DNA of 47,590 nucleotides from an uncultured Desulfovibrio sp. (GTDB lineage Bacteria > Desulfobacterota > Desulfovibrionia > Desulfovibrionales > Desulfovibrionaceae). The translations under genes were made by a program, and so were the position numbers. The stretch is from assembly GCA_947038175.1 (NCBI GenBank), contig CAMQVJ010000014.1, positions 1 to 47,590 of the forward strand, read 5' to 3'. Under the pieces are notes generated by a model. That model was not told where the DNA came from. It worked only from the letters and a program-made list of their open reading frames with translations, and searched no databases. Every line of letters begins with the position of its first letter. The first letter of the stretch is position 1. Positions 1 to 47,590 of the stretch are shown here, one piece after another.

Positions 1-440
1 TCGAAGTAACAGAAGAAATGCCAGATATCGAACTGAAAGATGTTGAGCCAAAAATTTCTGAAATAGTAGATGTCGATGCCCTTAAAGCAGAAGATATTTC
101 ACAATTTGAAGCGAATCCTGCGGATATGGAAGATTTGGCAACATTTATTGCTCAAACACCAGAAGCTATCGTTATCAATTGGGATATTTTGTCTGAGGTG
201 AAAGAAGGGCAAGAGCAAGCTGTTATTTATGTTACACGAGATTGCTGGATGCAAGTGGTTATTGATGGTAAATCAACCCATTTCACTTTGAAAAGAGGAA
301 GCCAAAGAGAGTTTCTTTTCAAGAATAAATTACAGTTCAAAATTGGCAATGCCAGTGCTGTGACTTTGTTCCATAATCGTAATCTTGTTGATGTGGGTGA
401 TTCAAGCGTTTTAAGAACAGTGACACTTCAATCTAGTTAA
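1..440 (+). CDS. RodZ-like C-terminal (DUF4115) domain protein, 5' end missing
   Basis: This is the 3' end of a gene that is open in frame to the first base, so the true start lies upstream of the window. The first ATG at 18 is not a convincing start. The last 80 or so residues match the RodZ C-terminal periplasmic domain: a WMQVVIDGK strand, a LKRGSQREFLFKNK segment and FKIGNASAVTL. In RodZ this domain follows an N-terminal helix-turn-helix and one membrane helix and supports rod-shape cell-wall synthesis with MreB. The visible N-terminal part is acidic and linker-like. The HTH and membrane helix cannot be seen, so RodZ itself is inferred. Confidence 0.7.
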   Translation, partial: EVTEEMPDIELKDVEPKISEIVDVDALKAEDISQFEANPADMEDLATFIAQTPEAIVINWDILSEVKEGQEQAVIYVTRDCWMQVVIDGKSTHFTLKRGSQREFLFKNKLQFKIGNASAVTLFHNRNLVDVGDSSVLRTVTLQSS

Positions 441-470
441 ATTAGGTTTATAAAACTATCTAAGATATCA

Positions 471-501
471 AAAAAGGAAAACGTATGTTTTCTTTTTTTT
501 T
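471..501 (+). terminator. Rho-independent terminator after the RodZ-like gene
   Basis: A short stem (GGAAAAC / GTTTTCT with a four-base GTAT loop) is followed by a run of about nine T. It begins about 30 bases after the stop codon at 440. The flanking A-run can pair with the T-run and extend the stem. Confidence 0.6.
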
Positions 502-587
502 GAGAAATACCAAACCTTTTCTACAAGTTTTTATAATTTTGTATGAAGGATGTATTAGTTAATATAACTCTTTGCTTATTAAACAAA

Positions 588-620
588 GAAAGCCACCCAT
601 AAATAAAATGGGTGGCTTTC
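588..620. terminator. Bidirectional hairpin terminator between convergent genes
   Basis: A perfect 13-base inverted repeat, GAAAGCCACCCAT and ATGGGTGGCTTTC, surrounds a 7-base loop. T-rich sequence follows on the plus strand. It lies between the end of the RodZ-like gene and the end of the convergent paaK-like gene at 650, so it probably serves the leftward gene and backs up the terminator at 471. Confidence 0.8.
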
Positions 621-649
621 TATTTTAAACTCTATTCAAAAATTTTCAA

Positions 650-1915
650 TTAATCCCAAACACGCTTATCTTCAATAGGTCTAATTTGCGGAGGCAAAGA
701 ACCTGGAGGAAGAATACGAAGGTCTGGGCGAAGTTTGATACGCTCACGGAAAAGATGCATAAGTTCATCTTCACGTTTGAAGTTACTAGCTTCAATGTAA
801 AGAATCATTTCATCGATACCGCCAGGGTTAGTAACCTCAATCTGCCAGCGTTTCACTTCTTCAAAGCGAGCCATAACCTGCTCTACTTGATGAGGATAAA
901 CAAACATTCCCTTAATGCGAGCTGTCGTGTCAACACGGCCAACAATATTACCAAGGCGAGGGCTTGTGCGTCCGCAGGAACAAGGAGCACGGTCTATATA
1001 AGAAAGGTCACCTGTTGCAAAACGAATAAGCGGGTATGTTTTGTTGAATGCAGTCACAACCACTTCACCGACTTCACCATCTTTTAGTGGGATGCCTGTG
1101 TCTGGGTGGCAAATTTCAACAAAACAACGGTTTGAAATATGTAAACCATTCTTTTGAAAACACTCATAACCGATACAACCAACGTCTGCTGTTCCGTAGC
1201 CTTGTCGAACGATGATATCGTATTTCTTTTCCATTTGCGTACGCATTTTTTCAGAAAGTCGTTCACTAGTTACAAAAGCAACTTCAAGGAAAAGTTCTTT
1301 ACGTAAGTCTATGCCTTTTTCTTCTGCTTTTTGTGCAAGGTGCATAAGGAAACTTGGCGTACCAACGTAACCTGAGACACGCAATTTTTGCATGATATCA
1401 AGTTGTGTTGCTGCATCGGAAGGTCCTGCTGGAATAGTAGCACAGCTCAAATTGCGAAGTGGCTCTTCAAACATAAGACCTGCAGGAGCAAGATGATAGT
1501 TAAATGTCACCTGAACAGGGTCTCCAGGGCGGAAGCCTACAGAATAAAAAGCTTCTGTGTATCCCCAATAATCGTCATGTCTATCTTCTGGGTCAAAAAT
1601 AGGACCAGGAGACAAAAACACACGGCGAAGCTCACCAATATCTTTTGTAAGTAAGCCACCAAGACGTGGGCCCATGGTTTGTAAAAAGATAAGTTCTTTC
1701 TTTTTTAGAATAGGAATATGTTTAATATCTGAAAGTGTTTTAAACTTATCAACATTAAATTGTGCGCGATCAAAGCGTTTTTTAACGTCTTCTGAATAGC
1801 GATAAGCATAAGAAAGAAGTTCTTTTAATTGGATAAGATTGTATTGTCTTCGTTCACTTTCATCTAAAACTTCACGGCGACTATATATGCCTTCGGTACG
1901 GTCTTTACGTGTCAT
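650..1915 (-). CDS. PaaK-family phenylacetate-CoA ligase-like AMP-forming enzyme
   Basis: The 421-residue protein belongs to the PaaK family, which adenylates aryl acids and transfers them to CoA in the cytoplasm. Visible motifs are YGTADVG at 240-246, ATGD at 300-303, a cysteine pair CSCG at 312-315 and the C-terminal hinge KGMFVYP at 335-341. The usual Ser/Thr/Gly-rich ATP loop (SSGTTGKP type) is not recognisable; the matching place reads SPGPIFDPEDR at 102-112. GAGG lies 8 bases before the ATG. It is a single gene with no aryl-acid oxidoreductase beside it. The family is secure, but the substrate cannot be told; phenylacetate or indoleacetate from amino-acid fermentation is only a guess. 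Confidence 0.85.
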   Translation of the reverse strand: MTRKDRTEGIYSRREVLDESERRQYNLIQLKELLSYAYRYSEDVKKRFDRAQFNVDKFKTLSDIKHIPILKKKELIFLQTMGPRLGGLLTKDIGELRRVFLSPGPIFDPEDRHDDYWGYTEAFYSVGFRPGDPVQVTFNYHLAPAGLMFEEPLRNLSCATIPAGPSDAATQLDIMQKLRVSGYVGTPSFLMHLAQKAEEKGIDLRKELFLEVAFVTSERLSEKMRTQMEKKYDIIVRQGYGTADVGCIGYECFQKNGLHISNRCFVEICHPDTGIPLKDGEVGEVVVTAFNKTYPLIRFATGDLSYIDRAPCSCGRTSPRLGNIVGRVDTTARIKGMFVYPHQVEQVMARFEEVKRWQIEVTNPGGIDEMILYIEASNFKREDELMHLFRERIKLRPDLRILPPGSLPPQIRPIEDKRVWD

Positions 1916-2251
1916 ATAACTAACCTCACTTTGTATTTGACCTTATATTTACAGCACTTAAATTATAATTGCAAGCTTTATTTTTTTTATTCTTATATAC
2001 TAGCATGTTATATGTAAAATATACTTTTTCGTTCATTAGTCTTGTTGGGGTTGGTGTTTTAACATGTTGGAATATAACAATAAAAATTTTATCGTTTTTT
2101 TATTAAAAATTGGCTAGTATATTTTTTTGATATTAATCTTAATTTTTTTTGAATTATATATATTTTTAGCGAAACTATGCCTCTTTGCTAGTCCATTTTA
2201 TAATGGAATAAAACTTGAATGAAGGGTAGAAATTTTCGTTTTAGGTGAATC
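1916..2251. other. AT-rich divergent intergenic region
   Basis: This 336-base region separates the divergently read paaK-like and queH genes and must hold both promoters. It is strongly AT-rich with several A and T runs. I found no convincing -35/-10 pair, operator palindrome, RNA gene or ORF. TAGGTGA at about 2240-2246 is a good ribosome site for queH. Confidence 0.5.
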
Positions 2252-3106
2252 ATGGAAAAAATATTAGTTCATACTTGTTGTGGGCCTTGTGCTATTATGC
2301 CTTTACAAACTTTAATAAAAGATATGTATTTACCAACGGCGTATTTTTTTAATCCTAATATTCATTTAGACAATGAATTTCGTCTGCGTCTTTTTGCTAT
2401 GCAAGAGGTGAGTAAACAGTATGAAATTCCACTGATTATTGAGGGTAATTATACCTATTTTGAAAAGATTAAAGCAAATGCTAACACAACAAAAGAAGAG
2501 CGTTTACAATATAGAAGTATTGTTGAAGAATGTGTAGGTTTTTTGCATACTCATATGGATGAAGAAAAATTTAATATCTCTGTGACAAAAATTCTTAGAA
2601 AATGGGAAAACTATGCTCAAGGTTTTTCTTCTTTTCACATTGACCACCTTCAAGCTGAAAATGGTCTTAATCAAAATCCTCACCTAAAAATGAATGAAGA
2701 ATTACAAGTAGATGCTATGGCGTGGGCTATGCGCCTTAAAGAATATAAGGAAGGGGAGCGCTGCAAGCTTTGCTATGAAGAGCGCCTGTACCAAACGGCG
2801 TATTATGCTGCCACCCATGGCTTTTCTCAGTTCACAAGTACACTATTGTATTCACGTTATCAAAATCATGAAGATATCTGCCATGCTGCCCAAAACTCCA
2901 TGGAGAAAGTAAATAAGGAAATTCAAGAAAATTCCCTTCAAAATGCCTCACCTGTGAATTTTTATTATCAAGACTTTCGAGAGCATTGGCAAGATGGAAT
3001 CGACCTTGCAAAAGATTGGGGATTATATCGACAAAAATGGTGTGGTTGTGCACTTAGTCGTATGGAAAGCCTTGAGCGTATGGCAAAACGTGAGTACGCA
3101 AAATAA
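2252..3106 (+). CDS. queH: Epoxyqueuosine reductase QueH
   Basis: QueH (DUF208) reduces epoxyqueuosine to queuosine in tRNA, replacing QueG. The family's cysteine motifs are all present: HTCCGPC at 7-13, CKLC at 171-174 in a RCKLCYEERL context, and WCGC at 263-266. FTSTLLYSRYQNHEDI also matches the family core. At 284 residues it is longer than the roughly 180-220 usual. The extra length is an insert at about 95-160 between the first CCGPC half and the CKLC motif. TAGGTGA gives a good ribosome site. It stands alone, with no other queuosine gene beside it. Confidence 0.9.
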   Translation: MEKILVHTCCGPCAIMPLQTLIKDMYLPTAYFFNPNIHLDNEFRLRLFAMQEVSKQYEIPLIIEGNYTYFEKIKANANTTKEERLQYRSIVEECVGFLHTHMDEEKFNISVTKILRKWENYAQGFSSFHIDHLQAENGLNQNPHLKMNEELQVDAMAWAMRLKEYKEGERCKLCYEERLYQTAYYAATHGFSQFTSTLLYSRYQNHEDICHAAQNSMEKVNKEIQENSLQNASPVNFYYQDFREHWQDGIDLAKDWGLYRQKWCGCALSRMESLERMAKREYAK

Positions 3107-3708
3107 ATATTAAATAAGTATTAAAGATGCTGAAGCAACAGCACGATGGCTTTTGGCTTTGGTGTGTGGCATATGCCACACGGTGAGGAAAGGCATTACG
3201 GAAAAATTATTTTGCCATTACCTTTGTGTGTTTATGTCTTTGTTTTTTTGGCTTGTGTGGGCTGCAAGATATTGAGTGCTTGCCGTGGGCTTCCGTGCTT
3301 GGCGATAGCTTTGGGGGTGGCATACGCCACGCCGTGAGGAAAGGCATTACGAAAAAATTGTTTTGCCATTACCTTTATGTCTTTGTTTTTTGATTTTAGT
3401 TTTTAGGGCTGTGATGTATTTGTTGTTTGCCGTAGGCTTCCGTGCTTGGCGATAGCTTTCGGGGGTGGCATACGCCACGCCGTGAGGAATATTAGAAGCG
3501 CCGTATAGCACTGCGTGCTATGATTATGGGACGTGAGTGTCTCCGACGTGACAACATACTAACGCTCGGTCACACGCCTTGCGTGTAACACTCGCTCTCG
3601 TCGCTGACGTTCGCCTTCGGCTACCTACGCTCCTCGCGCTGCGCGGCTTTTATATCTTCGTACGCAAGCAAGTTAACACTTAAAGCCCCTCGCAAAAAAC
3701 TCCCGATT
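3107..3708. other. Gene-free repeat and hairpin region
   Basis: This 600-base stretch lies between the convergent queH and ABC-ATPase genes. Its left half holds three imperfect copies of a roughly 150-base repeat. Its right half, about 3490-3660, is clearly richer in GC than the surroundings and contains a chain of small hairpins. No ORF here looks like a gene, and I recognise no known RNA family. Confidence 0.6.
3145..3489. repeat. Imperfect tandem repeat, about 150-base period, three copies
   Basis: The landmark GGCATAYGCCAC recurs near 3168, 3319 and 3467, so the period is 148-151 bases. Copies 2 (from 3281) and 3 (from 3428) share TGCCGTRGGCTTCCGTGCTT and the sequence through GCCACGCCGTGAGGAA. 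Copies 1 and 2 share GGAAAGGCATTACG and TTTTGCCATTACCTT. Copy 1 carries a perfect 18-base palindrome, GTGTGGCATATGCCACAC, at 3164-3181. Copy 3 breaks off at GAGGAAT. Confidence 0.75.
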
Positions 3709-4608
3709 TTATTCACCCTCAATAAAAAAACGTGGATGAACAACGGGGACATTTTCCACATTACTAATAGTGCAGGAATCTCCGAACATGTGTTGTAGAA
3801 TAGGGTTCTTGAGCGTATCGATGGGGTCACCGTGGGCGATGAGTTTTCCGCTTTTTAGGCAAAGTACTTTATCACAAAACCAAAGAATGTGGTTTGGATC
3901 GTGACAACAAACAAGAATAGTTGCGCCTTTTTTTGTGAGGCTTTTTAATGTATTCCAAACCATAATTTGATTATGAAAATCGAGTGATGAGGTAGGTTCA
4001 TCAAGGAAGATAAGTGGAGACTCTTGTGCAATGGCTCTTGCGATGAGCACCATTTGTTTTTGCCCACCTGACAGGGTGTGGTAATATTCTTTTGCAAGAT
4101 GGGCAACGCCTAAATTTTCCATAGCACTTTCGATGGCGGCATAATCTTTATTTGTTAATCCCAATATACTGCGGTGCGGGCTTCTGCCCATTTCGATGAT
4201 TTCGTGCACTTTGAAAGTGAAGGATGTATTATCATTTTGGGGAACATAGGCCACTTTTTTAGCAAAGTTCTTCACTTTTGTACTTTTTATATTTTCGTTG
4301 AAACAAGAGATGTTACCTTGCTTTATGGGAACAAAGTTCATGCAACACTTGAACAATGTGCTTTTGCCTGACCCGTTTGGCCCGAGTATGCCACAGAGTT
4401 CACCTTGGGTGAGTGAAAAGGACACATTGTCGATAATATTTTTTTGAGCATAAGCGAAGCTGAGATTTTCGACGCAAAAAACTTGTGTTTGTGGGTCGAA
4501 GATATCTTTTGGTATTATTTGCCTTTTGGTTTCAATATATCTTTTTTGGGTGAAATTAGGTGGAAAACTTTTTCCACTATGGCTGTGATTTTCTGGATCA
4601 AGATGCAT
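3709..4608 (-). CDS. FecCD-type ABC transporter ATP-binding protein
   Basis: The 299-residue ATPase energises the adjacent permease. It has Walker A GPNGSGKST at 76-84, Q-loop YVPQ at 121-124, signature LSGGQ at 179-183, Walker B with LDEP at 202-205 and H-loop CCHD at 234-237. A 40-residue N-terminal extension precedes the usual start of the domain. GGGAGG sits 7 bases before the ATG, which supports this start despite the 11-base overlap with the permease end. It is the last gene of a four-gene leftward operon. The family imports iron-siderophores, haem, cobalamin or molybdate/tungstate; the FmdE gene and the neighbouring mod operon favour a metal oxyanion, as inference. Confidence 0.9.
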   Translation of the reverse strand: MHLDPENHSHSGKSFPPNFTQKRYIETKRQIIPKDIFDPQTQVFCVENLSFAYAQKNIIDNVSFSLTQGELCGILGPNGSGKSTLFKCCMNFVPIKQGNISCFNENIKSTKVKNFAKKVAYVPQNDNTSFTFKVHEIIEMGRSPHRSILGLTNKDYAAIESAMENLGVAHLAKEYYHTLSGGQKQMVLIARAIAQESPLIFLDEPTSSLDFHNQIMVWNTLKSLTKKGATILVCCHDPNHILWFCDKVLCLKSGKLIAHGDPIDTLKNPILQHMFGDSCTISNVENVPVVHPRFFIEGE

Positions 4609-5632
4609 GGATAAGCCTCCCTTTTGAACGAAGCAACCATATAAGGTAGGGCGAGCCTAAAATTGCGCTAATAATACCGATAGGGATTTCTGTGCTTGTG
4701 AGATTACGTGCTATTGTGTCGCAGAGCAGCATATAAATTGCACCCATAAGAGCCGAGCTTATAAGTAGAATTCTATTGTCACTTCCAAAAAGCATGCGTG
4801 CTGCATGGGGTATCATAAGCCCTACCCATGCGATGATTCCCACTTGTGAAACGCACACGGAAGCGATGAGGGTTGCAATGGTGAGAAAGGCTAGCCTTGT
4901 GATATTTGGGTTTATGCCAAGGCTTGTGGCTTCTTCGTCGCCTAGTGAAAGAATATTAAGCTGCCATGAAAAAATAATTGCCAGAGCTATGGAAGGCAGA
5001 ACAACAATACTGCTGATAATAACGTCTTGCCAGTGAGCGTAGTAAAAACCACCCATCATCCAAAATGTGATTTCTCTTAGCTGTGCATCTTCTGCTATAT
5101 ATTTGATAATACTTACTAATGCGGAAAATACGGCACCGACAACAATACCCGACAAGATAAGGTGTAGGGGGGAGGTTTTACTTTTGGTTGTGGCGAGAAA
5201 ATAGGAAATACTCACGGCGAGGATTGCAAAGAAGAAGGCGAGAACTTGCCCCTGCCCAATAAAGAGGGAGAAGGGCATGATAATAGCAAGCGCTGCACCA
5301 AAAGCAGCACCCGAAGAAACGCCAAGTAAATAGGGTTCCACAAGGGGGTTTTTGAAGCAAGCTTGATATATCGCACCAGCTACGGATAGCGCCATACCTG
5401 TGAGTATGGTGAGGAAAATACGAGGTAAACGAAGATTTAAGAGAATTATTTCGCTTGTTTTATCGAGTTGATATTTTTCGCCAATGGATTCAAAACCTAG
5501 TTGATGAATGATAATTCCGACGCTATGGAATATGTCTGTCCCTATGCTGTAGCTTCCCGTGCTTAGGGCGTAAAAAAAGAGTAGAACAAGAACGAGGAAG
5601 AGGAGAAGCAAAGGGATTAGTTTCTTTTTCAT
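4598..5632 (-). CDS. FecCD-family ABC transporter permease
   Basis: The 344-residue inner-membrane protein has an N-terminal membrane anchor and many hydrophobic segments. The FecCD hallmarks are LRLPRIFLTILTGMALSVAG, the YQACFKNPLVEPYLLGVSSGA segment, and SLGINPN before the last helices. It would dimerise to form the import channel. The start follows the substrate-binding-protein gene by 22 bases, and its ribosome site is weak. It shares the operon with a periplasmic binding protein upstream and the ATPase downstream. Confidence 0.92.
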   Translation of the reverse strand: MKKKLIPLLLLFLVLVLLFFYALSTGSYSIGTDIFHSVGIIIHQLGFESIGEKYQLDKTSEIILLNLRLPRIFLTILTGMALSVAGAIYQACFKNPLVEPYLLGVSSGAAFGAALAIIMPFSLFIGQGQVLAFFFAILAVSISYFLATTKSKTSPLHLILSGIVVGAVFSALVSIIKYIAEDAQLREITFWMMGGFYYAHWQDVIISSIVVLPSIALAIIFSWQLNILSLGDEEATSLGINPNITRLAFLTIATLIASVCVSQVGIIAWVGLMIPHAARMLFGSDNRILLISSALMGAIYMLLCDTIARNLTSTEIPIGIISAILGSPYLIWLLRSKGRLIHAS

Positions 5633-5654
5633 ATGCGTTAGAGCTTTTTCCTTA

Positions 5655-6848
5655 TCAAAAATTCATACTTTCAAGCCAATCAAGGATTTGTTCTGAGCGT
5701 AGAGCTTTAGCCGTTTTATCGTCTACATGATAGATTTTTTTATAAAACTCGAGACTAAAATCAGCGATATTAATATCAGCAAAAAGTTGAGGATAGGTAG
5801 CTTTTGCGATGATAAGGAGCTCAAGCGGATATTCAAGACGTCGAGCGCAGTTCATGGGAGACCATGGTAAAGGGTAAACCTTTTTTTCTTTCACTGCCCG
5901 TAATTCTCTTAGATTGCTGTAATAAGAGGCGGTTAAAAGCTCGCCTGCGGGGTGATAGCCTTGTGAGGTCGGTAAAAAAATGATGTCAGGGTCAAGTGCG
6001 TATACTTGCTCTGCGCTTACAGGTAGCGCACGGCCTTTCCCTTGAAAGGCATTTTTTGCATGAATGATTTTTTCAAGTGTGAGGGATTCTGCCGTGTCCA
6101 CTCCATGCAGTGTTCCTGCTCCGCCTTTTCCTCTCACTCTAGGGCTTAATCCAAAATAAAGAACTTTTGGACGATGGTTTTCTGGAATATTTTTTGTTCT
6201 TTCTATAATCATTTGTTCCGTTTCTTGCACGTAGTCCATGAGGGCGTCTGCTTCTTTTTCCTTTTGGAAAAGGCTTGCAATAATACGAGCTTCTTGGCGC
6301 ATACTAGCAAGGGCGTTTTCTGGATTTTCTGATAAATCGGTGACTTGCGGAGCGTATAAAACCATGAGTGGTAAGCCAAGACTTTCAATCATATTGATGC
6401 TTTTTTTGATATTTTCGCCATCTCTTGTGCCAAGGGTGCAATCACCTATACGTAAAATAACAATATCAGGATTTGAGCGAGCAAGGGCTTCAAAGTTTAT
6501 AATATTGCCTTGCGGAGAGTTGACACATACAAGGTCGTCTAATTTTGGGTGCAAGAAGAACATGGTGTTTTTTCCTGCGTAAATTTCAGGGCCATTCCCT
6601 AAGTCCAGTTCATAAGAATAATCACGCTTCATACTCCATGAACCAATGGAGTTAACCGCATCTATGTGCCCGATATGAGTAAGAATGCTTTCAACAAAGC
6701 CATCATCAATGGTGGCTATGCGCTTTGGCGGGGCATCAAGGCTGATGCGTTTGCCTCGCATATCTGTGACTTCAAATCCGTATGTAGGGGCGGCAAAAAA
6801 AATAGAAACAAAAAAGAAAAGGAGTAGGGAATTTTGAATTTTTTTCAT
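5655..6848 (-). CDS. Periplasmic metal/cofactor-binding protein of a FecCD-type ABC importer
   Basis: The 397-residue protein starts with a Sec signal peptide (MKK, hydrophobic core, cut near YGF). It continues with TDMRGKRISLDAPPKRIATID, the typical opening of a FepB/BtuF-type substrate-binding domain. ALARSNPDIVILRIGD and QVYALDPDIIFLP match the two-lobed fold. There is no lipobox cysteine, so it should be soluble in the periplasm. It lies directly upstream of the permease. The ligand is not predictable from sequence. Residues suited to oxyanion or haem binding cannot be assigned without a structure. Confidence 0.87.
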   Translation of the reverse strand: MKKIQNSLLLFFFVSIFFAAPTYGFEVTDMRGKRISLDAPPKRIATIDDGFVESILTHIGHIDAVNSIGSWSMKRDYSYELDLGNGPEIYAGKNTMFFLHPKLDDLVCVNSPQGNIINFEALARSNPDIVILRIGDCTLGTRDGENIKKSINMIESLGLPLMVLYAPQVTDLSENPENALASMRQEARIIASLFQKEKEADALMDYVQETEQMIIERTKNIPENHRPKVLYFGLSPRVRGKGGAGTLHGVDTAESLTLEKIIHAKNAFQGKGRALPVSAEQVYALDPDIIFLPTSQGYHPAGELLTASYYSNLRELRAVKEKKVYPLPWSPMNCARRLEYPLELLIIAKATYPQLFADINIADFSLEFYKKIYHVDDKTAKALRSEQILDWLESMNF

Positions 6849-6936
6849 ATGGGCTTTCGTGGTTTTAAAGTGTGTGCTGAGTTTATTCTTCTGAAAAATA
6901 TGATTATTTTTAGTCCAGATATTTGCTTATTTACAA

Positions 6937-7533
6937 TTATAAAATCCGACTAAAATCCTCATAGCAATCAAGGCAGAGCTTTTCCTCTCCGTGTAGTCGT
7001 ATCATAGATTCTGCCGTCATCTCTTGGCAGGAAGAACACGGGTAGGATCGGAAAATACGCGCTTTTTTAGGCGGATTATAAGGAATATGTGTCACAGTAA
7101 ATATACTGCTTTCACCTGAAATAAGGTGCGCAATAAGTGCTTCTCTGTCCTTGAAGTGCGCTTTTTCTTTATCCATATTTGCGACAAGTCGAACCGCTTT
7201 TTGAGTTGGTCTATGCATGAATGTATAGGCGTGCTTTCCCCGTAAACGTAAAAATAAATTACCCTTACCAAGGGTACAGGAGAGAAGAAACTGAAAGGCA
7301 TCAACGGAACATGCGTCGGTTTCGGCAATGCATAAAAGCTCTTCATCAAGGGAAAGCGGTGTTTTTATAGACGGTTCATTCCATTCGACGGGTAACTCGA
7401 GAGCTCTTGTTGCTTCCAGGCAGGCGGCAACTCCAATGGCAAGTCCAGGGCAAGCGTGTCCGTGGAATTTAACTAAATTATTCCAAATGTCTTCATGCAA
7501 AATATTTTGTTTTGGATGTGCTTTTTCATTCAT
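6937..7533 (-). CDS. FmdE-family protein with C-terminal zinc ribbon
   Basis: The 198-residue protein belongs to the FmdE/FwdE family, named for a formylmethanofuran dehydrogenase-associated subunit but widespread beside metal ABC importers in sulfate reducers. Family marks are FHGHACPG at 23-30, SLDEELLCIAETDACSVDAFQ, and CTLGKGNLFLR. The C-terminus has a four-cysteine ribbon (PCSSCQEM... CLDCYEDF). GAGG lies 7 bases before the ATG. It is the first gene of the ABC operon and divergent from modABC. A role in metal handling for a molybdo- or tungsto-enzyme is inference. Confidence 0.85.
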   Translation of the reverse strand: MNEKAHPKQNILHEDIWNNLVKFHGHACPGLAIGVAACLEATRALELPVEWNEPSIKTPLSLDEELLCIAETDACSVDAFQFLLSCTLGKGNLFLRLRGKHAYTFMHRPTQKAVRLVANMDKEKAHFKDREALIAHLISGESSIFTVTHIPYNPPKKARIFRSYPCSSCQEMTAESMIRLHGEEKLCLDCYEDFSRIL

Positions 7534-8126
7534 AGGGATACCTCAAATATTTTTAGAATTTCCACTATTATTTCAAAATTAAAGTATGAATAAGAGGACG
7601 TTCTATTAAAGGTTGTACGATTCATATTGTAAAAATGAGCGCGAATATATTTCTTATGAAATAGGTTTAATCGAAAAACACCTTGTCGTTATTTTAATCT
7701 AAAATGCTTGAGAGGGCATGTTAAAGTCAAGACATTTTTTGGCTTTGTTTAAGTGTATTCCCTATGAGGATTATACTGCTGTGAATGGGTGTTCAGTTTT
7801 ATAGTAGAATGAAATTTACTCTTTGTATAATTTACATAAAATGAGGATATTTATTGTATGCATTCCTAATTTTTTTGTAAGTACTGAGTCTATGAATAAG
7901 CTTATGTGCTCGGGCGTAGGGAATTGATTAAAAGAACATAGCATATTTTGCGGTAAATTTTAGGCGTTTATATATCTGTTTTCTCTGTCTCTTTCTTGAC
8001 TTAGTTTTTCTTTGATGTATACTTTTTATGTTTATGTACTATTGCGAGGGTGGGCTTGAGAGACTGCCTTTCTTTTTTAAAGTCAAACAATTCCCTAAGA
8101 TAGGGATAAATCAAAGTGAGAGTGTC
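7534..8126. other. Divergent regulatory region between the FmdE operon and modABC
   Basis: About 590 bases contain no credible gene; a longer modA reading frame from 8028 is rejected because the signal peptide begins at 8127. The octamer ATTCCCTA or its complement occurs at 7757-7764 and 7917-7924, and a related 6-base inverted repeat, TCCCTA-AGA-TAGGGA, lies at 8092-8106. GTATAATTTACATAAAATG around 7837 is promoter-like. I do not recognise a molybdenum-cofactor riboswitch or a canonical ModE box. Confidence 0.5.
8092..8106. promoter_or_regulatory. Inverted repeat in the modA leader
   Basis: TCCCTA and TAGGGA are separated by three bases and end 20 bases before the modA start. It may be an operator half-site pair or a small mRNA hairpin. 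The same half-site appears twice upstream. The binding factor is unknown. Confidence 0.35.
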
Positions 8127-8876
8127 ATGAATTTGAGAAAAATTTGTTTTGCCTTAAGTTTTTTACTTTTTGCTCCTAACTGTTACGCTGGTGAAATAAC
8201 TGTGTCTGCTGCTGCCAGCTTGACCAATGCTTTTACTGAAGTCAAAGATGTTTTTGTGACTAAATATCCAGAAATAAAAGTATATACAAATTTTGCCTCC
8301 TCTAATAATTTATTAAAGCAAATAAATGAGGGCGCTCCTGTGGATATTTTTGCATCCGCAGACCAAGTGACTATGGATAAGGGAGAAGCGAATCAACTAT
8401 TTGTTAGTGGTTCACGTAAGGATTTCGCACGTAATGGCCTTGTTTTAATCGTTCCATTTGATGCGAAGAATATACCTAAGTCTCCTCAAGATTTACTCAA
8501 TAAAGACATAAAAAGAATAGCTATTGGTAATGTGGATTCTGTTCCTGCTGGACGTTATGCAAAGGAAGCTTTAGAGAGCGAAAAATTGTGGACTGATCTC
8601 AATAGTCGTTTAGTCTATGCTGAACACGTTCGCCAAGTGCTTGATTATGTTGCTAGGGGAGAGGTTGACGCTGGGTTTGTTTATACAAGTGATGCACTTA
8701 TTAAGAAAGATAAAGTAAAAATTGCCACACTTATGCAAGGACATACCCCTGTTTTGTATCCTATCGCACTTGTAAAAAGTTCAAAAAACACGAAAGAAGC
8801 ACAACTATTTTTGGATTTTCTCTTTTCAGATGAAGGGAAAAATATATTATTAAAATATGGCTTTACAAAACCGTAA
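8127..8876 (+). CDS. modA: Molybdate ABC transporter periplasmic binding protein ModA
   Basis: ModA binds molybdate or tungstate in the periplasm. From the ATG at 8127 the 249-residue protein begins with a clean signal peptide cut near CYA/GE. It then continues with ITVSAAASLTNAF, the standard ModA opening whose serines bind the oxyanion. FASSNNLLKQINEGAPVDIFASAD and LDYVARGEVDAGFVYTSDA are also family segments. The in-frame ATG at 8028 would add 33 unrelated residues and bury the signal peptide, so I prefer 8127, with GTGAGAG upstream. It heads modABC, although 215 bases separate it from modB. Confidence 0.93.
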   Translation: MNLRKICFALSFLLFAPNCYAGEITVSAAASLTNAFTEVKDVFVTKYPEIKVYTNFASSNNLLKQINEGAPVDIFASADQVTMDKGEANQLFVSGSRKDFARNGLVLIVPFDAKNIPKSPQDLLNKDIKRIAIGNVDSVPAGRYAKEALESEKLWTDLNSRLVYAEHVRQVLDYVARGEVDAGFVYTSDALIKKDKVKIATLMQGHTPVLYPIALVKSSKNTKEAQLFLDFLFSDEGKNILLKYGFTKP

Positions 8877-9091
8877 ATAAAAGTGAAAGCCTTAAATAAT
8901 AAGGATAATATCAAAAAAACGCCTATGGTTTATAGTATCTTGACTATTGTTTAAGGCTCCCGTTTATTTTCTATTGTAAGTGGCTTTGGAAACTTCGAAG
9001 CCATTTACGTATAGAGAAGCTGTTTCTTCCACTTTTATAATGATTTATGTTTTATAACCTCAATACGAGAAGAACAAGAAGAAGGGTAAAT

Positions 9092-9766
9092 ATGATCATC
9101 ATGTCTGAGATTTGGCACCCGTTACTTTTATCCTTAAAGGTCGCAAGTTTAGCTACGTTGTTTTCTTTTCTTTTTGGTGTCTATTTTGCTTGGTATATGG
9201 CTCGTCGTAAAGGGGGATTTCCTGCTATTCTAGATGCGCTTTGCACGTTACCCCTTGTTTTACCGCCCACGGTTTTAGGGTATTATCTTATTTTAGTGGT
9301 AGGAAAAAGGGGCGTTTTGGGGTCTTGGCTTGATTCTGTAGGCATAAATCTTATATTTTCGTGGCAAGGAGCGGTTATTGCTGCTACTATTGTTGTGTTT
9401 CCGCTTATTTATAAATCATGCAGAGCGGCACTTGAACAAGTGGACAATCGTATGGAAAACGCCGCACGCACCTTGGGGGCTTCTGAATTTCGCGTTTTTA
9501 TCACTGTTTCGATTCCTTTAGCATGGCGAGGAATGCTTGCAGGGCTTATGCTTGCGTTTGCAAGAGGGCTTGGTGAATTTGGTGCAACTCTTATGATTGC
9601 GGGTAATATTCCTGGAAAAACACAAACCCTTGCCCTTGCCATTTATGACGCTTTTCAAGGGGGAAATGACCTTCGAGCGACAGTTTTGGTGCTTATCACT
9701 TCTGGCCTTTGCATTGTGGTTTTAGTGGGTTCAGAGCAACTTATACGTCGGAGAGTACATGCTTAA
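9092..9766 (+). CDS. modB: Molybdate ABC transporter permease ModB
   Basis: The inner-membrane permease partner of ModA and ModC has about five hydrophobic segments. It carries the PLVLPPTVLGYYLI segment of ModB and the EAA loop ENAARTLGASEFRVFITVSIPLAWRG that docks on the ATPase. Read from 9092 it is 224 residues. AGAAGGG lies 5 bases before this ATG, while the 9047 start adds a basic stretch without a ribosome site. Another in-frame ATG follows at 9101. The end overlaps modC by 8 bases, indicating translational coupling. Confidence 0.93.
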   Translation: MIIMSEIWHPLLLSLKVASLATLFSFLFGVYFAWYMARRKGGFPAILDALCTLPLVLPPTVLGYYLILVVGKRGVLGSWLDSVGINLIFSWQGAVIAATIVVFPLIYKSCRAALEQVDNRMENAARTLGASEFRVFITVSIPLAWRGMLAGLMLAFARGLGEFGATLMIAGNIPGKTQTLALAIYDAFQGGNDLRATVLVLITSGLCIVVLVGSEQLIRRRVHA

Positions 9767-10514
9767 GGTGCACCTAAAAAAAGAATTTACTCAAAATGAG
9801 CGTGTTTTTAATCTAGATGTTAATTTTGAGATTCAAAAAGAAGATGGAATGTGTGTTCTTTTTGGGTCTTCAGGGGCGGGAAAAAGTCTTACCTTTCAAG
9901 GTATCGCAGGGCTTTATACTCCAGATGAAGGCTTTATTCAGGTGGAAGACACCGTACTTTTTGATTCTGCGAATAAGATTTTTGTTCCTGCACGCAAAAG
10001 GCGTTTAGGCTATATGTTTCAAGACTATGCATTATTTCCTCACCTTACCGTTGCCCAAAATGTTGCTTACGGTAAAAATGGTTATTTTGTGCACTATATC
10101 CGTCAAGAATTACGAGAAAAAGTTATGGACGTTTTGGAACTTTTTTCCATTGCTGACCTTGCCCCGCTTTATCCTTATCAAATTTCAGGGGGACAAAAGC
10201 AAAGAGTTGCTTTGGCTCGAGCTTTTAGCATAGACCCGTGCTTATTATGCTTAGATGAACCCTTTTCTGCGCTTGACCCGTTATTACGACATAAGGTGCG
10301 TAGCGAAGTTCAAACTATGCTTTCTAGTCAAAAAATACCTTCGCTCATTATTACGCATGACCCTGAAGATGTTCAGTTTTTTGCAGATACTCTCCTTCTT
10401 TTTAAAGACGGTCAAGTAAAAACAATTCGAAATTTTCGTAAGTATAAGGAAACAGGAACTCACATCACACAATTATTATTAAACTTATTGCAAGGTACTG
10501 ATTCAGAAACATAA
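9759..10514 (+). CDS. modC: Molybdate ABC transporter ATP-binding protein ModC, short form
   Basis: The 251-residue ATPase has Walker A GSSGAGKS at 36-43, Q-loop YMFQDYALFPHLTV, signature ISGGQKQRVALARAF, Walker B CLLCLDEPFSALD and H-loop IITHD. E. coli ModC is about 350 residues because of a C-terminal TOBE domain that binds molybdate. That domain is absent here, as in other short CysA/ModC-type ATPases, so regulation by internal oxyanion binding is not expected. The start overlaps modB by 8 bases. Confidence 0.9.
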   Translation: MLKVHLKKEFTQNERVFNLDVNFEIQKEDGMCVLFGSSGAGKSLTFQGIAGLYTPDEGFIQVEDTVLFDSANKIFVPARKRRLGYMFQDYALFPHLTVAQNVAYGKNGYFVHYIRQELREKVMDVLELFSIADLAPLYPYQISGGQKQRVALARAFSIDPCLLCLDEPFSALDPLLRHKVRSEVQTMLSSQKIPSLIITHDPEDVQFFADTLLLFKDGQVKTIRNFRKYKETGTHITQLLLNLLQGTDSET

Positions 10515-10555
10515 AAGCATAAAATATATATACGTTGAAAAGCCTCATTGTTGAC

Positions 10556-10584
10556 TTGACAATACGAGGCCAAGGGCATAAAAA
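10556..10584 (+). promoter_or_regulatory. Probable sigma70-type promoter of ackA
   Basis: TTGACA at 10556-10561 is a consensus -35. Exactly 17 bases later TAAAAA matches four of six -10 positions. It lies about 80 bases before the ackA start. An imperfect inverted repeat around GCCTC...GAGGC overlaps the -35. Confidence 0.45.
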
Positions 10585-10663
10585 TATGAGATACAATGTT
10601 GTGTGACATTTGTTTTTATTTATGAATTTTAACTTTTTGTAATTTCCCCATAAGGAGAAAGAA

Positions 10664-11887
10664 ATGGTTGCAGTAAAGACGGAACTCAAGGGCAAATATA
10701 TTCTTATTGTGAACGCAGGTAGTTCCTCATTTAAAACACAAATTATTTCTTGTGAAGATGAAACACCTATTCTTGCTGTTCTTGCTGAACGTATTGGTAG
10801 CGAAAAAGGTAAATGCATATTTAAAGTTTATCCTGATACCGATAAAGAAGAAAAACATGCTTTTGATGTGAGTTATGCAACTCATGGTGATGGCATACGT
10901 GATATGATGCAACGTATTGTCGATATGGGAATTTTACCTAATTTTGATTCTATTTTTGCAACAGGACACCGTGTACTTCTTGGTGGGCCTGATTATGCTG
11001 AAGTGAGAATTGATGCTAAAGTGAAACAAGTTATTCGTGACTACGCTCCGCTTGGCCCATTGCATAATCCTGCAAACCTTGCTTGTATTGAAGTTATTGA
11101 AGAAATTCTTCCTGGCGTTCCTGCGGTTGCTGTTTTTGATACAGGCTTCCACACGACTATGCCTAATTATGCGTATACATATCCTATTCCTAAAGAATAT
11201 TCTGAAAAATATAATTTACGTCGTTATGGCTTCCACGGTATTTCTCACAAATATGTATCTAAAACAGCGGCAACCTTTCTTGGTAAAGAAACCTTCACAG
11301 GTATCTGTTGTCATTTAGGTAACGGTTGTTCTATTTCTGCTGTAAAAGACGGCAAGTGTGTTGATACAAGCATGGGACTTACGCCGCTTGAAGGCCTTCT
11401 TATGGGCACCCGTTGTGGTGATGTTGATGCGTCTTTACCTCTCTTTATTATGCAACAAGAAGGCATTAGCGCAACTGAAATGTCTGACATTTTGAATAAA
11501 AAATCAGGACTTCTTGCTGTTGCAGGTAGTAACGATATGCGTGATGTTGAAAGCCTTGTTGAAAAGGGCGATGCAGACGCAATACTTGCTAATAACATAT
11601 TCAATTATCGTGTTATTAAATATATCGGTGCTTATATGGCAGTGCTTGGCAAAATTGATGGTATCGTATTTACTGGTGGTATTGGTGAAAATGCCCCTGT
11701 TAACCGTGCACCTATCCTTAAAGCCTTTGAATACTTAGGTGTTAAGCTTGATGATGAAATGAATAATAAACGTATGAGTGACCCTCGTGAAATCACAACA
11801 AAAGATAGCACGATTAAAGGGATGGTTATTCCAACCAACGAAGAACGTGAAATTATGCAAACAACCTTGAAGATTCTTGGTTACTAA
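10664..11887 (+). CDS. ackA: Acetate kinase
   Basis: AckA interconverts acetyl phosphate and ADP with acetate and ATP, giving substrate-level ATP in anaerobes. NAGSSSFK at 17-24, GPLHNPANL, FDTGFHTTMP, RRYGFHGISHKYV, CHLGNGCS, GLTPLEGLLMGTRCGDVD and FTGGIGENA are all classic acetate kinase motifs. The length, 407 residues, is normal. AAGGAG is well placed before the ATG, a promoter lies at 10556 and a terminator at 11912. The usual partner pta is not adjacent, so ackA appears to be its own transcription unit behind modC. Confidence 0.97.
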   Translation: MVAVKTELKGKYILIVNAGSSSFKTQIISCEDETPILAVLAERIGSEKGKCIFKVYPDTDKEEKHAFDVSYATHGDGIRDMMQRIVDMGILPNFDSIFATGHRVLLGGPDYAEVRIDAKVKQVIRDYAPLGPLHNPANLACIEVIEEILPGVPAVAVFDTGFHTTMPNYAYTYPIPKEYSEKYNLRRYGFHGISHKYVSKTAATFLGKETFTGICCHLGNGCSISAVKDGKCVDTSMGLTPLEGLLMGTRCGDVDASLPLFIMQQEGISATEMSDILNKKSGLLAVAGSNDMRDVESLVEKGDADAILANNIFNYRVIKYIGAYMAVLGKIDGIVFTGGIGENAPVNRAPILKAFEYLGVKLDDEMNNKRMSDPREITTKDSTIKGMVIPTNEEREIMQTTLKILGY

Positions 11888-11911
11888 AATATAATTGTTA
11901 ATTGTTTTTTG

Positions 11912-11938
11912 GGGAAAGAGAAATCTTTCCCTTTTTTT
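11912..11938 (+). terminator. Rho-independent terminator of ackA
   Basis: GGGAAAGA and TCTTTCCC form an 8-base stem around a GAAA tetraloop, followed by seven T. It begins 25 bases after the ackA stop. Confidence 0.9.
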
Positions 11939-11965
11939 ATGTGCTTTTTCTGTAATGAATGACTT

Positions 11966-12013
11966 CTAAAGAAAAGAACTCTACGTAATTCACCGCAGAG
12001 TTCTTTTCTTTAG
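11966..12013. terminator. Long perfect hairpin between ackA and cobO
   Basis: A 17-base perfect inverted repeat, CTAAAGAAAAGAACTCT and its complement, surrounds a 14-base loop. The descending arm is U-rich in either direction but no separate T-run follows. Position suggests termination of the leftward cobO operon and backup for ackA. Confidence 0.6.
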
Positions 12014-12068
12014 GAAAGCTTTAAATTCTTCCTGTATAATATGGTATTTAATTTTTTATATGGGGAGA

Positions 12069-12566
12069 TTAAAACTCAATCCCTTTTGTTGCTGGTGTGC
12101 CGTTTTTGCAAGGGTGCTTGACTTCATTGATCTCTGACACAATATCAGCTTTTTCTGTTAGCCAGTCGGTCAACCCTCGCCCAGATAAAACGAGGTGTTT
12201 ATCTTTACAGCGCTCCATAATACCTTCCACTTCTTCTTGGGTCAAAATACCCGCCTTAAGAGCGTATAAGCATTCATCAAGAACAAGCATATCGGCATTT
12301 TCAAGGTGTTCATCTATCCATGCAAGGGTTTTTTCTATTGCGGCACGGTGTTTAGGCCTATCTTCTTCTTTAATAAAAAAGCCCGTACCACCGATAAAGA
12401 AATTTTCCTTAAGCAAAGATTTTAGAAATTGTTGTTCGCCAGTGCCTTGGTCAGATTTCATGAACTGCGCAAAGCATACTTTCATGCTTTGTCCATGAGC
12501 TCTTATTGCTTGCCCAACACTTGCACTTGTTTTGCCTTTGCCATTGCCTGTGTATATAATAATCAT
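12069..12566 (-). CDS. cobO: Cob(I)alamin adenosyltransferase, CobO/BtuR type
   Basis: The enzyme transfers the adenosyl group of ATP to reduced corrinoid, making adenosylcobalamin or its precursor. The 165-residue protein starts with IIIYTGNGKGKT, the family's modified P-loop at 7-13. It continues with CFAQFMKS, ADMLVLDECLYALKAG (a Walker-B-like LDE) and LSGRG. AAGGAT is well spaced from the ATG. It is the last gene of a leftward run after the GT9 gene, 15 bases away. Nothing visible ties it to a specific corrinoid pathway here. Confidence 0.93.
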   Translation of the reverse strand: MIIIYTGNGKGKTSASVGQAIRAHGQSMKVCFAQFMKSDQGTGEQQFLKSLLKENFFIGGTGFFIKEEDRPKHRAAIEKTLAWIDEHLENADMLVLDECLYALKAGILTQEEVEGIMERCKDKHLVLSGRGLTDWLTEKADIVSEINEVKHPCKNGTPATKGIEF

Positions 12567-12581
12567 GGGGTATCCTTTTGT

Positions 12582-13982
12582 TTATACTGATAAATTTGAA
12601 TTAAAATTTTCAAGTAAGTGAAGTACGTTTTCTTTTGCTTGCATGGAATAATTATCATTTTCAAGTAAAAGTTGTGCGAAACTCGTGAGAGGTCGCATGA
12701 AAGGAGGGTAATTTTTCCACGAATTGTGCGCAAGTACAGCATTTTTTTTATTACTCTGTAGTACTTCTCTAAGGAATGATAAATGCGACCTCCTCAAGAG
12801 AGCGTGCATTTTGGGAAGTTTTATAAGAAAATCTTGATTTGCTCGTTCTTTTTTTTCTACGAAAGTATTTTGACCCTGTAGCTGGAAAAAATAGTCTGCA
12901 AAAAAATATCGCCAAAAATCACTTTGAATAGAAGGTAATTGTTTGGATCCAAATATATTTTCCAATTGATATAATCCCTCGTCAGTGCGTCCTGTTTTAT
13001 AAAGCGAAAGATTGGGGAGATGTGGTAAGGTTTTATTTTGTAAATAGGAATGCATGAGGTTTGCAATACGCGATGGTATAAACGCATCTCTACAGAGTTG
13101 TGTTTCTTTTGTACACCGCCAACAACCAGAACAAGATATATTAGAACGTAAAACATAATGATGGGAAGGATAAGGAGCTGTCTCCCATGGGTGAACAGGG
13201 CCCACGGATAAATTAAAGGTGGGTATGCCTTGGTCTGCTGCTAAATGCATAGGACCTGTATCGGGGCTCACAAAAAGATCAAGGGTTTGTATAAATGTGG
13301 CAAGCCCAATAATGGTAAAGCGTCCCGCTAGGCTCGCTCTTGGCATGGTGGCTAATTTAGCAGCCTCGTTTGCAATGTCTTTTTCTTCTTGGCTAGGGCC
13401 ACCGAGAAATACAGGTTCATAACCTTTTTTAGCAAGGCTTAAGGCAAGCTCTGCCCAAAAAAGAGCATCAAAGCGTTTTTCTTTTTCACTTGCACCAATA
13501 AAAAGACCAATTTTCCCTTTATTGAGTTGGCGTGGTTTTTGCCATTCTTGTTCTTTTAAATATTGCAGTGGAATGCTATCTAGAGCGTTGAGGTCTGCCC
13601 AGTGAAATTTATTATAATGATTGTTATGTGTTAAAGACGCTCTGTAAAGTTGCCACATACCATGGATTTTTGTTTGATTGTTTTTTTCAACAATACCAAT
13701 CTTGTTTATTCCATTTAGTTGGCCGACGAGAGTATTTACCTCTGGTCGATTACTCAGGTTAATAATCTGATTGAAATCTTCTTTTAAAAGCTGATCTTTT
13801 GCCTCAAGGGGAATATAATACACATTTTTAGGTGTAATACGAAAGAGTTCTTTATAAAAGCGTTCTTCACCCATGAGCCATATGGTGCGTCCTGTGTTTT
13901 TATAAAGCCAGGAGCAAAGAGGGAAACTCATAACGAGATCCCCTAGGCGTTGTGTTTGTATGATGAGATTTTTATTGCTCAT
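12582..13982 (-). CDS. Glycosyltransferase family 9 (heptosyltransferase-like) protein
   Basis: The 466-residue protein has the GT9 two-lobe pattern. An N-terminal IIQTQRLGDLVMSFPLCSWL is followed by a C-terminal SLAKKGYEPVFLGGPSQEEKDIAN and DLFVSPDTGPMHLAADQGIPTFNL, which holds the ADP-sugar-binding DTGPMHLA motif. ADP-heptose transferases of this family build the LPS inner core at the inner membrane. SNISCSGCWRCTKETQLC is a Cys-rich segment often seen in sulfate-reducer GT9 proteins. About 130 extra C-terminal residues resemble nothing I know. The sugar donor and acceptor are not predictable. Confidence 0.85.
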   Translation of the reverse strand: MSNKNLIIQTQRLGDLVMSFPLCSWLYKNTGRTIWLMGEERFYKELFRITPKNVYYIPLEAKDQLLKEDFNQIINLSNRPEVNTLVGQLNGINKIGIVEKNNQTKIHGMWQLYRASLTHNNHYNKFHWADLNALDSIPLQYLKEQEWQKPRQLNKGKIGLFIGASEKEKRFDALFWAELALSLAKKGYEPVFLGGPSQEEKDIANEAAKLATMPRASLAGRFTIIGLATFIQTLDLFVSPDTGPMHLAADQGIPTFNLSVGPVHPWETAPYPSHHYVLRSNISCSGCWRCTKETQLCRDAFIPSRIANLMHSYLQNKTLPHLPNLSLYKTGRTDEGLYQLENIFGSKQLPSIQSDFWRYFFADYFFQLQGQNTFVEKKERANQDFLIKLPKMHALLRRSHLSFLREVLQSNKKNAVLAHNSWKNYPPFMRPLTSFAQLLLENDNYSMQAKENVLHLLENFNSNLSV

Positions 13983-14030
13983 TTTAGCTGACTCATGTCT
14001 TTTATGATTATCGTTGTTTATAGCGTTGTT

Positions 14031-14774
14031 TTAGTTTTTGCTATTCGTGTGTAAAGTATCAATTTGACGGCATACGCCCATAAGCATATCCATTTCATGC
14101 CGACGCACGTCAGCCCTATCTAAAAAGCGTGCCATGGGAAGAAAGAAATAATCAGGGTTTGTGTCATGAATAACCTCAAGTGTCGTGAGGGATTTTTTTA
14201 CTTTATCATGAAGGAGTAAACGCTCCTTATTGTTTATTCTGCGTGAAAGAGCGCCCTTATCTTTTTTTGTTTTATTTTTTTCTTTTGGTACAAGTAAAAA
14301 GCATTCATAAAGCAAAAGAAGTACAGCCTGTGCGATATTAAGAGAAGAGCATTCAGGGGCAGTGGGGATAGAAACTATGCGCTGGCACAAATCTAAATGG
14401 TTATTCTCAAGCCCTCTATCTTCAGGCCCAAAAACAAGAGAAACTTCTTCACCACTATTTAAGCGCTCCACTATTTCGTAGGCACATTCACGAGGGTTTA
14501 GAATATCTCGTCTACAACCTCCCGTCCGAGCGGTTGTACCTATACAAAAACTGGTATGGGAAACGGCGTTTGCGAGATTTTCATGTATTTTAATAGAGTC
14601 TAAAAGCTCAATTCCTTGCTTTGTGGCAAGAGGAAGCGCTTTTTCCTTATCCCACCGCTCTGGTTGCACAAGGTGTAAAGCGGCATTACCAAAATTCGCA
14701 GAAGCTCGTGCAACTGCGCCTATATTTTCTGGGAATCTGGTTTCTACAAGTATGATATGGAGACTTCTGAGCAT
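14031..14774 (-). CDS. SPOUT RNA methyltransferase, TrmJ-like
   Basis: A TrmH/SpoU-class enzyme methylates a ribose 2'-hydroxyl; TrmJ acts on position 32 of tRNA. The sequence has ETRFPENIGAVARASANFG (motif 1), LVFGPEDRGLEN (motif 2) and IPTAPECSSLNIAQAVLLLLYE (motif 3), which form the SAM-binding knot. A longer reading frame begins at 14867, but the homology starts at MLRSLHIILVETR and GAGGT lies 8 bases before this ATG, so 14774 is chosen (247 residues). It overlaps the DUF456 gene by 31 bases. TrmJ fits best, but other SpoU members cannot be excluded. Confidence 0.85.
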   Translation of the reverse strand: MLRSLHIILVETRFPENIGAVARASANFGNAALHLVQPERWDKEKALPLATKQGIELLDSIKIHENLANAVSHTSFCIGTTARTGGCRRDILNPRECAYEIVERLNSGEEVSLVFGPEDRGLENNHLDLCQRIVSIPTAPECSSLNIAQAVLLLLYECFLLVPKEKNKTKKDKGALSRRINNKERLLLHDKVKKSLTTLEVIHDTNPDYFFLPMARFLDRADVRRHEMDMLMGVCRQIDTLHTNSKN

Positions 14775-15289
14775 GCACTTACCTCGGGGAAAATATAGGA
14801 AGCTGTGTAGAAAATGAGATAAAAACCAATACCAAATTTGATAACCATACCTAAAAATTTGCCCCAAAGCGCAGCATTTGCGGCGTTGACTGAATGATCC
14901 TTTTGTTTACTGCCAAGCCAAAACTCGCCGACAAAAGTTCCAAGCCACGCACCAGCAAGAGCACCAAAAATTGCACCAAGACCAAAGAGAAAAGGAATAC
15001 AAATGATTGCGCCAATAATAGCACCAATAATACCAAGAATATTAGATGTTCCTGAAGCTCCTGCTTTTTTGCTTTGTTTTAGCTGAAGGTAAAACTCTAA
15101 AGCTTCCCCAATAATGAGCAGGGTAAAAAATACGCAGAAAAACCAAGTGTCAAGAATATTATTAGGTACAAAAAGTGCCCAAAGTATAACGAAAAATGCC
15201 ATCAGCCAGTTGCCTGGTAGTGTAATAAAATTAGAAAGCACGCAAAGCGTAATCACTATAATAAAGAGTACTGCCAAAATACTTATCAT
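14744..15289 (-). CDS. DUF456-family membrane protein
   Basis: The 181-residue, strongly hydrophobic protein has about five membrane segments. Its glycine-rich core around GIIGAIIGAIICIPFLFGLGAIFGALAGAWLGTFVGE is typical of DUF456, whose function is unknown. The N-terminal SNFITLPGNWLMAF also matches the family. AAGGAT lies 5 bases before the ATG. Its last 31 bases overlap the start of the trmJ-like gene, so the two are probably coupled. Confidence 0.8.
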   Translation of the reverse strand: MISILAVLFIIVITLCVLSNFITLPGNWLMAFFVILWALFVPNNILDTWFFCVFFTLLIIGEALEFYLQLKQSKKAGASGTSNILGIIGAIIGAIICIPFLFGLGAIFGALAGAWLGTFVGEFWLGSKQKDHSVNAANAALWGKFLGMVIKFGIGFYLIFYTASYIFPEVSACSEVSISYL

Positions 15290-15349
15290 GTCTTATCCTT
15301 ATATTCTAAATTACTGAATCATTAATCATACTATATACTTAATATTGCG

Positions 15350-16693
15350 CTAGGAAGAAATTGTCTTTAACGCACTCACAAGGGCAACGGCTTTAATCCC
15401 TTTGCCTTCACCTGTAAATCCAAGTTTCTCTTCCGTTGTCGCCTTTGTGTTCACACAGCTTGGGCATATAGATAGTAAACGTGCAATATTCTTTGTGATT
15501 TCTTTAGTGAAGGGGCTAATTTTTGGTTTTTGTGTAATAACCGTTAAGTCCACATGGCATAATGTAAGATTCGATTTTTTCCACAAACCCATGACATGAT
15601 CCAAAAGTAGAGAAGAAGAAATATTTTGATACTTTGAATCTGTATCAGGAAAATGTGTTCCAATATCACCAAGACACATGCAAGAAAGGAGAGCGTCCAT
15701 AAGTGCATGAAGAAGGACATCACCATCGGAATGCGCCTCTATAAGTAACGGCGTAGGAATCGCTATGCCGCCGAGAATAAAGGGACGGTTACCACCGAAG
15801 CGGTGAACATCATACCCATAAGCGGTGCAAGGAATTTGCTGAATAGGCTTTTCTAACAAAGAGAGATCCTCTGGGTGAGTGATTTTTATATTGTTTGCTT
15901 CACCATGAACGATATAGACAGTGTGTCCCGCATCTTCCATGAGCATGGCATCATCGGTTATTTCTCTTGTGTAGTTTTGTTGAGGATTTACACTATCTAC
16001 GGTATTTTGAATGAAATTTGTGTTTACTACTTGAGTTTGTCTATGGGCGGCTAAAAGTTCCTGCACGGAAAATGCTTGCGGTGTTTGAACTGCTCGCAAA
16101 GATTGGCGCTTGAGCGTTTTTTCTACTTTTTCACATTGTCCAAAATCATCGGAACAGTGTGAGTTTGCCTGTTGGTAATTGTGAAGCTCTTCTTGAACGA
16201 CTTTAATGGTATCTGTTACATGAATCGCAGGAATTACAGCATGTACTGTATTTTCTGAAGATTTCAATACGGATATTAAATGGTGAACAAGGGTAGTTGA
16301 AAAAAACGGACGTGCGCTATCATGGATAAGCACATGGGTGCAAGAAGAGGGGAGTGCTTCTAATCCACAAAAAACAGACTGATAGCGTTTTTCTCCACCT
16401 TTTGCATAAATAAACGGGATTCCAAGATTATGCTCTGCATGCAGTTTTTCTGCTTCTTCACAAGCGAGTGTGAATTCGCTATCATCTGAAGGGAAAACAA
16501 GAACTATTCCCTTAATATGGGGGGAATTATGGAATTTTTTTACGCTTTCCCACCAAAGGGGTGCGCCGTGATAAGCAATAAATTGCTTTTTAACATGAGT
16601 CGTCGCTAGGCGAGACCCTGTTCCAGCTGCTAATAAAAGAGCGTATGTATGGAAGGTTTTTGCTGTATTCATTTGTTCGTCATACATATTCAT
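15350..16693 (-). CDS. ispDF: Bifunctional IspD/IspF isoprenoid enzyme
   Basis: The 447-residue fusion carries out two steps of the MEP pathway in the cytosol. The N-terminal half is IspD: LLLAAGTGSRL, VKKQF, HDSARPF, and RAVQTPQAF, which transfers CMP to methylerythritol phosphate. The C-terminal half is IspF: GYDVHRFG, AHSDGDVLLHALMDALL with the metal-binding residues, DIGTHFPDTDSKY and KATTEEKLGFTGEGKGI. An insert of about 30 residues (HNYQQANSHCSDD...) interrupts the IspD part. The start is uncertain: ATG occurs at 16693, 16687 and 16672 without a clear ribosome site. The rnpB 3' end lies only 27 bases upstream. Confidence 0.95.
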   Translation of the reverse strand: MNMYDEQMNTAKTFHTYALLLAAGTGSRLATTHVKKQFIAYHGAPLWWESVKKFHNSPHIKGIVLVFPSDDSEFTLACEEAEKLHAEHNLGIPFIYAKGGEKRYQSVFCGLEALPSSCTHVLIHDSARPFFSTTLVHHLISVLKSSENTVHAVIPAIHVTDTIKVVQEELHNYQQANSHCSDDFGQCEKVEKTLKRQSLRAVQTPQAFSVQELLAAHRQTQVVNTNFIQNTVDSVNPQQNYTREITDDAMLMEDAGHTVYIVHGEANNIKITHPEDLSLLEKPIQQIPCTAYGYDVHRFGGNRPFILGGIAIPTPLLIEAHSDGDVLLHALMDALLSCMCLGDIGTHFPDTDSKYQNISSSLLLDHVMGLWKKSNLTLCHVDLTVITQKPKISPFTKEITKNIARLLSICPSCVNTKATTEEKLGFTGEGKGIKAVALVSALKTISS

Positions 16694-16720
16694 TCATATT
16701 TATTCATATTCATTATAAAA

Positions 16721-17078
16721 TGAGTTGGGCGTAAGCCGGGTTTTGTTCATCATAAATGACGTGACTGTCATTCCTCTAGGAGTATCGTTACCGATACCCT
16801 CAAGCAACCTACCCAGGAACCTAAGATCGGGCCGATCGATTCCTCTATTTGGTCTTGCTTCGGACGGGGCTTGCCTAGCTTACTACGTCACCGTAATAAC
16901 TGGTGGGCTCTTACCCCACCGTTTCACCCTTACCCAAAATGCCTAAGCATAATGGGCGGTTTACTTTCTGTTGCGCTTGCCAAAGATCGCTCTTCCTGGG
17001 AGTTACCCAGCGTCATGCCCTGTGAAGCCCGGACTTTCCTCTCCGTAATAAATACGCAGCGACAGTCTGCCCAACTCA
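16721..17078 (-). ncRNA. rnpB: RNase P RNA, bacterial class A
   Basis: On the minus strand the RNA begins and ends with complementary GAGTTGGGC and GCCCAACTC (P1). It contains the universally conserved GAGAGGAAAGTCCGGGCT (near 17027-17044), CACAGGGCATGACGCTGGGTA, AGGGTGAAACGGTGGGGTAAGAGCCC, and near the 3' end the AAACCCGGCTTACG segment that pairs back to form P4. The order and the 358-nucleotide length fit class A RNase P RNA, which matures tRNA 5' ends. Ends are set by P1 pairing and could shift a few bases. Confidence 0.96.
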
Positions 17079-17093
17079 TAAATGAATGAGTGT

Positions 17094-17122
17094 ACTTCTA
17101 ATGTATTGTTTTATTTAGAAGT
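17094..17122 (-). terminator. Inverted repeat between the zinc-ribbon gene and rnpB
   Basis: ACTTCTAA and TTAGAAGT form an 8-base perfect stem with a 13-base loop just after the stop at 17128. No T-run follows on the minus strand. It may end the upstream operon weakly, or belong to the rnpB promoter; TACACT at 17094-17089 is a possible -10. Confidence 0.3.
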
Positions 17123-17127
17123 TTACT

Positions 17128-17928
17128 CTATATAGATTCGCCAAGATTTAAATCTTCAGCAAAAGTTATTTCTTCTTTAACAGGTTTTCTCTCCACTTGG
17201 TGCACATCATGGAAATGCTCAGCCCAGTAGATAAGACGTTGACAGTTTGGGCAACTCCATATTTGTTGTCCTCTTTGTAGTTCAATAAAAGTTTGAGGTG
17301 GAATAGCAATATGGCAACCACGACAAATACTTTCTTTAACAGGCACAATCACAGGGTGATCTAAGCGACGACGTATAAATTCATAACGAGCAAGAACAGG
17401 AGCAGGTACGTCTCCGCCCGTTTCATTACGTAAGTTTTCAAGCTTACTAAATTCTTCGTTTGCTTTTTTAATACGAGTAGCAAGATTTGCTTCTTTTGCT
17501 GCAAGATCAATTTTGAGCTCATCACAGATAACTTGAACTTCTTTAAGTGCTTGGTCTTGATTTTCAATTTCTTCACGCAAAGTAACACGTTCTTCTTCAT
17601 GGGTACGAGTATTTCTCTCCATGTTGTCCATTTCACGCGCCATTGCTTGAAATTCTTTATTATTGCTTACTTGCATAAGCTTACTTTTGCTTTTTTTGAG
17701 GCGAGAAGTTTCATCTTCTAAGTCAACATCAATACGTTTTTGTTGCTCTTTCATGTGCTGAAGCTTATCCATGATTTTCGCAAGCTTTGTTTCTTCATCA
17801 CGAAAACGATTGGTAAGTTCTTTAACTTCCAAGGGGGCTGCACTTAGCTCTTTTTTTACATCAAAAATTTGATCATCAACGTGTTGTAGTTCAACTAATT
17901 GACGAATTTGTTCAAGGTATAAGCTCAT
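17128..17928 (-). CDS. Coiled-coil zinc-ribbon protein (COG1579/CdsZ type)
   Basis: The 266-residue protein is a long coiled coil (about 5-175, rich in E, K and Q in heptads with the NNKEFQAMAREMDNMER segment). It is followed by a C-terminal zinc ribbon with CRGC and CPNC pairs at about 205-235 (ESICRGCHIAIPPQTF and WSCPNCQRLIYW). This is the C4-type zinc-ribbon family found next to nif3 in many bacteria. Its biochemical role is not firmly known. It starts 5 bases after the nif3 stop, so the two are coupled. Confidence 0.85.
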   Translation of the reverse strand: MSLYLEQIRQLVELQHVDDQIFDVKKELSAAPLEVKELTNRFRDEETKLAKIMDKLQHMKEQQKRIDVDLEDETSRLKKSKSKLMQVSNNKEFQAMAREMDNMERNTRTHEEERVTLREEIENQDQALKEVQVICDELKIDLAAKEANLATRIKKANEEFSKLENLRNETGGDVPAPVLARYEFIRRRLDHPVIVPVKESICRGCHIAIPPQTFIELQRGQQIWSCPNCQRLIYWAEHFHDVHQVERKPVKEEITFAEDLNLGESI

Positions 17929-17933
17929 AAAAT

Positions 17934-18740
17934 CTACTCCGTTATTCGGGAAAAAGGGTCATTGGCTGGTATGAACGTAATACGCACGTCTTTAAGTTTT
18001 TCGCTTAAAAGAACGCTAAAACGGCGCATCATTTCTTCCTCAAGTGAAAAATGACCTACATCAATGAGACATAGGGGATTTTTATTATAAAATTGTTGTG
18101 TAGCGTCAAGGGCACTATGGTACTTCACATCACCCGTTATAAAAACTTCTGCTCCTAATTTTTGAGCAGTATCCATAAGAGATGCACCCGATCCAGGGCA
18201 AATTCCTATGCGATTAATAGTTTTTGGTAATATTCCTACGTAGGAAAAGGGGTTTGTATGGGGAATTATTTCATTAATAATACGTACAAAGTGAGCAGAA
18301 TCAAGGCTGTTTGGTAATGAACCAACGACGCCAATGCCTGCTTCCTTCTCGTCTAGTATGCCCGTAGGCTCTATAATCTTTGTGTCAACGAGGTTTAATT
18401 CGTGGGCAAGCCAGCGTGCAACGTCAATACTATCTAAATTTGTATGGGCGCTATACAGAGGAACATTATGGGTGAAAATAAGAGATAAAATTTTATGATT
18501 TGCATCTAACCTATTAGGATAACTGGGAGAAAGTGATAACGGATGATGGGTAAAGATAAAGTCTGCCCCAGCAGTGAGGGCTTTTTGAACCGATTCAGGG
18601 CTTGGATCTAAAGAAATAGCAATGTGCTTTATTTCTTTTCTGTCCGAAGCAATTTGTAAACCTGAATTGTCCCAAGGAGCGGCAAGAGCCGTTGGTGCAA
18701 GCTCTTCAAAAAGAGCGAGCAAATCCGCTTGATCCATCAT
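17934..18740 (-). CDS. Nif3-like dinuclear metal-centre protein
   Basis: The Nif3/YbgI family binds two metals in a hexameric ring; members are often annotated as type 2 GTP cyclohydrolase I, without firm proof. Metal ligands appear in FIFTHHPLSLS, YSAHTNLDS, and the C-terminal DVGHFSLEEEMM. The opening ELAPTALAAPWDNSGLQI and the GICPGSGASLM loop are family marks. At 268 residues it is the short form without the inserted PII-like domain. Two ATGs are adjacent; the second (18737) is better spaced from AAGAGG. It heads an operon with the zinc-ribbon gene. Confidence 0.9.
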   Translation of the reverse strand: MMDQADLLALFEELAPTALAAPWDNSGLQIASDRKEIKHIAISLDPSPESVQKALTAGADFIFTHHPLSLSPSYPNRLDANHKILSLIFTHNVPLYSAHTNLDSIDVARWLAHELNLVDTKIIEPTGILDEKEAGIGVVGSLPNSLDSAHFVRIINEIIPHTNPFSYVGILPKTINRIGICPGSGASLMDTAQKLGAEVFITGDVKYHSALDATQQFYNKNPLCLIDVGHFSLEEEMMRRFSVLLSEKLKDVRITFIPANDPFSRITE

Positions 18741-18791
18741 ACCTCTTTCATATAGGTGAAAGCCTTTGTGTTTGCGTTAGTGCGTATAAAG

Positions 18792-18807
18792 CTTTGTAAC
18801 TACAAAG
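18792..18807. promoter_or_regulatory. Palindrome in the nif3 / dsbA-like divergent promoter region
   Basis: CTTTGTA-AC-TACAAAG is a perfect 7-base inverted repeat 52 bases upstream of nif3. It has the size and symmetry of an operator for a dimeric regulator. No specific regulator can be named. Confidence 0.35.
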
Positions 18808-18927
18808 AATCTATACATGACTTGCCTTATTTTTTCTTTTTCGTCAAGTTTATTTTTCCTTGCTGTTTTCATGTGAATATTATAGTTTATTGAGAGAAAA
18901 TATTTGTTTATTATTATAAATCAAAGT

Positions 18928-18953
18928 CTTATGGATTGTTTTATCTCCATAAG
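18928..18953 (+). promoter_or_regulatory. Hairpin in the leader of the dsbA-like gene
   Basis: CTTATGGA and TCCATAAG pair across a 10-base loop and are followed by TTTTG, just before the ribosome site. TTGAGA near 18889 with ATTATA 17 bases on could be the promoter. The hairpin may affect translation or termination. Confidence 0.35.
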
Positions 18954-18985
18954 TTTTGAATAACTTTGAAGGAATGGAAAAAAAT

Positions 18986-19726
18986 ATGTCACATTTTTTA
19001 TATATTACGGAAGTTTTTTGTCCTTGGTGTTATGGTTTTTCACCAACTATTAGTAGGATTCAAAAAGAATACGCTCTACCTTTTAATGTAATATGTGGTG
19101 CGCTGATGGAAGAACCTGTCAGTCTTGCTACTCGACTTGAAAGAATGCCAAATAGTGCGGCTTTTATTGAACGTATGCATTCTGTAACGGGTGTACGTAT
19201 TTCGGATGCGTATTTGAAACTTTTGACAAGTTCTGAAAACTCAAAAATATTTATGGATTCTCAAAAAGGGGGACTTTTGTTTTATACATTAAAACACTTT
19301 CTCCCTGAAAATCCTCTACAAATAATGGAAGCATTACAGGGGATGTTTTACGGTCAGGGGCTTGATATTTTCAATGAAGATAATATTTTAATGCTTATTA
19401 AAACCTACGGTTTAGATAAAAAAGCTTTTGATGCATTTATGCAAGAACCTGCCCATAAAGAAGCTTCGTTAGCAGAAACAGAAGAAAGCTTTGATATAAT
19501 GGAAGATATTGTTCTTTATCCTACTTTATATTATGTCACTGATTCTGGTGTAAAGTATTTTGTATCAAGAGGTTATGTTCCTTATGATGAATGCAAAGGT
19601 AAAATTGAAGATGCGATGCGCCTAGCGGCAGAGGGAATCACGCAAGATAAGAATGACGCTTTAGAAAAAACAGTGAGCGAAGGTGAAAACGCTGCTTCGT
19701 GTAGTCTTGATGGGAAATGTGACTAG
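18986..19726 (+). CDS. Cytoplasmic DsbA-family thioredoxin-fold protein
   Basis: The protein is 246 residues from the chosen start. The active site CPWCYGF lies at residues 10-16 within YITEVFCPWCYGFSPTI, as in the DsbA-like predicted disulfide isomerases (COG3531 type). There is no signal peptide, so it should act in the cytoplasm. The helical insert (ALQGMFYGQG, LIKTYGLDKKAF) and the cis-Pro region LYPTLYYV fit the fold. The C-terminus has another cysteine pair (ASCSLDGKCD). In-frame starts exist at 18956 (TTG) and 18974; 18986 matches the homology start. The substrate is unknown. Confidence 0.8.
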   Translation: MSHFLYITEVFCPWCYGFSPTISRIQKEYALPFNVICGALMEEPVSLATRLERMPNSAAFIERMHSVTGVRISDAYLKLLTSSENSKIFMDSQKGGLLFYTLKHFLPENPLQIMEALQGMFYGQGLDIFNEDNILMLIKTYGLDKKAFDAFMQEPAHKEASLAETEESFDIMEDIVLYPTLYYVTDSGVKYFVSRGYVPYDECKGKIEDAMRLAAEGITQDKNDALEKTVSEGENAASCSLDGKCD

Positions 19727-19842
19727 TTTAAGTTCTTAGAAAATGAATTGAGAACAAGAGATTAGAAAATACAATGGGGTTTTTTCTCAAAAATATCTCT
19801 ATAGTAAATAAATATACAGACGTTATAAACGCAGGGAATTCT

Positions 19843-20520
19843 ATGAAAAAAACTCTTTCTCTCCAAGAAGCTGTGCAAGCGGGACGCATTGTTTATAGCA
19901 TGAATTCAGAAAGGGGAGCCAGCATAGCCTTTGCTCGTCAATTTGGACTTTTGGATATAAATATTGATTTTACAAATTTCCCTAAAAACTCCTTGAGAAA
20001 TAAATTTTTGAAAGAAAGAACTACTGACACGTTCCAGAATGATTCAAATAGTACTTCTAGTAATACTTTAATAAATACTAAGAAATCTTTCTCACATAAC
20101 TGTTGTACGTCTTTATTGGTGTCTGAATTAGAAGAGCTTTTTCTTTGGGAGTGGCGTGCTTTTGTGCATGCAGCGGTATTGTATGCCCTTTCAGAAAAAG
20201 CACCTGCTGTTGTATTTGTTGAATATCTTAAAGAGGTTCAAGGCCTTTTAAAGTCTCAGTGTGAATTTTTCAATGAGGAGTGGGGGCAGTGTTTTATTGA
20301 TGAGCCTTTTCAAGCATATATGGCGGCTGTTCTTGAAAAAAGAATACAGGATTGCCCTCAAATATTTTTACAGCGTTATTTAAACCTTGATGTGAAAGAT
20401 ACGCAACATATTGATGACAAAATATCAAACAAAGATGTGGCCGCTTTATCGGGAACCATGGCAATGCTTTTTGCTGCGACTATGGATGCGTTTGAAAAAT
20501 ATGATTACGCTTTAAGCTAA
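19843..20520 (+). CDS. Unrecognised helical protein downstream of the dsbA-like gene
   Basis: I do not recognise this protein. From the ATG at 19843, preceded by CAGGGA, it has 225 residues; an ATG at 19774 would add 23. It looks mostly helical, without signal peptide or membrane segment. A Ser/Thr/Asn-rich stretch with NDSNSTSSN at about 65-75 resembles the low-complexity inserts in other proteins here. The C-terminal half is a compact helical region (LFLWEWRAFVHAAVLYALSE, AYMAAVLEKRIQDC). It follows the dsbA-like gene by 116 bases in the same direction and may share its transcript. Confidence 0.65.
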   Translation: MKKTLSLQEAVQAGRIVYSMNSERGASIAFARQFGLLDINIDFTNFPKNSLRNKFLKERTTDTFQNDSNSTSSNTLINTKKSFSHNCCTSLLVSELEELFLWEWRAFVHAAVLYALSEKAPAVVFVEYLKEVQGLLKSQCEFFNEEWGQCFIDEPFQAYMAAVLEKRIQDCPQIFLQRYLNLDVKDTQHIDDKISNKDVAALSGTMAMLFAATMDAFEKYDYALS

Positions 20521-20664
20521 ACTTAGAGTTTACGTGTATTTTCTCAAGTATTTTAAAAACTAAGAATTTCTGTAGATTTCAATAAAAATACTGTGTCAGT
20601 AAACCCGGTAATATTAACTTATTACACACGGTGAAGGATTAATGTTTTTTCAGGAAGGGGGTCT

Positions 20665-20789
20665 GGGGGAAAACTCATTTTTTTCAAAAAAATGGGGTTT
20701 CCCTCAGAAAAACATCTATTTCATAAAAAATGGAGTTTTCCTCAGAAAAACATCTATTTCATAAAAAATGGAGTTTTCCTCAGAAAAAC
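20665..20789. repeat. 38-base tandem repeats between convergent genes
   Basis: Two full copies start at 20703 and 20741, and an 11-base partial copy starts at 20779. The unit runs from CTCAGAAAAACATC to AATGGAGTTTTC. Before them lies a degenerate copy that is itself a hairpin: CATTTTTTT-C-AAAAAAATG at 20676-20694, extended by GGGAAA and TTTCCC. The array sits 6 bases before the end of the leftward pmtA-like gene. Confidence 0.85.
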
Positions 20790-20795
20790 ATATCC

Positions 20796-21488
20796 CTAAA
20801 GTGAATTATTTTGAGGATGAAGGCTGTAGCTCATAACGTGAGCTGGTGGGATATTGAGCCATACAGTGTGTTTATTTTCGATAGTAAAGCCCTTTTCTTC
20901 TAAAAGGGTTTTTTGATTTAATGCGTATGTGTACTGGATAAGAGGGCTATCTCCGAGGGATTTTTGGATAGCACGGATAATATTTTCGCTCACGGAGGTG
21001 GGGAGGGAGACAAAGGGGAGAGAGGAAACAATGCTTGCGACATAGGCATTTTTTGGTAAATAATTTTCCATATTTGCAGCATCATCTTGAATGATGCGTA
21101 TTCCTGGAAAGCGTTGTACAAGAAGGCTTGCCATTGTTTCAGATCTTTCAAATACGAGAAGTCTTGTGGGTGGTATACCACGTTCGAGTAAGGCTTTTGT
21201 CACTGCACCGGTACCTGCGCCAAGTTCAATTATATAGCCTTGGGGGTCTTTTTGATTTTCTTCTGCGGTATTTTCTTCTGTGGTATTTTCGTTTATATTT
21301 GTTTCTGTTTTTTGTTGTTTCTGTATTTCTAAAACGATAGTGTCAGGGATTTGATAAGCCAATTTCTTTGTTAAAAATGGACTACTTGGACAAATCATGC
21401 CCATATTAAAAGGAGCTTTTAGGAGTGCTTTAATAAAAGCTAAAGAACCAATTAATTTATGTAAGGGGAAAGATATATTTTTTTTCAT
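20796..21488 (-). CDS. SAM-dependent methyltransferase, PmtA-like (phospholipid N-methyltransferase family)
   Basis: The 230-residue protein has the SAM-binding motif YIIELGAGTGAVTKALL and the acceptor-domain motif VSSLPFVSLP, typical of bacterial phospholipid N-methyltransferases and close KsgA-like relatives. LKAPFNMGMICPSSPFLTKKLA at the N-terminus is also shared with that family. The PmtA product would be methylated phosphatidylethanolamine at the inner membrane, but activity is inferred. Between the N-terminal helix and the SAM motif lies a Gln/Asn/Thr/Glu-rich insert encoded partly by a 15-base tandem duplication (21256-21285). The ribosome site is weak. Confidence 0.78.
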   Translation of the reverse strand: MKKNISFPLHKLIGSLAFIKALLKAPFNMGMICPSSPFLTKKLAYQIPDTIVLEIQKQQKTETNINENTTEENTAEENQKDPQGYIIELGAGTGAVTKALLERGIPPTRLLVFERSETMASLLVQRFPGIRIIQDDAANMENYLPKNAYVASIVSSLPFVSLPTSVSENIIRAIQKSLGDSPLIQYTYALNQKTLLEEKGFTIENKHTVWLNIPPAHVMSYSLHPQNNSL

Positions 21489-21938
21489 ACTTAATATATT
21501 GAAATATATGTCTATATCTCAGTTTAATCCTTGATTTTTAATCTAGTAGAGGCATATTCTATGAGCGTTATAACCAATAAAACGCAGTAAGGCAAATAAA
21601 ATAAATTGTTATATTGCGTAGCTATCACGTCATTCCAATTTGTGAGGCTCTTTCTCTCATATTGCTCTCTATGTTTTAGCTGCCCCTGTGTGTATTGACT
21701 CTTTTATCCTAAACGGAAAAGACACGTTGCCCGTCGGTGACTGCCAATCTCATATTTTAGTGTTTTTTGTAAACTTTGTTTACAAAAAACACATATGTGG
21801 GGGTTTGCCTACCCAAAGGGCGACACCGTCGTTTACGTTTACGAGGCACGAGTAAATACGTAAATAGAGAGCTCAGATGGGGAGTTGAACTCCCCCAAAA
21901 AAAGTAAATTGTTGTATTCTGTCACTATTTCACTTCGT
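21489..21938. other. Intergenic region carrying repeat element copy A
   Basis: This 450-base gap upstream of the pmtA-like gene and downstream of tyrA contains no credible gene. Most of it (21627-21910) is occupied by a hairpin-rich repeat element shared with other gaps in the window. Confidence 0.6.
21627..21910 (+). repeat. Intergenic hairpin element, copy A
   Basis: It opens with ACGTCATTCCAATTTG, the terminal sequence shared with copy E. From about 21736 it matches copy B for about 170 bases. Landmarks are a 15-base perfect hairpin with TTT loop (GTGTTTTTTGTAAAC, 21760-21792), GTGGGGGTTTGCCTACCC, GGGCGACACCGTCG, TTTACGTTTACGAGGCACGA, and the stem GGGGAGTT-G-AACTCCCC at 21879-21895, followed by A-rich sequence. 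The right terminal repeat is eroded. Confidence 0.8.
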
Positions 21939-22712
21939 TCACTCTTTGTCGTTTTTAAACCATGTTTTTGCAAGTTCTACTAAGACATTCATGTCACCAC
22001 CTGCGGCCACATTGAGAAAAGATTGATACTGGCGAACAAGGTTCTGGCTCATGGGGTTTGCGTCAAAAAGCCCCATAAATAATTCACCATCTATATCAAT
22101 GAGTGTCCTTGCTGATTCAAGTCTTCGTAAAAAAGAAGGCGTTAAAAATTCGTGTAGATTCTCCATACGAGAGGTCATGGCAAAATAGGCTATATTCGTA
22201 ACAAAATTAAGCCCTTGAATTGCTCCCATTGCGTTGTCATGTTCTTCGGCTGAAGATAGAAATGTTGTGCAACCCATATCAGTAAATATTCTTTCTGCGA
22301 CTGTGCTTGCTTTTGTTTTGCCTGCTATGGGTACACGTTCATCAGAAAACCATGCACCGTGGCATAGGCATACTCGGCTATGCTCTTGACTACGTGGCCC
22401 AAAAAGCGGATGTGTTCCTATTATTGGTCCTTTATAAAATTCTTCCATTGCTTTCATGGGGAGAATCTTCACGCTGGTGATATCCATTAAAAGAGCATCT
22501 TTCTGAATATAAGGTGCTATTTTTTTTGATATTTCATGAATAAAATGTGCTGGAATACAGAGTATGATAAGAGGCGAATTGTTCAAACATTTTTCTATTT
22601 TTTCTTCCGTAAAAGGGAGGTCAATGCCAAAAATATCGTAGCCTGCTTTTTCTAAGCGCTCCGATAACATACGACCCATTTGCCCCTGATTTCCTAGAAT
22701 ACTTATTCGCAT
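21939..22712 (-). CDS. tyrA: Prephenate dehydrogenase
   Basis: TyrA oxidatively decarboxylates prephenate towards tyrosine. The N-terminal NAD-binding ISILGNQGQMGRMLSERL carries GxxGxxG, followed by LIILCIPAHF, TSVKILPMKAMEEF and GTHPLFGP, the family substrate region. AEEHDNAMGAIQGLNF is the helical dimer domain. Starts at 22733, 22724 and 22712 are possible; 22712 is chosen because GGAAAG lies 5 bases upstream and the Rossmann strand starts there. It overlaps the end of aroA by 10 bases, an arrangement also remembered from Desulfovibrio aromatic operons. There is no fused chorismate mutase or ACT domain. Confidence 0.92.
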   Translation of the reverse strand: MRISILGNQGQMGRMLSERLEKAGYDIFGIDLPFTEEKIEKCLNNSPLIILCIPAHFIHEISKKIAPYIQKDALLMDITSVKILPMKAMEEFYKGPIIGTHPLFGPRSQEHSRVCLCHGAWFSDERVPIAGKTKASTVAERIFTDMGCTTFLSSAEEHDNAMGAIQGLNFVTNIAYFAMTSRMENLHEFLTPSFLRRLESARTLIDIDGELFMGLFDANPMSQNLVRQYQSFLNVAAGGDMNVLVELAKTWFKNDKE

Positions 22713-24463
22713 ATTTCTTTCCATATATCCCAAAACTGTGGAAATGATTTTGAAATAACACTGGAATCGTCAAATTCAACGTGCGCACCTGCTAATTCAA
22801 ATAAACTCAAGCTCATAACAATACGGTGATCCCCATAACTCTTAAAGGATAAATGTTTTTCATTATAATCGAGGGGATTTCTTGTTTTAGGTACTGGTTT
22901 AGAATTGAGGGCTGTGCTTTGTTCGTTTGTTTCTTCTTTAGTTTTTGGTGTGTCTATATTTCTGTTTAGTGTATTGTTATCATTATTTATTGTATCTTTA
23001 TTATCTGTTCTTTTGTCAGTGCTGTTTGCAATTATGCACGTGTCAGAAGTATCTTCTGTATTCTGTCTAGGTGTATCTTCTATGTTTTCTTTTTCTTCAG
23101 CTTCTAGGCGTTTACTTTCCATACTTTGATGGCCATAGAATGTAGTTGACTGCGATGCTACAACTGATTGACTTAGGGGCATGTGGGGGTGAAGTCCTTG
23201 AATAATAAGCCCATCTTGTTCTTCAATGATATTTATACCCGCTTTTTTGAGTTCTTCAGTCATGGCATTTAATCTATCACATTCTTTAATACGCAGATGC
23301 TCAACCCCTGTGATTTTTGTTGTACCATGGGCAAAAGAAGCAAGCACGGCAACGGTTGGCACTATATCTGGGCAATCTGCCATATCAACTTCGACGCCTT
23401 GCAAGTGAGAAGGGTAAACCGTTATGGTTTGTTCCGCTGCATCACCAAATTCAATGTGCGCTTTCATCTGTTTTAGAATATCTAAAAGCGCCTTATCTGC
23501 TTGTAAACTATTTTTATTAAGCCCATGCACGGTAACAGGAGTTTTGCCAAGAGCGCCTGCGGCTAAAAGATAGGAGGCACCCGACCAATCGCCCTCGACG
23601 ATATAAGAACCTGCTTTATAGGCAGCGTGGTTTTGATTGGTACTTTTTTGGAGTGGGCGAACTCTAAAGCGTATTTCGCCAGGAACAATTTCCGTAATAG
23701 TATGCCAATCGACGGCTTTCCATTTTTTAGGTTCGGCGGTGTTTTTGTCAGTATTTTCGGTCGTGTTGTTGTCGGTGATATTTTTTGTAATTGATTCTGT
23801 ATTTTTCGATTTGTCCAAAATACTGATATCAAATTGTGCGCCAAAAGCCTTCATTGTTTGTAAGGTTAAACCAACGTACGGCCATGAAACGACATGGCGT
23901 CCACCAATATAAATGGTAATAGGCTCACTAGCCAACGGCGCAGCAAGAAGTAAGCCTGAAAGATACTGGCTAGATTCTTCTAAACTAATAGTGATTTCAC
24001 CGCCTTTTAGCCCATTTGCGTGCAAAACAAAAGGAGGATAACCCGTATTTTGAAAGAGAAATTTACTACCTAATTGTTCAAGGCAGTTTGTGAGTGTGCC
24101 GATGGGGCGTTCATGCATACGATCGGCCCCATGCACGTAAAAATATCCATGGCCAGAGGCGAGAATAGCTGTGAGTAATCGGCAACTTGTCCCCGATTCA
24201 TGCACATTACACGAGAGGGGATTATTAAAATCCTGATTACCAATCATGGGACTTCCATGCACTCGGTATACACCCGTATCTATTTTTTCAAACTTTGCAC
24301 CTGCGGCAGATAAAATTTCCATGGTTTGCATAAGGTCTTGACTTTCAAGCACATTGCTCACCGTTGATTCACCACTTGCAAGGGCGGCTCCCATAAGCAT
24401 ACGGTGGGATACGGACTTAGAAGCAGGGGCGTGTACGTGTTTAGCTGTATTTTTATTTTTCAT
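22703..24463 (-). CDS. aroA: EPSP synthase with large low-complexity inserts
   Basis: AroA joins PEP and shikimate 3-phosphate. Conserved parts are SKSVSHRMLMGAALASGES, the ESGTSCRLL loop, GADRMHERPIGTL, SSQYLSGLLLAAPLA, ADCPDIVPTVAVLASFA, LRIKECDRLNAMTEELKKAG and SYGDHRIVMSL. At 586 residues it exceeds the usual 430. One insert of about 30 residues (NITDNNTTENTDKNT) follows SILDK. Another of about 100 (DNKDTINNDNNTLNRN...) separates LHPHMP from the catalytic SYGDHR segment. Both are hydrophilic and Asn/Thr/Asp/Glu/Lys-rich, in frame and stop-free, so the enzyme is probably active. xseA ends 15 bases upstream. Confidence 0.94.
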   Translation of the reverse strand: MKNKNTAKHVHAPASKSVSHRMLMGAALASGESTVSNVLESQDLMQTMEILSAAGAKFEKIDTGVYRVHGSPMIGNQDFNNPLSCNVHESGTSCRLLTAILASGHGYFYVHGADRMHERPIGTLTNCLEQLGSKFLFQNTGYPPFVLHANGLKGGEITISLEESSQYLSGLLLAAPLASEPITIYIGGRHVVSWPYVGLTLQTMKAFGAQFDISILDKSKNTESITKNITDNNTTENTDKNTAEPKKWKAVDWHTITEIVPGEIRFRVRPLQKSTNQNHAAYKAGSYIVEGDWSGASYLLAAGALGKTPVTVHGLNKNSLQADKALLDILKQMKAHIEFGDAAEQTITVYPSHLQGVEVDMADCPDIVPTVAVLASFAHGTTKITGVEHLRIKECDRLNAMTEELKKAGINIIEEQDGLIIQGLHPHMPLSQSVVASQSTTFYGHQSMESKRLEAEEKENIEDTPRQNTEDTSDTCIIANSTDKRTDNKDTINNDNNTLNRNIDTPKTKEETNEQSTALNSKPVPKTRNPLDYNEKHLSFKSYGDHRIVMSLSLFELAGAHVEFDDSSVISKSFPQFWDIWKEICE

Positions 24464-24478
24464 AATTATCTTTTGTGT

Positions 24479-25987
24479 TTATATGGTATCATTCGTTTTA
24501 GATACACTATTTATATGGATTTTTTTAGCGATAGTATCAACAGAACCATCTTTAAAATTGAGGCGTAATTTATCGTCAATTTGTATATCATGGGTAGAAC
24601 GTAGAATATTTTTCTTCCCATCTTTTGACGTTGTTTCCACAAGCACATACCCCTTTTCAAGGGGAGCTAGTGGGCTATGTAATTCTAATTGTAAAGCTAT
24701 GTTATCAATGAGTTGCTTGTAATCGGAATAGCTTGCTTTATGTTGGCGCATAAGGTTTTTATTGAGCTCATTCCATGTTTGTGTTTTCTTTTCTACGATG
24801 TTAACTATGTTGCGTGATAAATCTTTTTGTAAATTATTTATTTTTGTTTGTTCATGGAGAAGATGAGGGCGTACACTTTTTAATGATTGTGCGAGATTCC
24901 TCATACGCATATCTTCAAAATAATAATTTCTTAGAATAGAATTTTGCAGACGAGTAAATAAATTTTTTGTTTGTTCCGTTTGAGTTCTGAGTTGATTTTG
25001 AGGGGAAAGTAATAATAAATTTTTCGTAATATGGTTCAGTTTTGTGTCATGATTATGAAATAAACTGAGTAAAACATCTGATAAAGTACATTCTATATCA
25101 TCAATTTGTTGAGCAAATACAGAGTGCTCTTTCCATAATATTTGGGCGGCGTGGCTTGGAGTTGCGACACTTAAATCAGCTACATAGTCGGCAATGCTGT
25201 GGTCTGGTTCATGCCCTATGCCAGTGATAACAGGGATTTTACAAGCGTATATTGCCCGTGCGAGGGCTTCATCATTGAAAGCCCATAAATCTTGGATAGA
25301 ACCGCCACCACGTATAAGAACAATCACGTCAGCTTTTTCTTTCTTTTCTCCATGTGTAAAATAATCATTTTGGGCTTGTGATAATGCATTAACAAGCATT
25401 TGAGACGCACCTTCACCTTGAACGAGCGAAGGATAAAGATGAATGCAAGACGTTAGACCTCGATTTTTACTAATTCGTAAGAAGTCTTTAATGACAGCGC
25501 CACTAGGAGCAGTTATGAGTGCGATATTTTTGATTTTTTTTGGTAGGGATTTTTTATGGGTCGACTCAAATAAACCTTCATAGGCGAGTTTCTTTTTTAG
25601 CGCTTCAAAAGCGGCGTAGAGTTGCCCCGTGCCTGTTTCTTGTGTGAGCTCCACAATGAGCTGGTATTGACCACGTGGGGCGTAAATACTGAGGCGACCA
25701 GCACAAATGATTTCTTGCCCGTCTCGTAATGTGGGGGCGAGGCTTTTACGTGGCCCGTCTTCCCAAACTTCACCTGTCATAGGGTCAAAGGCTTGTGCTT
25801 TTTGGTTTTGGCGAAACCATACACAATTGAGTAAATCATCACCGTCTTTTAAAGAAAAATAGATATGTCCAGAAGACGGGCGAGCGCAATTAGTGATTTC
25901 ACCTTTTACCCATACAAAAGGAAATTTCGTATCTAAAACTTGTCGTAGTTTTTGATTTAATTGTTTAACACTAAGAATATTATCCAT
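24479..25987 (-). CDS. xseA: Exodeoxyribonuclease VII large subunit
   Basis: XseA forms the catalytic subunit of exonuclease VII, which degrades single-stranded DNA. The N-terminal OB fold reads FVWVKGEITNCARPSSGHIYFSLKD. The core has ALITAPSGAVIKDFLRI, VIVLIRGGGSIQDLWAFNDEALARAI and PVITGIGHEPDHSIADYVADLSVATPSHAA. It is followed by a long coiled-coil region (about 285-435) and a C-terminal GYVLVE strand. The ATG at 25987 is preferred over an upstream TTG at 26011 because homology starts at ILSVKQLN. The small subunit xseB is not in the window. Confidence 0.94.
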   Translation of the reverse strand: MDNILSVKQLNQKLRQVLDTKFPFVWVKGEITNCARPSSGHIYFSLKDGDDLLNCVWFRQNQKAQAFDPMTGEVWEDGPRKSLAPTLRDGQEIICAGRLSIYAPRGQYQLIVELTQETGTGQLYAAFEALKKKLAYEGLFESTHKKSLPKKIKNIALITAPSGAVIKDFLRISKNRGLTSCIHLYPSLVQGEGASQMLVNALSQAQNDYFTHGEKKEKADVIVLIRGGGSIQDLWAFNDEALARAIYACKIPVITGIGHEPDHSIADYVADLSVATPSHAAQILWKEHSVFAQQIDDIECTLSDVLLSLFHNHDTKLNHITKNLLLLSPQNQLRTQTEQTKNLFTRLQNSILRNYYFEDMRMRNLAQSLKSVRPHLLHEQTKINNLQKDLSRNIVNIVEKKTQTWNELNKNLMRQHKASYSDYKQLIDNIALQLELHSPLAPLEKGYVLVETTSKDGKKNILRSTHDIQIDDKLRLNFKDGSVDTIAKKIHINSVSKTNDTI

Positions 25988-26016
25988 AATAGGGATCTCT
26001 ATACAATTCAAAAATT

Positions 26017-26763
26017 TTATTTCTTATCAACAACATAGGATAAAAGTTCTTTTTTGAGTGCTACATTTCCCGCAACAATCTTACGCATTTCTTTCCAGAG
26101 AAGCATATTTTTATCCATAAGATTTTCAATGTTTTCAGCTTTATCGATGGGCATATGTGAAAAACTTGTTGCGTACTCATCGGTGCTTGGAGCTTGAAAT
26201 ACATAGTCATGCGGTGAAAACTCAATATTATCCGTTACTTTTTGGCAAATGAGGAAGGCATCACGCATATTATTGCTATACCATTCCATGTTTTGCGCAG
26301 ATGGTGCGCAGTTCACACTTGCGTGTATGGGCTTCATATTAACCCACCTTGCCAGTGCAATCATTCCATCGGTATAAAATCGATAACAATCAACAGGATA
26401 GCGATGTTCTTCTGCTATATTAGGGACAACAATGCACATGTAGCCTCCTACCTTGAGAACTCTTGCCATTTCCTTCATTGTGAGCCAAAAAAATTCAGCG
26501 TGTTCAAAGGTTTGACCTGTAATAACAATGTCAAAATTTTCCTTTGGTAGCTCGTCCCATGCGTATGGATTTTTGGGTACAAAGTCCACATTTTTTCCTT
26601 TTACCATATCGAGTCCGATATACTGAAAATTCTGAAAAAAATGTTTGTAAGATCCATTCACATCAAGACTGCCAATGTCTAAAATTTTCCCACTCGTTAT
26701 GCCTTGTTCGGCTAGGAAAGTGTTTGCAAAATATTCCATGCGTAGGAGGGTACTTGCGTGCAT
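26017..26763 (-). CDS. Class I SAM-dependent methyltransferase
   Basis: The 248-residue protein has SAM motif I ILDIGSLDVNGSYK, motif II YIGLDMVKGKNVDFV, and motif IV FDIVITGQTFEHAEFFWLTMKEMARVLKVGGYMCIVVPN. This marks it as a type 11 methyltransferase. AAAGGA is well placed before the start. The substrate cannot be predicted; relatives of this shape often modify sugars or small molecules in cell-surface clusters, but the neighbours are xseA and ppiB, which give no hint. Confidence 0.85.
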   Translation of the reverse strand: MHASTLLRMEYFANTFLAEQGITSGKILDIGSLDVNGSYKHFFQNFQYIGLDMVKGKNVDFVPKNPYAWDELPKENFDIVITGQTFEHAEFFWLTMKEMARVLKVGGYMCIVVPNIAEEHRYPVDCYRFYTDGMIALARWVNMKPIHASVNCAPSAQNMEWYSNNMRDAFLICQKVTDNIEFSPHDYVFQAPSTDEYATSFSHMPIDKAENIENLMDKNMLLWKEMRKIVAGNVALKKELLSYVVDKK

Positions 26764-26827
26764 AAAAATCCTTTATATTGTAGCTAATACTGCGGAATTA
26801 TTTAAAAAGGAATGATTCAAGACAAGA

Positions 26828-27334
26828 TTATTCAAAACGACTAACACCAGTGATAACAACCATGTCTATGGGGAGATCGTCGTGATCACCTTGGGCTTTT
26901 GTTTTGAGTTTTTGGATTTTATCAACGATGTCCATGCCGTCGATAACTTCACCAAATACGCAATATCCAAATTCATCGTCTGCTTCACTTTGGTGATCAA
27001 GGTCTTCATTATCAACGGTGTTGATATAAAACTGTGCAGATGCGGAATGGGGTTCACTTGTGCGAGCCATGGCAAGAGTTCCACGCAAATTTTTCAAGCC
27101 GTTAGTGGCTTCGTTTTTTATGGAATCTTTTGTTGGGCTTTCTTCCATACGCACAGTAAAACCGCCACCTTGAATCATAAAATCTTTGATAACGCGGTGA
27201 AAAATAGTATTTGTATAGAATTTATCATCAACATATTGTAAGAAATTTTGGGTGCTTAGAGGTGCTTTTTCTTGAAAAAGTTCAAGAAGAATATCGCCAG
27301 AAGATGTTTCCATTAGGATTACGGGATTACTCAT
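26828..27334 (-). CDS. Cyclophilin-type peptidyl-prolyl isomerase
   Basis: The 168-residue cyclophilin has no signal peptide, so it acts in the cytoplasm, like PpiB. IFHRVIKDFMIQGGGF carries the catalytic arginine, and the active-site segments MARTSEPHSASAQFYIN and FGYCVFGEVIDGMDIVDKI follow. The usual tryptophan position in the cyclosporin pocket is replaced (NEDLDHQS region), typical of bacterial forms. AAGGA precedes the start. It is read in the same direction as the methyltransferase, 64 bases apart. Confidence 0.93.
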   Translation of the reverse strand: MSNPVILMETSSGDILLELFQEKAPLSTQNFLQYVDDKFYTNTIFHRVIKDFMIQGGGFTVRMEESPTKDSIKNEATNGLKNLRGTLAMARTSEPHSASAQFYINTVDNEDLDHQSEADDEFGYCVFGEVIDGMDIVDKIQKLKTKAQGDHDDLPIDMVVITGVSRFE

Positions 27335-27449
27335 AAAAAATGTCCTTAAATATTTAAAATTTTATTTTCTGTATTGTGTCGAAAAGTGGAAGAAAAAGCA
27401 AGTCTTGAATACTTACAATAATAAGCCTATATTCTTTTGAGGAGTTTTC

Positions 27450-28640
27450 ATGAAAAGTTTTAAATCAGCAGAGATAAAGAAAATGCTTCCACTTATTTTT
27501 CAATGGTTTACTGATAATCAAAGAAAGTTACCTTGGCGTGTGGACTATATGCCGTATGAAGTTTGGATTTCTGAAATGATGCTTCAGCAAACACAAATGG
27601 AAAGGGGAGTGGAATATTATTTACGTTGGATGCAGCGTTTTTCATCGGTGCAAGATGTGGCGAATGCTTCCGAAAGCGATATTTTACAGGCTTGGGAAGG
27701 GCTTGGTTATTATAGTAGGGCGAGAAATTTACACGCAGCGGCTCGGATAATTTGTGAGAAACATTCTGGAGAAATTCCTTGTGATGCTGATGCTTTACTT
27801 GCGCTTCCTGGTATAGGTGATTATACGGTGGCAGCTATTATGGGAATCTCTTTTCAAAAAGATTTTGCCACTATTGATGCGAATGTGGAGCGTGTTTTTT
27901 CTCGTTTATGTAATATGGAAACGAATAAATTAAAAGTGATTGTGACGGAAGAAGTTTGTAAAATTTTACCGAAGGGAAAAGCTCGAATATTTAATCAGGC
28001 ATGGATGGAATTTGGAGCGCTGATCTGTAAAAAAGTTCCTCAGTGTGAAAAATGCCCGATTTCTTCTTTTTGTGAAAGTTATGAACTTGGGGTGCAGAAT
28101 CTGCGCCCAATACCAAAAAAGAAAGCAGAAATTGTTCCTGTGTTTGCAGGGTTTGCACTTATTGAACATGTAGAGCATGGGTATTTACTGCGTCAACGTC
28201 CTCAAAAAGGGCTTTGGGCTGGGCTTTGGGAGTTTATTGGGCTTGATAATATTATGATTGATGGTGAACAAAAAAGCACACCACTCAATCAAATGATTAT
28301 ACGCAAGGCACTTTTAGGGGAATTAGAACTTCTTTTTAATATAGATATTGAAAACACAAAAACTAAAAGCATGGAAACTAGCTCCATGGAAACTGAAAGC
28401 ATGAATAAACAAAAAAATCCAAAAGGTTCTCTATATTTAAATACCATGACTGATTTTCCTCAAAAAGCTTTCGCGCAAATAAAACATTCGTATACTAATC
28501 ATCGTTTGCAAGCTTTATTTTATAGATGGCATATTAATTTTGACTTAGTGCTTGGAGAGGATTATAAATGGGTGACGGATTTGGATTCGGTTGCGATGCC
28601 TTCCCACCATAGAAAGGCGGCGGAAAGCTGTAGAAAATAA
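27450..28640 (+). CDS. mutY: A/G-specific adenine DNA glycosylase
   Basis: MutY removes adenine opposite 8-oxoguanine. LPWR at 27-30, VWISEMMLQQTQMERGVEYYLRW with the catalytic glutamate, LPGIGDYTVAAI (helix-hairpin-helix), DANVERV with the catalytic aspartate, and the four-cysteine iron-sulfur loop (CKKVPQCEKCPISSFC) are all present. The C-terminal NUDIX-like domain reads GYLLRQRPQKGLWAGLWEF. Inside this domain an insert (SMETSSMETESMNKQKN) is encoded by a 15-base tandem repeat at 28368-28412. At 396 residues it is slightly longer than usual. GAGGAG lies 6 bases before the ATG. Confidence 0.95.
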   Translation: MKSFKSAEIKKMLPLIFQWFTDNQRKLPWRVDYMPYEVWISEMMLQQTQMERGVEYYLRWMQRFSSVQDVANASESDILQAWEGLGYYSRARNLHAAARIICEKHSGEIPCDADALLALPGIGDYTVAAIMGISFQKDFATIDANVERVFSRLCNMETNKLKVIVTEEVCKILPKGKARIFNQAWMEFGALICKKVPQCEKCPISSFCESYELGVQNLRPIPKKKAEIVPVFAGFALIEHVEHGYLLRQRPQKGLWAGLWEFIGLDNIMIDGEQKSTPLNQMIIRKALLGELELLFNIDIENTKTKSMETSSMETESMNKQKNPKGSLYLNTMTDFPQKAFAQIKHSYTNHRLQALFYRWHINFDLVLGEDYKWVTDLDSVAMPSHHRKAAESCRK

Positions 28641-28700
28641 CAAAAAAGTGATATAAATCTCAACGTAATAAATAAGCCTCATAAAACATAAACCCTATAT

Positions 28701-28728
28701 GTGGGGTTTGGGGAGTTCAACTCCCCAA
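28701..28728 (+). repeat. Intergenic hairpin element, short relic C
   Basis: GTGGGGTTTGGGG leads into the stem TTGGGGAGTT-C-AACTCCCCAA (10 base pairs, 28708-28728), then an A-rich tract. It matches the end of copies A and B with the middle missing. It lies between mutY and icd. Confidence 0.7.
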
Positions 28729-28791
28729 GAAAAAAAAAGAAATAAAAAACAAAAAAATATAACAAAACTAATTTTTTTTTAGGAGAATATA

Positions 28792-29952
28792 GTGGAAAGA
28801 AAGGTGTATTGGATTGAGGGTGATGGAATTGGGCCAGAGATTTGGTCAGTGGCAAAACCTGTGATTGATGCGACTTTGCGAAAGGCTTATCATGATGAGC
28901 ATTCTATTGAATGGCATGAGCTTTTGGCTGGGGATAAGGCAGTTGCACAGACGGGTGTGCCTTTGCCTGATGCTACTATTGAGGCTCTTTCTCTTGCTGA
29001 TGTTGCGATTAAGGGGCCTTTGGGAACGCCTGTTGGCGGTGGTATGCGTAGCCTTAATGTTGCGATTCGCCAGAAGTTTGATTTGTATGCTTGCATTCGT
29101 CCGATAGTGTGGTTTCGTGGTGTCATTTCACCTATGCGTAAGCCTGAGAATGTTGATATGATTATTTTCCGTGAGAATACGGAAGACGTGTATGCAGGGA
29201 TTGAATTTAAGGCAGAATCTGCGGAAGCTGTGAAGCTTATTAATTTCATGAATAATGAGCTTGGAACGACAATTACTGAAAATTGCGCAATTGGGATTAA
29301 ACCCATGACGGAATTTGGGTCTAAGCGATTGGTAAGGGCAGCTATTGAGCACGCCATAAAGCATACATTACCAAGTGTTACTCTTGTTCATAAGGGTAAT
29401 ATTATGAAATTTACTGAGGGTGCTTTTCTGGCTTGGGGTTATGAAGTTGCGCAAGAATTTGGTGATGCTGTTGTTACGGAAAAAGAGGTTAAGAAAGGCG
29501 CATCGAGTGTTGGTAAAGTTATTATAAAAGATAGAATTGCAGACGCTATGTTTCAAGAAGCCTTGCTTCACCCTAAGGATTATAGCGTTATTGCGACACC
29601 TAATTTGAATGGTGACTATTTATCTGATGCCCTTGCGGCGCAGGTTGGTGGACTTGGTATTGCTCCTGGGGTGAATATGTCGGATCGTTTTGCTTTTTTT
29701 GAAGCGACTCATGGCACAGCGCCTCTTGCAGCGGGAAAAGATATTGCAAACCCTTGTAGCTTATTGCTTTCTGCTGCAATGATGCTTGATTATATGGAAT
29801 TTCCAAAGGCAGGGACAGCACTTCGTGATGCCATTATTTCTTTGATTAATAAGAAAACAGTGACCCCTGATTTAGCGGCTGAAATGGAGAATGCAACGAG
29901 TGTTTCTTGCTCTGAATTTGGGCGATTACTGATAAAAGAACTTGCCTCATAA
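28792..29952 (+). CDS. icd: Isocitrate dehydrogenase
   Basis: Icd oxidises isocitrate to 2-oxoglutarate, here most likely for glutamate synthesis. IEGDGIGPEIW, the substrate loop GMRSLNVAIRQKFDLYACIRPI, MIIFRENTEDVYAGIE, KPMTEFGSKRLVRAA, ATPNLNGDYLSDALAAQVGGLGIAPG and ATHGTAPLAAGKDIANPCSL are family motifs. At 386 residues it is shorter than E. coli Icd, as in other Deltaproteobacteria-type enzymes. NAD versus NADP use is not decided. The start is GTG with AGGAGA 5 bases upstream. Confidence 0.93.
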   Translation: MERKVYWIEGDGIGPEIWSVAKPVIDATLRKAYHDEHSIEWHELLAGDKAVAQTGVPLPDATIEALSLADVAIKGPLGTPVGGGMRSLNVAIRQKFDLYACIRPIVWFRGVISPMRKPENVDMIIFRENTEDVYAGIEFKAESAEAVKLINFMNNELGTTITENCAIGIKPMTEFGSKRLVRAAIEHAIKHTLPSVTLVHKGNIMKFTEGAFLAWGYEVAQEFGDAVVTEKEVKKGASSVGKVIIKDRIADAMFQEALLHPKDYSVIATPNLNGDYLSDALAAQVGGLGIAPGVNMSDRFAFFEATHGTAPLAAGKDIANPCSLLLSAAMMLDYMEFPKAGTALRDAIISLINKKTVTPDLAAEMENATSVSCSEFGRLLIKELAS

Positions 29953-30007
29953 ACAGACCTGTTTAAGGCTTTGAAATAATGACACGTGATACCCATAGAA
30001 GGATATT

Positions 30008-31018
30008 ATGTTAGAAAAATCATGGAAAAAAACAAAGGGTAAAGATATTCAATGTACGCTTTGTTCGCAGTTTTGTGAGCTTAGCGCCGTGGGTAATAGC
30101 CTTGGGAAATGTGGTGTTCGTAAAAATGAAGATGGCTTCCTTGTCAGCTTGATAGAGAATAAAATAGTGTCGTATAATGTGGACCCTATCGAGAAAAAAC
30201 CTCTCTATCATTTTTTACCAAACACCCCTATTTTTTCTGTTGGGAGTATGGGCTGTAATTTTGACTGCGCATGGTGCCAAAATTCCTCCACTGCTCACCC
30301 TCAAAATCAAGAGGAAGCCAAACAAGGTAGCGTGGTTGATGCTAACACAATCATAAATACAAGTATTCAAAATCATTGCAAAAGTATAGCATTCACTTAT
30401 AATGAACCTACTATATTTTTTGACCTTATGCTTGAATGCGCAGTAGAAGCAAAAGAAAAAGATATCAAATCTGTCATAGTGAGCAACGGTTATCAAAGTC
30501 CGCAGACGTTAAAGACGCTTCTTCCCTTTATTGACGCCGCAAATATTGATTTAAAAAGCTTTGACAATAAGACGTATCAAAAATATTGCGGTGCAAATTT
30601 GAAGCCCGTATTACAAAATATAAAAGAAATCGCAAAAAGTAATACGTGGCTTGAAATCACCACACTGCTGATTCCAAGTATCAATGATAATAAAAACGAA
30701 CTGAAGCAATTAGCTCATTTTATTGCGAACGAAGTGGGCACGCATGTGCCATGGCATGTGAGCGCATTTTATCCTAGTAGAAATATGATGCATCTACCAC
30801 CCACAAGCAAAGAATCCCTCCAAGAAGCCTATGAAATAGGAAAAACGGCTGGCTTAGAGTATGTGTATGTAGGTAATATTCAAAATAAAAATGAAACACA
30901 ATGTCCACATTGCCGACATATTCTTGTAACAAGAAATGGCTATCATACAAAAATTCAGGACGGCTTTGAAGGGACTTGTCCAAATTGTGAAACGAAAATT
31001 CCTGGAGTTTGGGTTTAG
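30008..31018 (+). CDS. amrS: AmmeMemoRadiSam-type radical SAM enzyme
   Basis: The 336-residue protein is the radical SAM member of the AmmeMemoRadiSam set. The N-terminal cysteine segment CTLCSQFCELSAVGNSLGKCGVR and SVGSMGCNFDCAWCQN with CxxxCxxC at 83-90 bind iron-sulfur. FTYNEPTIFFD, VSNGY and NIDLKSFDNKTYQKYCGANL are PflA-like segments. A C-terminal zinc-type pair CPHC...CPNC closes it. AAGGA is well placed. The usual Memo and AMMECR1 partners are not within this window, so its substrate is open. Confidence 0.9.
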   Translation: MLEKSWKKTKGKDIQCTLCSQFCELSAVGNSLGKCGVRKNEDGFLVSLIENKIVSYNVDPIEKKPLYHFLPNTPIFSVGSMGCNFDCAWCQNSSTAHPQNQEEAKQGSVVDANTIINTSIQNHCKSIAFTYNEPTIFFDLMLECAVEAKEKDIKSVIVSNGYQSPQTLKTLLPFIDAANIDLKSFDNKTYQKYCGANLKPVLQNIKEIAKSNTWLEITTLLIPSINDNKNELKQLAHFIANEVGTHVPWHVSAFYPSRNMMHLPPTSKESLQEAYEIGKTAGLEYVYVGNIQNKNETQCPHCRHILVTRNGYHTKIQDGFEGTCPNCETKIPGVWV

Positions 31019-31028
31019 TTTTTTATTT

Positions 31029-31598
31029 TTAGTTATTTCCACTATATAAATAACAATTTGTCATGTGGTCATTCACCATTCCAGTCGCTTGCATAAAAGC
31101 ATAAACTGTGGTCGAACCTAAGAATTTAAATCCTATTTTCTTTAGGTCTTTGCTTAGTTTATCAGAAATCTCTGTCGTTGCTGGTAGTTCAGCTAGGGTA
31201 GCGTAGTGTCCCATAATTGGTGTGTTATCAACGTATTTCCATAGGAATGTATCAAAGCTACCGTGGTTCTTTTGTATTTCTAAAAATAGTTTTGCATTAT
31301 TGATTGCGGCAAGAATTTTTCCTCTGTGCCGAATTATTTTTTCATTCACTACCAGCTCTTCTATTTTTTTATCATCATACATTGCAACTTTATGAGGATT
31401 AAATTTATCAAATGCAGTTCTAAAATCTTCTCTCTTTTTCAATATAGTTACCCACATTAGTCCAGCTTGAAAAGATTCTAAGAGTAGCATTTCAAAGAGT
31501 TTATTATCATCATGGATAGGTTTACCCCATTCTTCATCATGGTATTTTATGTATAGTTCAGAGGCATCAAGCCATGCACATCGTGTTTTATTTTCCAT
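31029..31598 (-). CDS. tag: DNA-3-methyladenine glycosylase I
   Basis: Tag excises 3-methyladenine. The 189-residue protein begins RCAWLDASELYIKYHDEEWGKP, the family opening with zinc-binding Cys and His. It continues with DDNKLFEMLLLESFQAGLMWVTILKKREDFRTAF and ends GSTTVYAFMQATGMVNDHMTNCYLY, supplying the remaining His and Cys ligands. GGAG lies 6 bases before the ATG. It is convergent with amrS, only 10 bases apart, with a T-rich spacer. Confidence 0.95.
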   Translation of the reverse strand: MENKTRCAWLDASELYIKYHDEEWGKPIHDDNKLFEMLLLESFQAGLMWVTILKKREDFRTAFDKFNPHKVAMYDDKKIEELVVNEKIIRHRGKILAAINNAKLFLEIQKNHGSFDTFLWKYVDNTPIMGHYATLAELPATTEISDKLSKDLKKIGFKFLGSTTVYAFMQATGMVNDHMTNCYLYSGNN

Positions 31599-32053
31599 GT
31601 TTTCTCCGCTATTATCAACGCTTATTATTCTAAATGATTAGAATAACCCTTACCTTCTATTATGAATTAATATTTTCCAAAATACAAGTTTAATATGAGT
31701 ATTACATATTTCCAACTCACGTCATTCCAATTTGAGGGGAAAAACCATGTTTTTGCACTCTATTTACGTGAATTTCTGAAGAACTAACGAAAATGACGAT
31801 GTCACCCCTTGGATAGGAAACTCCCCCCTTTTTCTTTAAAGACATTTCAACAATTCAGGTTTTTAACCTATTGATATGAAAAGTTTTGTGGGGGAGAGCT
31901 CGAGAGGGGAGAACTTTTTCAAAAGTTCCCACTCTCGAAAAAATTACTAAATTAGAATGACGTATTATTTCCAAAGTTTGACCTTTTATAAGGCTATACA
32001 ATTTTTAGAATTTATGAGAATATTGCGTTAAACAAGGAAAATGAGAGGGTATT
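31599..32053. other. Intergenic region carrying repeat element copy E
   Basis: The 455-base gap between the divergent tag and smr-like genes has no credible gene. It contains copy E (31719-31963). To its right, before GAGAGGG at 32042, lies AT-rich promoter-like sequence for the smr-like gene. Confidence 0.6.
31719..31963 (+). repeat. MITE-like intergenic element with terminal inverted repeats, copy E
   Basis: The ends are ACGTCATTCCAATTT (31719-31733) and AAATTAGAATGACGT (31949-31963), complementary at 14 of 15 positions. Inside, GTGGGGGAGAGCTCGAGAGG leads into an imperfect 17-base hairpin (CGAGAG...CTCTCG, 31901-31937) followed by six A, parallel to copies A and B. TATTTCCAA occurs on both flanks (31707-31715 and 31966-31974), a possible 9-base target duplication set 2-3 bases off the ends. 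No coding capacity. Confidence 0.7.
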
Positions 32054-33328
32054 ATGGGAAAAGATGAACAAAACGAGACAAATAATCCATTTGCGCAATT
32101 AACACTGAGCAAATTTCCCAATAAGAACAATACGGATGAAAAATTATCCAGTGAAAAGTTTAATCAAGAAAAATATAAAAAAATTATTAATCCACAGAAA
32201 AAAAATGCTCTTTCTTCTGTAAAAGCTTCTGTGCTTGTTGCTTCTGCCGATAACGAAGATAGTTTGTTTTTTGCTAATATGAGCAATGTGCAAAAATTAT
32301 CCCATGCTCCAAAAGAAGGGAAAAAACATAAAAGTATAAAAACAAAACAGAATTGTGTCGTTCAGAATCAAGAGCTAAAAAAGAGCCCACTCTCCGATGA
32401 GGAAGAATTTTCACAAGCTTTTTCTGGAGCAGCAAACACGATAGGGTTTAATAGTACACAAAGGATAAAAGAAACTGAGCTCAAAACGACACAGAATTTA
32501 CCTAAAGAACTTAATTTTGTGACGGAACGAAAAATTGAGAAAGCCCTCACGATTAAAGGCGATATGAATGTAGAAACTCCTTTTGATGTTCCTGCTGTAT
32601 TTGCTCAATCCCCTTCTTCTCAAAAATCACAGTATGATGCGAGTATGGCTGAAAAAATGCCTGCGTATGTCGCTGATTTTAAGACAAATCATAAACAAGA
32701 AGTGGCTGATTTGAATCAGAATGCAAATAATAATGAAAATAGCCATGTTGATGAATTAAATCTTTTTTTCTCTGCTGTGTCTGATGTAAAAACATTACAC
32801 GGCAAAGGGCGTGATATTATTCCAGAGCCGATAAGTACGCCTCCTGCTCTTGCGCCTATTGTCAGTCCATTGCAAGGTTTTATGGATGAAAAACTTGAGT
32901 TTGCGATGCATGCCAATGATGATTACATTGAAGCTCATGTGCTTGGGCTTGATCTTATGACTGTGGGTAAATTGCAAGCTCGTCAAAATCACCCTGAAGC
33001 ACATATTGATTTGCATGGCCTTCATAGTGAACAAGCCTATGATAACCTTATTGCTTTTTTTAGAAATGCCTATCATAGAGGTTTGCGAACCCTCTTGGTT
33101 GTGACAGGGAAAGGTAATAATTCCATTAATGGTACACCTGTTTTACGAACGAAAGCACAAGAATGGTTTACACAAGATCCCTTTAGACGAGTGATTTTAG
33201 CATTTTGCTCTGCTAAAATTGAAGATGGTGGTTCTGGTGCGCTTTATGTACTGATTAGAAAACAAAAAAAAGATTATGGAACTATACAGTGGGATATTAA
33301 ACCGACGGACCCTGATTTCTTTTTATAG
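32054..33328 (+). CDS. Smr (MutS2-type) domain protein with disordered N-terminus
   Basis: The 424-residue protein ends in a Smr domain (about 318-410): HIDLHGLHSEQAYDNLIAFF, TLLVVTGKGNNSINGTPVLRT and GALYVLIRK, with the DLHG and TGKG motifs of Smr endonuclease-type folds. Stand-alone Smr proteins bind or cut branched DNA or act on stalled ribosomes. The first 240 residues are hydrophilic, Lys/Ser/Asn-rich and probably disordered, with no domain I recognise. There is no signal peptide. GAGAGGG precedes the start. A specific role cannot be given. Confidence 0.85.
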   Translation: MGKDEQNETNNPFAQLTLSKFPNKNNTDEKLSSEKFNQEKYKKIINPQKKNALSSVKASVLVASADNEDSLFFANMSNVQKLSHAPKEGKKHKSIKTKQNCVVQNQELKKSPLSDEEEFSQAFSGAANTIGFNSTQRIKETELKTTQNLPKELNFVTERKIEKALTIKGDMNVETPFDVPAVFAQSPSSQKSQYDASMAEKMPAYVADFKTNHKQEVADLNQNANNNENSHVDELNLFFSAVSDVKTLHGKGRDIIPEPISTPPALAPIVSPLQGFMDEKLEFAMHANDDYIEAHVLGLDLMTVGKLQARQNHPEAHIDLHGLHSEQAYDNLIAFFRNAYHRGLRTLLVVTGKGNNSINGTPVLRTKAQEWFTQDPFRRVILAFCSAKIEDGGSGALYVLIRKQKKDYGTIQWDIKPTDPDFFL

Positions 33329-33445
33329 TTTTATTTTATAATTTCCTGTTTACTTTACTTGAAGAAGTTCTCTTAAAATGTTATTAAAATTGTGAAGAAT
33401 TAATATGTCACTTAAATATTTATAAAGGTTTTTAAAGGTATTATC

Positions 33446-34429
33446 ATGCAAGCTCCTGAAAAGAATTTAGCGTTTGATCTTGTTCGTGTTACAGAATCTG
33501 CAGCCCTATCCGCTGCTCGTTGGCTTGGACTTGGAGATAAAGAAGGCGGAGACGGCGCTGCGGTTGATGCTATGCGTTTATCTTTCAATTCATTAGAAAT
33601 TATGGGTACAGTTATTATTGGTGAGGGCGAAAAAGATAACGCCCCTATGCTTTATACTGGTGAACAAATTGGCTCAGGTAAAGGACCAAAACTAGATGTT
33701 GCGGTTGACCCTGTTGAAGGCACAAACCTTCTTGCAAAGGGACGTCCAAACGCTATTTCTGTTGTTGGGGTTTGTCCTGCTGGAACAATGTATAATCCTG
33801 GCCCAAGTTATTATATGCAAAAGATTGTTGTTGGACCAGAAGCTCGTAACGTGGTTGACCTTGATGCGCCAGTAATAGACAATCTCAGAAACGTGGCAAA
33901 AGCAATCGGCAAAGATATTAATGACCTTGTGGTTTTTGTTCTTGAAAAACCTCGCCATGAAAAACTTGTTGCTGAAATTCGTGCTGCTGGTGCTCGGATA
34001 CAATTACACACAGATGGTGATGTTGCAGGTGCGCTCATGGTTGCTGACCCTAGAGGGGGAGTGGATATCATGATTGGCACTGGCGGAACACCTGAAGGTG
34101 TTATTGCTGCGTGTGCTATTAAGGGTGTCGGTGGACAAATTCTTGGTCGCCTTGATCCGCAATCTTATGTAGAAAAAGAAGCTATTGAACAAGCTGGTGT
34201 TGATATGCGTGAAATACTAAGCGTGGAAAGCATGATCAAATCAGACGAAGCTTTTTTTGCTGCCACAGGTATTTCTGGCGGGAATTTCTTGGGTGGTGTG
34301 GAATATGTCGGTGGTGGTGCGGTCACGCATTCTCTTGCTATTCGTGCAAAAACAGGCACATTCCGTTATATTGAATCCCATCACAATTGGGATAAGCTTA
34401 TGAGCTTTAGCTCTGTTGATTATGCATAA
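33446..34429 (+). CDS. glpX: Fructose-1,6-bisphosphatase class II
   Basis: GlpX dephosphorylates fructose 1,6-bisphosphate in gluconeogenesis. The 327-residue protein has AALSAARWLGLGDKEGGDGAAVDAMR, IIGEGEKDNAPMLY and LDVAVDPVEGTNLLAKG, the metal-binding segments. VADPRGGVDIMIGTGGTPEGVIAACAIK completes the class II signature. The start has AAAGG 8 bases upstream. fabD follows in the same direction after a 108-base gap. It fits functionally with the PEP-synthase-like and pyruvate carboxylase genes to the right. Confidence 0.96.
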   Translation: MQAPEKNLAFDLVRVTESAALSAARWLGLGDKEGGDGAAVDAMRLSFNSLEIMGTVIIGEGEKDNAPMLYTGEQIGSGKGPKLDVAVDPVEGTNLLAKGRPNAISVVGVCPAGTMYNPGPSYYMQKIVVGPEARNVVDLDAPVIDNLRNVAKAIGKDINDLVVFVLEKPRHEKLVAEIRAAGARIQLHTDGDVAGALMVADPRGGVDIMIGTGGTPEGVIAACAIKGVGGQILGRLDPQSYVEKEAIEQAGVDMREILSVESMIKSDEAFFAATGISGGNFLGGVEYVGGGAVTHSLAIRAKTGTFRYIESHHNWDKLMSFSSVDYA

Positions 34430-34537
34430 ATAATAAGGGTTTTATAAACTCATTCTTCTTCTTTTCAAAAAAGTAAAATTATTAGTTTAGAAAAACATCA
34501 TATAAAATTCAAATATTATTCGACTAAAGGGATAACT

Positions 34538-35491
34538 ATGAGTAAAACTGCAATACTTTTCCCAGGACAAGGTTCCCAGAAAAACGGCATGGGTAAACAT
34601 CTAGCAGAAAAATCTAAAGATGTAATGGAGCTATGGAAAAAAGCAGAAAAATATAGCGACGCACCTCTTAGAGAAATTTTCTGGGAAAGCAATGATGATG
34701 CCCTCATGGCGCACACAAAAAATCTTCAACCAGCTATCACGGTTGTTAATCTTGCGCTGTGGATGTATGTTTCACCAAGCGTGATACCTTGTGCAGCCGC
34801 AGGGCATAGCCTTGGTGAGTTTAGTGCTTTAGGTGCAGCAAAAGTGTTGGATATTGACAAAGTATTAGAAGCTGTTTCTTTACGTGGACGACTTATGTCG
34901 GAAGCAGATCCTGACCGGATTGGCTCAATGTATGCTATTTTACGGCTTAATGTGGAACAAGTTGAAACTCTTTGCAAAGAAGCTTCTGACGCAACTGGTA
35001 AACTTGTGCGCTTAGCAAACCGTAATACGCCAGGGCAATTTGCGGTAAGTGGGCATAAAGAAGCTCTTGAAAATCTCGTGGACAGAGCACAAGGCGTTGG
35101 AGGGAAATGTATTCCTCTTGCTGTGAGTGGTGCGTTTCATACACCGCTTATGGCTGAAGCCTCCGCTGAATTTGCAAAATTCCTTGATAAAATGGAATGG
35201 AGAAATGCAGCGTTCCCTGTCTATTGTAACATAAGTGGTGAAGCGCTTGAAGACGCTACAAGGCTACACGCTGCCGTTAGAAAACAAATGACATCATCTG
35301 TTTATTGGATTGATACTATTTGTAATCAGTGGAATAGTGGCATACGTAAATGGTTTGAATTTGGGCCACAAGGTGTGCTTACCCGTATGATGAGACAAAT
35401 CCTCACAACGACAGAAGCCACCGACAATTATCAAACAGTACATATTCCAGATCTTGCAGCAGCAGAAAAGTACATGGAAGAAAATTCATAA
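34538..35491 (+). CDS. fabD: Malonyl-CoA:ACP transacylase
   Basis: FabD loads malonyl groups on ACP for fatty-acid synthesis. GQGSQ at 10-14, catalytic serine in GHSLGE (residues 89-94), the oxyanion region and VSGAFHTPLM with the catalytic histidine near 200 identify it. The 317-residue length is normal. AAGGGAT precedes the ATG. No other fab gene is adjacent; the gene lies between glpX and a repeat-bearing gap. Confidence 0.94.
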   Translation: MSKTAILFPGQGSQKNGMGKHLAEKSKDVMELWKKAEKYSDAPLREIFWESNDDALMAHTKNLQPAITVVNLALWMYVSPSVIPCAAAGHSLGEFSALGAAKVLDIDKVLEAVSLRGRLMSEADPDRIGSMYAILRLNVEQVETLCKEASDATGKLVRLANRNTPGQFAVSGHKEALENLVDRAQGVGGKCIPLAVSGAFHTPLMAEASAEFAKFLDKMEWRNAAFPVYCNISGEALEDATRLHAAVRKQMTSSVYWIDTICNQWNSGIRKWFEFGPQGVLTRMMRQILTTTEATDNYQTVHIPDLAAAEKYMEENS

Positions 35492-35613
35492 AATTAAAAT
35501 ATGACAGGTTTATATATTTCCCTAAGCTAAAGGAAACAACTTCTATCAAAGAACTTATACCCTTGCTTTGCTATAGCTATACTTGTAAACACAAATGGCT
35601 ACTCCGCTAGTAG

Positions 35614-35795
35614 GGTAACTGGCAGTCTCATGTTTTAGTATTTTTTAAACTTTGTTTATAAAATACTAAATGTGGGGGTTTGCCTACCCCAAGGGCGACA
35701 CCGTCGTTTACGTTTACGAGGCACGAGTAAATATGTAAATAGAGAGCTCAGATGGGGAGTTCAACTCCCCCAAAAAAGTTAATTTAAATGACGTA
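35614..35795 (+). repeat. Intergenic hairpin element, copy B
   Basis: It matches copy A from GGGTAACTGGCAGTCTCAT through GTGGGGGTTTGCCTACCCC, GGGCGACACCGTCG, TTTACGTTTACGAGGCACGA and AGAGAGCTCAGATGGGGAG to the stem GGGGAGTT-C-AACTCCCC (35754-35770). Its right end, AATTTAAATGACGTA, resembles the terminal repeat of copy E. Its left terminal repeat is missing. The large hairpin differs from copy A in sequence but still pairs. Confidence 0.8.
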
Positions 35796-35885
35796 AGATA
35801 TAAACCCAATGAGTAAATAATAATACTTATTCGGGTTTTTTGTTTTAAGTAAAAAATACGTGTGTTGTTTTTCGGTTTTCTATAA

Positions 35886-35924
35886 AAAAAGGACAGTGAT
35901 ATCAATTGATACACTGTCCTTTTT
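35886..35924. terminator. Bidirectional terminator between fabD and pps
   Basis: AAAAAGGACAGTG and CACTGTCCTTTTT form a perfect 13-base stem. The inner sequence TATCAATTGATA is itself palindromic. T-runs occur on both strands. It lies 18 bases past the pps stop. Confidence 0.9.
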
Positions 35925-35941
35925 GCGTTTATTTCAAAAAA

Positions 35942-38900
35942 CTAAATCCATTTCATATTGCGTTGTGCTTCCATGGCAAGAGCTTGTTCTTCAAAAGAAC
36001 TAAAACCTGCTTGGTGTAAAGCGTCAATAACTGTCTCTTCCCAAACCCATGCTGCATAAATAGTTGGCTTATGGAAAGTTGACCTAAAGGTATCGACTTC
36101 GTGTCTACATTCGTTTTCTTTTGGTGTTGCCAAAGATTTACGCAAGTTTTCAAGTAGTCGTGTCATTTCGCCATTATACCAGTCATGGAGTTCTTTGCCA
36201 TTCACATATTTCTTAATAATATGTTCATAGCTATGAGCCTTCATAAGTTCACATAGTTTATTGTAATGTTGCTTTGAAAGCCATGTTCCAAGCTCAGAAG
36301 TTGGAATGTTTTCTGCTTCAACAGCAGCAACATCAAGCTTTGTTTGATAATATGTATCAGGCACAACAGATGCAGAAACAATACCAGCAATGGCAACAAG
36401 GCCACGTAGTATTAAGCTATTGGATACGCCTTGCCCACAAAAACCAACTTTTTTACCAAATTTTTGTCCAGTAAAGATGGTGGTTAATAATGCCCAAATA
36501 ACAGCAGGATCTTCTTCGTCATAGATATGAGCAAGGCTTGCGTTGTCACGGTCAGTGGCAAGAACCATTTGCGTCATATCGTTTGAACCTATGGAAAATC
36601 CGTCAAATTCTTGGATAAACTGACGAGCTAAAATAGCATTTGATGGAACTTCGGACATTTGAATAACTTTCAGTCCATCTGTACCGCTTTTGAGTTTATG
36701 CACTGTTTCAAGGTAGCTACGCATTGCACGGGCTTCTTCAAGAGTACGCACAAAAGGCAACATAATTTGAAGATTGTTTCCGCCGTATACACCACGAGCG
36801 AGCTTAAAGGCTTCTAATTCCCAGTCATGAATCTTACGTGAAACACCACGATAGCCAAGCATTGGGTTATCTTCAAATTGTTCAAAAAGGTTACCACCCA
36901 GTAAGTTGCGATATTCATTCGATTTAAAGTCAGTTGTACGATAAACAATTGGTTTACCATAAAATGCCATTGCAAAGAGGGCGAGACTTTGTGCCAGGGT
37001 TTGAATATAATGTTCTTTACCGTTTCTATAACCTCTAGCATTAATGATTTCAGCAATTTGTTTTTGAACGTCTTGAAGCTCTTCCATTTCTTTGCTCATG
37101 CCACATTTGAGTCCAACTTCACGGCGTAACTCTGTGATAAGTTTCATCGCAGCAAGAATACTGGCATTTTCTTTTGCTTTTGCATACTGAGCTTGGACTA
37201 ATGTGTCTATGCGTAGTTGCTCAGCGAGGAGCTCTTCTGGTGCACCATTGAAGATGCTTAGTTCTTCTTCATAACCAAAAATAATACGGATATGTTCTTG
37301 AATACTTGTGGAAGTACGCAAAGAATTTTGATAGCGCACAGCGTATTCCATGTATTGATCAAGTTTATACTCAAGTTCACGCAGTTTACGTTGTTGTGCT
37401 AGAATTTCTTCTGTGCCTTTAAGGTCTTTCTCTGCAAGTTCATCAATATCATTTCCTAAACCTGTGATGTGTCCGACGTGGTCACGAAGTTTAAGATCAA
37501 GATTGATAAGACCTGCTGTCAATTGTTCTTGAACAATTTGAGTAAGAGCATTTTCTTTACTGCTAAGAGCAGCGGAAACCTTATCTTCTAATGTTCCATT
37601 ATCAAAAGCTTCAAGAGCTTGTGGGTGTACGCCCACATTTCCAAGCATAAATTCTGCACGTAAAAGGCCAACTTCAAAATCATCTACGTTGCGTAAACGG
37701 GACAAAAAGAGGGCTTGAGTTACGTCAGCAAGGACTAAACCAATACGTGTTTTTGTAGTTGGTAAGTCATCAAGATTCATCTCACCGCCAACGTCACGCA
37801 AGGGGAGAAGACCTCTATAAACACGTCCACGTGTACCATCAACTGTCACTTCCTGACCGTTAAGAGCACGCAATGTTTCCGCACGCTGAATACCAATAAT
37901 AGCAGCAAGACCAAGTTCTCTTGATGTGATAGCTGCGTGACTTGTGTCACCGCCAACGTCTGCCAAAATAGCAGAAGCTACACGCATACCAGGAACCATG
38001 TCAGGGTCAGTACGTTCAGCTGCGAGAATGTCACCCTTATTGATTTTATTGAGTTCAAGAGCGGAGCGAAGGAATTTAACAGTACCTTGTCCTGCACCTC
38101 GAGATGCTCCATTACCTTCAAGAATAATTTCCGCTTTAGCTGCTGCTTTTTCGTCTACTTCAAGGCGACGCATGAATATAGTATTTGGGTGAAGTTCAAG
38201 TTCATCATTCCAACGAGTTTCAGGACGAGCTTGCACAAACCACAATTCTTCTTTTTCATCAAAACAAAATTCTGTATCCATAATCATATCATCGTAAGCT
38301 TTACTAATGACACGCACGGCTTTAGCAATGCTTTCTGATTGAGAGATGGAAAGCGCCCATTTATTAACTTCACTAGGGCTCACACTAACTTCTTTTGTGC
38401 CACCCTTTACATCATAAATAATTTTTTTGGTTTTGCTACCAAGGTGACGTACAACAACTTCTCCGCCGTCATCACGTTGGAAAACATAATATTTATCGGG
38501 AGTAACCATACCGCCAACAACAGCTTCACCAAGCCCGTAACTCGCATCAATACTGACAAGATCGTTACGATTTGTTCCCCTACAACCTGATGCGGTATCT
38601 GCCGCAAATGCTGTACCAGAAACAATTGGGTTAATCATACGCATAATACAAACAGATAATGAGGTGTGCTCAATTGCCCATTCTAATTTTGCTTGTGCTG
38701 CTAATTCTTCATTTCCTGTTGCTTCTGCTTGTGTGATGCCGTCACGAATGGCCTCACGACGATAGGTCATGGAGCGAAGGTTATACGCAGATGCGCAGTC
38801 CCAATGGTATGCCGTAACAACACGGTCTTCAGTCACAATATTAAGATAGGTATCTTGCAGACCTGCGAAAGCTTTTTTGCGAGAATCTTCGCCAGCAGCA

Positions 38901-39493
38901 GAAGAACGCACAGCAACAGGAACATCTTCAGCTCCTGCTTCTTTACATATAGCGCGGTAAGCTTCACGCACTGAACCATCAACTTCTTTTGGTATTTCAA
39001 CAGATAAAATAGCTGCTTGAACAAGCACAGAACGCTTGCGAAGTTGGTCAATAACTTCTTGTGAAGTTGCAAAACCATCAACAACATTATTAACAAACGT
39101 ACGTAATTTAATGCAGGTAGCCGCAGGTTCTTGTGCGCTTGCTGTTCTTACTTCTTTACCAAGATTACGCACAAGTTTTTGTAAAAACTCAGGGTCACGA
39201 TTGATTTCAGAATCATTCCAGTCAATACGTGCGTACTCTTTTTCTACAAGCGAGCGGACAAGAGAAGCATTAACAAAGGTATCATCAAGAACTTTGTGGA
39301 AGTTAATAGAAGAGATAGCTCTAAACTGAGGACTGCGAACACCTTCAATTTCGTGGATTTTCGCTGTATTATAGTTCTTACCACCAACAATAATTTCTGC
39401 ACTCTCACCAATGGCCATAATATCTGCACCGGTAAGAATCAATTTTTCTTTTAGTGCTTCTATATCTGAAGCTGTTGTGGTCTTCTTGGTCAT
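35942..39493 (-). CDS. Giant PEP synthase / pyruvate dikinase-like enzyme
   Basis: The 1183-residue protein has the three parts of PEP synthase. The ATP/pyruvate-binding domain is at about 150-460 (VPVAVRSSAAGEDSRKKAFAG, SIDASYGLGEAVVGG). The phosphohistidine domain follows (ADVGGDTSHAAITSRELGLAAIIG). The PEP-binding barrel runs from VGLLRAEFMLG to SIGSNDMTQMVLATDRD and GFCGQGVSN with the catalytic cysteine. Family members have about 800 residues; here about 200 extra coiled-coil-like residues split the barrel between VGVHPQAL and VYRTTDFKSNEYRN. About 130 extra residues also lead the N-terminus. GGAGG is well placed. It is probably the PEP-forming step of gluconeogenesis from pyruvate. Confidence 0.88.
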   Translation of the reverse strand: MTKKTTTASDIEALKEKLILTGADIMAIGESAEIIVGGKNYNTAKIHEIEGVRSPQFRAISSINFHKVLDDTFVNASLVRSLVEKEYARIDWNDSEINRDPEFLQKLVRNLGKEVRTASAQEPAATCIKLRTFVNNVVDGFATSQEVIDQLRKRSVLVQAAILSVEIPKEVDGSVREAYRAICKEAGAEDVPVAVRSSAAGEDSRKKAFAGLQDTYLNIVTEDRVVTAYHWDCASAYNLRSMTYRREAIRDGITQAEATGNEELAAQAKLEWAIEHTSLSVCIMRMINPIVSGTAFAADTASGCRGTNRNDLVSIDASYGLGEAVVGGMVTPDKYYVFQRDDGGEVVVRHLGSKTKKIIYDVKGGTKEVSVSPSEVNKWALSISQSESIAKAVRVISKAYDDMIMDTEFCFDEKEELWFVQARPETRWNDELELHPNTIFMRRLEVDEKAAAKAEIILEGNGASRGAGQGTVKFLRSALELNKINKGDILAAERTDPDMVPGMRVASAILADVGGDTSHAAITSRELGLAAIIGIQRAETLRALNGQEVTVDGTRGRVYRGLLPLRDVGGEMNLDDLPTTKTRIGLVLADVTQALFLSRLRNVDDFEVGLLRAEFMLGNVGVHPQALEAFDNGTLEDKVSAALSSKENALTQIVQEQLTAGLINLDLKLRDHVGHITGLGNDIDELAEKDLKGTEEILAQQRKLRELEYKLDQYMEYAVRYQNSLRTSTSIQEHIRIIFGYEEELSIFNGAPEELLAEQLRIDTLVQAQYAKAKENASILAAMKLITELRREVGLKCGMSKEMEELQDVQKQIAEIINARGYRNGKEHYIQTLAQSLALFAMAFYGKPIVYRTTDFKSNEYRNLLGGNLFEQFEDNPMLGYRGVSRKIHDWELEAFKLARGVYGGNNLQIMLPFVRTLEEARAMRSYLETVHKLKSGTDGLKVIQMSEVPSNAILARQFIQEFDGFSIGSNDMTQMVLATDRDNASLAHIYDEEDPAVIWALLTTIFTGQKFGKKVGFCGQGVSNSLILRGLVAIAGIVSASVVPDTYYQTKLDVAAVEAENIPTSELGTWLSKQHYNKLCELMKAHSYEHIIKKYVNGKELHDWYNGEMTRLLENLRKSLATPKENECRHEVDTFRSTFHKPTIYAAWVWEETVIDALHQAGFSSFEEQALAMEAQRNMKWI

Positions 39494-39600
39494 TTTTTCC
39501 TCCGAGAATAAATAGGTATCTCATCTCGCAACATTAATGGTTATTGTAGAAAATATTCAATAGTGAAAGTTTTTATTTTATAAACGACTCTATAACAATT

Positions 39601-39720
39601 CATTCCAAGTTGAGAGGTTTTATCTCTCACGTTGCTCTTTATTTCCTCACACCTTGTTACAAGAAACACTCAATGTGGGGGGTTGGGGGAGTTCAACTCC
39701 CCCAAAAAAAAGCAAATTAG
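39601..39720 (+). repeat. Intergenic hairpin element, short relic D
   Basis: It begins CATTCCAAGTTGAGAGG, like the left end of copy A. It keeps TCTCTCACGTTGCTCTTTAT, also shared with A, then jumps to TGTGGGGGGTTGGGGGAG and the 11-base stem TTGGGGGAGTT-C-AACTCCCCCAA (39683-39705), followed by A-rich sequence and AAATTAG. The middle of A is deleted. It sits between the pyc stop and the pps start. Confidence 0.72.
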
Positions 39721-39727
39721 ATACACC

Positions 39728-42700
39728 CTACAACAATTCGGTGATTTTTGTTCCACAATAAGGGCAAAAACTCGCATTGTTGACAGAAAGAGGCTTCGCA
39801 CATTTCTTATTTGGACAAATAAGAGGGATATCATCAATTGCCATGATGAGTTCACCTTCGTGTACGGGTATCATTTTTCTTGTGTTTTTATAGTCAGCCA
39901 GTTTGAAAATGTGAGTAATTATACTGTCTCTTGGTGCAAGAACGGCTTTTTCTTGTTTCATGATAGAAATATTAAAGAGCTCTTGACCTTGTTTGACAAT
40001 ATCGCCAACTTTTACATAAGTAACCCAAAGATCACCACTAGAAGGCGCACCAATTTCATTTTCGTTCTCAGGATCCGCTATGGAAATGTCTGTGGCGCTT
40101 ATACCTCTTGGGTTAGCCACTTTAATTTCATGGGTCATTGCTTGTGAATCAAACCCGTAACGAACTTCTACTATGCCACGTTCATTAGGGGCGCTAATGC
40201 TATAAATAGTGACTTGGTGTGGCTTTCCACCTTCATCAGTGAAGTGCAATTCTCTTCCTGGTTCAAGGCCTTCAAACCAAACATCAAGGGGAAGCATATT
40301 AGGGTCACCAAATTTGTCTTGGAATTGCATGGTCTTAATCGCATCACCAGGGTGATTTAAGTACATGATAAATTCTTCATCAGTTGGTTCACGTTTGATA
40401 ATATCAACACATTTATATTCTTCTGCAACAACATCAGCAGGGCTTAGGTTATCAAGCGGGGAACAATCTGTTCTTTCCGCAATAGCACTTTCCCACTTTT
40501 TGCCAAAGGCACTTTCGTAAACCCAATCAGCAGGGAAGCCGAGAGGAAGTTTACCAAATTTACCAAGCAAGAGATTTCTAAACGCGTCATTACAATCTTG
40601 ATAAAGGGATAATCTGTCTTTTTGTAACTGAGCATCGTGTTTCTTTTCAGGTGTATTTGTCACGTCATCAAGGATTTTCAAAAGCTTAGTTACAGCTTTC
40701 ATTTCTCCACGTTTCCATGCGCCTGTTACAGCAAGAAAAGCAGTATTCCAGGTTATTTGTGAACCAGGAGTAACATCATGATAACGCACAACTTGACGTG
40801 TGCCTGCAAGAAAACGGAGCATATACGGCAAAAGGTGAATATAACCTTGTTTCATTGCTCCTTCCTGAGAGGAAGATGTTGCGCCACCAGGCATGCAATG
40901 ATGAACAACGTCATGGTCAATTCCTTGGAAATACGGTGCACAATAGCGATCGTAATACGGCATTATTTGTTTGATAACAAAGTTTGCTTCACGAATCATA
41001 TCTTTATTGATAACCGTTTCAAGTCCCATTTCGCCTTCAAGGAATGCTGCCGTTGAAAGCACATCGCCTTGACCATAACTACGCACAGCAGCTCCAAGAC
41101 CAACATCAAGGATATGAGCACCCGCTTTCGCCGCTTCACATACAGAAGGAACAAAAAGTCCGTCTGTATAATGGCGATGACAATGCAAAACAAGATTAGG
41201 CCATTTCTTACGAAGAGCGCTTACAAGATCTCTCATGAAGCGAGGAGGGCAAATGCCAGCCATATCTTTTAAGCCTAAAATAATGGAAGACGCTGCTTTT
41301 TTCTCATCGCATCCAAGAATAGAAGAAACCATTTGCAAGGTTTGTTTCGCCACATCAATATAATGGTCAATATCAAAACCTTTAGAAATAGACAACGATA
41401 AAGCAGGCTCGAAAATAACTTCTTTTCTATTGAGGATAACTTCTGCTAATGGGCGCATATTACGCATGTCATTAAGGAAGTCAAAACAACGAATAACATG
41501 ATAATCATCACAAATCATTTCGCAAGTAAGTTGCATAAGATTGCGAGGTTGTGGAGAATAACCAAGGACATTGGTTGAACGCACGAGTATTTGCTTCATT
41601 GTTTTTGGTGCAAGACTATTCCATGTCTTTGCTTCCGTGAATGGGTAGGTCATATTCGCCATCATCGCAACGTGGAAATGCGCACCACCACCATTCTCAA
41701 GGGAGAAAAATTGGCAATTATCAAGGTAAGGAGCAAGAAGCTTATCTTCTGACAAGCGAAAGCGGTTACCGCTGTTTGACTGCGTTAAATCTCGAGTTGT
41801 GGTATCGGTAAAGTGAATTTTATTGGAATCACGAACATAATCTAATACTGCGTCTCGGTCACCAGAAGGGTAAACATTCGCTTCATGGCGTATGCTCTTT
41901 GGGATTTTAGGCAGAACGGGTTCAAATGTAGGCATGCGAGGAGTATCAATAGAACGATACTTTCCTAGCTGTACATATGGGTTATAGCCCTTTGCGGATA
42001 TTTCTGCTAAAAGATGACAGAGGCGTTCTGCTTCAGGAGCAAGATCTTGGTAATGCATGAGTTGTGGATTTTTTTCAATAAATGTTGTGTTAAAATCCGC
42101 ATTACAAAACTGATCATTTTTTAAAATATGACGGAAAAAAGGTATAGTCGTCTTTACACCCGTGATGGTATATTCATCAAGCGCACGACCCATAACGCTG
42201 CGTACTTTACCCCAACCACGACCATAAGATATGAGCAAAGAGCCCGCAGAGTCATAGTTTGAAGGGAAATCATAACCAGCAGAAAGGTTTGAGTCGATAC
42301 GGATACCAGGACCACCAGGAGAAACATATCTTGTTATACGAGCAGCATTTGGGGCAAAGCCTTTTTGAGGGTCTTCACAGTTGATGCGAACTTGCATAGC
42401 AGAAAGGTGACCTTTTGTGGTCTCACTATTCAAGGACAGAGGAACACCAAAAGCCAAGGCAATTTGTGTTTCAACAAGGTCAAGACCATAGCGGCATTCT
42501 GTGATACCATGCTCTACTTGCAGTCTTGTATTGACTTCAATAAGATAAGGAACGCCTTCTTCAGTAACTAAAAATTCAACAGTGCAAAGAGAGTGATAAT
42601 TCACAGCTTCTGCAAGGCGACAAGAATAGTCCTTCAATTGCGTTCTTAGCTCTTCAGTCATACCAATCCAAGGGGATGGTGTGATTTCAATAAGCTTTTG

Positions 42701-43438
42701 GTGATTACGTTGAACGGAGCAATCACGTTCATCGCAAGCAAAAGTATTGCCATATTTATCTGCTATGACTTGAATTTCAATATGTCGAACATTTTCTAAA
42801 TATTTTTCAACAAAAAGGCGAGGGTTACCAAAAGAGGCTTCCGCCATGGTAGATGCTTTAACAAATGCATCTTCAAGGGTTGCTTCATCACGAATAACGA
42901 AAATACCACGTCCACCGCCGCCGCCTTCAGCTTTAAGCATAGCTGGCATGCCAATTTCTCTGATAGTTTGCTTGGCTTCTTCAATGCCAACAGCACCTTC
43001 AGAGCCTGGCACAACAGGGATATTAAGTTCTTTTGCGATATTACGGGCTTGCACTTTATTGCCAAGCAGTTTCATAGCATCAGATTGTGCGCCAATAAAG
43101 ATAATACCCGCTTCCTCACATTTGCGTGGGAAAGTATCATCTTCAGAAGCAAAGCCCCAACCTGGGTGAATAGCAACAACTCCACGTTTTTTCGCTTTGC
43201 TAATAATAAGATCAATATCTAAATATGCGGTTGGGTCAGAACCAAGTAACATAAGCTCTTGCGCAGAAGATGCTGCTGGTGACGTTTTGTCTACATCTGT
43301 AACAGTAAGAATTGCTGTGGCTTGAAAACGCTCACGAATGGAACGACAAATGCGTCGACCAGATATTCCTCGATTGGCAACAAGGATAGGTTTATCACGT
43401 AGTTGAACTAACAATTCTTCCATACTTATCGGAGACAT
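39728..43438 (-). CDS. pyc: Pyruvate carboxylase with C-terminal zinc ribbon
   Basis: The 1236-residue protein carboxylates pyruvate to oxaloacetate. The biotin carboxylase half runs from LVANRGISGRRICRSI through KAEGGGGGRGIFV, HIEIQVIADKYGN, RDCSVQRNHQKLIEITPS and LIEVNTRLQVEHGITE. The carboxyltransferase begins FTDTTTRDLTQSNSGNRFR and has metal-site LVLHCHRHYTDG. The biotinyl domain has SIMKQEKAVLAPRDSII, with the lysine in MKQ rather than the usual AMKM. After it comes a four-cysteine ribbon (CPNKKC...CPYCG) not normal for the family. Starts at 43483, 43456 and 43438 exist; 43438 has AAGG 8 bases upstream and follows the birA stop by 10 bases. Confidence 0.94.
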   Translation of the reverse strand: MSPISMEELLVQLRDKPILVANRGISGRRICRSIRERFQATAILTVTDVDKTSPAASSAQELMLLGSDPTAYLDIDLIISKAKKRGVVAIHPGWGFASEDDTFPRKCEEAGIIFIGAQSDAMKLLGNKVQARNIAKELNIPVVPGSEGAVGIEEAKQTIREIGMPAMLKAEGGGGGRGIFVIRDEATLEDAFVKASTMAEASFGNPRLFVEKYLENVRHIEIQVIADKYGNTFACDERDCSVQRNHQKLIEITPSPWIGMTEELRTQLKDYSCRLAEAVNYHSLCTVEFLVTEEGVPYLIEVNTRLQVEHGITECRYGLDLVETQIALAFGVPLSLNSETTKGHLSAMQVRINCEDPQKGFAPNAARITRYVSPGGPGIRIDSNLSAGYDFPSNYDSAGSLLISYGRGWGKVRSVMGRALDEYTITGVKTTIPFFRHILKNDQFCNADFNTTFIEKNPQLMHYQDLAPEAERLCHLLAEISAKGYNPYVQLGKYRSIDTPRMPTFEPVLPKIPKSIRHEANVYPSGDRDAVLDYVRDSNKIHFTDTTTRDLTQSNSGNRFRLSEDKLLAPYLDNCQFFSLENGGGAHFHVAMMANMTYPFTEAKTWNSLAPKTMKQILVRSTNVLGYSPQPRNLMQLTCEMICDDYHVIRCFDFLNDMRNMRPLAEVILNRKEVIFEPALSLSISKGFDIDHYIDVAKQTLQMVSSILGCDEKKAASSIILGLKDMAGICPPRFMRDLVSALRKKWPNLVLHCHRHYTDGLFVPSVCEAAKAGAHILDVGLGAAVRSYGQGDVLSTAAFLEGEMGLETVINKDMIREANFVIKQIMPYYDRYCAPYFQGIDHDVVHHCMPGGATSSSQEGAMKQGYIHLLPYMLRFLAGTRQVVRYHDVTPGSQITWNTAFLAVTGAWKRGEMKAVTKLLKILDDVTNTPEKKHDAQLQKDRLSLYQDCNDAFRNLLLGKFGKLPLGFPADWVYESAFGKKWESAIAERTDCSPLDNLSPADVVAEEYKCVDIIKREPTDEEFIMYLNHPGDAIKTMQFQDKFGDPNMLPLDVWFEGLEPGRELHFTDEGGKPHQVTIYSISAPNERGIVEVRYGFDSQAMTHEIKVANPRGISATDISIADPENENEIGAPSSGDLWVTYVKVGDIVKQGQELFNISIMKQEKAVLAPRDSIITHIFKLADYKNTRKMIPVHEGELIMAIDDIPLICPNKKCAKPLSVNNASFCPYCGTKITELL

Positions 43439-43448
43439 TTTTACCGCC

Positions 43449-44561
43449 TTACTCATTATCTTCTTGAGAGAATGTACCCCCAAGAATAGTTACAAAACCA
43501 ATAGTTGTTTGTAGCAAAAGCTCTCCCTGAGAATTTATGCCACTTACTCTACCTTGTATATAATCAAGCTCTTTTTCCCTTTGGCAAAAACTTTCTTTTA
43601 TAATAGGGCGGTGAACTTTCACCGTTTCCCCCATAAAAGCAAGATACTTTTGTGTTGTCATTTGCCAAGGTGTAATATTCGTCTTTGAGACTTGATTTGT
43701 ATACCATAAAAATATCCGTTCTACAAGAGTTAGCCATAAATGCCAAATAATAAAATTATTATCCTGTAACATATTATAATTTATAATTTTTTCAATGTTT
43801 TTGTTTGATGTATTTTCTATCTCTTTATTCTGGTTTTGTGAAATCTTTTTAAAGAGATTTATCTTTTTATTGAAAAGTAAATTATTACAATAATTTAGAT
43901 TGCTCGTGTCTGGGGTAGGCATGGCTTGTAATATTCCAGCGTTTATAAAAGAATCTTTTCGTAAATCTTCTTTGTCTGGTGCGCAGTAAGTATTGATTCC
44001 AATACCTGCGATGAGAACATTATTTCGTTCTTCAAGGAGTATGCCCGCAACTTTGCACCAGCCTTGGCCTTCTTTTCTTTGAAGAATGTCATTTGGCCAT
44101 TTTAAAAAAACTTCGTAACCCATTTCATTCAAAGCCTGCGCTATTATACCACCAAGGGCAGGGGCTGCTGCATCAGTAGAAAAAGGCGGGATATTAGGCA
44201 AGCAAAGGGCAGCGTAAATGTTCCCTTCTTGCGAGTGCCAATGGCGACGCAATTGCCCTCTGCCTGCTGTTTGATTACGACAAAGCACAGAAGAAAAAGG
44301 GGAGAAAAGATTTTGTTTTATCAAATATGAAGCAACATCAAGGGAAGAACTTGCGCTATCTGTTATGAACAAAGGTGCAGGCACGGAATGATTCGCCAGA
44401 CTGAGAGATTTAGGGAAAAGAAATTTTTGATGTGTTTCACTCTGATAGACAGTTGCTTCTTTAGAGTAATTTGACTCAGAAAACAAAAAAAGAAGATCAT
44501 CTTTTGGGTATTTAAAAAGATTTTCTTCATTTTCCGTCAAGAGGAATACCTTGTTTTTCAT
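43449..44561 (-). CDS. birA: Biotin-[carboxylase] ligase
   Basis: BirA activates biotin and attaches it to the carrier lysine of pyruvate carboxylase, the next gene. SSLDVASYLI, QTAGRGQLRRHWHS (biotin loop), FLKWPNDI, KVAGILLEERNNVLIAGIGINTY and the C-terminal SH3-like GRVSGINSQGELLLQT are present. There is no N-terminal helix-turn-helix, so it should not be a repressor; instead about 70 unfamiliar residues precede the catalytic core. A Lys/Asn/Ile-rich insert (about 225-260, ENTSNKNIEKIINYN) adds to the length of 370. GAGGT lies 10 bases before the ATG. Confidence 0.92.
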   Translation of the reverse strand: MKNKVFLLTENEENLFKYPKDDLLFLFSESNYSKEATVYQSETHQKFLFPKSLSLANHSVPAPLFITDSASSSLDVASYLIKQNLFSPFSSVLCRNQTAGRGQLRRHWHSQEGNIYAALCLPNIPPFSTDAAAPALGGIIAQALNEMGYEVFLKWPNDILQRKEGQGWCKVAGILLEERNNVLIAGIGINTYCAPDKEDLRKDSFINAGILQAMPTPDTSNLNYCNNLLFNKKINLFKKISQNQNKEIENTSNKNIEKIINYNMLQDNNFIIWHLWLTLVERIFLWYTNQVSKTNITPWQMTTQKYLAFMGETVKVHRPIIKESFCQREKELDYIQGRVSGINSQGELLLQTTIGFVTILGGTFSQEDNE

Positions 44562-44640
44562 TACTGTAAAACCTCTATATTATTGAAAAGTCAAGCGTTT
44601 ACTAGATGTATTTGCAAAACGTATGATAGTATAAATAGTT

Positions 44641-44673
44641 AAAAAGGGGACTCAAGTGTTTTTACGTTTGAGT
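44641..44673 (-). terminator. Possible weak terminator downstream of the SPOR gene
   Basis: On the minus strand ACTCAA and TTGAGT pair, extended by wobble pairs, with CCCC then TTTTT following. The C-run before the T-run weakens the case. It lies about 80 bases past the SPOR gene stop and before birA. Confidence 0.35.
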
Positions 44674-44754
44674 TAACTGCATAAATATATTAATAGGATT
44701 ATTTAATACAAACAGCGGTATTTTTCTTTTAAATAAATACTCATAAGAAAACAG

Positions 44755-45720
44755 TTATTTAACTTCTGTTTGCTCTTTTATAATACTGTCTCGAATGGCA
44801 AAGCGTTTGAAACTTTCACGCGCTTCTTGTAGTCTTAGTTCTGTCCCACGTAAAAGAACATGGACAAAGTACCAATTGCCTTTAGCGTCCTTTTCAGTAA
44901 CGAGCAGAGTTCTAAAACCTGCCCCTTCCAGTCTTTTACGAAGCGTGTCTGCTTGCTCGTCTTTTCTAAAAGCAGCGGTTCGTATATTAAAATCATATAT
45001 CCTTGTGGAAGGAATAATTTTTTCTGCGTTTTGATTGTCTTTTTCTACTTGGGTGTCGTCTGCTTTTTTGTTCTTATCCTTGCTTGATGCGCTATCTTTC
45101 TTATTTTCCTTGGAAAGAGTGCCATCTGTCTTTTCTTCATCAGTAGCCGTCGCAACAGAATTTGTTTTTAAGTTAGTCAGAAACTGAAGGTCTTCTTTTG
45201 GAAGAATTTCTGTTTTCTCTTTGCTTACTTGTACTTGAGGTAATAGTTTTTCAGGCTTTATCTTGGCCACCGTAGGCGCCATGCCTTTACCAATAATCAA
45301 ACCGAAAAGAAAAATAAACGACATGGTAACAAGCAAAGTTACAAGTGCAGTGATACAAGTGGAGGGACTGAGGGTTATTTGTAAACCAGTCTTAGTGGTT
45401 GTCGTATTATTCTCTTTGTTTGGTTCTGCTTCGTGCGTCGTATCATCGCTTGTATTTTGTGTATTGTTAAGAGTTGATTCATTACTCTGTGTATTGATTG
45501 GTGAAGCTGTTTCTGTATTTTCAGTGCTTTTAGTAAAAGGGCTTGGTTTTGTTTTTATAAAACCAGCTTCCATTTCGTCAGCCTTGCTGAAAGCGGACGA
45601 AGTTTCTGGAATTTCTTCTGTTTTCTTCTTTTTATTAAAAAAGTTGTTAAACTTTACTTTATCCACTTTAACTTTAGGCTCAATTCTAATATTAGGTTTT
45701 AATGCGGTCTTACGTTCCAT
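44755..45720 (-). CDS. Membrane-anchored SPOR-domain protein
   Basis: The 321-residue protein has a basic cytoplasmic N-terminus, an Asn/Thr-rich linker (about 65-112), one membrane helix at about 122-145, a Lys/Asp/Glu-rich periplasmic linker, and a C-terminal SPOR domain at about 238-315 (YDFNIRTAAFRKDEQADTLRKRLEGAGF, WYFVHVLLRG). SPOR domains bind denuded peptidoglycan at division sites, so a septal role like FtsN or DedD is likely but unproven. It is just downstream of argS, 41 bases apart, as remembered in Desulfovibrio. GGAG precedes the start. Confidence 0.87.
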   Translation of the reverse strand: MERKTALKPNIRIEPKVKVDKVKFNNFFNKKKKTEEIPETSSAFSKADEMEAGFIKTKPSPFTKSTENTETASPINTQSNESTLNNTQNTSDDTTHEAEPNKENNTTTTKTGLQITLSPSTCITALVTLLVTMSFIFLFGLIIGKGMAPTVAKIKPEKLLPQVQVSKEKTEILPKEDLQFLTNLKTNSVATATDEEKTDGTLSKENKKDSASSKDKNKKADDTQVEKDNQNAEKIIPSTRIYDFNIRTAAFRKDEQADTLRKRLEGAGFRTLLVTEKDAKGNWYFVHVLLRGTELRLQEARESFKRFAIRDSIIKEQTEVK

Positions 45721-45761
45721 ATGTGATTACTCCAAGAAAGATTAATAGGCAGCATCGAAAA

Positions 45762-47408
45762 CTACATAGAGTCAGGGGCGTGAACACCTAAAAGCTTTAA
45801 GCCATTCTTGAAAACAGTAGCAACTGCACGTAAGAGCCCAAGACGAGCACGTACCAGATTGTCTTCTCCGCCAAGAACAGGAGTGTTTGCATAGTAACTA
45901 TGGAATTTTCCTGCAAGATCCATAAGATAAAAACTAATAATATGAACCGCTTTTGATTTTGCAGCGTCTTCAACAGCGTCTTCAAAATGTAACGCATAAC
46001 GAATAAGATTAAGATCTGAGGCATCTGTTAGGCACGCAATATCTTCTAAAGAGCTTACACTTCCAATGGTTTTTCCATTATTTTCAGCACGTTTCAGCAG
46101 TGTTTGTATACGAGCGTGTGCGTATTGAACATAGTAAACAGGGTTTTCAAGATTTCTTTGTTTCACTAGTTCCAAGTCAAAATCTAAAGATTGATCACTC
46201 TTTCTTGAAAGGAACATGAAACGAGCAGCGTCAACCCCTACTTCGTCAATAACTTCACGCAAAGTAATAAATTCACCAGAACGAGTAGACATGGCAACGG
46301 GTTCTCCAGCTCGCAATAAATTAACGAGCTGAATGAGGATAACGGCAAAGTCGTCCTTAGGATTTTTACCGAGATTCGCAATGGCAGCAGACATACGGGG
46401 AATATAACCATGATGGTCTGCACCCCAAATATCAACCATTTCATCAAATCCACGGGCAATTTTATCGGCATGATAGGCAATATCAGAAGCAAAATAGGTG
46501 AGAAAGCCATCGCTTTTACGTAATACTCTGTCTTTGTCGTCGCCAAAATCAGTGCTTCTAAACCAAAGCGCACCATCAGATTCGTAAGCAATCCCTTTTT
46601 CTTTAAGGGTTTCAAGGGTTTTTTCTACTACTCCATTATCCACAAGACTTGCTTCTGAAAACCAAACCTGATGCTCAACACAAAACTCGTCCAAATCTTT
46701 TTTTATACCATTCAAAATCTCGGTCATGGCGTATTCAAAGCAAATATCTTCAGCGTTTTCTTTTTTAGGTAAATCAGGGTCTTTTTCAAGAAGTTCTTTT
46801 GCAATATCAATGATATAAGAACCCTTATAATAATCTTCTGGAAATTCAAACGGCATATTACAAAGCTCTTGCACACGGAGCCATGTGGAAAGCCCAAGTA
46901 AACGCATTTGTCTGCCTGCGTCGTTAATATAGTATTCTGTGCTCACGTCATAGTTTGCAAAACGCAAAATTCGAGAAATACTATCACCCACCGCCGCACC
47001 ACGTCCATGACCGATATGTAAAGGGCCTGTAGGGTTAGCGGAAACATATTCAACGTTTACTTTACGTTTATTTCCCAGCAGTGAAGAGCCGAAATTTTCC
47101 GATGCTTTTTCAATATGAAGGATTTGTTCATGCCAAAAAGAATCATGAAAAGTCACATTGATAAAGCCAGGTCCTGCTATTTCTACTTTTGAAAAAAGAG
47201 GATTCTTTTGGAGTTCAAGAGTAATTTCTTCAGCAATGGCGCGTGGAGCTTTTCCGCAAGCTTTAGCAAGAGTCATCGCTATATTCGTCGCAAGATCTCC
47301 GTGTTTAAGATCTTTTGGTAATTCAATGACTGCTTTTTCTGTCCATTCCAGGGCTTTTTCTTTTAGAATAGCTTGGAGAGCATCTTTCAGAATAGATATA
47401 TCGCGCAT
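45762..47408 (-). CDS. argS: Arginyl-tRNA synthetase
   Basis: ArgS charges tRNA-Arg. The 548-residue class I enzyme has the N-terminal Add1 domain (LPKDLKHGDLATNIAMTLAKA), ANPTGPLHIGHGRGAAVGDSISRIL with the HIGH-type motif, EYYINDAGRQM, and MSTRSGEFITLREVIDEVGVDAARFMFL. It ends in the DALR helical domain with AHARIQTLLKRA. A typical KMSKS is absent, as in many ArgRS. AAGGA lies 10 bases before the ATG. It heads the leftward run towards the SPOR gene and birA-pyc-pps. Confidence 0.96.
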   Translation of the reverse strand: MRDISILKDALQAILKEKALEWTEKAVIELPKDLKHGDLATNIAMTLAKACGKAPRAIAEEITLELQKNPLFSKVEIAGPGFINVTFHDSFWHEQILHIEKASENFGSSLLGNKRKVNVEYVSANPTGPLHIGHGRGAAVGDSISRILRFANYDVSTEYYINDAGRQMRLLGLSTWLRVQELCNMPFEFPEDYYKGSYIIDIAKELLEKDPDLPKKENAEDICFEYAMTEILNGIKKDLDEFCVEHQVWFSEASLVDNGVVEKTLETLKEKGIAYESDGALWFRSTDFGDDKDRVLRKSDGFLTYFASDIAYHADKIARGFDEMVDIWGADHHGYIPRMSAAIANLGKNPKDDFAVILIQLVNLLRAGEPVAMSTRSGEFITLREVIDEVGVDAARFMFLSRKSDQSLDFDLELVKQRNLENPVYYVQYAHARIQTLLKRAENNGKTIGSVSSLEDIACLTDASDLNLIRYALHFEDAVEDAAKSKAVHIISFYLMDLAGKFHSYYANTPVLGGEDNLVRARLGLLRAVATVFKNGLKLLGVHAPDSM

Positions 47409-47536
47409 GGTATTTAATCCTTATGTTAATCGGAATGTTATGATAGAGTAATTATTTTTCTAATAATTATGAGTGAGTATTTTATCTGAAATATGGGATA
47501 TACGCAAATAGAAAATGATATATGTTTTTTGCAAGG

Positions 47537-47590
47537 TTCTTCTTCTTCTTCTTCTTCTTCTTCTTCTTCTTCTTCTTCTTCTTCTTCTTC
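47537..47590. repeat. TTC trinucleotide microsatellite, cut by the window end
   Basis: Eighteen uninterrupted TTC units run to the last base, about 130 bases upstream of argS. On the minus strand it is (GAA)n. All three minus frames leaving the repeat stop within about 35 codons without a recognisable protein, so it is probably intergenic or the 3' tail of a gene outside the window. Confidence 0.9.

Follow-up and report, generated by a model that had tools for sequence, protein, structure and literature searches.

Covariation is widely accepted as strong evidence for a functional RNA fold. In a 47,590-nucleotide contig from an uncultured Desulfovibrio sp. (NCBI GenBank assembly GCA_947038175.1, contig CAMQVJ010000014.1; hereafter the window; it forms contig C14 of a draft assembly of 2.73 Mb and 149 contigs), a first-pass annotation made from the sequence alone had picked out two long intergenic repeats with compensatory base changes and suggested that their folded form matters, either as an RNA or as a DNA hairpin for a transposase. 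Here we ask what these repeats are and what keeps their arms paired.

The two repeats and the elements that contain them

Alignment of positions 21736–21910 (copy A) with 35614–35784 (copy B) gave 90% identity, in keeping with the likeness first judged by eye, and both copies lie on the plus strand, as described. The two-sided stem change that drew attention to the locus was confirmed (GTGTT..AACAC in one copy, GTATT..AATAC in the other), the gamma stem does keep its pairing through a G.T pair (CGTAAA versus TGTAAA), and CGAC-ACC-GTCG and GTGGGGGTTTGCCTACCC are indeed identical in the two copies. Copies A and B folded with z-scores of −3.6 and −3.3, each better than 200/200 dinucleotide shuffles. 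Two features had been overlooked: the last (beta) hairpin has a loop that is inverted between the copies (GGGGAGT-TGA-ACTCCCC in A, GGGGAGT-TCA-ACTCCCC in B), and the element extends 5′ of the start first assigned to it. The repeats are thus where they were reported to be, but there are far more than two, and the stretches described cover only part of a larger unit, namely its centre and 3′ half.

The whole element is an imperfect palindrome of ~200–320 bp with terminal inverted repeats (TIRs; ACGTnATTCCAATTT). In copies A and B the right part recurs on the left in inverted, diverged form, and a covariance model of the family also matches on the minus strand (21656–21796, E 3e-9, in copy A; 35540–35672, E 5e-4, in copy B). 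Copy A is self-complementary over 21692–21859 (67%, E 3e-16); single-stranded DNA folding gave z-scores of −5.6 for copy A in full and −6.2 for the intact copy L092. The two ends carry ACGTnATTCCAATTT in inverted orientation; a search for this pattern (16 bases, one mismatch tolerated) gave 24 matches in this genome versus one for a reversed control, and one match in 58 other genomes of the bacterial family. These TIR pairs are a hallmark of MITEs, as is being short, non-coding, multi-copy and intergenic: 27 of 30 copies are free of overlap with any open reading frame of ≥100 amino acids.

Four elements of the family lie in the window:

21627..21936, plus strand: copy A, whole element; the stretch first reported is its centre and 3′ half
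21760..21792, no strand assigned: central hairpin C of copy A, perfect 15 bp stem, loop TTT
21832..21864, plus strand: gamma2 hairpin of copy A, TTTACGTTTACGAGGCACGAGTAAATACGTAAA
21879..21895, no strand assigned: beta hairpin of copy A, loop TGA, inverted relative to copy B
31707..31715 and 31966..31974, plus strand: left and right 9-bp direct repeats of the third element, TATTTCCAA
31719..31963, no strand assigned: third element, both TIRs intact, inner modules different
35540..35794, plus strand: copy B, whole element, left end approximate
35634..35670, no strand assigned: central hairpin C of copy B
35781–35794: 3′ TIR of copy B, AATTTAAATGACGT
39590..39601, plus strand: left direct repeat of the fourth element, CTATAACAATTC
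39602..39727, no strand assigned: fourth element, between two minus-strand genes; only a short spacer there in relatives
39728..39739, plus strand: right direct repeat of the fourth element, CTACAACAATTC, 11/12 matching

Copy A runs from a TIR through alpha, an inverted gamma, central hairpin C, D, a CGAC/GTCG piece, gamma2 and beta to a decayed 3′ TIR (module order T a <g2 C D k g2 b); its 5′ TIR, ACGTCATTCCAATTT, is exact, while its 3′ TIR is degenerate and the right boundary approximate. The third element was matched by the covariance model at 31747–31854 on the minus strand (E 6e-6).

The window also holds a class A RNase P RNA (16717–17078, minus strand) and an inverted repeat with 23-bp arms, TCTGGGGGAAAACTCATTTTTTT, at 20662–20708; hairpins of the latter class were seen upstream of elements at L002 and L003 too.

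Copy number and distribution

BLAST found 63 matches in this genome, and a covariance model built from 22 copies found 140 at E ≤ 0.001, a figure that includes some elements counted on both strands because the copies are palindromic. Five congeners together yielded 11 covariance-model matches, seven in G004 and four in G001, with none in G002, G003 or G005, and a search of 68 other genomes of the bacterial family gave a match in G004 only. The G001 matches that we inspected are laid out alike, running from the central hairpin through CCACCCAAAGGGCGAC, a gamma-type hairpin and GGACAGCA to a beta-type hairpin and its A run, with different stem sequences and a different end (TTAGGGTrTGTTT). In G004, at least two matches have the CCCAAAGGGCGAC-gamma-beta part in common with the family; another, L227, looks like a chance match within coding sequence. 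The family is nearly confined to one species.

No match to the element was found in the phage and plasmid collections searched, nor in exact-pattern scans of genome-contig and viral-contig collections, which perhaps did not cover the nearest records. The PEP synthase encoded in the window shares 81–83% identity with proteins of Mailhella, Desulfovibrio sp. UBA8003 and other Desulfovibrionaceae; UBA8003 is a member of Taurinivorans muris (PMC10507020), which makes an animal-gut relative of Taurinivorans the probable source of the genome.

A hairpin module, CCAAAGG-n9-CCTTTGGAAAC, was seen more widely, in 10 of 44 sampled Desulfovibrionaceae genera with zero control matches (G010, G012, G046, G068 and others), often as GCCTCCGGCGGCCAAAGG.. 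within intergenic DNA. In G010 its stem is fixed and its 3-base loop highly variable.

Covariation and its cause

Conservation of paired bases, first proposed from two copies, proved both real and general, far exceeding shuffled and slid controls in the 22-copy covariance alignment (A1). There, 92.6% of cells are paired and 11 of 29 pairs show two-sided changes; 32 cells carry such changes, versus 9.5 ± 3.2 in shuffles (0/500 reach it) and 1–8 in slid versions. Gamma pair 4/30, for example, is A-T in 23, G-C in 13, C-G in three and something else in four, and B pair 8/16 is A-T in 15 and G-C in seven.

A structured RNA, with copies transcribed as small RNAs or within the 3′ ends of mRNAs and the fold under selection, would account for this covariation, for the folding scores of copies A and B and for the position of 27 of 30 copies between tandem or convergent genes. 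Selection on one RNA strand would be expected to tolerate G.U far better than A.C. That strand-specific tolerance was not seen: broken pairs were G.T in 61 cases and A.C in 51 (p 0.40; centre 19:15, gamma 17:9, B 2:2, alpha 15:13, beta 8:12), counts that are descriptive, as the copies are related and pattern-based selection of hairpins favours paired ones, and whose strand is less certain for the near-symmetric alpha and B. The slight excess of G.T in gamma is weak (p 0.17) and leaves room for some RNA-level constraint.

Loops, moreover, are found inverted, also in the central hairpin, where copies of fixed orientation have TTT in 24 cases and AAA in eight, and entire hairpins have been exchanged for unrelated ones. 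An Rfam search of the window returned RNase P only, leaving copies A and B without a family; promoter-like sites at the element were not above chance. An intrinsic terminator was considered for copies A and B and rejected, no GC-rich hairpin followed by a T run being found. A strand-specific RNA is unlikely because G.T and A.C breaks are about equal and hairpin loops occur inverted.

Template switching is reported to homogenise the arms of inverted repeats and to invert their spacers (PMC8604942), and compensatory changes are reported to arise from one template-switch event (PMC8794818). In the beta hairpin, two neighbouring pairs have been altered together. Homogenised arms, inverted loops and paired changes in clusters are what template switching is reported to leave behind; maintenance of the arms at the DNA level is therefore the favoured cause of the covariation. 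Selection for a foldable DNA strand during transposition, likewise strand-symmetric, would also fit.

Modular architecture

About ten hairpin modules were recognised, each in either orientation:

alpha: GAGAGGC TTT GCCTCTC
beta: GGGGAGTTCAACTCCCC or GGGGAAATCATTTCCCC
B: CCAAAGGACATGATGTCCTTTGG
others: three unrelated gamma hairpins, centre C, D and the CGAC/GTCG piece

A census of about 210 kb of genome segments found 41 arrays of at least four modules in 35 orders with strand counted, although truly different orders are fewer, as the 35 include truncated arrays and opposite-strand readings.

Several variants were seen beside the full-length layout. The A run that follows the beta hairpin towards the 3′ end has in places grown into A-rich tandem repeats, (CAAAAAA)n or (GAAAATAAAAAAA)n (L002, L027, L031, L034 and others). 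A shorter sub-element of about 110 bp (D, CGAC/GTCG, gamma2, beta) occurs at L013, L014, L015, L016, L019 and L022; its copies all begin near TGTGGGGG and are 89–96% identical, and it is perhaps a unit that spreads separately. At L037 a different repeat, GCATGCCTTCGGCGACAAAAGGGGTGACCCCTTTTGAAACCC, stands on both sides of the element.

Insertion sites and transposases

Direct repeats beside TIR pairs scored 2.28 on average, versus 0.93 ± 0.26 for re-paired flanks (0/200 shuffles reach it), in a test set that includes some redundant or doubtful TIR pairs with a diluting effect. They flank many of the copies whose ends are both intact. Their length is not fixed (8–12 bp), and many copies have none; no clear direct repeats were found at the flanks of copies A and B. 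Clear examples are TATTTCCAA around 31719–31963 and CTAyAACAATTC around 39602–39727 in the window, and elsewhere AACAAAAAAG (L021), ACATTACA (L092) and TCyTGCAAA (L081).

The fourth element provides one orthologous site in relatives without the insert: the window has 234 bp ahead of the PEP synthase gene, against a far shorter spacer, without the element, in the relatives at L181, L183 and L121. Downstream of the prephenate dehydrogenase gene beside copy A, congeners G003 and G005 are also without the element, although gene order differs there.

The gene context of 30 copies was tandem in 16 cases, convergent in 11 and divergent in three. The excess of convergent over divergent sites (p 0.057) would suit a DNA structure useful to the host, for instance a cruciform, or a spacer between gene 3′ ends to which proteins bind, as would the occurrence of hairpin B in 10 of 44 genera. 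Neutral insertions that avoid promoters yield the same bias, however, and the near-limitation of the family to one species and the orthologous site without the element speak against a host role, which we consider very unlikely.

The hairpins might instead be recognised in single-stranded DNA by a transposase of the Y1 (RAYT-like) type, as in REP/REPIN or IS200/IS605-type elements. The hairpins are many, their compensatory changes resemble those of REPINs (PMC3116915), and congener G003 has Y1 genes. Yet the three carriers of the family (this genome, G001 and G004) gave no Y1_Tnp match in a PF01797 search in which control genomes did, and G003, rich in Y1 genes, is without the element. Nor is Y1 transposition, by the IS200/IS605 mechanism, expected to give TIRs or direct repeats of 8–12 bp. 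REPIN membership fails because the Y1 transposase is missing, and we judge a Y1-type origin to be quite improbable.

Profile searches of the 149-contig draft for IS4 (PF01609), IS256 (PF00872) and Y1 (PF01797) transposases found none; a search with PF06782 was uninformative, as its controls gave no match. No TIR pair around a transposase was seen in this draft genome, an assembly that may miss an IS. One TIR pair 1.77 kb apart, on contig C5, was examined as an autonomous copy and rejected, the open reading frame inside being exonuclease-like (by eye) and not a transposase.

Discussion

The repeats are probably copies of a non-autonomous, modular, palindromic, MITE-like DNA element with exchangeable hairpins and short TIRs, inserted in intergenic DNA. 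This reading draws on high copy number, palindromy, TIRs, flanking direct repeats, a single site empty in relatives, shuffled modules, strand-unbiased covariation and inverted loops. Of the roles first offered for the fold, one in DNA fits better than one in RNA; a hairpin-reading Y1 transposase, with no Y1_Tnp gene found in the carrier genomes, is not supported. An RNA function for individual transcribed copies is possible and is not needed to explain the data; a structured RNA as the explanation of the whole family strikes us as unlikely.

Such an element would insert into intergenic DNA with duplication of about 8–12 bp of target, the duplications being made by a transposase that was presumably supplied in trans and may be missing from the assembly, unrecognised or lost. 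Template switching between the inverted arms during replication would probably keep them complementary at the DNA level, one arm being copied onto the other while the loop may invert; selection for a foldable single strand may perhaps have helped. Because no transposase was identified and the duplication length is not fixed, we do not file the element as a proven MITE.

The element is a species-expanded variant of an already known, MITE/BOX-like kind. The BOX elements of Streptococcus pneumoniae are short, intergenic, high-copy and base-paired, consist of named modules (boxA/boxB/boxC) and have been proposed as MITEs (PMC3049150). Compared by organisation, our family resembles them in all these respects; but BOX varies chiefly in the number of boxB, whereas here about ten hairpin types appear, swap and invert in many orders, and ISSpn2 has been proposed to mobilise BOX, whereas here no candidate IS was found. 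AT-richness, TIRs, folding, probable target-site duplications and a lack of coding capacity are shared with bacterial MITEs such as Nezha, RUP and Correia elements, which differ in that our family has nested hairpins on both arms, extensive module exchange and no recognised parent IS. Like REP/REPIN sequences (PMC3116915), the elements are palindromes outside genes whose arms show compensatory changes; unlike REP/REPINs with their RAYTs, they are much longer, have TIRs and direct repeats and occur in carriers without a Y1 transposase. Template-switch (quasipalindrome) mutation, in which arms are homogenised and loops inverted in a single event (PMC8604942, PMC8794818), offers a further parallel, although it is a mutation process rather than an element, one that we propose to explain the covariation.

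More tentatively, and with rather less than even confidence, we suggest that the family evolves by swapping and inversion of whole hairpins, probably through template switching, so as to display strong RNA-like covariation without RNA function, and that its layout outlasts its sequence across species. A repeat family with more than 100 matches in one genome here combines strong covariation with three signs that it arose in DNA: its mismatches are strand-symmetric, its loops occur inverted and its hairpins have been swapped. Such a family could provide natural material for testing how RNA selection can be told from template switching, and it illustrates the diversification of modular MITE-like elements, both inside one genome and across a genus.
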